From contig JAJFGP010000076.1 of the NCBI GenBank assembly GCA_021776055.1, positions 1 to 35,050 of the forward strand: a stretch of DNA of 35,050 nt, in the 5' to 3' direction. The notes under the pieces are model-generated. The model saw nothing but the letters and a program-made list of their open reading frames with translations, was not told the origin of the DNA and did no database searches. Shown piece after piece: positions 1 through 35,050 of the stretch. The stretch's first letter is position 1; the number at the start of each line of letters is the position of its first letter. The DNA comes from Kiloniellaceae bacterium. GTDB taxonomy: Bacteria; Pseudomonadota; Alphaproteobacteria; Kiloniellales; J153. Position numbers and translations under genes: made by a program.

Positions 1-372
1 CCACAACTCGACAGCGCGAGCGGTGTCGCGCGGTACGCCCCGGCCCTGGGAATACATCAGACCCAGGTTGTTCTGCGCGGCCAAAACGCCTTGGTCCGAC
101 GAGCGTTGGTACCACTGCGCGGCCCGGGAATAGTCCCGCTCAACCTCGCCGGCGCCGCTCTCGTAGAGCTTGCCCAGGCTATATTGGGCCAGCGGGTTGC
201 CAGCCGTCGCCAGGGCCTCCCAGATGTCACGCGATTTGGTGAACTGCCCGGCCTGAAAGGCCTGCATGCCGTCACTATAAGTCTGTGCGGCCGCCGGGGC
301 TGGCAGCCAGAGCACGAACAGGCTCAAAAGCCAAATCTGCCAAGCCAGGAAAATCAAACTCTTACAGCGCAA
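1..372 (-). CDS. Sel1/TPR-repeat secreted protein, 3' end outside window
   Basis: Seen: an open frame of 124 codons read leftwards that leaves the window without a stop. The N-terminus has a hydrophobic stretch ending in LPAPAAAQT, a clear Sec signal peptide with cleavage near residue 29. Sel1-type helical repeats follow: one around PLAQYSLGKLYESGAGE and a second around AAQNNLGLMYSQGRGVPRD. Start choice: there is no ATG in frame. A TTG at 372-370 sits about 8 bases after an AGGGG ribosome site and gives a complete signal peptide; a second TTG lies 5 codons further in. Known of the family: Sel1 repeats are alpha-solenoid protein-protein interaction modules, often found in periplasmic or envelope proteins. 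The partner cannot be told from the sequence. A second, shorter Sel1 protein lies at 29666-30151. Confidence 0.8.
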   Translation of the reverse strand, partial: MRCKSLIFLAWQIWLLSLFVLWLPAPAAAQTYSDGMQAFQAGQFTKSRDIWEALATAGNPLAQYSLGKLYESGAGEVERDYSRAAQWYQRSSDQGVLAAQNNLGLMYSQGRGVPRDTARAVELW

Positions 373-506
373 AACCCTACCCCTGCGGCAGTTATGGTCA
401 CGGTGCGTGGCGCCAGCCCCTAAGACAGCAAACCGGCAACCGCTAACTCCCATCCGAGTGTGCCATTTTTCGTGGAAAATCAAAAGAGACGCGGCAAACG
501 CGCGGT

Positions 507-584
507 TGGGGTGGCTGAGGGGACTTGAACCCCCGACCCCCGGTACCACAAACCGGTGCTCTAACCAACTGAGCTACAGCCACC
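507..584 (-). tRNA. tRNA-His (anticodon GTG)
   Basis: The minus strand folds as a full cloverleaf. The acceptor arm is GTGGCTG paired with CAGCCAC. The D-arm is GCTC/GAGC. The anticodon stem is CCGGT/ACCGG around the loop TTGTGGT, which puts GTG at the anticodon. The T-arm has the TTCAAGT loop. The extra 5' G at position -1 (base 584) faces C73 (base 510), the identity pair typical of tRNA-His. The 3' CCA is encoded at 509-507. Confidence 0.97.
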
Positions 585-644
585 ACAAGTCCCCCGACCG
601 GCCCCCCACTCGCCGGTGCGGCGCCCGATCAACACCGCGCCGGA

Positions 645-673
645 GTTAAATCACCCACCCCCCAATGCGTCAA
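645..673 (-). promoter_or_regulatory. Probable sigma-70 promoter of tRNA-His
   Basis: Read on the minus strand, TTGACG (673-668) is followed after exactly 17 bases by TTTAAC (650-645). Transcription would start near 638, about 54 bases before the tRNA 5' end. Spacing and the -35 match are good; the -10 is fair. Confidence 0.5.
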
Positions 674-721
674 GCGCGACTCGGTTGGAGCGCCCGGCTC
701 ATCGGTGCCGATTTTCGATTT

Positions 722-1477
722 CTAGGCCGACGGTGCGACAATCCCTGTTTTTGGGCGCCCACGGGGTGACCCTCGCCACGAGTTCCGCTTCGATCTCCAC
801 GTCTTCAGGAAAGCGGCCAACTGAAGCAGGGTAATGAACGCAACGAGACTGGCAAATGGTATTTGCGCCCAATTCGGGTCAGGCAAGTTGCGGTGGAAGT
901 CCTGAAAGTGGAGATATAAGAAGTACGCCGTGTGAATGACGATCAGCATCCATAACACATAGGCGCTTTGTTGCAGGAATTTCCAGACTGACCCGCTAAG
1001 TAACCGCTGGCTCCAATTGTTGGAAGCAAGTGCGAGGACCGCGCCGTAGATCAAGCCGACAATGCCAATGACGTTCGCCAATCCGAATCCGTGCTGGAGC
1101 ATGACGTAGGCGCCTGTCAGGGGATGTAGCTCGTATCCGAACAGACGGATCAGATCCCACTCAACCCATCCCGCTAGAATGATGACGGTATGCCCAAACG
1201 CGAGCGCGACGCCGTATATTCCCAGCTCGCGCCGCCACGGCAAGGCGGCCCGGAAAGGCGCCAACAGACGGGCCAGCGGTCCGATAGCCATGGAAAGCGC
1301 GATCATGACCACACTCATGTCTCCAACGGCCCGGTTCCAACGATGCATCGCCGACCAGTCGGCGCGCGATTCAATGAAAGCATATGTGCCGAGGCCGGCG
1401 ACGAGCAGCACGACGAGGTGTCGAATCCTCCACTCAAAGATCAAACGGCTCGAAAGACTACCCCGATTTTCTGTCAT
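722..1477 (-). CDS. Ferric reductase-like transmembrane protein (MsrQ/YedZ-like)
   Basis: A 251-residue integral membrane protein with about six hydrophobic segments. Seen: the RRxLG-type motif WRRELGIYG (residues 81-89) directly before a helix containing His96, then His129, and a late helix with His182 and His190 (WMLIVIHTAYFLYLH). Known of the family: ferric-reductase-like domains (PF01794) hold b-type haems between helices through such histidines and pass electrons across the membrane; MsrQ does this for the periplasmic methionine-sulfoxide reductase MsrP. No msrP-like gene is visible nearby and no flavin domain is attached, so the partner is unknown. The start at 1477 is chosen because AGGGA lies a few bases upstream and the hydrophobic region follows; a longer in-frame reading to 1585 adds 36 residues of unlikely sequence. 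The tail after residue 228 is basic. Confidence 0.8.
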   Translation of the reverse strand: MTENRGSLSSRLIFEWRIRHLVVLLVAGLGTYAFIESRADWSAMHRWNRAVGDMSVVMIALSMAIGPLARLLAPFRAALPWRRELGIYGVALAFGHTVIILAGWVEWDLIRLFGYELHPLTGAYVMLQHGFGLANVIGIVGLIYGAVLALASNNWSQRLLSGSVWKFLQQSAYVLWMLIVIHTAYFLYLHFQDFHRNLPDPNWAQIPFASLVAFITLLQLAAFLKTWRSKRNSWRGSPRGRPKTGIVAPSA

Positions 1478-1698
1478 GTTGTTCCCTGTCCCCCGTATCC
1501 AAGAAGAGCAACTCGGAGCAGATTTTGGCCCCAGGCCGCTGCGATTATGCAGCCAAATAGGGCGACTCTGTGGCCGCTGTCCCATGTTGTCCGTTCGCTG
1601 AGGGACAATTTCGGGGCAAATGAGTGGCTGGATTGCCCTTTACCCGGCTTTGCGTATCAGGGGATACCGTTCCTGCGGATTAGAGAACGGAGCCGACC

Positions 1699-3627
1699 CT
1701 ACCAGCCTCCACCACCACCGCCGCCGCCGCCGCCGCCCGATGAGCCGCCGCCGCCGGAGCCGCTGCTGGAGCCGGGCGCCGTGGAGGCTGAGGCTACGGC
1801 GCCGGAGAGGCCGCCCAGGCTGGAGCTGAGGTCGCCGATTCCACCCTGCCCGCCGCGGCCGGAGTACCAGCGTGGGCTGTAGTGGTGCCCTGAACGGCTT
1901 GTTCCGACGCCGGCGTCGGCGAGCACATCCGCGAACTGTTCGCTCCAGTTTTGTTCCACACCGAGGGCCAGGGCATAGGGCAGGAAACGCTCGAATAACT
2001 CCGGTGTACGCTCCGGCGGGTTCAGGAGGTTCATGCGGTCTTTTTCGGCGACCGAGAGATAGTCGGCGAAGCCAGCAATCTGATCCATGATTCGCCGGCC
2101 AAGCAGGGTCGGCGATTTTAGCAGGTGGTAGAAAAGAATGTTGAGAAACTGAACGGCCACCAGCAGGAGCGCCGCCTCGACCGACGCCGCCGCGGCAAGG
2201 GCAGCAAGACCGAACACCTCACCGCCGAAGAAGGGTATGGCAAATAGTGTCGTGGCAATTGCCGTCGGTAGGCCGCGACCGCCGCTGGTCAGAGCGGTTT
2301 GCCAACGGCGCCAGACCCGACGGCCGATGAAATAAATAGCGCTGGTCCAGACGCTGAGCCAAAGGCAGAGGAAAAACGCGAAAAACGGATCTCTGCTCGC
2401 AGCCGCAAGAGCAAAGACCACGATGACCGACAACGCCAGACCAGGGTAGAAGTAACGCCCGTTTCGCACGAAGTAGAGTTTCTCGAATTCGGTGCGCAGC
2501 CATTCCTGCAACACCTTCTTGGCGGATTGCAGTGTCTTGTGATTGGCTTGCTTCAATTCGATCTTCTCGCGGCCGCCGGAGAAGAGCTTGCGGGCAATGG
2601 CCCGCTCGCCCGGCGACAGGTCGGCATCGTCGCCGGTCCGTTCGAGCGTGTAGGTCTTGTCCTCGTCCTCTTTGATCGTGAGATACCCCTTCACGGCCAG
2701 GCTGACCGTGGCGGCCGCAAACACCTTGTCGTCGTAGTCCATGCGGCTGATATAGCGCACGGCCGCCGGCGAGAACCCCTTTGGCGGACTGTAGTGCGGC
2801 ACGATGGTCCCGGTCGTAGGATCGCGGCCAGCTATGACCCAGACGACGATGTAGTAGAGGGCCAACAAGGCGAAACCAAGAATCCCGACGATCAATAAGC
2901 GGTAGTCGGCCAGGAGGTAGGCCGCCTTTTCGGCGCCGCTGGGCCGAGCAATGAATCCCGCTGGCCAGGAAACCGCGATGGTCAGACCCTGGCGGGGTTC
3001 AAGCGGGCGGGTGGTCTTGACGGTGATCCCGCCATCGTCATTGAGGACGGCGTTAGCGTCGCTATTCTTCTCGCCCTGATAGCCGGTGTAGACCGCCTGC
3101 TCGAAGATGCGGGCGCCGTCCGGCAAGTGAACGCGCGCGCGGGCGCGCAGGATCTCGAAGGCCCAACCGTTGCCGGTCACGTTCCAATAAAGTTCGTCCC
3201 GGCCCTCGAAAAAGCCGAGCTGACGGTCGGTGCGGTAGGTGATCTCATAAACGTGGCGGCCTATCGGGATGATGACATCTTCCTCACCAATAAAAAGCCG
3301 GACGCCGTTGTCCTGACGCACGGTGTGATAAGGCTCCGAGTGGCCGTCGCGGCGAACCTTGTCGACCTCGAAGCCGACCCGGACACGCCGCCCCGAGGCA
3401 TCGCGGTAATCGGTTGGGAAATCGCGGTAAATACCGCGCTTGATCTGCTGCTGGGCGCTATCGACGGTGATCGTCTCGACAACCCGCAGACTAGCGTCGG
3501 CTAGGACCCAGATTTCGCTGTCGAACGCGACAATGCGTTCTTCGGCCAGCGCCGGACCGGCCGCAAAGAAAAGCGCCGACAGGAACCCGGCGCGGCAAAA
3601 CCGAAGATAGGGTGCAAGGCCTCTCAT
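1699..3627 (-). CDS. DUF2207 membrane protein with poly-glycine tail
   Basis: A 642-residue protein. Seen: a signal peptide (MRGLAPYLRF...PALAEE), a large extracytoplasmic beta-rich N-terminal half (about residues 30-250) typical of DUF2207, a membrane segment around residues 255-280, a cytoplasmic region, a pair of hydrophobic segments around residues 395-440 and further ones near 460-510, and a C-terminal tail of serine and glycine that ends in eleven glycines and a tryptophan. Known of the family: DUF2207 proteins (for example YciQ) are often coded beside LemA, as here; the molecular function is not established. The start at 3627 lies 4 bases after the lemA stop, so the two genes are probably translated from one message. 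The glycine tail is coded by a CCG/CCA-type trinucleotide run near 1705-1740 (plus strand), a possible slippage site. Confidence 0.85.
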   Translation of the reverse strand: MRGLAPYLRFCRAGFLSALFFAAGPALAEERIVAFDSEIWVLADASLRVVETITVDSAQQQIKRGIYRDFPTDYRDASGRRVRVGFEVDKVRRDGHSEPYHTVRQDNGVRLFIGEEDVIIPIGRHVYEITYRTDRQLGFFEGRDELYWNVTGNGWAFEILRARARVHLPDGARIFEQAVYTGYQGEKNSDANAVLNDDGGITVKTTRPLEPRQGLTIAVSWPAGFIARPSGAEKAAYLLADYRLLIVGILGFALLALYYIVVWVIAGRDPTTGTIVPHYSPPKGFSPAAVRYISRMDYDDKVFAAATVSLAVKGYLTIKEDEDKTYTLERTGDDADLSPGERAIARKLFSGGREKIELKQANHKTLQSAKKVLQEWLRTEFEKLYFVRNGRYFYPGLALSVIVVFALAAASRDPFFAFFLCLWLSVWTSAIYFIGRRVWRRWQTALTSGGRGLPTAIATTLFAIPFFGGEVFGLAALAAAASVEAALLLVAVQFLNILFYHLLKSPTLLGRRIMDQIAGFADYLSVAEKDRMNLLNPPERTPELFERFLPYALALGVEQNWSEQFADVLADAGVGTSRSGHHYSPRWYSGRGGQGGIGDLSSSLGGLSGAVASASTAPGSSSGSGGGGSSGGGGGGGGGGGW

Positions 3628-3631
3628 GGCC

Positions 3632-4198
3632 CTAATCGAAATCCACCTTAACCGGCTGTCGAGCGGTGGCATCGGCCTCATCGATCTCGAAGAACTCGGC
3701 CTTGATGAAGTGGAAGGCGTTGGCCACCAGATTACTGGGAAACTGGCCGATCAGCGTGTTGTTGTCGCGCACCGAGCCGTTGTAGTAGCGCCGGGCTGCT
3801 TGAATCTTGTCTTCGACCTCGGCGAGGTCGCCCTGCAGACCGAGGAAGTTCTCGTTGGCCTTGAGATCCGGATAACCTTCGGCAATCGCAAAGAGAGATT
3901 TGAGCGCCCCGCTCAGGATGTTCTCGCTTTCGGCCTGGGCATGCGGGCTGCCCTGATTGGCTAAGGCGTCCGAGCGCGCCTGAACGACCTTCTCCAGAGT
4001 TCCCGCCTCGTGCTTAGCATAACCCTTGACCGTTTCCACCAAGTTGGGGATCAGGTTGTAGCGCCGCTTCATCTGCACGTCGATGTCGCTCCAAGCCTCG
4101 CTGACCTTCACGCGCAACCGCACCAGGCTGTTGTAGGCGTAGATGACATAGAAGACGGCGACCGCAGCAAGGCCGAGCAATACGTAAAGAAAAGTCAT
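3632..4198 (-). CDS. lemA: LemA family protein
   Basis: A 188-residue protein, the usual LemA length. Seen: an N-terminal membrane anchor (residues 2-24), then YNSLVRLRVKVSEAWSDIDVQMKRRYNLIPNLVETVKGYAKHE written in the family's typical order: a short YN segment, the WSDIDVQ/RRYNLIPNLV core, and a long helical bundle ending in the conserved NxFHFIKAEFFEI stretch. Known of the family: LemA proteins are small membrane-anchored coiled helical proteins with an extracytoplasmic or cytoplasmic bundle; the role is unclear. It is the first gene of a two-gene unit with the DUF2207 protein, a common pairing. A TTGACG hexamer at 4255-4250 (minus strand) lies upstream, but no convincing -10 goes with it. 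Confidence 0.95.
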   Translation of the reverse strand: MTFLYVLLGLAAVAVFYVIYAYNSLVRLRVKVSEAWSDIDVQMKRRYNLIPNLVETVKGYAKHEAGTLEKVVQARSDALANQGSPHAQAESENILSGALKSLFAIAEGYPDLKANENFLGLQGDLAEVEDKIQAARRYYNGSVRDNNTLIGQFPSNLVANAFHFIKAEFFEIDEADATARQPVKVDFD

Positions 4199-4285
4199 GC
4201 GCTCACCCCCGGACGCGGAAATATAAGGCCTAGAACCTAATCTTTAAGCCGTCAACGCTTCGTTATACCCGCCCTTGCCTCGGTT

Positions 4286-4945
4286 TCAAGTCTGGCGGGC
4301 CCAGGTCGCATGAAGCCATCTTGTAAGGTCTATCGCGAGCGTCGTCTTCAGTGTCGTGTGCAAATCGGGGTTCTTGCTCATGAAATCCTGTAGTTTCGAT
4401 TTGGGCCACGAGACGTAGCGTGTCGGTTCAAGCGAAACGATATTGGCCGGTGCCATCTCTTCCGTGATGTAGCTTATGCTGCCGATGAACTGGCCGGGGC
4501 CTAATTCGGTGACGTTTTTACCATCAATCTCCGCGCAGGCTCTTCCGGAATAGATGACCATCAGCCGGTCCAACGGTTTGCCGCGCGCCACGAAACACTC
4601 GCCCGCTTCGGCGTTTTCCCAGGTTGCCAGCTTGAGTATCTTGATCATCTCGCGCGGCCGCATGGTCCGGAACACGAGTTCGCACAGCCGCTCTTCTTCC
4701 TCGCTCAATTTTACTGGGCGACGTTCCAACAGTAACCGAACGATCCAGAAAACATTCAACGCGGTAAACGCCAAATTCCAGTAAATAGGCGTCAAGAGCG
4801 GCTCAGGGCGAAAATAGAAATAGGGAACGAGACACACCGCAGCGACCACGGTGAGAATTCGAAGCCACAAAATGTCGCGCACCATGAATGCTAAGAGGTA
4901 CAACACGTTCGCCGCGTGGATCAGGAGTTCGAATTGAAAACTCAT
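4286..4945 (-). CDS. Popeye-domain membrane protein (cyclic-nucleotide-binding-like)
   Basis: A 219-residue protein. Seen: three closely spaced hydrophobic segments (about residues 7-22, 28-45, 53-74), then a charged linker (RRPVKLSEEEERL) and a soluble domain (95-205) with the fold pattern of a cyclic-nucleotide-binding beta barrel: FVARGKPLDRLMVIYSG, then ELGPGQFIGSISYI. This three-helix plus barrel plan is that of Popeye proteins (POPDC), known in animals as cAMP-binding membrane proteins, with bacterial homologues. The usual CAP-type phosphate-binding cassette (GE...R..A) is not present, as expected for Popeye proteins. GGAGA lies 7 bases before the ATG. It stands alone, divergent from the aminotransferase at 5068. 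The ligand cannot be read from the sequence. Confidence 0.75.
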   Translation of the reverse strand: MSFQFELLIHAANVLYLLAFMVRDILWLRILTVVAAVCLVPYFYFRPEPLLTPIYWNLAFTALNVFWIVRLLLERRPVKLSEEEERLCELVFRTMRPREMIKILKLATWENAEAGECFVARGKPLDRLMVIYSGRACAEIDGKNVTELGPGQFIGSISYITEEMAPANIVSLEPTRYVSWPKSKLQDFMSKNPDLHTTLKTTLAIDLTRWLHATWARQT

Positions 4946-5067
4946 GACAGTTCTCCGATGTGGCCTACAGGCGCCTTTTATCTTTCATCATTGAGTATGG
5001 CGAGTATCTCGCCCAGCACCATCCCAATAGCTTGCGGCGCCGACGGTGCACCGCGTAGGCTTGCGGT

Positions 5068-6249
5068 ATGCTACATCCCAACGACGCCATTAAACGGATC
5101 GGCACCGAGAGTGCCTTCGAGGTGCTCGCGCGCGCCAAACACCTGGAGTTGCAGCAACGCTCCATCATCAATCTCGGCATCGGCCAACCTGATTTTCCGA
5201 CCCCGGAGCATATTGTCGAGGCGGCCGTAAAGGCGCTGCGCGACGGGCACCATGGCTACACCCCGGCCAACGGCATTCCGGCGTTACGCGAAGCAGTGGC
5301 CGCGGATGTGCACCAGCGCCTGGATGTGGAGGTCGACCCGGACCGGGTGCTGATCGTCCCCGGCGGCAAGGTGACCATGTTCTTTGCCGTTCTCATGTTC
5401 GGTCAGCCGGGGGCGGAGATCATCTATCCGGATCCCGGCTTTCCGATCTATGGCTCGATCATTGATTTCAGCGGGGCCAAAGGCGTTCCCGTCCCGCTTT
5501 TGGAGCGCAACGGATTTGGCTTCTCCGCCGAGGATGTGCTCTCGCGCATCACCCCGGCCACCCGACTGATTATTCTCAACAGTCCGGCCAACCCCACCGG
5601 CGGGGTCAGCGAGCGTGCCGAAGTGGACAAACTGGTCGCTGGCCTGCAACGGCATCCCGATGTGGCGATCCTATCGGACGAGATTTATGGGCAGATGCTT
5701 TACGACGGGCGCGCGCACGTCAGCCTGCTGCAGTACCCGGAACTCCGCGAGCGCCTGATTCTGCTGGACGGCTGGAGCAAGACCTACGCCATGACCGGCT
5801 GGCGGCTGGGGTATGCGATCTGGCCCGAGGCGCTGATCGAGGCCGCCACGCGCCTGGCCATCAACAGTCATTCGTGTGTCAACGCCGCGGCGCAGTACGC
5901 CGGTATTGCCGCCCTGACCGGTTCGCAAAAACCGGTCGCCGAGATGGTCGCTGCCTTTGCCGAACGTCGGCGGGTGATAGTCGACGAACTGAACGCTATT
6001 CCCGGCCTGTCGTGTGTCGAACCCGGTGGCGCGTTCTATGCCTTTCCCAACGTTAGCAAGGTGGGGCTTTCCGCCAAGGAACTGGAGATCGGTCTGCTTG
6101 AAGAAGCCGGCGTGGCGACAATCGCCGGCACCAGCTTCGGAGCGCATGGTGAAGGCTATTTACGCCTGTCCTACGCCAATTCGATTGAGAACATTCGGGA
6201 GGCCACGGCGCGCATCCGCACGTGGCTTGAGACGCGCCTGACTGCCTGA
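5068..6249 (+). CDS. PLP-dependent aminotransferase, class I/II
   Basis: A 393-residue fold-type I aminotransferase of normal length. Seen: NLGIGQPDFPTP near the N-terminus, the YTPANGIPALREA segment, the NPTGG loop (Asn175), Asp204 and Tyr207 (LSDEIYG), the PLP lysine at Lys238 in GWSKTYAMTGWRLGY, and the LRLSYA segment near the C-terminus with the carboxylate-binding arginine. These are the marks of the aspartate/aromatic aminotransferase subgroup; the exact amino-acid substrate is not decided by the sequence. The gene stands alone, 213 bases before glnB, with the glnB promoter between them, so it is probably a separate transcription unit. The ribosome site is weak (TAGG about 9 bases before the ATG). 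Confidence 0.92.
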   Translation: MLHPNDAIKRIGTESAFEVLARAKHLELQQRSIINLGIGQPDFPTPEHIVEAAVKALRDGHHGYTPANGIPALREAVAADVHQRLDVEVDPDRVLIVPGGKVTMFFAVLMFGQPGAEIIYPDPGFPIYGSIIDFSGAKGVPVPLLERNGFGFSAEDVLSRITPATRLIILNSPANPTGGVSERAEVDKLVAGLQRHPDVAILSDEIYGQMLYDGRAHVSLLQYPELRERLILLDGWSKTYAMTGWRLGYAIWPEALIEAATRLAINSHSCVNAAAQYAGIAALTGSQKPVAEMVAAFAERRRVIVDELNAIPGLSCVEPGGAFYAFPNVSKVGLSAKELEIGLLEEAGVATIAGTSFGAHGEGYLRLSYANSIENIREATARIRTWLETRLTA

Positions 6250-6260
6250 GCTATGAGCAA

Positions 6261-6281
6261 TGCGCCTATTTTTTAGGCACA
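6261..6281. repeat. Inverted repeat upstream of glnB (TGCGCCTA / TAGGCACA)
   Basis: Arms 6261-6268 and 6274-6281 match at 7 of 8 positions and are separated by five Ts. It lies about 110 bases upstream of the sigma-54 promoter, at enhancer distance. It carries the TGC...GCA edges of NtrC sites, but the half-sites are spaced differently from the textbook site. It is not followed by a T-run on either strand, so it is not a standard terminator of the aminotransferase gene. Confidence 0.4.
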
Positions 6282-6318
6282 ACACCAATGAACCACCCGA
6301 CAGCCTTTGGCGCCAACC

Positions 6319-6341
6319 ATTGAAATTGGCTGTATTTCAAT
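6319..6341. repeat. Perfect 8-bp inverted repeat, ATTGAAAT-N7-ATTTCAAT
   Basis: Arms 6319-6326 and 6334-6341 are exact reverse complements with a 7-base spacer. It is centred about 45 bases upstream of the -24 element of the glnB promoter, so it is placed like a regulator-binding site. The protein that binds it is unknown. Confidence 0.45.
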
Positions 6342-6348
6342 AGGTTGA

Positions 6349-6801
<453 letters not shown>

Positions 6802-6843
6802 CCCCAAGAATCAATCAAAGCATCGAGAACGGGAAACGCACTC

Positions 6844-8253
6844 ATGTCCGATTCAAAGAAAATCTTCGAGATGATTAAGGAACACGACGTCAAGTACGTC
6901 GATTACCGGTTCACCGACCCACGCGGCAAATGGCAGCACCTGGCCATGCATGTCAGCGCCGTGGACGAAGACGCCTTGACCGAAGGCATCATGTTCGATG
7001 GCTCGTCGATTGCCGGCTGGAAGGCGATCAACGAGTCCGACATGACCCTGGTGCCGGACCTGTCCACCGCCGTCATGGATCCTTTCGCGGCACAACCGTT
7101 GCTGATCCTCTTCTGCGACATCGCTGAACCCTCCACCGGACAGCCCTACGACCGCGATCCCCGTTCGACCGCGCTTAAGGCCGAGGCTTATCTGAAATCT
7201 ACCGGTATCGGCGACACCGCGGTCGTCGGGCCCGAGGCGGAATTCTTCGTCTTCGACGATGTGCGCTTCAAGGTGGAGATGAACGACTGCTTCTTCCGCT
7301 TCTCATCGGAGGAAGGGCCGTATATGTCCGGCGAGCACTTCGATGAAGGCAACGTCGGTCACCGCCCGCCCATGAAGGGCGGCTATTTCCCGGTGGCACC
7401 GGTCGATACCGGCGGCGATCTGCGCGCCGAGATGGTCACCGTCATGGACGAGATGGGCCTGACCGTCGAGAAGCATCACCACGAGGTCGCCCCGTCACAG
7501 CACGAGTTGGGCATCAAGTTCGACACCCTGGTACGCACCGCCGACAACATGCAGATCTACAAGTACGTGGTGCATAACGTGGCGCACACCTATGGCAAGA
7601 CCGCCACCTTCATGCCCAAGCCGGTCTTCGGCGACAACGGCTCGGGCATGCATGTGCATCAGTCGATCTGGAAGGGCGGCAAGCCGGTCTTTGCCGGCGA
7701 CGGCTATGCCGGCCTGTCGGAGACGGCGCTCTTTTACATCGGTGGCATCATCAAGCACGCCCGCGCCCTGAACGCCTTCACCAACCCCTCGACCAACAGC
7801 TACAAGCGGCTGGTGCCGGGCTACGAGGCGCCGGTGCTGCTCGCCTATTCCGGCCGCAACCGCTCCGCCTCGTGCCGCATTCCCTACGGCGCCGGGCCGA
7901 AGGCCAAGCGGGTCGAGGTGCGGTTCCCGGACGCGGCGGCAAATCCGTACTTAGCATTCTCGGCCATGCTCATGGCCGGCATCGACGGCATCAAGAACAA
8001 GATCCATCCGGGCGACCCGATGGACAAGAATCTCTACGACCTGCCGCCGGAAGAGTTGCATGATGTGCCGACGGTGTGCGGCTCACTGCGCCAGGCGGCG
8101 GAATCTCTGGCCGATGACTACGAGTTCCTGCTGGCCGGCGACGTCTTCACCAAAGACCAGATCGACGCCTATCTGGAGCTGAAGTGGGAGGAGATACTGC
8201 GCTACGAAACGGCCCCGCACCCGATCGAGTTCCAGATGTATTACAGCGTCTAG
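6844..8253 (+). CDS. glnA: Glutamine synthetase, type I
   Basis: A 469-residue type I glutamine synthetase, the standard length. It makes glutamine from glutamate, ammonia and ATP in the cytosol as a dodecamer. Seen: FDGSSIAGW (51-59), the metal-binding EAEFFVFDD (131-139), the ATP region [16 protein letters not shown] (259-274), the glutamate-flap [17 protein letters not shown] (314-330), and the adenylylation tyrosine Tyr398 in NLYDLPPEE, so it is expected to be regulated by GlnE. It follows glnB by 42 bases. Its stop codon overlaps by 4 bases the stop of the convergent oxygenase gene on the other strand. No hairpin terminator is visible at the overlap. Confidence 0.99.
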
Positions 8254-9317
8254 GCGCGCCCCGCCGGGTTCTTCGGCAGCGACCTTAGGAACGACAGCAA
8301 GGCAAAGCGGCGGCCTTTGGCCGGCGTCAAGGCCGTGTGGATGAGAGAGCAGGAAAAGATGACGGCGCCGCCACTTTCCGGGCGGTAGCCGTGGCTGCCG
8401 TACTCGGGGAAGACCAGGGCGCCACCTTCGTACTCGTCGGTATTGAGATTCAAGGTAATTGCGAAACGCCGGTCCGCCGTTTCCGGACTGGTGTTATCGC
8501 GGTGCGGCCGGAAATGGTCGCCGCGCGCGGCGTCGTAGCAGACCACGAGAAAGCGGTCGAAGCGGAAGCCCTGAAACTGAAACGCCTTCTCGACCTCCGG
8601 CGCGATGCGGCGGCCGATTGTCCGCTGTAGGATCCGGTTGAGTTCCGGATCGGCGATGGCGTGATCCAGTCGCTTCTTTGCCGCATGTGCAACGGCATCC
8701 TGCTCACGGCCAGCGGTTACCAGCCCGACGGTACCCTCCTCATGGCCGGCCATGTGCCATTGATCTATCAGGCTACGGCACATGTCCCGATCCAAAATAC
8801 GCGGGATCAGCAAGACCGGTGCATTGGAAGGCCGCGCCTCGGCCGCTTCCGGCTTCGGCTGAGCGTCGTGGAATTTCAACACCCGCGCCGCCAAAGCCGC
8901 ATCCGCGCCTTGCTGAACCTCAAGAACCCGCTGATTGGCGTCCAGGAGAACGGCGGTTACGTCCTCTCCATCGAGGGGAAGACCGAGCTTACCACGGTAG
9001 GCCCTTGAGATTGCCTTCTCAGGATCGGACCAAGTCAAAAACGGATAATCGAGCGCCGCATTGTCATCGACGGAATCGAGGCTGACGCAAAACAGAATAA
9101 GTCCCCGGTCCGTAAAATCTTGAGCCCTGTCGGCGAATGCTTGCAGGGCGGCGCGGGCATCCGGTGCCCCCCCGCCCGGCGTAAACACCAGAACCGGCTG
9201 AAGCCCCTTGGTTTGATCATAGAACATCAGGAACTTGCCGTTCGCCGCCGGCAGCACAAAATTCGGCGCCCGGTCGCCGACCGTCAGCTCATGCGCTGGT
9301 TCCCGCAAAACCGTCAT
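8250..9317 (-). CDS. Peroxiredoxin-like domain fused to a 2OG-Fe(II) oxygenase
   Basis: A 355-residue two-domain protein. Residues 9-150 look like an AhpC/TSA thioredoxin fold ([15 protein letters not shown], then [21 protein letters not shown]). The position of the peroxidatic cysteine after the FTP segment has no cysteine, so this half is probably not a peroxidase. Residues about 165-350 are a prolyl-4-hydroxylase-type 2-oxoglutarate/Fe(II) oxygenase with a complete site: His272 and Asp274 (GDHFRPHRD), distal His327 (SLIHTAL) and the 2OG-binding arginine in KGRRFALL. Known of the family: such domains hydroxylate amino-acid side chains or small molecules. The substrate is unknown; the first half may serve for binding. 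The start at 9317 is preferred over a longer reading to 9455 because it begins at the domain edge. The stop overlaps the end of glnA (convergent). Confidence 0.85.
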
Positions 9318-9678
9318 TGTTGGATCGTCCAAGAATTTCTTTGCACTTAGAACCCGATCCGAGCCAATCACTGTACAACCTGAAAACCGGCCCGGTCCCG
9401 TCAGGCAAGCGCCATTATATGGACGGCACCGGTACGCGCAAACGGGCCGGCGCATATTCCGAATAACTTTATTCCACTCAAATTGCGAGCAATCCGCCGA
9501 GCACTCAATCCCCTTGGTGATAACCGAGGTGAAAGCTTCGCCCGATCTGGATCAGGTCTTGTAACAAAGCTGCGGGTTTTCCCAGCCACCGGAAAGCGTA
9601 TAGCTTATCAAGATCGGGATGTAGGCTGCAGCCTTCCGTTTCGGTCGTGTTGAGCCGGGCGAGGAAGTGATTCTGCCG
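9318..9678. other. Divergent intergenic region, no gene seen
   Basis: 361 bases between the oxygenase fusion (minus) and the LuxR-type gene (plus). Open frames here are short and lack family features. Promoters for both neighbours should lie here, but I see no pair of hexamers convincing enough to name. No strong hairpin or repeat was found. Confidence 0.6.
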
Positions 9679-10806
9679 ATGGCACGAGAGGCGAAAGTTC
9701 TCGACGTTATTGAACACGTCTATTCGGCAGCGCTGGATGGCGAGCGGTGGCCGCTGGCGCTGACTGCGCTTGCCGACCTCGTCGGTGGCGTTGATGCAAC
9801 CCTGGATGCCCGTGGCGAGGTCTACACCCAACCGCTGTTCTTTGCAGCCGGCAATAGGCTGCCTCGCTTGGAGGTCGAGAACTACCTTAACCACTACGCT
9901 CGGATTAGCCCGCGTATTCCCTATATCCAAACACTCGCCAGCGGCAGCGTGTGTCATGATTACGATTTCATATCTGAACGGCAGATAGACCGTAACGAGT
10001 TCTATTCAGACTTCCTCGGCCCCGGGGGTCTCCGCTATGTTGCAGCAGGAGTTCTAATCAACCGGCCCGGCAATCTGAGCGCGGTGGCTGTCCATCGCTC
10101 GCCGAGCCAGGGACAACCCGACGCATCCGACCTCTCGATCCTGCGGCGGCTCGTACCGCACGTGACTCGAGCGTTGGACCTTCATTTTCGTCTCGAGAAA
10201 CAGGATGGGCGTGAGAAGCGTTTTCAATCCCTGATCGACCGTTTGCCTCAAGCCATCATCACTCTCGATGATCGGGGCCAGGTCCAGTTTGCAAACGAGC
10301 CGGCGGCGGCAGTCCTAAGAAAAGATGATGGAATCAAGCTGCACGGTCGCCGACTTCACTTTGCCGATGCCACGGCGAACAGACAAATGGCCGCGGCGCT
10401 CAATGATTACCTCAAGGGCGGCGCGGACGCGGGAATTTCGAGCAGTGGTCAAGTCGTGGCGCGCCGACCCTCCGGTCGCCCCGCTTTTGTCCTGGCCCTG
10501 CATCGCCTCTCAGGAATTGGCGCTGTCTATGAGGACTCCGTCACCCCTGCCATCGCCGTATTCATTTCCGATCCCGAGATGTCGGCACAACCCCGCACTT
10601 CAGTGCTGGCACAGGTTTTTTCATTGACGCGGCGCGAAGCCGACCTCGCGGTTGCCCTGCTTCAAGGCCGGACCCTGCGCGATCAGGCGGATGCCCGCGG
10701 CGTCAAAATCTCGACCGAGCGCAGCCATTTGAAGTCGCTGATGCAAAAGACCGACACACACCGCCAGACGGATTTGGTGCGTCTGCTCGCCAGTTTCGTC
10801 GCCTAA
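9679..10806 (+). CDS. LuxR-type transcriptional regulator with PAS-like middle
   Basis: A 375-residue regulator. Seen: an N-terminal helical region (1-150) that resembles the sensor part of alphaproteobacterial LuxR-like proteins, a coiled segment (about 160-190, HFRLEKQDGREKRFQSL), a PAS-like stretch IITLDDRGQVQFANEPAAAVLRKDDGI (about 195-222), and a C-terminal GerE-type HTH (FSLTRREADLAVALLQGRTLRDQADARGV...HLKSLMQKTDTHRQTDLVRLL, about 310-370). There is no response-regulator receiver domain and no recognisable acyl-homoserine-lactone domain, so the signal is unknown. Start: a GTG at 9667 directly abuts GAGGAA, too close to use it as its ribosome site; the ATG at 9679 lies about 12 bases after it and is preferred. 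It may control the lipoprotein genes that follow, which is inference from position only. Confidence 0.8.
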   Translation: MAREAKVLDVIEHVYSAALDGERWPLALTALADLVGGVDATLDARGEVYTQPLFFAAGNRLPRLEVENYLNHYARISPRIPYIQTLASGSVCHDYDFISERQIDRNEFYSDFLGPGGLRYVAAGVLINRPGNLSAVAVHRSPSQGQPDASDLSILRRLVPHVTRALDLHFRLEKQDGREKRFQSLIDRLPQAIITLDDRGQVQFANEPAAAVLRKDDGIKLHGRRLHFADATANRQMAAALNDYLKGGADAGISSSGQVVARRPSGRPAFVLALHRLSGIGAVYEDSVTPAIAVFISDPEMSAQPRTSVLAQVFSLTRREADLAVALLQGRTLRDQADARGVKISTERSHLKSLMQKTDTHRQTDLVRLLASFVA

Positions 10807-10921
10807 ATTACCCGACGGACAGCGCGCCCAACAGGGAAACTCCCCTATTTGCGGGAAGAGCCGTCCCCCATTGCCTGCTAGCTTTGGACCACCGGGCGGC
10901 CTTTTTCCAGCATGCGCGGGA

Positions 10922-10971
10922 AAAGCACGACCCGTGCTTTGGAACTCCGCAACCCGGCTGCGATGCGGGTT
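10922..10971. other. Two adjacent hairpins between regulator and lipoprotein genes
   Basis: First hairpin: AAAGCACG (10922-10929) pairs perfectly with CGTGCTTT (10933-10940) across a 3-base loop. Second: AACCCG (10951-10956) pairs with CGGGTT (10966-10971) across 9 bases. Neither is followed by a long T-run. They could end the regulator transcript or form the leader of the lipoprotein transcript. The rest of the 291-base gap shows no gene. Confidence 0.4.
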
Positions 10972-11097
10972 CCATGACATTGCCCTTTGGTTTGAAGTCA
11001 ATGCTTTGGCACAAACCCTGGAACCCTCGATTTCTTAACGAGTTGTAAATAGACCGCAGGATAATCGATCCCCTTGGCAATACCGGAGAAGAGAGGC

Positions 11098-11730
11098 ATG
11101 GCAAAGGTTTTCAATCGCCGGGTGCGGCCGCTTGTTGCGGTTCTGCTCGTCTTGGCGGCTACAAGCCTGCTGGCTGGTTGCAGCGGCGGCAAGAATCCGA
11201 GCAAGGCTATGCTCGATTTATTCGGAATTGGAAACACAGACGCCGAGCGGGAATCAAAAATCCAGAAAGAGATGAGCCGCCTGCGCGGTGTATCACCTTT
11301 TCAGCTCGGGCGGACACATGGGCAAATGGACGCTAGGCCATTGGCTCTTCCTGGTGGAGGTTACCGTCCCTGGAGCGGCCAGGAGCCGTCAGAGTCCGAT
11401 TTGATCGCGGCGGAGGCAAGACAGAGAATTGGCGAGGAGCTGCCCCTATTCAACGGGCAATACGACGACGGGTTCCGTGCGGGGTGGCAAAACGTTTTCA
11501 ACGGAAGCAATCCGTCCTTAAACATCCTAGATCGGGACAAGCGGGGGTTGGCAATGCGCGTTGCTCGACGCGATTTCGAGTTAGGGAATTTCTTCAATCC
11601 CGGCCGCTACGGTTTCGATGAGACCTATACCGAGATCTACCGGGAGTCCTGGAATCTTGCGGAGGAGGCCGCGGCGCCTGTATCCGGAACGGTTGGGTTC
11701 AGTGATGAGAGTCCGAACCGTGGCGACTAG
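11098..11730 (+). CDS. Lipoprotein, paralogue of the gene at 12303
   Basis: A 210-residue lipoprotein. Seen: basic start, hydrophobic stretch and lipobox LLAGC with the lipidated cysteine at residue 28. The mature part carries ESKIQKEMSRLRGVSPFQLG, then SDLIAAEARQRIGEELPLF, then GQYDDGFRAGWQN, then RRDFELGNFFNPGRYGFDE, and ends SDESPNRGD. The same blocks in the same order occur in the protein at 12303-12854, so the two are duplicates that have drifted apart; this copy has an extra segment (ARPLALPGGGYRPW). I do not recognise a named family. The ATG at 11098 follows GGAGAAGAGAGG and is preferred over one at 11074. It leads a run of three small lipoprotein genes separated by 92 and 57 bases. 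Confidence 0.8.
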   Translation: MAKVFNRRVRPLVAVLLVLAATSLLAGCSGGKNPSKAMLDLFGIGNTDAERESKIQKEMSRLRGVSPFQLGRTHGQMDARPLALPGGGYRPWSGQEPSESDLIAAEARQRIGEELPLFNGQYDDGFRAGWQNVFNGSNPSLNILDRDKRGLAMRVARRDFELGNFFNPGRYGFDETYTEIYRESWNLAEEAAAPVSGTVGFSDESPNRGD

Positions 11731-11822
11731 ACAATCGCCGTCTACCCTCCCGAATCCGCGATACGGATGGATCTCTCACCGACCGATCCCTGGCTGAATC
11801 TGGAAATGAAATGAGGTTATCC

Positions 11823-12245
11823 ATGAAGAAACTACCGAAGCTTGTCCTCGGACTCGTCGCGCTTTTAGCGGTTGGCGGGTGTTGGTTAGTTGACGACATT
11901 TCATTTGGCGACCCGCCCGAGCTGTTCCTTGATCTGGGCCCGCCACGGCCACCGCACATTTCCAAGGTTGAAATCACCAACGGGGACGGAATGACTGTTA
12001 TGTCCGGATCCCCGGACCGGAATGGCGAGCTAGAGGCGCGCCCAGACCTGACGGACCTGGATGGTACATTGACGATCAAGTCAACTTGGTCGAATGGCAA
12101 CGTGACGACTCATACGGTTACACACATGCCAGACAGGCCCATCTCTTTAACATATAACCGCGATCTGCGCAGGTTCGATGTGACGGAACGACAAATCCCA
12201 TCCTCATCGACCGATGAGGATGCGCCGGATGGCCGCGGCGACTAG
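11823..12245 (+). CDS. Small lipoprotein, middle gene of the trio
   Basis: A 140-residue lipoprotein with lipobox AVGGC (cysteine at residue 20). The mature part is unlike its two neighbours in the middle: a proline-rich stretch (GDPPELFLDLGPPRPPHISK), then a beta-rich domain with many Thr and Asp residues (VEITNGDGMTVMSG, TLTIKSTWSNGNVTTHTVTHM). Its last residues DEDAPDGRGD echo the SDESPNRGD and NDESPNRGD ends of the flanking genes, and the DNA around the stop (GGCGACTAG) is shared. I do not recognise the family. The ATG at 11823 has GAGG about 8 bases upstream; an ATG at 11811 in frame would add 4 residues. Confidence 0.75.
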   Translation: MKKLPKLVLGLVALLAVGGCWLVDDISFGDPPELFLDLGPPRPPHISKVEITNGDGMTVMSGSPDRNGELEARPDLTDLDGTLTIKSTWSNGNVTTHTVTHMPDRPISLTYNRDLRRFDVTERQIPSSSTDEDAPDGRGD

Positions 12246-12302
12246 CGTCGAATCTCCCGGGCCGGTGCCATCCGCCGACATGGAAACAAACACGAGGCAG
12301 TG

Positions 12303-12854
12303 ATGCAAATACCGAAAACCTTCCATTTGTCCCTATTCCTGGTCGTCTTGGGTTTATCCGGATGCAACACGATAGCATCCAACATCTTCGGAAACGCGCC
12401 GGGAGAGCGGGAAACCAAGATCCAGGAGCGAATGAGCGAACTGCGCAGTCAGTCTCCCTATCAAGTCGGGCAGGAGAGCGGCTTCTTGGACGCCATAGTA
12501 GAGAATGGGAATGCAGCCAAACCGAGAGAATCCGACCTAATTGAGGCCGAGGCACAACGAAGAATTAGAGAGGAGTTGCCCCTTTTTACCGGGCAGTACG
12601 ATGACGGATTCAGTGCTGGATGGCAGAATGGTTTGGAACAGAGGCACCTCAACGACCAACAGACAAGGCAGCTAATCAGCCGCATCGCGCGGCGCGATTT
12701 CGAGGAGGGGCACCTGTTCAACCCCGGACGGTATGGTTTCGACGACCAGAATATCGACACATACCGAACCGCATGGCAAAACGCCGAGGAAGCGGTAACA
12801 CCCGTTTTCGGGACGACTGAGTTCAATGATGAAAGTCCCAATCGGGGCGATTAG
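12303..12854 (+). CDS. Lipoprotein, paralogue of the gene at 11098
   Basis: A 183-residue lipoprotein with lipobox LSGC (cysteine near residue 21). It shares with the gene at 11098: ERETKIQERMSELRSQSPYQVG, SDLIEAEAQRRIREELPLF, GQYDDGFSAGWQN, RRDFEEGHLFNPGRYGFDD, a Trp-containing helix (YRTAWQNAEEA) and the NDESPNRGD end. The predicted body is mostly helical and charged. No named family is recognised. The ATG at 12303 has GAGG 5 bases upstream; a GTG directly before it would add one residue. Function unknown; an outer-membrane or periplasmic anchor role is inferred only from the lipobox. Confidence 0.8.
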   Translation: MQIPKTFHLSLFLVVLGLSGCNTIASNIFGNAPGERETKIQERMSELRSQSPYQVGQESGFLDAIVENGNAAKPRESDLIEAEAQRRIREELPLFTGQYDDGFSAGWQNGLEQRHLNDQQTRQLISRIARRDFEEGHLFNPGRYGFDDQNIDTYRTAWQNAEEAVTPVFGTTEFNDESPNRGD

Positions 12855-12908
12855 CCGACCGTCGTCTTATCTCTCTACGAATCCGTGGGCAACCCTAGCC
12901 GGCCACTG

Positions 12909-13133
12909 TCAAGCCGCGCGGGTCTTACCGGGCTGTTTCGCCTTGCGCGTTGGCGTCGCTACGGCCGGCGCGTCATCGTCCACCGCCCCCAGGCTCGCCC
13001 GCACACGCTCAATCAACTGGCGCACCTCGCTCTCGCCCGTGTGGTCGCCCTGCATCAGAAGGCGAACAATGGGGTCGTGGAGTACCTCATCGAGGGAGGG
13101 TTCCGTATTAGACGTTTCCCAAGTCGTGCTCAT
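12909..13133 (-). CDS. Small conserved-looking protein, 74 residues
   Basis: Seen: a short acidic start, then LDEVLHDPIVRLLMQGDHTGESEVRQLIERVRASLG, which reads as two amphipathic helices, and a lysine/alanine-rich tail (TRKAKQPGKTRAA). It is cytosolic by composition, with no signal peptide. AGAGGA about 8 bases before the ATG at 13133 supports this start over the longer reading to 13247. I believe similar short proteins with a DEVLxDPIVRxLM core occur in other alphaproteobacteria, but I cannot name a function. It is divergent from the HTH gene at 13548 across a 414-base gap. Confidence 0.7.
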   Translation of the reverse strand: MSTTWETSNTEPSLDEVLHDPIVRLLMQGDHTGESEVRQLIERVRASLGAVDDDAPAVATPTRKAKQPGKTRAA

Positions 13134-13374
13134 TATTAAGTCCTCTTTCAAGTGCGCGACCCTTGATCCCCTTAATCGACTTCCTGGCTGCGCCAGCCGA
13201 CCCCAAATCCAGTGTTTGTAGGGGTTGGAGGTTGCTTGTGCATACAAGCCGAACCTGACCCGCCGATAGTCCGGACATTAAACGACAAGTGTAGCAGTCG
13301 CAAGTAAATACTTATCTTCAATTTGATACATAAAGTGACTACCTTAGTGTGCATCGGTTGCTTTCTCTAATTTA

Positions 13375-13391
13375 TAGGACGATCCGCCCTA
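13375..13391. promoter_or_regulatory. Operator-like site 1: TAGGACGATCCGCCCTA
   Basis: 17-bp imperfect palindrome, arms TAGGaCG and CGcCCTA. It matches site 3 at 14 of 17 positions. It lies 45 bases upstream of the -35 hexamer, where an upstream activator or cooperative repressor could bind. Confidence 0.5.
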
Positions 13392-13419
13392 TTCGGTAAA
13401 ATCGACACCGGTGATTTTG

Positions 13420-13447
13420 TTGACTCTAGGGCCGGTTGGCCTAATAA
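13420..13447 (+). promoter_or_regulatory. Sigma-70-type promoter of the small HTH gene
   Basis: TTGACT (13420-13425), 16 bases, TAATAA (13442-13447). Both hexamers are close to consensus. Transcription would start near 13454, giving a leader of about 94 bases before the ATG at 13548. The spacer is filled by operator-like site 2. Confidence 0.6.
13427..13443. promoter_or_regulatory. Operator-like site 2, between -35 and -10
   Basis: TAGGGCCGGTTGGCCTA, 17 bp, with the same TAGG-N9-CCTA frame as sites 1 and 3. It fills the promoter spacer and overlaps the first bases of the -10, a classic repressor position. Confidence 0.5.
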
Positions 13448-13455
13448 CCTTCTGT

Positions 13456-13472
13456 TAGGTCGTTCTGCCCTA
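13456..13472. promoter_or_regulatory. Operator-like site 3, just after the transcription start
   Basis: TAGGTCGTTCTGCCCTA, 17 bp. It differs from site 1 at only three positions and starts within a few bases of the predicted transcription start. Site centres are 52 and 29 bases apart. Confidence 0.5.
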
Positions 13473-13547
13473 TAACTCAATCCAAGCGCCACGGCCGATG
13501 CGGTATCCGTGGCGTTACTGTTGAAAAAGAGGCGGTAAATCAAATAG

Positions 13548-13808
13548 ATGGCACGAGAAATAGCCCAGAGTCGCCCGATGGATGCAGCCGAACTGGCCCG
13601 GCATTGCTCCCGCCTATACGGCGCGCGCCGGTGGCAAACGGCTTTGTCTCACGAAATTCAGGTCAACGACCGGACGGTGCGTCGATGGGCCGCGGGCGCC
13701 TCACCGATCCCGCAGTCGGTCGCGCTATGCGTCCGTCTGATGGTCTTTCTCGATGAGCTGAGCTGGCTCGGAGAATGGCGCAAGATGCTGGAGGAAGAGG
13801 ACCTCTAG
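13548..13808 (+). CDS. Small helix-turn-helix DNA-binding protein, 86 residues
   Basis: Seen: helical throughout, with AAELARHCSRLYGARRWQTALSHEIQVNDRTVRRWAAGASPIP; the part QVNDRTVRRWAAG has the look of the second and third helices of an XRE/Cro-type HTH. A hydrophobic helix (VALCVRLMVFLDEL) and a short charged tail follow; the helix could be a dimer interface. Function as a transcription regulator is inferred. A stop codon lies directly before the ATG, so no longer reading exists; the nearest ribosome-like AGAGG is about 15 bases upstream, farther than usual. The promoter ahead of it carries three copies of one palindrome, so self-regulation is the simplest idea. It ends 14 bases before the convergent M20 gene. 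Confidence 0.75.
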   Translation: MAREIAQSRPMDAAELARHCSRLYGARRWQTALSHEIQVNDRTVRRWAAGASPIPQSVALCVRLMVFLDELSWLGEWRKMLEEEDL

Positions 13809-13822
13809 GCCATCAAGGATGG

Positions 13823-15223
13823 TTAAGTAGCTGTGTCGCGCGCCGGCGTACCCGGCGCCCCTAAATCCCAAAATAACCCGGCCATGAGTTGCAGAGCCTC
13901 GAGCGAGGTGCCCTCCAGGATGTGCTCGTCGGGCGCATGCTGCGAGCAAGAAGCATAAGAATGCGGGACCCAGATCGTCGGCAGGCCGAGCACCTCGGAG
14001 AAAACGTCGTTGGGTATGGACCCACCCAGGTTCGGTAAAACCGCGACATCCTTACCCGTGGTCGTCGCCAGCGACGCTATCGACCAGCGCACCCAGGGAT
14101 GATCCGGGTCCAGTCGGGTCGCGGCCATGGTAGCGGCACTCGGGACGATCTCGACCATCGAGAATCCGTGCGCATCCAGATGCCGGCGCAGGCCGGGAAC
14201 AAAGCCCGCCGGATCGCAGGGCACGACGAAGCGAATGTGGCAATGCGCCGTGGCGCGCGGCGGAATGGCGTTGACCGGCTTTTCCGGATTACCGGTCTTG
14301 AAGGCTAGGACCTCGAAGCTATTCCAGGCGAAGACCTTCTCTCCCTCGCTCAAGCCAGGCTCGCCCCAGCCGGGATCGATTTCGGGCGCCTCTTCACCAC
14401 CCTCGATTTCCAGCGTCGCAACAGCCTGACGCACCGACTCAGGGATTGCCGGCGGGCGCCATTCGGGCACCAGAATTTCGCCAGTCGCACTGGTCAGGCA
14501 AGCGATGGCATGGGCCAAAATGATCCCTGGATTAGCCAGAAGGCCGCCCCAGTTGCCGGAATGATGGCCGCCCGCGCGCGACTCAATCTTGAGGTCGAAA
14601 TTGAAAGCCCCGCGCGAGCCCAGGAAGACGGTCGGGCGGTCGGGCGCGAGACGCGGCCCGTCGGAAGCGATGAAGACATCTGCGGGGAACAGCTCCTTGT
14701 GCGCGGCGCAGAATTCGCGCAAGCCCGGTGATCCGCTCTCCTCGCTGGTTTCGATCAGGATAATCGGGTTGAAGCCCAACGCACCGCGTTCCTTCAGGAC
14801 GCAGGCCATGGCCGCGATATTGATCGAATGCTGGCCCTTATTGTCGGCTGTGCCCCGGCCGTACCACCGGTTGCCTTCCTTGGTCAGCACCCAGGGATTC
14901 AAGCCCTCGCGCCATTGATCGTCATAGCCGCGCACGACATCGCCGTGGCCATAGCTCATCACGCCCGGCACGTTGTCGCTCTCGTGCCGCCGGGCGACCA
15001 AGAACGGTCCACCGCAGTCAACTGGATTATCGAATATCTCGCAGGTGAAGCCCAGTGGCTCCAGGGTCGGCGCCATCTCCTCGCGTAAATAGCGGTAGAG
15101 CTCGGGCTTTTGAGATAGCTCCTGACTTTCCGTGTGAATCGCCACGCGGCGCGCCAGATCGTCAAAATAACCGCCGCTATCGAAATAGTCGGTGGCGCGC
15201 GCAATCGCTCCCGTACGGGTCAT
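13823..15223 (-). CDS. M20 family metallopeptidase
   Basis: A 466-residue protein of the M20/ArgE/DapE/CPG2 group, zinc-dependent amidohydrolases or dipeptidases. Seen: metal ligand His93 with Asp95 (SYGHGDVV), Asp127 (GTADNKGQH), the catalytic pair Glu161-Glu162 (TSEESGS), Asp188 (SDGP), and the late histidine in CSQHAPDEH. A dimerisation lid with GGHHSGNWGG sits between the two halves. The length matches the larger M20 dipeptidases. There is no signal peptide, so it is cytosolic. The substrate cannot be assigned. It is the last gene of a four-gene unit with gaps of 2, 12 and 12 bases; GGAAG precedes the ATG. Confidence 0.92.
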   Translation of the reverse strand: MTRTGAIARATDYFDSGGYFDDLARRVAIHTESQELSQKPELYRYLREEMAPTLEPLGFTCEIFDNPVDCGGPFLVARRHESDNVPGVMSYGHGDVVRGYDDQWREGLNPWVLTKEGNRWYGRGTADNKGQHSINIAAMACVLKERGALGFNPIILIETSEESGSPGLREFCAAHKELFPADVFIASDGPRLAPDRPTVFLGSRGAFNFDLKIESRAGGHHSGNWGGLLANPGIILAHAIACLTSATGEILVPEWRPPAIPESVRQAVATLEIEGGEEAPEIDPGWGEPGLSEGEKVFAWNSFEVLAFKTGNPEKPVNAIPPRATAHCHIRFVVPCDPAGFVPGLRRHLDAHGFSMVEIVPSAATMAATRLDPDHPWVRWSIASLATTTGKDVAVLPNLGGSIPNDVFSEVLGLPTIWVPHSYASCSQHAPDEHILEGTSLEALQLMAGLFWDLGAPGTPARDTAT

Positions 15224-15235
15224 GTGGTCAACTTC

Positions 15236-16015
15236 CTAGCCCGCCCCTTCGCCTATGGGGCCAACCGGCAAAAAGATGAAATTGTTGATGTAGTCGCCAG
15301 GCGACGCCGGCGCCCGGTGCTGCCGTTCCGGATCGAACTCGGCCAAATCGATTAAATGCCGGCGGCGCAATGCTAGGCCGCGGTACCCCAGGGCCTCGAC
15401 TTCGGCGATGGCCGCCTCGATAGGCTGGTTGCGGTGCCGCTCCTCGATTTCAATGAGCAGGACCGGCCGATCGCGGACGATGGTTTCCCGCGCGCCTTGC
15501 AGGACCTGAGATTCGAAGCCCTCCACGTCGATTTTGATGAATCCGATATCGGAAATGTCGAGATCGTCCAGCCGGCTCGTCCGCACCGTCACCGACCGGA
15601 AATTGTCCGAGACCTTTACGGCGCTAAGCGAACTACCCTGATTGGAGAATCCGCTGGCACGCTGGGGGACGCGCAGTTCCGCCTCGCCCGTGCGATCCGC
15701 CAGGGCTAGGGGCGACAAGGTGACGTTGGCCGCGCGCCCCATCGTGCGTTGCAGCACGGAAAACAGCTTCGGGTTCGGCTCGAAGGCATGCACATGCCGC
15801 GACCGGCGGCGGAGGAAATAGCTGTAAACCCCTTTATTGGCCCCAACATCCACGCTCACCCGCGCCGGATCGACCAAGTGCGATAACAGATGCACTTCGC
15901 GTTCGCCCCGGCGCCATTCTTTCGCAGCCCGGTAGCGAATATAGAGAGACGCCGGGACAAGCGCGTATTTCAGGCGCTCCTCCCAGGTGAAAGGCGGCGA
16001 CCAGGATTCGGCCAT
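15236..16015 (-). CDS. FkbM family SAM-dependent methyltransferase
   Basis: A 259-residue protein. Seen: the SAM-binding motif I VSVDVGANKGVYSYFL (about 53-68), the acidic end of strand 2 in HAFEPNPKLF (76-85), and the FkbM hallmark FIKIDVEGFESQVLQGA in the second half. Known of the family: FkbM-type enzymes O-methylate sugars, polyketides and other hydroxylated metabolites or glycans. The substrate is unknown here and no glycan cluster is nearby. The N-terminal 50 residues are basic and aromatic. It lies 12 bases after the secreted-protein gene and 12 bases before the M20 gene, so all are probably translated from one message. Confidence 0.9.
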   Translation of the reverse strand: MAESWSPPFTWEERLKYALVPASLYIRYRAAKEWRRGEREVHLLSHLVDPARVSVDVGANKGVYSYFLRRRSRHVHAFEPNPKLFSVLQRTMGRAANVTLSPLALADRTGEAELRVPQRASGFSNQGSSLSAVKVSDNFRSVTVRTSRLDDLDISDIGFIKIDVEGFESQVLQGARETIVRDRPVLLIEIEERHRNQPIEAAIAEVEALGYRGLALRRRHLIDLAEFDPERQHRAPASPGDYINNFIFLPVGPIGEGAG

Positions 16016-16027
16016 GCTACCGGCTCA

Positions 16028-16405
16028 CTATCGGGGCAACGGAACGGTCATTTCCCGGCCGCCATATTCGTGCACGCTGTCGTGTGCCCTTAGGGTAACC
16101 TCGGTCACATCCGGCGGGATGAAGACACCGCCAATGGATCGGGTAAACGGCTGTTCCGCCTCATGCGGATGCGCCAGCTCACGGGTTCCGAGGACTTTGC
16201 CATCGGGGCCGACCACATCCCACTTGTTGGCGTAGTGATCCCAGCCCGTATCGCCATGGGCGACGCTCACATCGAAACGCCAGGTGTCATTTGAATCTGG
16301 TCTCGCCTTGACACCGACTACATCCGCCTCGCCCGCGTACGCCGGCGCAACAGAGCCGGTCACCAGAAAAATCGACGCCGCCATCATAACCCTCAACTGA
16401 ATCAT
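16028..16405 (-). CDS. Secreted protein of unknown function, 125 residues
   Basis: Seen: a signal peptide (MIQLRVMMAASIFLVTGSVAPAYA, cleavage before GEADVV), then a beta-rich domain with WRFDVSVAHGDTGWDHYANKWDVVGPDGKVLG and a histidine-containing end (RELAHPHEAEQPFTR, RAHDSVHEYGG). I recall similar small exported proteins with an AHDxVHxYGG ending in other proteobacteria, but no function is known to me; histidines could bind metal, which is guesswork. The ATG at 16405 lies 2 bases after the thioesterase stop. A longer reading to 16588 overlaps the thioesterase gene and is rejected. Confidence 0.8.
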   Translation of the reverse strand: MIQLRVMMAASIFLVTGSVAPAYAGEADVVGVKARPDSNDTWRFDVSVAHGDTGWDHYANKWDVVGPDGKVLGTRELAHPHEAEQPFTRSIGGVFIPPDVTEVTLRAHDSVHEYGGREMTVPLPR

Positions 16406-16407
16406 AC

Positions 16408-16809
16408 CTATGCCTCCACAATGTCCTTGGGCACCGGGCGCGACCGCCCATCGGTGCCGAGAGCAACATAGACGAATTGCCCCTCGGTCACCCGCACACG
16501 TTCGGTCCCGCGTCCGCGCAAGGCCCAAGCCTCGAGCTGTACGGTCAGCGAGGTGCGGCCGATTTTCTCGATCGCTGCGTAGACGCACAGCACATCGCCG
16601 ACATAGACCGGCAGATGAAACGTCATCGCGGTCACCGCCACGGTCACCACCCGGCCCTGAGCCCGGTGCGCGGCCGAGATACCACCGGCGATATCCATTT
16701 GCGAGAGCACCCAGCCGCCAAAGATATCGCCGCTGGGATTGGCATCCGCGGGCATGGCCAGAGTACGGATTGCCAATTCGCCGCGTGGCTCGTCGATATT
16801 ACCCACCAT
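16408..16809 (-). CDS. Acyl-CoA thioesterase, YciA-type hotdog fold
   Basis: A 133-residue single hotdog domain. Seen: the family core NPSGDIFGGWVLSQMDIAGGISA (about 25-47) with the catalytic aspartate region, then the central strand VTVAVTAMTFHLPVYVGD and EGQFVYVALGTDGRSRPVP near the end. Known role: cytosolic hydrolysis of acyl-CoA esters to free acid and CoA; YciA-type enzymes have wide substrate range. It is the first gene of the four-gene minus-strand unit and is divergent from parE, with 110 bases between the starts. Confidence 0.92.
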   Translation of the reverse strand: MVGNIDEPRGELAIRTLAMPADANPSGDIFGGWVLSQMDIAGGISAAHRAQGRVVTVAVTAMTFHLPVYVGDVLCVYAAIEKIGRTSLTVQLEAWALRGRGTERVRVTEGQFVYVALGTDGRSRPVPKDIVEA

Positions 16810-16919
16810 TTCGCATTTCCAAATTCTTAACTATATGTTGTGAATAGTCCGAGCATAGCCTACATCATAGGGCAATTTTATCCGCGGAATATGAGGCAAA
16901 AGGGGAGCGCTCAGGTACG

Positions 16920-18911
16920 ATGTCGGACCTCTTTGATAACGTCGCACACAATTCACAAGACTATTCCGCCAAGGACATCGAGGTCCTCGAGGGCCTTGAG
17001 CCCGTGCGCCGGCGTCCCGGCATGTATATCGGCGGCAGCGACGAACGGGCAATGCATCACTTGGTCGCCGAGCTGCTGGACAACGCCATGGATGAAGCCG
17101 TCGCCGGACACGCGACGCGCATCGAGTTGGAGCTGGGCGTCGACGATTGCGTCACCGTACGCGATAATGGCCGCGGCATTCCGGTCGATCCCCATCCCAA
17201 ATTCAAAAGCAAGTCGGCCCTGGAAGTCATTCTGACCACCCTACACTCCGGCGCCAAGTTCGGGCAAAAGGCCTATACCACGTCGGGTGGCCTGCACGGG
17301 GTTGGCGTCTCGGTGGTTAACGCCCTGGCGGATACCTTGACCGTCGAGGTGGCGCGCGACCGCAAGCTGTACCGGCAGACCTACAGCCGCGGCAAGCCGC
17401 AGGACAAACTCAAGCAAACCGGCGGCGCGCCGAACCGGCGCGGTACGACCGTCGTTTTTAAACCGGACACCTCGATCTTTGGCAAAGAGGCGCACTTTCA
17501 GCCGGACCAGGTATATCGGATGGCGCGCTCACGTGCCTATCTGTTCCGTGGCGTCGAAATCCGCTGGAGCTGTGATACCTCCCTGCTGAAACGGGGCAGC
17601 GCCACGCCGGCGACAGAGACCCTCCACTTCCCCAATGGCTTGGGCGATTTCCTTGAGGCCAGCCTGAACGGCCGCAAGACGCTTACCCCCGAGCACTTTG
17701 TCGACCAAGCAAAGTTCCCGGACGATGAGGGGCATCTGGAATGGGCCATTACCTGGCCGAACGACGAAGAAGGCTTTGTCAATTCGTACTGCAACACCAT
17801 CCCGACGGTGGATGGCGGCACCCATGAGCAAGGCCTGCGCAGCGGCCTGCTGCGCAGTATCAAGGCCTATGGCGAGTTGGTCGGCAACAAGAAGAAAATC
17901 GCCCAGGTAACGGCGGAAGACATACTCGGCGGCGCCTGTGCCCTCCTCTCGGCCTTTATCAAAAACCCGCAATTCCAGGGGCAGACCAAGGAGAAACTGG
18001 CCAATCCGATGGCGGCGAAGCTGGTCGAGACGACCATCAAGGATCACTTCGACCATTGGCTGTCCGGTCATCCGGAGCGCGCCCGTACCCTGCTCGACCG
18101 AATCCTGGAGCGCGCCGACGATCGCCTGCGCCGACGCCAGGAAAAGGAGCTAAACCGCAAGTCGGCCACGCGCAAGCTGCGCCTGCCCGGCAAGCTTTCG
18201 GATTGCTCCCGCAACCGGCCGTCCGGCACCGAGGTTTTTCTAGTTGAGGGTGATTCCGCCGGAGGCTCGGCCAAGCAGGCACGTAACCGCGAGACCCAAG
18301 CGGTGCTGCCGCTTCGCGGCAAGATTCTTAACGTGGTCAGCGCCACCCAAGACAAGATAAAGGCCAATCAGGAGATTGCCGATATCGTGCAGGCGCTTGG
18401 CTGCGGCACACGTGCCACTTTCGACATCGAAAAGTTACGCTATGAGCGGATCGTCATCATGACCGATGCCGACGTGGACGGCGCCCACATTGCCTCGCTG
18501 CTGATGACCTTCTTCTATCGTGAGATGCCGGGCCTGATCGAGGATGGGCGCCTGTTCCTGGCGCTACCGCCGCTCTACCGGCTGACCCAGGGGAGCGAGT
18601 CCGTGTACGCCCGTGACGACGACCACAAGGACGTCTTGTTGAAAAAGCACTTCAAAGGCCGCGGCAAGATTGAAATCAGCCGCTTCAAGGGTCTCGGCGA
18701 GATGCCGGCGAAGCAGCTCAAAGAAACGACCATGGACCCGAAGAACCGCACCCTGCTGCGTGTGACCCTGACCGATACCACGGGCGCGGAAGCGAAACAG
18801 CAGCGCAAGCAAGCCGAGGACCTGGTCGAGCGCCTGATGGGGCGCAAGCCGGAGTTGCGCTTCGCCTTCATCCAGGAAAACGCCCGCTTCGTCGCCGACC
18901 TGGACGTCTAA
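16920..18911 (+). CDS. parE: DNA topoisomerase IV subunit B
   Basis: A 663-residue type IIA topoisomerase B subunit. Seen: the GHKL ATPase motifs ELLDNAMDEA (about 55-64), DNGRGIP (81-87) and GGLHGVGVSVVNAL, the transducer region, the TOPRIM motif EVFLVEGDSAGGSAKQAR, and the DxD metal site in IVIMTDADVDGAHIASLL. The total length and the lack of the large gyrB insertion favour ParE over GyrB. Known role: with ParC it decatenates daughter chromosomes using ATP. The ATG at 16920 gives the normal N-terminus (VLEGLEPVRRRPGMYIG at about residue 22). It is followed at 128 bases by a lipoprotein gene. Confidence 0.97.
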   Translation: MSDLFDNVAHNSQDYSAKDIEVLEGLEPVRRRPGMYIGGSDERAMHHLVAELLDNAMDEAVAGHATRIELELGVDDCVTVRDNGRGIPVDPHPKFKSKSALEVILTTLHSGAKFGQKAYTTSGGLHGVGVSVVNALADTLTVEVARDRKLYRQTYSRGKPQDKLKQTGGAPNRRGTTVVFKPDTSIFGKEAHFQPDQVYRMARSRAYLFRGVEIRWSCDTSLLKRGSATPATETLHFPNGLGDFLEASLNGRKTLTPEHFVDQAKFPDDEGHLEWAITWPNDEEGFVNSYCNTIPTVDGGTHEQGLRSGLLRSIKAYGELVGNKKKIAQVTAEDILGGACALLSAFIKNPQFQGQTKEKLANPMAAKLVETTIKDHFDHWLSGHPERARTLLDRILERADDRLRRRQEKELNRKSATRKLRLPGKLSDCSRNRPSGTEVFLVEGDSAGGSAKQARNRETQAVLPLRGKILNVVSATQDKIKANQEIADIVQALGCGTRATFDIEKLRYERIVIMTDADVDGAHIASLLMTFFYREMPGLIEDGRLFLALPPLYRLTQGSESVYARDDDHKDVLLKKHFKGRGKIEISRFKGLGEMPAKQLKETTMDPKNRTLLRVTLTDTTGAEAKQQRKQAEDLVERLMGRKPELRFAFIQENARFVADLDV

Positions 18912-19039
18912 CGCGACCCTTCCACGCTCTAGTTGCGATTGCGACTCTCGCGAATGTGAGGCATGCCGGCCTTGCTTTCCCGTTGTTGCGCGCCAAAATG
19001 AGTGATACGCGGTCTGTTCGTTTAGAGAGGTTATTTAAG

Positions 19040-19609
19040 ATGTTGCGCGCTATTCGCCTGTCGTTCGCCGGTATTGCTCTCGCCGCGCTTTCCGCCTGTG
19101 CGGTGGGCAGCGTCACACAGCCGGCATACGTGGGGACCTTCGACCCGCGAACCCTGAGCTACATCGCCGGCAAGGGGCCCCTTTACACGGAAATCGTCGG
19201 CAACCCGTTCCCGGCATCGGATGAAGATGTCGGCCGCGCCATCACTAGCACCATGGTGGGCGCGCACTTCGGCCCGGTGATTCAGTTCACGACCGAGCGC
19301 GATGCAGAAAACCCGTCGCCCTACCGGGTCGTCCTGGTGCTCAATCCGGGCCGGAGCGTGAACGCGCACAGTATGTGCCGCAAGGCGCCGCAGCCTGCCG
19401 ATTCGATCGCCGCCCAAACCGCCGGGCCGTTGCGCGTGACGGCTGCCTTATGCGCCGGCAAGTACCGCGAGACGTCGTTGTCCGGGTCCATCGCCGCGGT
19501 CAACAGCCCGGACGACGCCGCATTTCGCGCCCTAATTCGGCAAATGACGACGGAGCTATTACCGCCGCGCAATCCCAATTTGTTAAGTCCGAACGACTTC
19601 CAGAGCTGA
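19040..19609 (+). CDS. Lipoprotein of unknown function
   Basis: A 189-residue protein with a short hydrophobic start and lipobox LSAC (cysteine near residue 20). Seen in the mature part: TFDPRTLSYIAGKGPLYTEIVGNPF, then TSTMVGAHFGP, then YRVVLVLNPG, and two cysteines (SMCRKAP and ALCAGKY) that could form a disulfide. I recall no named family. The ATG at 19040 is preferred: AGAGG lies about 10 bases upstream and the signal sequence begins there; the longer reading from 18956 would place 28 residues before it. It is on the same strand as parE but 128 bases away. Confidence 0.75.
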   Translation: MLRAIRLSFAGIALAALSACAVGSVTQPAYVGTFDPRTLSYIAGKGPLYTEIVGNPFPASDEDVGRAITSTMVGAHFGPVIQFTTERDAENPSPYRVVLVLNPGRSVNAHSMCRKAPQPADSIAAQTAGPLRVTAALCAGKYRETSLSGSIAAVNSPDDAAFRALIRQMTTELLPPRNPNLLSPNDFQS

Positions 19610-19619
19610 GGGAATTGCT

Positions 19620-19655
19620 CTAGGTCAGGGCACCAAGCCACTGGCACAGCGCATC
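19620..19655 (-). pseudogene. Relic of a duplicated hydrolase 3' end
   Basis: Read on the minus strand this stretch gives DALCQWLGALT and a stop. The intact hydrolase upstream ends AALRQWLGVLSG and a stop. The DNA of the two tails shares an identical 13-base core (CAGTGGCTTGGTG) with most flanking bases alike. Only the tail is left; the rest of the second copy is absent from the 44 bases between. Confidence 0.4.
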
Positions 19656-19699
19656 GCACGATATATCCAATTTTGAGACGGACTCTTAGGATAGCGCGG

Positions 19700-20410
19700 T
19701 CAGCCGCTGAGGACACCAAGCCACTGACGCAGGGCCGCTGTCACCTCGACCGGACGTTCCATCGGCGGCAAATGTCCGCAAGAGTCGATGACCACAAGTT
19801 TTGCGCCGCGAATGGCTTCAGCCATCTCCTCATGCCAGGCAAGGGGCGTCAGCGCATCCTCGCGGCCGCAAAGTATTAAGGTCGGGCAATCGATGTGTGG
19901 CAAAATTCCGCGGTTGTCACGGCGCCTCAATGTTGCCGTCTGCTGGCGCAAAAAGCCGTCGCGGCCAACCCGCTTGGCCATGGCCATCACTTCGTTCGTT
20001 AAGTCCGCATCGGCTAGCCGGTCGGCGTGCACAAGCATGGGGAGCAGACGGCGTGTCACGCCTTTGAACGTGCCCTTTTGGCCGAGCTCGATCAGCCCTC
20101 GCCGGCGGGCCGTCTGCTCGGCCGTATCGGGCCGTGCCGTGGTGTCCAGAAGGGCCAGTGCCGCCACCCGCGACGGGGCCTGCCGCAAAATCTCGAAGGC
20201 CACATAGCCCCCCATCGACAGCGCCGCTAGGGCAAAACGATCCGGCATGGCAGCTAGGACATCGGCCGCCATATCCGCCACCGATTCCTGGACCGACAGG
20301 TCGGCCACACGGCAATCGGCGATATCGGCAAGGCCGTCGATCTGGGCGCGCCACACGCCATCATCCAGTAGCAATCCTGGCAACAGCGCCAAAGGTATCG
20401 GATTTTCCAT
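19700..20410 (-). CDS. Alpha/beta-fold hydrolase
   Basis: A 236-residue alpha/beta hydrolase. Seen: the oxyanion region LALLPGLLLDDGVW at the start, the nucleophile elbow LSMGGY with Ser65, the acid residue in LILCGREDALTP (about Asp185), and the base histidine in DSCGHLPPMERP (about His212), so the triad is complete. A cap domain lies between about residues 95 and 160. There is no signal peptide. The family covers esterases, lactonases and C-C hydrolases, and the substrate cannot be told. It stands alone between convergent and divergent neighbours. A tail relic lies just downstream. Confidence 0.88.
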   Translation of the reverse strand: MENPIPLALLPGLLLDDGVWRAQIDGLADIADCRVADLSVQESVADMAADVLAAMPDRFALAALSMGGYVAFEILRQAPSRVAALALLDTTARPDTAEQTARRRGLIELGQKGTFKGVTRRLLPMLVHADRLADADLTNEVMAMAKRVGRDGFLRQQTATLRRRDNRGILPHIDCPTLILCGREDALTPLAWHEEMAEAIRGAKLVVIDSCGHLPPMERPVEVTAALRQWLGVLSG

Positions 20411-20548
20411 CGGCCCCCCGGTCCTGACTAGTCTTGGGCGGTAGCATTAACGCTGAGCGAAATAAAGAAAGCGTGGGTTTTTCTAATTTTCAAGATTCTT
20501 GCGCCTGTGGAGCCCAATCCGGCGCCCCCCGACTTGTATGCTATTCCG

Positions 20549-20576
20549 TTGACAGAACCGTTTGACTTCCTATTAT
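20549..20576 (+). promoter_or_regulatory. Sigma-70 promoter of the RNA helicase gene
   Basis: TTGACA (20549-20554), 16 bases, TATTAT (20571-20576). The -35 is perfect and the -10 near consensus. Transcription would start near 20583, leaving a leader of about 64 bases. Confidence 0.7.
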
Positions 20577-20646
20577 GAGAAATTAAATGAAGTGCCTGCG
20601 ATAATTCGCGAGCACTTAGATGATTCCCCCATTACAAACGAGATAA

Positions 20647-22098
20647 ATGCACTTTACCGATCTTGGACTCAGTCCTGAGGTCCTTAATGCGGTGGCAGAC
20701 GTCGGATATACGACCCCCACCCCAATCCAAGCTCAGGCAATTCCTCACGTTCTCATGGGCCGCGACGTTCTTGGTTGCGCTCAGACGGGAACCGGAAAGA
20801 CAGCTTCCTTCACCCTGCCGATGATTGACATCCAGGCCAGTGGCCGCGCCAAGGCGCGCATGCCGCGGTCTTTGATCATCACGCCGACCCGAGAGTTGGC
20901 CACGCAGATTTCCGAAAATTTCGATCTCTACGGCAAAAACAGCAAGCTTTCCATGGCGTTGCTGATTGGCGGCTCCTCATTCGTCGAACAGAATAAGCGC
21001 CTGGACCGTGGCGTTGACGTGTTGATCGCCACGCCGGGCCGCCTGCTCGACCTCTACGAGCGCGGCAAGATCCTGCTGGCCGATGTGAAGATCCTGGTGA
21101 TCGACGAGGCCGACCGGATGCTCGACATGGGGTTCATCCCCGATGTGGAGCGTATCGTCGGCCTGCTGCCGAAGATTCGGCAAACCTTGTTCTTCTCCGC
21201 CACCATGCCGCGCGAAGTGCGCCGCTTGGCCGATGCGTTCTTGATGAATCCGAAGGAAATCAGCGTCGATCCGCCATCCTCGGCGGCAGAGACGGTGACC
21301 CAGATCCTCGTCAAAGTACACGGCGACCAGAAGCAGAAAAGGGCCGCTCTGCGCGCTCTACTGGAACAGGAGAAAGTTAATAGCGCTCTGATCTTCTGCA
21401 ATCGCAAGAAGGACGTGGATGTCCTTTATAAGTCTTTACGCCAGCATGACTATTCCGTCGCGGCCCTACACGGCGACATGGCCCAGCCGGTGCGCACCGC
21501 TACCTTGGAGAGTTTCAAGGCCGGTGAGGTCACGCTGTTGGTCTGTTCCGATGTGGCGGCACGCGGGCTCGATTTGCCCGCGGTCTCGCACGTCTTCAAT
21601 TTCGACGTACCGGTGCACGCGGAGGACTATGTGCATCGCATTGGCCGCACCGGCCGCGCCGGCCGCTCAGGCCGAGCCTTCACTCTGGCCCTGCCGGCTG
21701 AATCCAAGGCATTAGCGGCGGTAACCAGGTTGTTGGGGCGCGAAATCGCCCAAGCCGAGAAGGGGCAAGCCGACGTGGCGGAGCCAACCGAACCAGCCAC
21801 CGCACCGGCACCTGAGGCCGAGAAGCCCCGCCGCCGGTCACGGCGCGGCGGATCAGGGCGCAAAACGGCCGCAAAGGTGGCGCCGGTGGAGACACCGTTG
21901 GAAGCACCGGACGTGCCTGAGGTCATTCCCACCGCCGCCGTGGCCAACGCCCCAGCGACGGCTACACCCGTGGCTGCCGCTCCGACGAAGACAAGAGCCA
22001 CCCGCGCGCCCCGCAAAACGGCCGCCGCTAGCCCGCCCTCACCGTCCTTCGGCGAGCACACCCCGGCTTTCATGCTACGGCCCGTACGCGTCGCCTAG
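20647..22098 (+). CDS. DEAD-box ATP-dependent RNA helicase
   Basis: A 483-residue RNA helicase of the RhlE/DeaD type. Seen: the Q-motif region (F3 ... TPIQAQAIP), Walker A AQTGTGKT with Lys51, PTRELA (80-85), TPGR (129-132), DEAD (153-156), SAT (184-186), then in domain 2 ALIFCNRKKDVD, LVCSDVAARGLDLP and HRIGRTGRAGR. After about residue 375 a tail rich in Ala, Pro, Arg and Lys begins, with RRRSRRGGSGRK, and ends HTPAFMLRPVRVA. Such basic tails bind RNA; the HxPAFxLRP end is, as far as I recall, common in alphaproteobacterial DEAD proteins. Known role: unwinding RNA in ribosome assembly and mRNA decay, often important in the cold. Its own promoter and a strong terminator make it a single-gene unit. 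Confidence 0.95.
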   Translation: MHFTDLGLSPEVLNAVADVGYTTPTPIQAQAIPHVLMGRDVLGCAQTGTGKTASFTLPMIDIQASGRAKARMPRSLIITPTRELATQISENFDLYGKNSKLSMALLIGGSSFVEQNKRLDRGVDVLIATPGRLLDLYERGKILLADVKILVIDEADRMLDMGFIPDVERIVGLLPKIRQTLFFSATMPREVRRLADAFLMNPKEISVDPPSSAAETVTQILVKVHGDQKQKRAALRALLEQEKVNSALIFCNRKKDVDVLYKSLRQHDYSVAALHGDMAQPVRTATLESFKAGEVTLLVCSDVAARGLDLPAVSHVFNFDVPVHAEDYVHRIGRTGRAGRSGRAFTLALPAESKALAAVTRLLGREIAQAEKGQADVAEPTEPATAPAPEAEKPRRRSRRGGSGRKTAAKVAPVETPLEAPDVPEVIPTAAVANAPATATPVAAAPTKTRATRAPRKTAAASPPSPSFGEHTPAFMLRPVRVA

Positions 22099-22127
22099 GC
22101 TTCTCGGAGAGACTGTCATTTAGACGC

Positions 22128-22157
22128 AGGCGCCCGGTCCCCGGGCGCCTTTCGTTT
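22128..22157 (+). terminator. Rho-independent terminator after the helicase gene
   Basis: Perfect 10-bp stem, AGGCGCCCGG (22128-22137) with CCGGGCGCCT (22141-22150), a 3-base loop, then TTCGTTT. It lies 30 bases after the helicase stop. Confidence 0.85.
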
Positions 22158-22217
22158 GCGTGGCGATCCGCTATCATGGGGCCCGAATGATTTTCCCCCA
22201 AGATGGCGGATGGTGGC

Positions 22218-22460
22218 ATGCAAACGATCTTCATCATGGTCAAGTGCGAGCTGGGTCGCGCCTATCAAGTGGCCGATCAGGCAGTGCAAGCGGTCGAACA
22301 AGTCTCCGAGGTCTATTCGACCTCCGGCGAGTACGACCTGCTCATCAAGTGTTATCTGCCAGAAGACGCCGACATCGGCCATTTCGTGACCGAGACCGTG
22401 CAGACCCTGGATGGGGTCAAGGACACCTTCACCCTCATCGCCTTCAAAGCCTTCTCCTAG
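22218..22460 (+). CDS. Stand-alone Lrp/AsnC ligand-binding (RAM) domain protein
   Basis: An 80-residue protein made of the RAM effector domain only. Seen: QTIFIMVKCELGRAYQVADQAVQ, then VSEVYSTSGEYDLLIKCYL, then VTETVQTLDGVKDTFTLIAFKAF, the usual beta-alpha-beta-beta-alpha-beta order of Lrp C-terminal domains. The N-terminal HTH is absent. Known of the family: such small proteins bind amino acids and form dimers or higher rings; they may act alone or by mixing with full Lrp proteins. It lies 92 bases before the Liv amino-acid transporter, which suggests a link with amino-acid sensing (inference). The start at 22218 is chosen because it begins the domain; an ATG at 22203 would add 5 residues. 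Confidence 0.85.
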   Translation: MQTIFIMVKCELGRAYQVADQAVQAVEQVSEVYSTSGEYDLLIKCYLPEDADIGHFVTETVQTLDGVKDTFTLIAFKAFS

Positions 22461-22552
22461 AGCCCTATAGGCGCGCGGGAGCCTCTGCGGTAGGATAGCC
22501 GCGAATTCGCAATATATCTTCGGACAAAACACGAAGAGAGGGAGGCAAAAGC

Positions 22553-23716
22553 ATGAAACTACAACTGATTGCGCTCGGCTTGGCCGGGGCGCTTCTGGCC
22601 GTGCCAGCGGGCGCGGCGGAGCCGGTGAAGATCGGCATGATCACAACCCTTTCCGGCGGCGGCAGCGCCCTGGGCATTGACATCCGCGACGGCTTCGCCC
22701 TGGCCATTGGCCAGGAGGGCGGCAGCTTGGGCGGTGTGCCGGTCGAACTGATGGCCGAGGACGACGGGCGCAAGCCCGAGAAGGCCACTGAAATCGCCAA
22801 CCGCATGGTCGAACGGGACAAGATCGGCATCATGACCGGCATCGTCTGGTCCAATTTGGCCATCGCCGTGGTGCCAAAGGTAACCGGCAAGGGCGTCTTC
22901 TACGTCAGCCCCAATGCCGGCCCGTCGAAGCTGGCCGGTGCCGGCTGCGGCCCCAACTATTTCAACGTCGCCTGGCAGAACGACAACCTGCACGAGGCGA
23001 TGGGCCAGTACGTCACCGAGAAGGGCTACAAGAACGTCTATATCATGGCCCCCAACTATCCGGCGGGCAAAGACGCCCTGAAAGGCTTCAAGCGTTTCTT
23101 CAAGGGTGACTTGGCCGGCGAGGTCTACACCAAGCTCGGGCAGACCGACTATGCCGCCGAGATCGCCGCCCTGCGCAGCGCCAAGCCGGATGCGGTATTC
23201 TTTTTCCTGCCCGGCGGCATGGGTATCAGCTTCCTCAAGCAATACGCCCAGGCTGGCCTGACCGATAAGGTTCCGGTCTTCGGCCCCGCCTTCTCGTTCG
23301 ATCAGACGATCCTCGGTGCCGTGGGCGACGCCGCGCTCGGCGTCATCAACAGCTCGCAGTGGAACAAGGATATCGACAACCCGGCGAACGCCGCGTTCGT
23401 CGCCGACTTCCAGAAGGCCTATGGCCGCCTGCCTTCGCTCTATGCCAGCCAGGGTTATGATGCCGCGCGGTTGATCGGCAGCGCCCTTATGGCGGTGGGC
23501 GGCGACGTCAGTAACGCCGACGGCTTCCGCACGGCCTTAAAGAAAGCCGACTTCGCCTCGGTCCGCGGCAAGTTCCGCTTCGGCCCGAACAACCACCCGG
23601 TCCAGGACATCTACGTCCGCCAGGTGGTGAAGGAAGGCGATGTCCTGACCAACAAGATCATCGCCACCGCCTTCACCGACCACGCCGACGCCTACGCGGC
23701 CGAGTGCAAGATGTAG
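22553..23716 (+). CDS. livK: Branched-chain amino acid ABC transporter, substrate-binding protein
   Basis: A 387-residue periplasmic binding protein. Seen: signal peptide MKLQLIALGLAGALLAVPAGA, then EPVKIGMITTLSGGGSALGIDIRDGFALA, the standard opening of Leu/Ile/Val-type (PBP type I) proteins, and the middle and late segments YIMAPNYPAGKDALKGFKR and LYASQGYDAARLIGSAL. The family also binds amides, urea and aromatic acids, so the true ligand is open. A strong ribosome site GGGAGG lies 7 bases before the ATG. It is first of five transporter genes. A hairpin just after its stop (23726-23752) may raise its message level over the rest. Confidence 0.93.
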   Translation: MKLQLIALGLAGALLAVPAGAAEPVKIGMITTLSGGGSALGIDIRDGFALAIGQEGGSLGGVPVELMAEDDGRKPEKATEIANRMVERDKIGIMTGIVWSNLAIAVVPKVTGKGVFYVSPNAGPSKLAGAGCGPNYFNVAWQNDNLHEAMGQYVTEKGYKNVYIMAPNYPAGKDALKGFKRFFKGDLAGEVYTKLGQTDYAAEIAALRSAKPDAVFFFLPGGMGISFLKQYAQAGLTDKVPVFGPAFSFDQTILGAVGDAALGVINSSQWNKDIDNPANAAFVADFQKAYGRLPSLYASQGYDAARLIGSALMAVGGDVSNADGFRTALKKADFASVRGKFRFGPNNHPVQDIYVRQVVKEGDVLTNKIIATAFTDHADAYAAECKM

Positions 23717-23725
23717 CTTCGCATC

Positions 23726-23752
23726 CGGGGCGCTTCTCAAGGGAGCGCCCCG
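23726..23752 (+). other. Intercistronic hairpin between livK and livH
   Basis: A perfect 9-bp stem, CGGGGCGCT (23726-23734) with AGCGCCCCG (23744-23752), and a 9-base loop. There is no T-run, so it is more likely an mRNA-protecting or partly attenuating hairpin than a full terminator. Such hairpins often follow binding-protein genes. Confidence 0.6.
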
Positions 23753-23771
23753 ACTTTGCGAGCAAGATAAC

Positions 23772-24692
23772 ATGTCGCCGCTGCTGATCCTCGAGCAGGT
23801 GCTCAACGGCCTGCAGTTGGGCGTCATGTTGTTTCTCATGGCCGCCGGGCTGACGTTGGTGCTCGGCATCATGAATCTGGTCAATCTGGCGCACGGCTCG
23901 CTCTATATGGTCGGGGCTTTTGTCGCCGCGATGGTGGCGCGCTGGTCGGGCTCGTTCGTGGTTGGGTTGCTGGTGGCCCTGCCGGTGACGGCGTTGGTGG
24001 GGGTCGTGGTCGAGAGGGTGGCCTTGCGCCGCTTGTATGAGCGCGATCATCTGGACCAAGTCCTGGCAACGTTCGGTCTGATCTTGTTTTTCAACGAAGC
24101 GGCGACGATGATCTGGGGGCCGCGCGCGGTCTATCTGGATGGGCCAAGTTGGCTGTCGGGCGCCGTCGAGATCATTCCCGGCGCGCCCTACCCGGCCTAT
24201 CGTCTGGCGATCATCGCGGTCGGCTTGGCGGTGGCGGTGCTGCTCTATCTGCTGGTCACGCGCACGCGCCTGGGCATGCTCATTCGCGCCGGTGCCTCGA
24301 ACCGGGAGATGGTCTCCGCCCTGGGGGTGGACATCAAGCGCCTCTATACGTTGGTATTCGGTCTAGGGGCCATGCTCGCGGCGCTGGGCGGAGTGATGGC
24401 TGGACCGATCTATGCGGTCGAGGTGGGCATGGGCGAGCACATCTTGATCCAAACCTTTGTGGTCGTGGTCATCGGCGGCATCGGTTCGGTGCGCGGCGCC
24501 TTGGTCGGGGCGGTTCTGGTCGGCCTGGTGGATACCCTGGGCCGGGCGTTCTTGCCCGGGATGCTCACCTTGTTCCTCGGCCCAGCAACCGCCGCGAGCC
24601 TGAGCGCGTCGCTGGCATCCATGGCTATCTACATTCTCATGGCCGCGGTTCTGGTCTGGCGGCCAAGCGGGCTGTTCCCGGCCCATGGTTAG
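23772..24692 (+). CDS. livH: Branched-chain amino acid ABC transporter permease LivH
   Basis: A 306-residue inner-membrane permease with about eight hydrophobic segments. Seen: LEQVLNGLQLGVMLFLMAAGLTLVLGIMNLVNLAHGSLYM at the start, the family signature of LivH, and the permease-ATPase contact loop RAGASNREMVSALGVDI, then GALVGAVLVGLVDTLGRAFLPG near the end. Known role: with LivM it forms the membrane channel. The ATG at 23772 lies 55 bases after livK. Its last 8 bases overlap the start of livM, so translation is coupled. Confidence 0.95.
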   Translation: MSPLLILEQVLNGLQLGVMLFLMAAGLTLVLGIMNLVNLAHGSLYMVGAFVAAMVARWSGSFVVGLLVALPVTALVGVVVERVALRRLYERDHLDQVLATFGLILFFNEAATMIWGPRAVYLDGPSWLSGAVEIIPGAPYPAYRLAIIAVGLAVAVLLYLLVTRTRLGMLIRAGASNREMVSALGVDIKRLYTLVFGLGAMLAALGGVMAGPIYAVEVGMGEHILIQTFVVVVIGGIGSVRGALVGAVLVGLVDTLGRAFLPGMLTLFLGPATAASLSASLASMAIYILMAAVLVWRPSGLFPAHG

Positions 24693-25662
24693 ACGCACCC
24701 TTCTCGTCGGCGGCTTAGTGCTGGCCCTGGCGTTGCCGCCATTGGCCGCGGCATTCGGGCTCGACTACGTGGTCGGCGTCGCCGCACGCATTCTTATCTT
24801 TGCCCTTGCCGGCGTTAGCCTGAATCTGATCCTCGGATACGGCGGCATGGTCAGCTTTGGCCACGCCGCATTCTTCGGCATCGGCGCCTATGTGGTCGCC
24901 ATTCTTAGTTATCACGCGGATCAGGGTGAGCCACTGCTCACATGGCCGCTCGTAATCGGCGGCAGCGAGTTGGCGATCATCGCCTGGCCGGTAGCCATGT
25001 TGGTTTGTGCTGTTGTAGCACTGATCATCGGCGCCATCTGTCTGCGTACCAGCGGCTTGTATTTCATCATGATCACGCTGGCCTTCGCGCAGATGCTATT
25101 TTTCTTCTTCGTTTCGTTGGAGCCCTATGGCGGCGACGATGGCTTGAGCTTGGCGCAGCCGTCGCGGGCGTGGCCGTTCGACTTGTCCGATGACCGGCAG
25201 TTCTACTACCTGGTCCTCGCCCTGCTGTTGTTCATCCTTTACCTGATGCGCCGGTTGATCGCCTCGCGCTTCGGTCTGGTATTGCGCGGCATCCGCGAGA
25301 ACGAACGGCGCATGCAGGCGATGGGTTTCGCCACCTACCGGTACAAGCTGGCGGCCTTCGTCATCTCCGGTGCCGTGGCCGGGTTGGCCGGGGCGTTGAT
25401 CGCCAACCACACCGAATTCGTCAGTCCCTCGTTCCTCGACTGGCGCCGCTCCGGCGAGATCTTGGTCGTGGTGATCCTGGGCGGCATGGGCACACTGTAC
25501 GGGCCGGTAGCCGGGGCTATCGCCTATCTGATGCTGGAAGAAGTGCTGGCGCGGTGGACCGAACACTGGATGATTATTCTCGGTCCTCTCCTGGTCCTGG
25601 TCGTGCTCTATGCCAAGCAAGGCTTGTGGGGCACGATTGAAAAGATGAGTGGCCGGCGATGA
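24685..25662 (+). CDS. livM: Branched-chain amino acid ABC transporter permease LivM
   Basis: A 325-residue inner-membrane permease. Seen: the LivM signature GVSLNLILGYGGMVSFGHAAFFGIGAY, several long hydrophobic helices, the contact loop RGIRENERRMQAMGF, and FVSPSFLDWRRSGEILVVVILGGMGTLYGPVAGA in the last third. The start at 24685 overlaps livH by 8 bases. Its stop overlaps the livG start as ATGA. Confidence 0.95.
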   Translation: MVRRTLLVGGLVLALALPPLAAAFGLDYVVGVAARILIFALAGVSLNLILGYGGMVSFGHAAFFGIGAYVVAILSYHADQGEPLLTWPLVIGGSELAIIAWPVAMLVCAVVALIIGAICLRTSGLYFIMITLAFAQMLFFFFVSLEPYGGDDGLSLAQPSRAWPFDLSDDRQFYYLVLALLLFILYLMRRLIASRFGLVLRGIRENERRMQAMGFATYRYKLAAFVISGAVAGLAGALIANHTEFVSPSFLDWRRSGEILVVVILGGMGTLYGPVAGAIAYLMLEEVLARWTEHWMIILGPLLVLVVLYAKQGLWGTIEKMSGRR

Positions 25663-26410
25663 GCGCGCCGCTGCTCAGCATCGCCGGGTTGCGCAAGGCC
25701 TTCGGTGCCGTCGTCGCCTGCGACGGCATCGATCTGGACTTGGCGGAGGGTGAGGTGCACGCCCTGATCGGGCCGAACGGTGCCGGCAAGACCACGCTGA
25801 TCGGGCAACTCGCCGGTGAGATCCGCCCGGACAGTGGGTGCATTGTCTTTGCCAGCCGCGACATTACATCCCTGCCAGTTCATGCGCGCGCAGCCCGTGG
25901 CCTGGCCCGTTCGTTCCAGATCACCAGCGTGCTGCCGGGCATGAGCGCCCTGGACAACGTCGCCCTAGCGGTGCAAGCGCACGCTGGCCATAGCTTTCGC
26001 TTTTGGCGGCCCGCTGGCGACGAAGCAGCGGTGCGCGAGCCGGCGCGAGAGGCCTTGGCCCGCGTCGATCTGGCGCAGCGGATGGACATCCCGGCCGCGG
26101 CACTGGCGCACGGCGAACAGCGCCAACTGGAGATCGCCATGGCGCTGGCCAGCCGACCGCGTCTGTTACTTCTGGACGAGCCCACCGCCGGCATGGGTGC
26201 CGAGGATAGCGCCCGCATGGTCACGCTTCTGGAGTCTTTGCGTGGCGATGTGACCATGCTGCTGGTCGAGCACGACATGGACACGGTCTTCGCCCTGGCC
26301 GAGCGCATCAGCGTGCTGGTAAGCGGGCGCATCATCGCCTGCGACGTGCCCACGGCCATCCGCAACCACCCGGAGGTGCGCCGCGCCTACTTGGGCGAGG
26401 ACGACGGCTG

Positions 26411-26411
<1 letters not shown>
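25659..26411 (+). CDS. livG: Branched-chain amino acid ABC transporter ATP-binding protein LivG
   Basis: A 250-residue ABC ATPase. Seen: Walker A GPNGAGKTT (38-46), a variant ABC signature AHGEQRQLEIAMAL in place of LSYGxQR, Walker B LLLLDEPTAGM, and the H-loop LLVEHDMD. The LivG-type segment GLARSFQITSVLPGMSALDNV lies between. Known role: hydrolyses ATP with LivF to drive uptake. Start overlaps the end of livM by 4 bases; its stop shares one base with the livF start. Confidence 0.95.
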
Positions 26412-27115
<704 letters not shown>

Positions 27116-27125
27116 AGCAACACCC

Positions 27126-27199
27126 GTCATGCCCGTGCTTGACACGGGCATCCATCACGCAACCACACCATGGATTACCGGGTCAAGCCCGGTAATGAC
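27126..27199. repeat. Alphaproteobacterial-type intergenic palindromic element
   Basis: 74 bases that form two 9-bp hairpins: ATGCCCGTG/CACGGGCAT with loop CTTGA (27129-27151) and ATTACCGGG/CCCGGTAAT with loop TCAAG (27174-27196). The two loops are reverse complements, and the outer ends read GTCAT and ATGAC. Elements with this GTCATGCCCGxxCTTGAC pattern are widespread between genes in alphaproteobacteria. It lies between convergent livF and the dehydrogenase gene and may serve as a two-way terminator. Confidence 0.75.
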
Positions 27200-27245
27200 A
27201 AAAAGATAAGAGTCATGGCGTGCGGACGGATCGCGCTCGAAATCG

Positions 27246-28406
27246 CTACTCATAAACCTCGCGGTAGATGGAGACGATCTCGTCAACCGTGGGTATGCGC
27301 GGGTTGTTATTGGGCGAGCCGCTGACCAGTGCCTGTTCGGCCATGATCGGTACGACTTCGTCATAGCGGGCCTTGGCGATGCCGTAGGCTTTCGGCGTCG
27401 GGACCTCCAAATCCACGTTGAGCTGGCGCAACTCCTCCAACAGGTGAGCCACCGCCGACTGGTCCCCTATGTCATCGCCGCACAAGCTCATGGCCCGGGC
27501 GCAGTCGGCATACCTGGCCAGCGCCGAGGGCGCCGAGAAGGCGGTCACCGCCGGCAATAACATGGCGTTCGACAACCCGTGCGGCACATGGAAGAAGGCG
27601 CCGATAGGCCGGCTCATGCCATGCACCAGGGCGACGCTGGCATTGGAAAAGGCCATGCCCGCCTGCAGGGCGCCGATCATCATCTGCTCGCGTGCCTCGA
27701 CGTTGTCCGGCTCGCGACAGGCGGTGCGGGTATGGCGGGCCAGGCGCCCCATGGCGGTCAGCGCCAGGGTGTCCGTATAGGGATGGGCCTTGCGGCCGAC
27801 ATAGGCCTCGATGGCATGGGTCAGACTGTCGATGCCCGTATCGGCGGTGGTGCGGAAGGAAACGGTGAAGGTCAGTTCGTAATCGACAATGGCCGCCGTG
27901 GGCACTACCGCCGAGCCCATAATGGGCATCTTCTCGTCGGTCTCCAGGTCGGTGACGACGGCGAAGCGCGTGGCCTCGGCACCGGTGCCGGCGGTGGTCG
28001 GAATGGCAATGACCGGCAGGCCCACCTGGTGGTTATCGTGGGGCACCTTGTAGTCGCGCATGGCGCCACCGTGGCGGTCGAGCAGCGACACCAGCACCGC
28101 CGTGTCCATGGGGCTGCCGCCGCCGAGCGCGATCATGCAATCGAAGTCGCCAGCCTTGAGCGCCGCTAGCCCGGCATCGACAGTGTTCGTATCCGGCTCG
28201 CCGGTGATCTCGGAAAAGACCGTCCATGGGGCCCCCGCCCGATCCAGCATGTCGGTGACGATGGCCAGCTTGCCGATCTCGATCAGATGCGGGTCGGTGA
28301 CAATGAGGGGGCGGCCCAGGCCCAGACGCGCCAACAAGTCGAGCAGTTCTTTCACCGCGCCGCCGCCGATGATCATCTCGCGCGGCGTCAAAACCTTGCC
28401 GATTAT
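27246..28406 (-). CDS. Iron-containing alcohol dehydrogenase
   Basis: A 386-residue protein by the start chosen, the normal family length. Seen: LTPREMIIGGGAVKEL at the start, the nucleotide motif GGGSPMDTA (95-103), IPTTAGTGAEAT (135-146), and the metal site Asp193 and His197 (DSLTHAIEA), His262 (VHGMSRP) and His276 (HVPHGLSNA). Known role: NAD(P)-linked alcohol oxidation or aldehyde reduction in the cytosol; the substrate is not readable. Start: no ATG, GTG or TTG lies where expected. An AUA at 28406-28404 sits 7 bases after a near-perfect AGGAGGG and begins the conserved N-terminus; the next usable ATG (28376) would drop 10 conserved residues and has no ribosome site. A longer open frame to 28991 runs antisense through the MFS gene and is not credible. 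Confidence 0.88.
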   Translation of the reverse strand: MIGKVLTPREMIIGGGAVKELLDLLARLGLGRPLIVTDPHLIEIGKLAIVTDMLDRAGAPWTVFSEITGEPDTNTVDAGLAALKAGDFDCMIALGGGSPMDTAVLVSLLDRHGGAMRDYKVPHDNHQVGLPVIAIPTTAGTGAEATRFAVVTDLETDEKMPIMGSAVVPTAAIVDYELTFTVSFRTTADTGIDSLTHAIEAYVGRKAHPYTDTLALTAMGRLARHTRTACREPDNVEAREQMMIGALQAGMAFSNASVALVHGMSRPIGAFFHVPHGLSNAMLLPAVTAFSAPSALARYADCARAMSLCGDDIGDQSAVAHLLEELRQLNVDLEVPTPKAYGIAKARYDEVVPIMAEQALVSGSPNNNPRIPTVDEIVSIYREVYE

Positions 28407-28520
28407 GGAACCACCCTCCTGTGTCCAAAACGATCCGGTTATAGCAGACGCACGTACTGGACGCGCGGCTATGTCCGGGTATGCTGCGCGGCCACTACCG
28501 GCTCGAGTCGGGAACCGTCC

Positions 28521-29669
28521 ATGAGGCCATCCATCGCGATCGCCGCTCCCTATGCGGCGTTTTACGGCGCCTTGTTTCTGGCGATGGGAATTCAATTGCC
28601 GTACTGGCCCATCTGGCTGGGCGGTCGGGGCCTGTCGCCGGAGCAGGTTGGGCTGCTGTTCGCGCTCACCGCCTGGGCCAAGGTTGCCGCCACACCGATC
28701 ATCGCGCAAGTCGTGGACCGGATTGGACAGCCGCGAGCAATCCTGGCGGTGCTGGCGACGACCGCCTCGGTATGCTTTGTCTTGTTCTTTTTTACGCACG
28801 GTTTCTGGCCGATCCTGCTGGTCAGCCTGCCCATGGGAATCTGCTTCAGCGCCATGATCCCGATAAGCGAACGGCTGACCATGGCGGCGGTCATGAAGGC
28901 GAAAATGGATTATGGCCGGGTCCGCCTGTGGGGGTCGGTCGCCTTTGTAGTTGGCGTTCTTGGCGCCGGCAGCTTGCTGACCGGCCGACACCCCGATCTC
29001 ATCCTGATGATGATCCTAGGGGTGATGGCAATCGGCGTCGTCACCGTCGCGACACTACCGCGCCAGCCGGCGGCCGCCCTTGGCGGCGACCGGTTCAGTC
29101 CGGGTATCCTCCTGCGCGACCGGCATTTCCTGTTGTTCCTCGCCGTCGGCAGCCTATTGCAGGCAAGTCACGCCACGTACTATGCCTTTTCCGCCATCCA
29201 TTGGCAGGCGGCCGGCCTGAGCAGCACCATGATTGGCGCGTTGTGGGCCGAGGGTGTGGCGGCAGAGGTTATCTTCTTCGCCGTTTCCGCGCCGGTGCTC
29301 GCACGAACCGGGCCGGTTGTGCTGCTGCTCATTGCCGGCCTGGCCGGCATTGTGCGCTGGACGGTTCTCGGCATGACCACGGACCTGCCCGCTCTGTTCG
29401 CCGTGCAACTCCTGCATGCGGCAACCTTTGGCGCCGCGCATTTCGGTGCCATGCATCTGGTCACCCGTGCCGCGCCACCAAATCTCGCGACCACAGCACA
29501 AGGCCTGTATTCGGCCGCGGCCGGCGGCATTGGCATCGGGTTGGCGCTGCTCTTGGCCGGCCGGCTTTACGGAATCAACCAGGCCAGCGCGTTCCTGGCC
29601 ATGGCCGGATTGAGCGCCGGTGGAGCGCTGTTGGCCGTTCTATTGCATCAGTGGGAGCGGCAGCGTTAG
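28521..29669 (+). CDS. MFS transporter, HcaT/MFS_1-like
   Basis: A 382-residue membrane protein with about twelve hydrophobic segments. Seen: YGALFLAMGIQLPYWPIWLGGRGLSPEQVGLL at the start, typical of the HcaT/3-phenylpropionate-type branch of the major facilitator family, then the loop-2/3 region and YGRVRLWGSVAFVVGV (R-L-WGS motif of this branch), and AAHFGAMHLVTRAAP in the second half. The transported compound is unknown. It is divergent from the alcohol dehydrogenase (114 bases between starts). Its stop overlaps by 4 bases the stop of the convergent Sel1 gene. Confidence 0.9.
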   Translation: MRPSIAIAAPYAAFYGALFLAMGIQLPYWPIWLGGRGLSPEQVGLLFALTAWAKVAATPIIAQVVDRIGQPRAILAVLATTASVCFVLFFFTHGFWPILLVSLPMGICFSAMIPISERLTMAAVMKAKMDYGRVRLWGSVAFVVGVLGAGSLLTGRHPDLILMMILGVMAIGVVTVATLPRQPAAALGGDRFSPGILLRDRHFLLFLAVGSLLQASHATYYAFSAIHWQAAGLSSTMIGALWAEGVAAEVIFFAVSAPVLARTGPVVLLLIAGLAGIVRWTVLGMTTDLPALFAVQLLHAATFGAAHFGAMHLVTRAAPPNLATTAQGLYSAAAGGIGIGLALLLAGRLYGINQASAFLAMAGLSAGGALLAVLLHQWERQR

Positions 29670-30151
29670 TGGTTGGCGCGCCAGCGCGCCAGACGCGCCT
29701 CGGCCTCAGCCATCTGCGCCTTGCACAGAGAGCCGGCAAGCTCACGCCGGCGCATTTCCGGCCATTGCCGCCCTTGCGCGGCGGCTAGGCTGAACCAAAC
29801 GTAAGCGCTGACCGGATCGACGGGTCCACCAATGCCCCGTACATAGGCATCGCCAAGGTTGAGTTGCGCTACGGCATCCCCTGTCTCAGCAGCAAGATGG
29901 TACCAGCGCAGTGCCTCGGCCACGTCGGCACGAACACCTTGGCCGGAGAGATAAAGTCCCGCAACGGCGACCTGGGCCGTGCTATCGCCGCTTTCTGCCA
30001 GCGGCCGCCACTCGGCAAACGCACCGCGATAGTCACCCGCATCGTAAGCAGCGAGCCCGTCGGCAAAACCCGCCTGCGCGGGTACCGCCAGCACCGGCAA
30101 CCAGGTGGCAATAACCCAGGCGGCAAGGGCGATGCGTCGCAGGGTTCGCAT
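29666..30151 (-). CDS. Sel1-repeat secreted protein
   Basis: A 161-residue protein. Seen: signal peptide (MRTLRRIALAAWVIATWLPVLAVPAQA), then three Sel1-type helical repeats: GDYRGAFAEWRPLAESG, STAQVAVAGLYLSGQGVRADVAEALRWYHLAAETG and VAQLNLGDAYVRGIGGPVDPVSAYVWFSLAAAQG, followed by a charged helical tail. Known of the family: protein-interaction solenoid in the periplasm. The signal peptide and the repeat sequence resemble the partial Sel1 gene at the window's left end. It is 64 bases downstream of the CNPC-repeat cytochrome on the same strand and may be read from the same message. Confidence 0.88.
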   Translation of the reverse strand: MRTLRRIALAAWVIATWLPVLAVPAQAGFADGLAAYDAGDYRGAFAEWRPLAESGDSTAQVAVAGLYLSGQGVRADVAEALRWYHLAAETGDAVAQLNLGDAYVRGIGGPVDPVSAYVWFSLAAAQGRQWPEMRRRELAGSLCKAQMAEAEARLARWRANH

Positions 30152-30215
30152 CGCCCTCGCCGTTATCCCGGTTGCCGGTGTGGAGGCGTCACAGTTCCAT
30201 CTCGCTGTATCCGCA

Positions 30216-31346
30216 TTAGCGCGAGACCCGGTATTCTTCCGGTAGGAACATCATCGAGTCGGCATCGGGTGCTACCGAGATATGGCAACCGATACAGAAC
30301 TCAACGTTGGCATCGCCGGCACCCTTGGTGGTGCCGAAGACCGAGCCGTCGGGCATGATCATGGTATAGCGCCAATTGCCGCTGTCGGCGTTGAAGCCGG
30401 CCTTCATCTTCTCCATCAGGAACAATGGGCCAGCCATGACCTTGCCGTCCGGCGTGACCGAGAAGCTGTCCTTCGCAAGCGCCGTGCCCGCCGGCATGGT
30501 GCCGGCCTGCTCGTAGTTGCCATAGGCGCGACCGGTCTCGTTGGCGTAGTTCTGCACGTATCGATTGCCGTGCGTGCCCGAGATATAGGGCTGCTTGCTA
30601 AAGCGCGGCCAAGACCCGTACGAGACGGCGATCTTGTTGTCGGACTTGCTGTAGGCCGCCTTCAACTCTTTCGACAGGCAGTCGTAGACCTTGACCGCCT
30701 CGGCGTCCGTCAACTCGACCGGACCCGCGGCGCCACACGGATTACAGGGATTGCACGCCGAAGCCGCACACGGATTGCACGGGTTCTTCGCCGCACAGGG
30801 GTTGCACGGATTGCAAGCCTTCTTCGCGGCGCAGGGGTTACATGGGTTGCATGCCTTCTTGGCGGCACAGGGATTACATGGATTGCAGGCGCTCTTCGCG
30901 GCGCACGGGTTGCAGGGGTTGCACGCCTTCTTGGCGGCGCAGGGATTGCACGGATTGCACGCCTTCTTGGCGGCGCAGGGATTGGCCTTGGCCGCCGCTT
31001 GCAGGCGCGGAACAAAACAGGCCTTGCTGGTGGCGCCACCGCCGGCCGCGCAGGGATTGCATGGATTGCACGGGTTACAAGGATTGCAGGGGTTCTTTGC
31101 CGCGCAGGGATTGCACGGGTTGCACGGATTGGCTTTCTTCGCCGCGCACGGGTTGCACGGATTACAAGCGGCCGCACATGGGTTCGCCTTCTTTGCCGCA
31201 CATGGGTTGCACGGGTTACAGGCAGCCGCCGCGGCCGGCGATATGGTCACGGCATTGGACAGCACCGCACCGCCAACAGCCACGCCGGCCGCGACCATCA
31301 GCGGGACCATCGTGGTCGATAGAAGAACTCTTTTTCTGGATAGCAT
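30216..31346 (-). CDS. Exported cysteine-repeat protein with cytochrome P460-like heme domain
   Basis: A 376-residue protein. Seen: a long signal region (1-41, ending PAAAAA), then residues 43-204 made of CNPCNPC blocks joined by AAKKA-like linkers (37 cysteines), broken once at about 101-123 ([19 protein letters not shown]). From about 208 a globular domain follows: [75 protein letters not shown], and the heme c motif CIGCH (Cys351, Cys354, His355). This domain matches cytochrome P460/c'-beta family proteins, which oxidise hydroxylamine or bind NO. The repeat half is not a family I can name; metal binding, heme relay or thiol buffering are possible. The first cysteine lies right after AAAAA, so lipidation cannot be excluded. 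GGAGGG is 5 bases before the ATG. Confidence 0.9.
30735..31220. repeat. Tandem repeats coding the CNPCNPC array
   Basis: DNA units of about 36 bases code for [12 protein letters not shown]-type blocks on the minus strand. Units are not identical copies: cysteine codons vary TGC/TGT and asparagine codons AAT/AAC while the protein stays the same. This is a coding repeat and not a CRISPR array. Confidence 0.85.
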
Positions 31347-31502
31347 CTTTTCCCTCCCGGACCGTGATCCCCTTAGCCACCCAACCGGATGGCGCGCCGG
31401 ACCCGGACATGTTGCTGGCGCTGTTCAAAATGAGTCGCGTCGACTGTAGTCCGCGACGTGTTTCTCCGTAGAATCACTGCGCGTCACAATCCCGTGAGGG
31501 GT

Positions 31503-31518
31503 CGGCCCGTGAGGGCCG
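31503..31518. other. Hairpin between the two P460-type genes
   Basis: CGGCCC (31503-31508) pairs with GGGCCG (31513-31518) across a GTGA loop. Directly to its left CCC-GTGA-GGG repeats the same loop at smaller scale. No T-run follows on the minus strand (the genes' strand), so a pause or processing site is more likely than a terminator. Confidence 0.4.
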
Positions 31519-31538
31519 GTAAACCGGGCTGACTTCGA

Positions 31539-32174
31539 CTAATTGAGAAAGCGGACCCGGTATCGCTCTGGCACATAAAATAGGTGATCCTGCTCGTGGC
31601 CGGCTTCTTTGTGGCAGGTGATACAGAACTCCACCCGCTCGGCCCCCTCGCCGTTGGTCACGCCGAACAGGCTGCCATCCGGCATATACATGGAATAGCG
31701 CCAGTCGCGGCTTTCCGGATTGAACCCGGTGGACATCTTCTCCATGACGAACAACGGCCCGCTAAAGACATCGCCACGTGCCGTTACCGCGAAGCTGTCC
31801 TTCACCAAGACCGACCCCTTGGGCAAGTTTCCAGACGCCTCGAAATATCGGTAATTGCCCGCAATTTCATTGGCGTAGTTGCTCACGTATCGCTCACCGT
31901 GCTGAGCCGAACGATACGGTACGGTATTATAGCGCCGCCAAAGACGGTATTTTTCGGCGCCCGGAAATGACGACAGCCGGTAGCCCGCAACCATTTCGTC
32001 AAGGATCCGGTTATAGATGGTCAGCGCATCCGCGCCGGTTAGCCCCGCCGGCCTCTCGACACGGAAATGGCGCGTTGGCCTTGCCGCATCGTCGGCGTCC
32101 TGCGCCACCGCTGGCGTGCCAAGCAAGACCAAGGCCGTAACACAGGCAATAAAGCGTGGTTTGGGGGTCGGCAT
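31539..32174 (-). CDS. Cytochrome P460-like monoheme protein
   Basis: A 211-residue exported protein, paralogous to the heme half of the gene at 30216 but with no cysteine repeats. Seen: signal peptide (MPTPKPRFIACVTALVLLGTPAVAQ), then LTGADALTIYNRILDEMV, QHGERYVSNYANEIAG, GSVLVKDSFAVTARGDVFSGPLFVMEKMSTGF, WRYSMYMPDGSLFG and CITCH (Cys184, Cys187, His188). The conserved blocks line up one by one with its neighbour. Known of the family: periplasmic c-type proteins of the P460/c'-beta group linked with hydroxylamine or NO chemistry. The start at 32174 begins the signal peptide; longer readings to 32318 add sequence with no support. It lies 192 bases upstream of the repeat-bearing paralogue, so the two may share a transcript. 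Confidence 0.87.
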   Translation of the reverse strand: MPTPKPRFIACVTALVLLGTPAVAQDADDAARPTRHFRVERPAGLTGADALTIYNRILDEMVAGYRLSSFPGAEKYRLWRRYNTVPYRSAQHGERYVSNYANEIAGNYRYFEASGNLPKGSVLVKDSFAVTARGDVFSGPLFVMEKMSTGFNPESRDWRYSMYMPDGSLFGVTNGEGAERVEFCITCHKEAGHEQDHLFYVPERYRVRFLN

Positions 32175-32457
32175 CGATCGCCTTTCCGCCTCTCGTCGCC
32201 ACATAATCCGCTCATCAATTCGGTGCCGAGAGGCCGCCACAAAATCGGGAGAGCACCACCTTAGGACCGCACTAACCCAGTGCAGACTAGGTCCCCGGCG
32301 CTCGATTCCACCACACACGTTCGATCACAAGCGATTGATGCCCGGGTATAAGGACGGTCCCATTGGATGCGGGAGCCAACATGGCGCAGTGCCGCGAGTC
32401 CCTACAAGGCCCACATACCACCCCAGGACCCAAGGTTCCGTTAACCACGAATTCCCC
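32175..32457. other. Divergent intergenic region, no gene seen
   Basis: 283 bases between the P460-type gene (minus) and the Suf regulator promoter (plus); with the promoter and operator the gene-free stretch reaches 348 bases. No coding frame with family features. I looked for FNR and CRP-type sites and saw only poor matches. Confidence 0.55.
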
Positions 32458-32486
32458 TTGATTTGCGGGTGGTTTCCTCATATTTA
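32458..32486 (+). promoter_or_regulatory. Sigma-70-type promoter of the suf operon
   Basis: TTGATT (32458-32463), 17 bases, TATTTA (32481-32486). Transcription would start near 32493, only about 30 bases before the regulator's ATG and inside the inverted repeat that follows. Confidence 0.55.
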
Positions 32487-32490
32487 CAAA

Positions 32491-32514
32491 CCATACTGAT
32501 TTACTCCGGTATGG
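32491..32514. promoter_or_regulatory. Candidate operator of the Suf regulator
   Basis: CCATAC (32491-32496) and GTATGG (32509-32514) are exact reverse complements 12 bases apart, with GATTTACTC between. The ATAC...GTAT edges recall type-1 sites of IscR-like Rrf2 proteins. The repeat covers the predicted transcription start and reaches the ribosome site. Confidence 0.45.
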
Positions 32515-32522
32515 AGGGTGCG

Positions 32523-32984
32523 ATGTTCAAGCTCAACCGGCTGACCGATTATGCGGTTGTCGTCATGAGCCAAATGGCGAGGCGGCTGGACGAGGTGCGC
32601 ACGGCGCCGCAGATCGCCCAGGAAACGGGCGTGCCGCTGCCAACGGTCGCCAAGCTTTTGAACGCCCTGGCAAATGGCCAGCTCATTCTGTCGCGCCGAG
32701 GCGCCACCGGTGGCTACACCTTGGTGCGGCCGGCTGAAGAAATCACCGTGGCTGAAATTATCCAAGCTTTGGAAGGGCCTATCGCCCTGACCGCCTGCGT
32801 CGAAGGATCCGGCGACGGCTGCGACGTGGAATCTCTGTGCCCGATGCGCGGTAACTGGAACAAGGTCAACCGCGCCATCCACGGCGCCCTCTCGCAAGTC
32901 ACCTTGGCGGACATGGCCATGGGGGGACTGCCGTTCGCGCCGCCAACAGGCGGCGATGGGCGTGAAAAAACTACATCTGCGTGA
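32523..32984 (+). CDS. Rrf2-family Suf operon regulator (IscR-like)
   Basis: A 153-residue transcription factor. Seen: N-terminal winged HTH typical of Rrf2 (LNRLTDYAVVVMSQMAR, then GVPLPTVAKLLNALANGQLILSRRGATGGYTLVRP), and three cysteines at 92, 100 and 106 (ACVEGSGDGCDVESLCPM) placed like the Fe-S ligands of IscR. The sequence resembles the SUF-system regulator group of Rrf2 proteins. Known role: senses Fe-S cluster supply and controls Fe-S assembly genes. The ATG at 32523 follows GGAGGG and begins the Rrf2 fold; an ATG at 32511 would add 4 residues. It heads the suf operon and probably controls it through the inverted repeat on its promoter. Confidence 0.92.
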   Translation: MFKLNRLTDYAVVVMSQMARRLDEVRTAPQIAQETGVPLPTVAKLLNALANGQLILSRRGATGGYTLVRPAEEITVAEIIQALEGPIALTACVEGSGDGCDVESLCPMRGNWNKVNRAIHGALSQVTLADMAMGGLPFAPPTGGDGREKTTSA

Positions 32985-33043
32985 CCTATTTCAACACGAT
33001 ATGGACCCTATTTAACATGCACATTGAGTATAGGAACGGATGA

Positions 33044-34498
<1,455 letters not shown>

Positions 34499-34507
34499 GG
34501 GACGGCA

Positions 34508-35050
<543 letters not shown>

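Follow-up and report, generated by a model that had tools for sequence, protein, structure and literature searches.

Three copies of a 17-bp inverted repeat stand at the promoter of a gene for a small helix-turn-helix (HTH) protein, and they are very probably the operators of that protein. The reading that we favor, at a probability of about 0.8, is that the HTH protein binds the sites, represses its own gene and controls a small regulon that includes a putative small RNA (sRNA). The case is made by sequence comparison over the window (the whole stretch of 35,050 bp analyzed here), the remainder of the genome and 98 relatives. The control region contains the following features:

13375 to 13391, no strand assigned: putative operator site 1 (distal), TAGGACGATCCGCCCTA, by exact match
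13420 to 13425, plus strand: predicted -35 element TTGACT, from the sequence and the promoter ranking
13427 to 13443, no strand assigned: putative operator site 2, inside the -35/-10 spacer, TAGGGCCGGTTGGCCTA, by exact match
13442 to 13447, plus strand: predicted -10 element TAATAA, from the sequence and the promoter ranking
13456 to 13472, no strand assigned: putative operator site 3, at the predicted transcription start, TAGGTCGTTCTGCCCTA, by exact match
13548 to 13808, plus strand: 86-amino acid HTH protein, the proposed site binder, from the ORF, orthologs, alignment and AlphaFold2 model

Exact matching placed the three TAGG-N9-CCTA sites where the preliminary description had put them. They span 98 bp and are the only matches in the window, for which 0.09 would be expected by chance; none of 100 shuffles contained three. 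A weight-matrix scan of the whole window scored above 7 only at sites 1, 2 and 3, on which the matrix had been partly trained. What had been said of the promoter is also borne out. TTGACT and TAATAA are separated by a 16-bp spacer that is filled by site 2, with the last two bases of the site overlapping the -10 element. Site 3 begins 9 bp past the -10 element, which is the expected start of transcription, and the promoter reads into the 86-codon HTH frame. The distance from site 1 to site 2 is 52 bp, as it is in genome G001 (53 bp in G002), and the 29-bp distance from site 2 to site 3 is repeated in G001, G002 and G005.

The neighbors of the HTH gene are a divergent small ORF upstream and a convergent M20 peptidase gene downstream. 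The divergent ORF (12909-13135, minus strand) lies upstream of the operators and might share their control region. A 65% identical copy is found beside the HTH gene of G001, and there is no counterpart in the other fetched loci. Elsewhere in the window, the plus-strand ORFs at 11074-11730 and 12300-12854 look like paralogs with lipoprotein-like starts, both ending in DESPNRGD, and a 379-amino acid protein encoded at 9667-10806 has weak PAS and LuxR-type HTH matches.

The promoter geometry recurs in other genomes. The HTH promoter of G001 has that of the window, TTGACA-N16-TAATAA with a site within the spacer. The Pelagibius-type genomes have, by eye, a TTGNNN -35 element, a 17-bp spacer with a diverged site, and a -10 element starting at the TA of CCCTA. 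The promoter ranking puts this site-filled promoter first in G040, G042, G050, G056 and G057, second in G054 and G055, and outside the top three in G044. G003, G004, G006, G007 and G008 have one site before the HTH gene and no clear promoter. Since a site lies in the -35/-10 spacer across genomes, occlusion of RNA polymerase would be the simplest reading at the HTH gene's own promoter. The HTH protein, presumably dimeric, would bind the 17-bp inverted repeat TAGGGCA-N3-TGCCCTA, and protein bound to sites 2 and 3, which cover the spacer, the -10 element and the start, would block the polymerase. Such negative autoregulation is well supported by the geometry and is the best-supported step in the proposed mechanism. 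Site 1 would add cooperative binding, which is plausible because the spacing of the sites is fixed. We infer from these arrangements that the HTH protein is the binder and represses its own gene, and that it does so as a dimer and cooperatively.

In the genome as a whole there is no enrichment of the bare pattern: TAGG-N9-CCTA has 22 matches in 3.72 Mb, versus 63 for the pattern read backwards. The bare pattern alone proves nothing; the signal is in the clustering and the inner bases. By a matrix whose consensus is TAGGGCA-N3-TGCCCTA, 15 of the 22 matches score at least 17.9 and stand in arrays or before genes, and seven score at most 11.5 and are scattered in a chance-like manner. This split is partly circular, in that the 61 exact regulon sites used to train the matrix, drawn from several genomes, include most of the 22. 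The preliminary description had named many random matches outside promoters as a refutation, and the good sites prove to be grouped before genes and not scattered. The seven low-scoring matches and the commoner reversed pattern are what could be said for taking the repeats as chance matches or as a mobile palindromic repeat (REP/MITE-like) instead of operators. We regard that as highly improbable. A chance origin is rejected on the shuffles, the score split and the co-occurrence of site pairs with the HTH gene (below), and reversed control pairs are few (0-3 per genome) and unrelated to the HTH gene. A mobile repeat is rejected because only the 17-bp sites recur, and across different genera they keep their spacing and precede the same genes. 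An apparent second array at contig C164 was set aside; both of its flanks match the end of C137, and the two are read as overlapping contigs of strain variants.

A single copy of the HTH protein stands out clearly in the genome (E = 5.9e-55; the next match has E = 0.04). Matches appear in 22 of the 98 relatives, comprising 21 orthologs at E ≤ 3.3e-29 and a distant one in G088. The latter and a second match in G055 are paralogs with no sites and are excluded from the 21. The orthologs that carry names belong to Kiloniellaceae MAGs and Pelagibius species. Counted within the order, 21 of 61 genomes have the ortholog; the order-wide repeat of the search covers the same genomes and adds no independent evidence. 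Comparing the upstream regions of the orthologs, another check proposed at the outset, showed that 17 of the 21 keep exact sites in the 500 bp before the gene. In G040, G042, G044 and G056, the sites near the HTH gene carry one or more mismatches. All 21 upstream regions reach a matrix score above 7 in at least one place, which is again partly circular.

Pairs of sites with starts 23-53 bp apart are found in eight of the 98 relatives; all eight are among the 21 with an ortholog, and none are among the other 77. The chance of this co-occurrence is 1.3e-6 over the 98 genomes and 7e-5 over the 61 of the order, but both figures ignore phylogeny and overstate the case, since seven of the eight genomes are of one family and so are not independent. 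We take the position of the sites beside the HTH gene to be more telling than these statistics. In three genomes of another family, g6 (G009, G016 and G023), the single strict TAGGGYN5RCCCTA in the genome adjoins the HTH gene. A relaxed pair pattern was run on 31 chosen genomes, 21 with the HTH gene and 10 without it. The four matches in Pelagibius-type genomes (G040, G050 twice and G054) are all at the HTH gene, none of the 10 HTH-less genomes has a match, and G008 has two matches away from the gene. Strict sites, one or two per genome, also occur in several HTH-less genomes, and the one strict site of G042 stands away from its HTH gene.

If some other transcription factor bound the sites, the HTH gene would be merely one more target. 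Any regulon member conserved with its sites would co-occur with them, and three genomes also have a CheY-like receiver (below) as a target. However, the HTH gene is the most widely kept target; the only strict site in the three g6 genomes and all the relaxed pairs in the three Pelagibius-type genomes are found there; and the gene encodes a DNA-binding fold, whereas Pfam shows no DNA-binding domain in the receiver. We consider another factor unlikely and retain the HTH protein as the proposed binder.

The alignment of the HTH protein with its orthologs is conserved from near residue 11 onward, and for that reason Met11 may be its start codon. The AlphaFold2 model (pLDDT 89.6) has helices at residues 13-24, 29-37, 41-48 and 56-85, forming an HTH and ending in a long helix. 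It has the compact helical bundle with an HTH unit that is a Cro/C1-like (XRE-type) trait, and no evident signal-sensing part. The structural matches listed are mostly HTH regulators, though with weak Foldseek E-values (best E = 0.14), and HigA2 and Aca2 lead. In VIA-align 2, the top match is SO3848 (2ox6_C, Z = 8.5 over 76 residues, rmsd 1.3 Å) and the second is Aca2 (7ezy_A, Z = 8.2 over 72 residues, rmsd 1.6 Å), with Z-values near the level that a common arrangement can yield. By sequence, the match to Aca2 is not significant (E = 0.41). Matches to family models are all weak. HTH_3 of Pfam is found in two of 17 members at E = 0.009, and other HTH models are found weakly; the window protein itself matches only HTH_21, below the cut-off of that model. 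NF040522 of NCBIfam (VC1465, Xer recombination activation factor) matches nine of the 17 members (best E = 0.00022) and YdaS (PF15943) matches four (best E = 0.00045), and neither is among the matches listed for the window protein. As to a phage origin, a tblastn search with the HTH protein against phage records gave only three partial matches, at less than 60% identity.

The best structural likeness to the model is with Aca2 and its relatives YdiL (1S4K) and SO3848 (2OX6). In the Aca2 structure paper (PMC8434428), Aca2 is a small HTH autorepressor whose inverted repeats overlap the -10/-35 elements, and a role as a chromosomal regulator that stands alone and has distant targets is raised for YdiL. 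Site 2 in the -35/-10 spacer is, by sequence, likewise an inverted repeat overlapping the gene's own promoter. The HTH protein differs in lacking the C-terminal dimerization domain, its 86 amino acids aligning to about residue 73 of chains of 117-124 residues. It also differs in being chromosomal, in standing alone and in having apparent distant targets, including the sRNA. We presume that it works like an Aca-type autorepressor, yet we do not file it as Aca2 because the C-terminal part is missing. Overall we favor an autorepressed regulator of Aca2-like fold that has a small regulon. The proposed regulator is new but of a known kind.

The autoregulatory switch proposed in the preliminary description is supported at the HTH gene itself by the sites kept near orthologs and by the grouping of good genomic sites before genes, but the same arrays also precede other genes, including that of the small RNA. 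In the window's family, arrays whose neighboring sites are 24 and 29 bp apart, or whose outer sites are 51-53 bp apart, recur in such positions. The HTH protein would bind these distal arrays of two to four sites, in which the 51-53 bp spacing would appear where the middle site is degenerate. The OR region of phage lambda has 17-bp operators in threes, about 24 bp between neighbors, and a regulator acting at its own promoter. The likeness extends to the triplets of 17-bp sites, the spacing of about 24 bp and the single regulator at its own promoter. The differences are that neighboring sites here are 24 and then 29 bp apart (52 and then 29 at the window's HTH gene) and that the arrays are repeated at several chromosomal genes.

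Besides the sRNA of about 145 nt, the regulon would include a membrane protein of about 90 amino acids, a CheY-like receiver and an 87-amino acid protein. A membrane protein of about 90-110 amino acids is encoded behind arrays in G000, G001, G003 and G005 (assigned by eye in G005), the receiver (PF00072) in G000, G001 and G005, and the 87-amino acid protein in G000 and G001. The receiver ortholog in G006 has weak sites only, and that in G045, a genome without the HTH gene, has none. A paralog of the 87-amino acid protein with 35% identity (L007:293-520, G000 C39) lies more than 2 kb from the nearest site, a low-scoring one. An isolated high-scoring single site, TAGGGCAAAAAGCCCTA (L010:3195-3211, G000 C75), precedes by roughly 90 bp what by eye is a putative lipoprotein gene of the minus strand, a possible further target.

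Promoter-like elements and a terminator mark the putative sRNA gene, along with a conserved CTGCCC...GCACATCGCAC stretch; the terminator and the conserved GCACATCGCAC are present in nine of nine sequences. A model built from six array-linked copies finds the sRNA in all nine genomes of the family at E ≤ 3.4e-19 and gives no convincing match outside the family among 58 genomes. Matches at E = 0.001-0.05 in G046 (two), G011, G030 and G037 have no upstream sites and were dropped as chance. A second match in G000 (C131) begins at a contig end and looks no different from the C10 copy throughout its length. Six loci, from six of the nine sRNA-bearing genomes, had no Rfam match in cmscan at E up to 1, and a known RNA family is rejected for these loci on that scan. 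In the predicted structure, three of 14 pairs show changes on both sides. In G000 and G006 (L005 and L089), the sRNA gene is near a gene resembling 4-hydroxyphenylpyruvate dioxygenase, as named by eye.

Some copies were found by the model independently of the sites, and of these G003 has sites at 24 and 29 bp and G004 has two sites 52 bp apart. The copy in G008 has a contig end 57 bp upstream. Eight copies have upstream sequence, and in all of them the distance from the start of a site to the modeled RNA start is 99-195 bp; in seven of the eight the spacing is 24 then 29 bp toward the gene. About 50-60 bp separate the nearest site from the -35 element downstream of it, so direct occlusion would be unlikely there; the distance would fit activation, or relief of silencing, better.

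The HTH protein may instead be a repressor everywhere, its distal arrays silencing both the sRNA and the rest of the regulon, for instance through exclusion of an activator or by nucleating a spread along AT-rich DNA. The Aca proteins, which are the closest folds, are described as repressors in PMC8434428. By eye, the -35 and -10 elements of the sRNA promoters are good and these promoters look strong without help, and many regulon arrays are in AT-rich stretches (up to 0.74 AT). On the other side, the nearest sites are too far from the sRNA -35 element for simple occlusion, and no array site overlaps the core sRNA promoter. We hold general repression to be a serious possibility, somewhat short of an even chance; it concerns only the sign of regulation at the distal arrays, and its probability overlaps that of the main reading. 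Judging by distance alone, activation there would be slightly favored over silencing. A tentative and more novel picture, to which we give somewhat less than an even chance, is of a tiny switch protein of Aca2 fold, with no evident sensor domain, that would repress itself and, through operator triplets of fixed 24 and 29 bp spacing placed about 100-165 bp upstream, activate the sRNA and a few small-protein genes.

Literature searches on binding sites of Kiloniellales regulators found another regulator only and nothing on this system, and those on palindromic TAGGGC regulons in alphaproteobacteria and on small RNA in Pelagibius found nothing. The present analysis assigns a DNA motif, a proposed regulator and a small regulon in Kiloniellales. 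The RNA family is absent from Rfam at the threshold used and has a strongly conserved core, so that a direct search for its RNA targets is possible. The HTH protein, small and Aca-like, apparently stands alone on the chromosome as a regulator of distant targets. If the tentative picture is true, Kiloniellales would have a hitherto undescribed chromosomal switch, in which a phage-type repressor has come to regulate an RNA circuit from a distance.

Follow-up and report, generated by a model that had tools for sequence, protein, structure and literature searches.

What an exported protein might do with several dozen closely spaced cysteines joined to a haem domain is the question raised by an open reading frame of a Kiloniellaceae bacterium, located in the 35,050-nucleotide stretch of contig JAJFGP010000076.1 that was analysed here (the window). 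The ORF list and translation gave an intact reading frame at positions 30216-31346 of the minus strand with a 376-amino acid product containing 40 cysteines in all. In this fusion protein a signal-like N terminus is followed by a CNPC cysteine array and a C-terminal P460-fold c-haem domain. A ribosome-binding-like sequence lies immediately 5' of the start, and the N-terminal export signal covers residues 1 to about 41 (31224-31346, minus strand; predicted cleavage site). A leader-type motif is carried by 69/95 fusions and also by 18/43 array-only proteins. Judged from the sequence of its N terminus, the fusion protein is exported and carries a signal peptide. The first-pass annotation had described an exported array joined to a P460-like domain with a CIGCH site, and the intact reading frame, the match to PF16694 and the conservation in relatives confirm this as a real architecture.

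Directly downstream of the fusion gene lies a gene for a Sel1-repeat protein (29666-30151, minus strand), for which a functional tie is conceivable; a Sel1-repeat gene occupies the equivalent place in about 12 related loci. Upstream and in the same direction, a second P460-fold gene without a cysteine array was found at 31539-32318 (minus strand), its start probably near 32174. Divergent from the two P460-fold genes, the window encodes a SUF regulator (Rrf2, TIGR02944) and, after it, genes resembling sufB and sufC (32463-35050, plus strand), a neighbourhood that is also present in some Kiloniellaceae relatives.

The array spans residues 43-206 (30729-31220, minus strand). With 37 cysteines in 164 residues it consists of 22.6% cysteine, and His, Met, Asp and Glu are all absent. 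Tandem units of 36, 72 and 108 bp were detected in the array DNA (TRF). In eight copies of one 10-residue repeat peptide, a mean of 5 of the 10 third positions differed and no other differences were present. Because the copies differ only at silent sites, the array peptide is under selection; these are old duplications in which the DNA has drifted and the peptide has been kept. The restriction of variation to third positions, together with the recurrence of the in-frame fusion, also shows that the array is not a product of chance or a translation artefact. The CNPC repeats of the first-pass annotation are thus real, but they do not form an uninterrupted array: a conserved island, CFVPRL in the window (31002-31019, minus strand), splits it. 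An island of the form C-x-[VI]-P-[RSG]-L interrupts the array in 91/95 fusions and occurs in 0/43 array-only proteins. Array length is highly variable, ranging from 6 to 107 cysteines among about 95-99 distinct fusions. Two extreme cases are the fusion proteins at L063:3401-5725 and L065:5224-6972, with 110 and 92 cysteines in all. The array matched no Pfam or NCBIfam family, the repeat strings were absent from the open-access papers searched, and a search for cytochrome P460 combined with cysteine-rich proteins returned nothing relevant there. The array-P460 design is therefore without a name in Pfam, NCBIfam and the open-access literature searched, as the first-pass annotation had supposed.

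Relatives were collected by searching 38 relatives and by a single scan covering 84,980 species genomes. Relatives were encoded in 275 candidate stretches, 80 loci were kept, and about 95-99 distinct in-frame fusions were examined. In the relatives the repeat half was neither missing nor frameshifted, contrary to the refuting case named in the first-pass annotation. According to the record titles, the carriers are mostly marine Rhodospirillales, Kiloniellales, Sneathiella, Anderseniella and Hyphomicrobiales, and they include isolates of Sneathiella and Pelagibius; the fusion family is widespread in alphaproteobacteria. DNA coding for CNPCNPC was found in 19/289 alphaproteobacterial genomes. 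Outside the class, a phylum-wide sample gave only three single matches, one each in three genomes, which were treated as chance. Several genomes without the exact repeat patterns carry variant arrays (NPCAAK, CGAKAKCGACGAK) adjoining FGE-like and DUF6969 partners. These two partners recur beside the fusion genes themselves: an exported FGE-sulfatase-domain protein was encoded near the fusion in 41/80 loci, usually divergently and about 100 bp away, and a DUF6969 gene in 42/80 loci. In a Pfam tally, the commonest immediate neighbours of fusion genes were cytochrome c, Sel1 and MsrB (SelR) proteins, and no copper transporters or other copper genes were among the neighbours. On another contig of the window's genome (C170), an array-only exported protein of 102 amino acids (L191:5987-6295) adjoins a gene for a pyridine-nucleotide disulphide oxidoreductase.

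The upstream regions of the fusion genes have the inverted repeat TCAC-N6-GTGA in common, often followed by N6-TTGA. In the window this element reads TCACGGGATTGTGA-N6-GTGA (31474-31497, minus strand), with its core at 31484-31497, and precedes the start codon by 138 bp. Its spacing is that of the CenR site in the srlA promoter of S. meliloti, where CenR binds AGTCAC-N6-GTGACT, a site supported by gel shift and by mutation (PMC9561847). Among the genes activated by CenR in R. sphaeroides are those for the envelope, disulphide handling and cytochrome biogenesis; dsbC, msrA and genes of cytochrome c maturation belong to its regulon there (PMC9275681). The element with a spacer of 6 was present upstream of 41/94 fusion, 17/72 FGE-like and 13/43 array-only genes, and other spacer lengths gave 0-4 copies upstream of these genes. 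It also occurred at 33/993 other ORFs of these loci, some overlapping upstream regions of the system; 89 of the 114 copies in 1.5 Mb sit at system genes. About half of the fusions are without a perfect element, as are the FGE-like/DUF6969 operon and the array-only gene in the window's genome. From the promoter element we infer that fusion, array-only and FGE-like genes are under CenR control. Elsewhere (L220, L212, L251, L215, L235), strict elements of this type precede a COX2-like gene, KorA-like genes in two genera, an srlA-like gene (thioredoxin-like, CSSC) and, in the window's genome, a DUF3179-like gene; these four names were assigned by reading the sequence.

A strict search for the element in relatives also matched a bufferin operon. 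MNIO upstream regions contained 23 copies of the element in 92 regions, compared with 0-4 for any other spacer, and 19 of the 23 copies lie 250-800 bp ahead of MNIO, in most cases right in front of the gene for the bufferin precursor. DUF2282 and Buf2-like bufferin operons of Alphaproteobacteria often carry TCAC-N6-GTGA (for example L249:1765, L250:1552 and about 20 more). A CenR-bufferin link is therefore predicted, of which the papers checked make no mention. MNIO and arrays do not co-occur (8/26 versus 94/240 genomes), and although the promoter element is common to arrays and bufferins, the arrays can do without MNIO. The window's genome encodes no MNIO enzyme (PF05114), and an MNIO-modified bufferin was ruled out there for this reason. 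Neither DUF2282 nor another named bufferin precursor family in Pfam or NCBIfam matched the array. Bufferins chelate copper, and the MNIO survey that reports Buf1|Cytochrom_C|FGE-sulfatase fusions also terms FGE a cuproenzyme (PMC12452194). Such fusions independently link cysteine-rich copper peptides, c-haem and FGE domains. The array system may work like a bufferin, yet with neither a precursor signature nor MNIO in this genome it is not a bufferin.

The explanation we favour, with a confidence that stays somewhat below even, is that the fusion protein is a CenR-controlled periplasmic buffer for thiols or soft metals (Cu+) tethered to a gas- or redox-active haem, an analogue of bufferins that functions without MNIO. 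Under envelope stress, CenR would become active and switch on the arrays. The periplasmic CxxC array could then bind soft metal ions, most likely Cu+, take up oxidising equivalents, or both, and would shield the envelope as bufferins do, without the thiooxazoles made by MNIO. The tethered haem might bind a diatomic gas (NO) or exchange electrons with the thiols or metal of the array, and DUF6969 in the cytosol and the FGE-like protein in the periplasm might service or mature the array. By analogy, metal or thiol buffering appears the most plausible role of the array, and it is strengthened by the promoter element shared with the copper-buffering bufferins. Counted in favour, beside this element, were the pure soft-ligand composition of the array, the conserved fusion, the selection on the peptide, the P460/c'-beta fold with its Lys retained and Phe in place of the carboxylate, the co-occurrence of the partners and their genes near the fusion, the known CenR site and regulon, and the copper chelation and reported fusions of bufferins. 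Counted against it were the missing copper genes nearby, the lack of MNIO co-occurrence, the many fusions without a perfect element and, in the window's genome, the partner operon, which stands on another contig and is without the element. CenR moreover regulates general envelope stress and not copper specifically, which also counts against it.

The partner genes bear on a different explanation, possible but on the unlikely side, in which a new modification system acts on the array: DUF6969, the FGE-like protein or both would alter the repeat cysteines in a RiPP-like manner, the array so altered would be the functional product, and the haem domain would serve it as a redox partner. Genomes with either of two repeat patterns were classed as array genomes (29/289 class genomes), and DUF6969 was present in 27/29 of these (p=1e-18) and the FGE-like protein in 14/29 (p=9e-12), where treating the 289 genomes as independent overstates both significances. 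FGE-like and DUF6969 genes occurred together in 18/20 cases among the class genomes, and the window's genome has them side by side, on a different contig from the fusion. One of the two array genomes without DUF6969 is represented by a 4.2-kb contig with the FGE-like gene at its end. Certain His, Asp and Glu residues of DUF6969 are invariant, and it has a confidently predicted fold (pLDDT 90.4), for which the PDB offered nothing credible (best Foldseek E 0.8, best VIA Z 4.0), a result that does not by itself prove a new fold. A sequence search of the PDB gave no relatives, and an open-access literature search for DUF6969 nothing relevant. The FGE-like partner has a full PF03781 domain in 38/38 members, scores under every NCBIfam equivalog cut-off, and carries an invariant CxxC (CGVC/CGIC) in the loop that holds the FGE cysteine pair. 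In FGE itself, the C-x4-C pair after GGS is the copper site, and the enzyme modifies the cysteine of a CxPxR motif, to which the repeat core C-N-P-C may be compared. The arrays also bear family-type leaders, and exported precursors with modified cysteines have a precedent in the MNIO bufferins. Against modification stand the near absence of CxPxR from the putative substrates (6/95 fusions, 0/43 array-only), the spacing of the FGE-like CxxC, which is unlike C-x4-C, and the presence of DUF6969 in 35 genomes that have neither of the array patterns. On the first of these grounds, canonical action of FGE on CxPxR was discarded. The fuller proposal of a previously undescribed system, in which DUF6969 and an exported FGE-superfamily oxidase would modify long CNPC arrays, part of them joined to a P460-fold haem, under CenR control as a non-MNIO counterpart of bufferins, is rather unlikely as a whole. 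The window's genome contains a second DUF6969 copy (L190:3938-4672, contig C141), with no FGE-like or array gene within the 8.5 kb read.

The haem domain covers residues 208-376 (30219-30725, minus strand) and matched Cytochrome_P460 (PF16694) with E=1.2e-6, above the curated cut-off. Its haem-attachment motif CIGCH lies at 30282-30296 (minus strand), and the Cys, Cys and His are invariant in 56 sequences. A PDB sequence search with the family P460 profile gave no relatives. An AlphaFold2 model of the domain, built with 56 relatives, reached a pLDDT of 93.8, and the nearest solved folds were P460 and c'-beta cytochromes (VIA Z 12.7 for 7ead, 12.3 for 9hrk and 8.5 for 2je2), followed by an unrelated structure at Z 5.3. 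In a profile alignment with N. europaea P460, which is remote (about 20% identity) and on which the residue assignments rest, domain Lys85 (residue 292 of the protein) aligns with the NeP460 cross-link Lys70, and domain Phe102 (residue 309) with the catalytic NeP460 Glu96/McP460 Asp102; both are invariant in the 56 sequences. Hydroxylamine oxidation by P460 needs the distal carboxylate, and NsP460, with the Lys but Ala at the carboxylate position, is inactive; cytochrome c'-beta has Phe or Met instead of the cross-link Lys (PMC11928373, Table 2 and text). Since an invariant Phe occupies the carboxylate position, the domain is probably not a hydroxylamine oxidase but a Lys-containing P460 relative predicted to be unable to oxidise hydroxylamine. 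At L164:5592-6728 (minus strand), next to a DUF6969 gene and a fusion gene, another P460-fold protein is encoded whose leader is similar but which contains zero cysteines and hence no CxxCH.

This haem pocket invites the idea of an NO module, in which the P460/c'-beta-fold haem would capture NO and the array would store it as S-nitrosothiols or iron-thiolate-NO complexes. The replacement of the carboxylate by Phe and the many thiols that the array supplies next to the haem are in its favour. We nevertheless consider it improbable: the domain retains the cross-link Lys, unlike c'-beta proteins; upstream sites for FNR/NnrR and NsrR, like those for CueR, were not in excess over shuffles; and array-only proteins and partner genes also exist without the haem domain. 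Lower still is the likelihood of a structural or sacrificial envelope protein, forming a disulphide-cross-linked network at the surface or in the periplasm with the haem as an incidental part. The very variable array length, the low-complexity composition, export and the CenR-type envelope promoter element would suit such a role, but the haem domain is strongly conserved (24 invariant columns in the 56 sequences), the island is kept in nearly all fusions and two specific partner genes accompany the family. The hydroxylamine reactivity suggested by the first-pass annotation, that is, a P460-type oxidase with the array as electron or metal reservoir, is very improbable and was set aside, since the PF16694 match and the Lys at the cross-link position are outweighed by the missing distal carboxylate and the inactivity of NsP460.

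Through these results an odd ORF becomes part of a defined system in which arrays reach about 107 cysteines, two partner families take part and the haem pocket is unusual, and array genes and copper-buffering bufferins are predicted to have a common regulator. If this is true, CenR would connect envelope stress to exported thiol or metal buffers across alphaproteobacteria, and DUF6969, a family with no matching fold in the PDB, would be a candidate for handling the arrays or for new chemistry on cysteines.

The proposed exported thiol or soft-metal buffer can be placed against several known systems. With the CenK-CenR regulon of S. meliloti (srlA) and R. sphaeroides it shares the inverted repeat upstream of the start codon, whereas arrays and bufferins are predicted members on the basis of the element. 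The haem domain has the fold, the CxxCH and the cross-link-position Lys of the P460/c'-beta superfamily (PF16694). It differs from hydroxylamine-oxidising P460s in the invariant Phe and the attached cysteine array, and from cytochrome c'-beta, which lacks the lysine, in retaining it. The FGE-like partner shares the PF03781 domain with the FGE-sulfatase superfamily (SUMF1/FGE, PvdO, EgtB), but it has C-x2-C in the cysteine loop instead of the C-x4-C of FGE. Metallothioneins and bacterial copper-storage proteins are likewise rich in cysteine and CxxC motifs, whereas the fusion protein is exported, built from repeats, fused to a haem domain and without a match to their families. Bufferins (Buf1/DUF2282, Buf2) resemble the array proteins in being exported and cysteine-rich and in often having the same promoter element; the fusion differs from them in having no DUF2282/Buf signature, a far longer array, other partner genes and a genome without MNIO.
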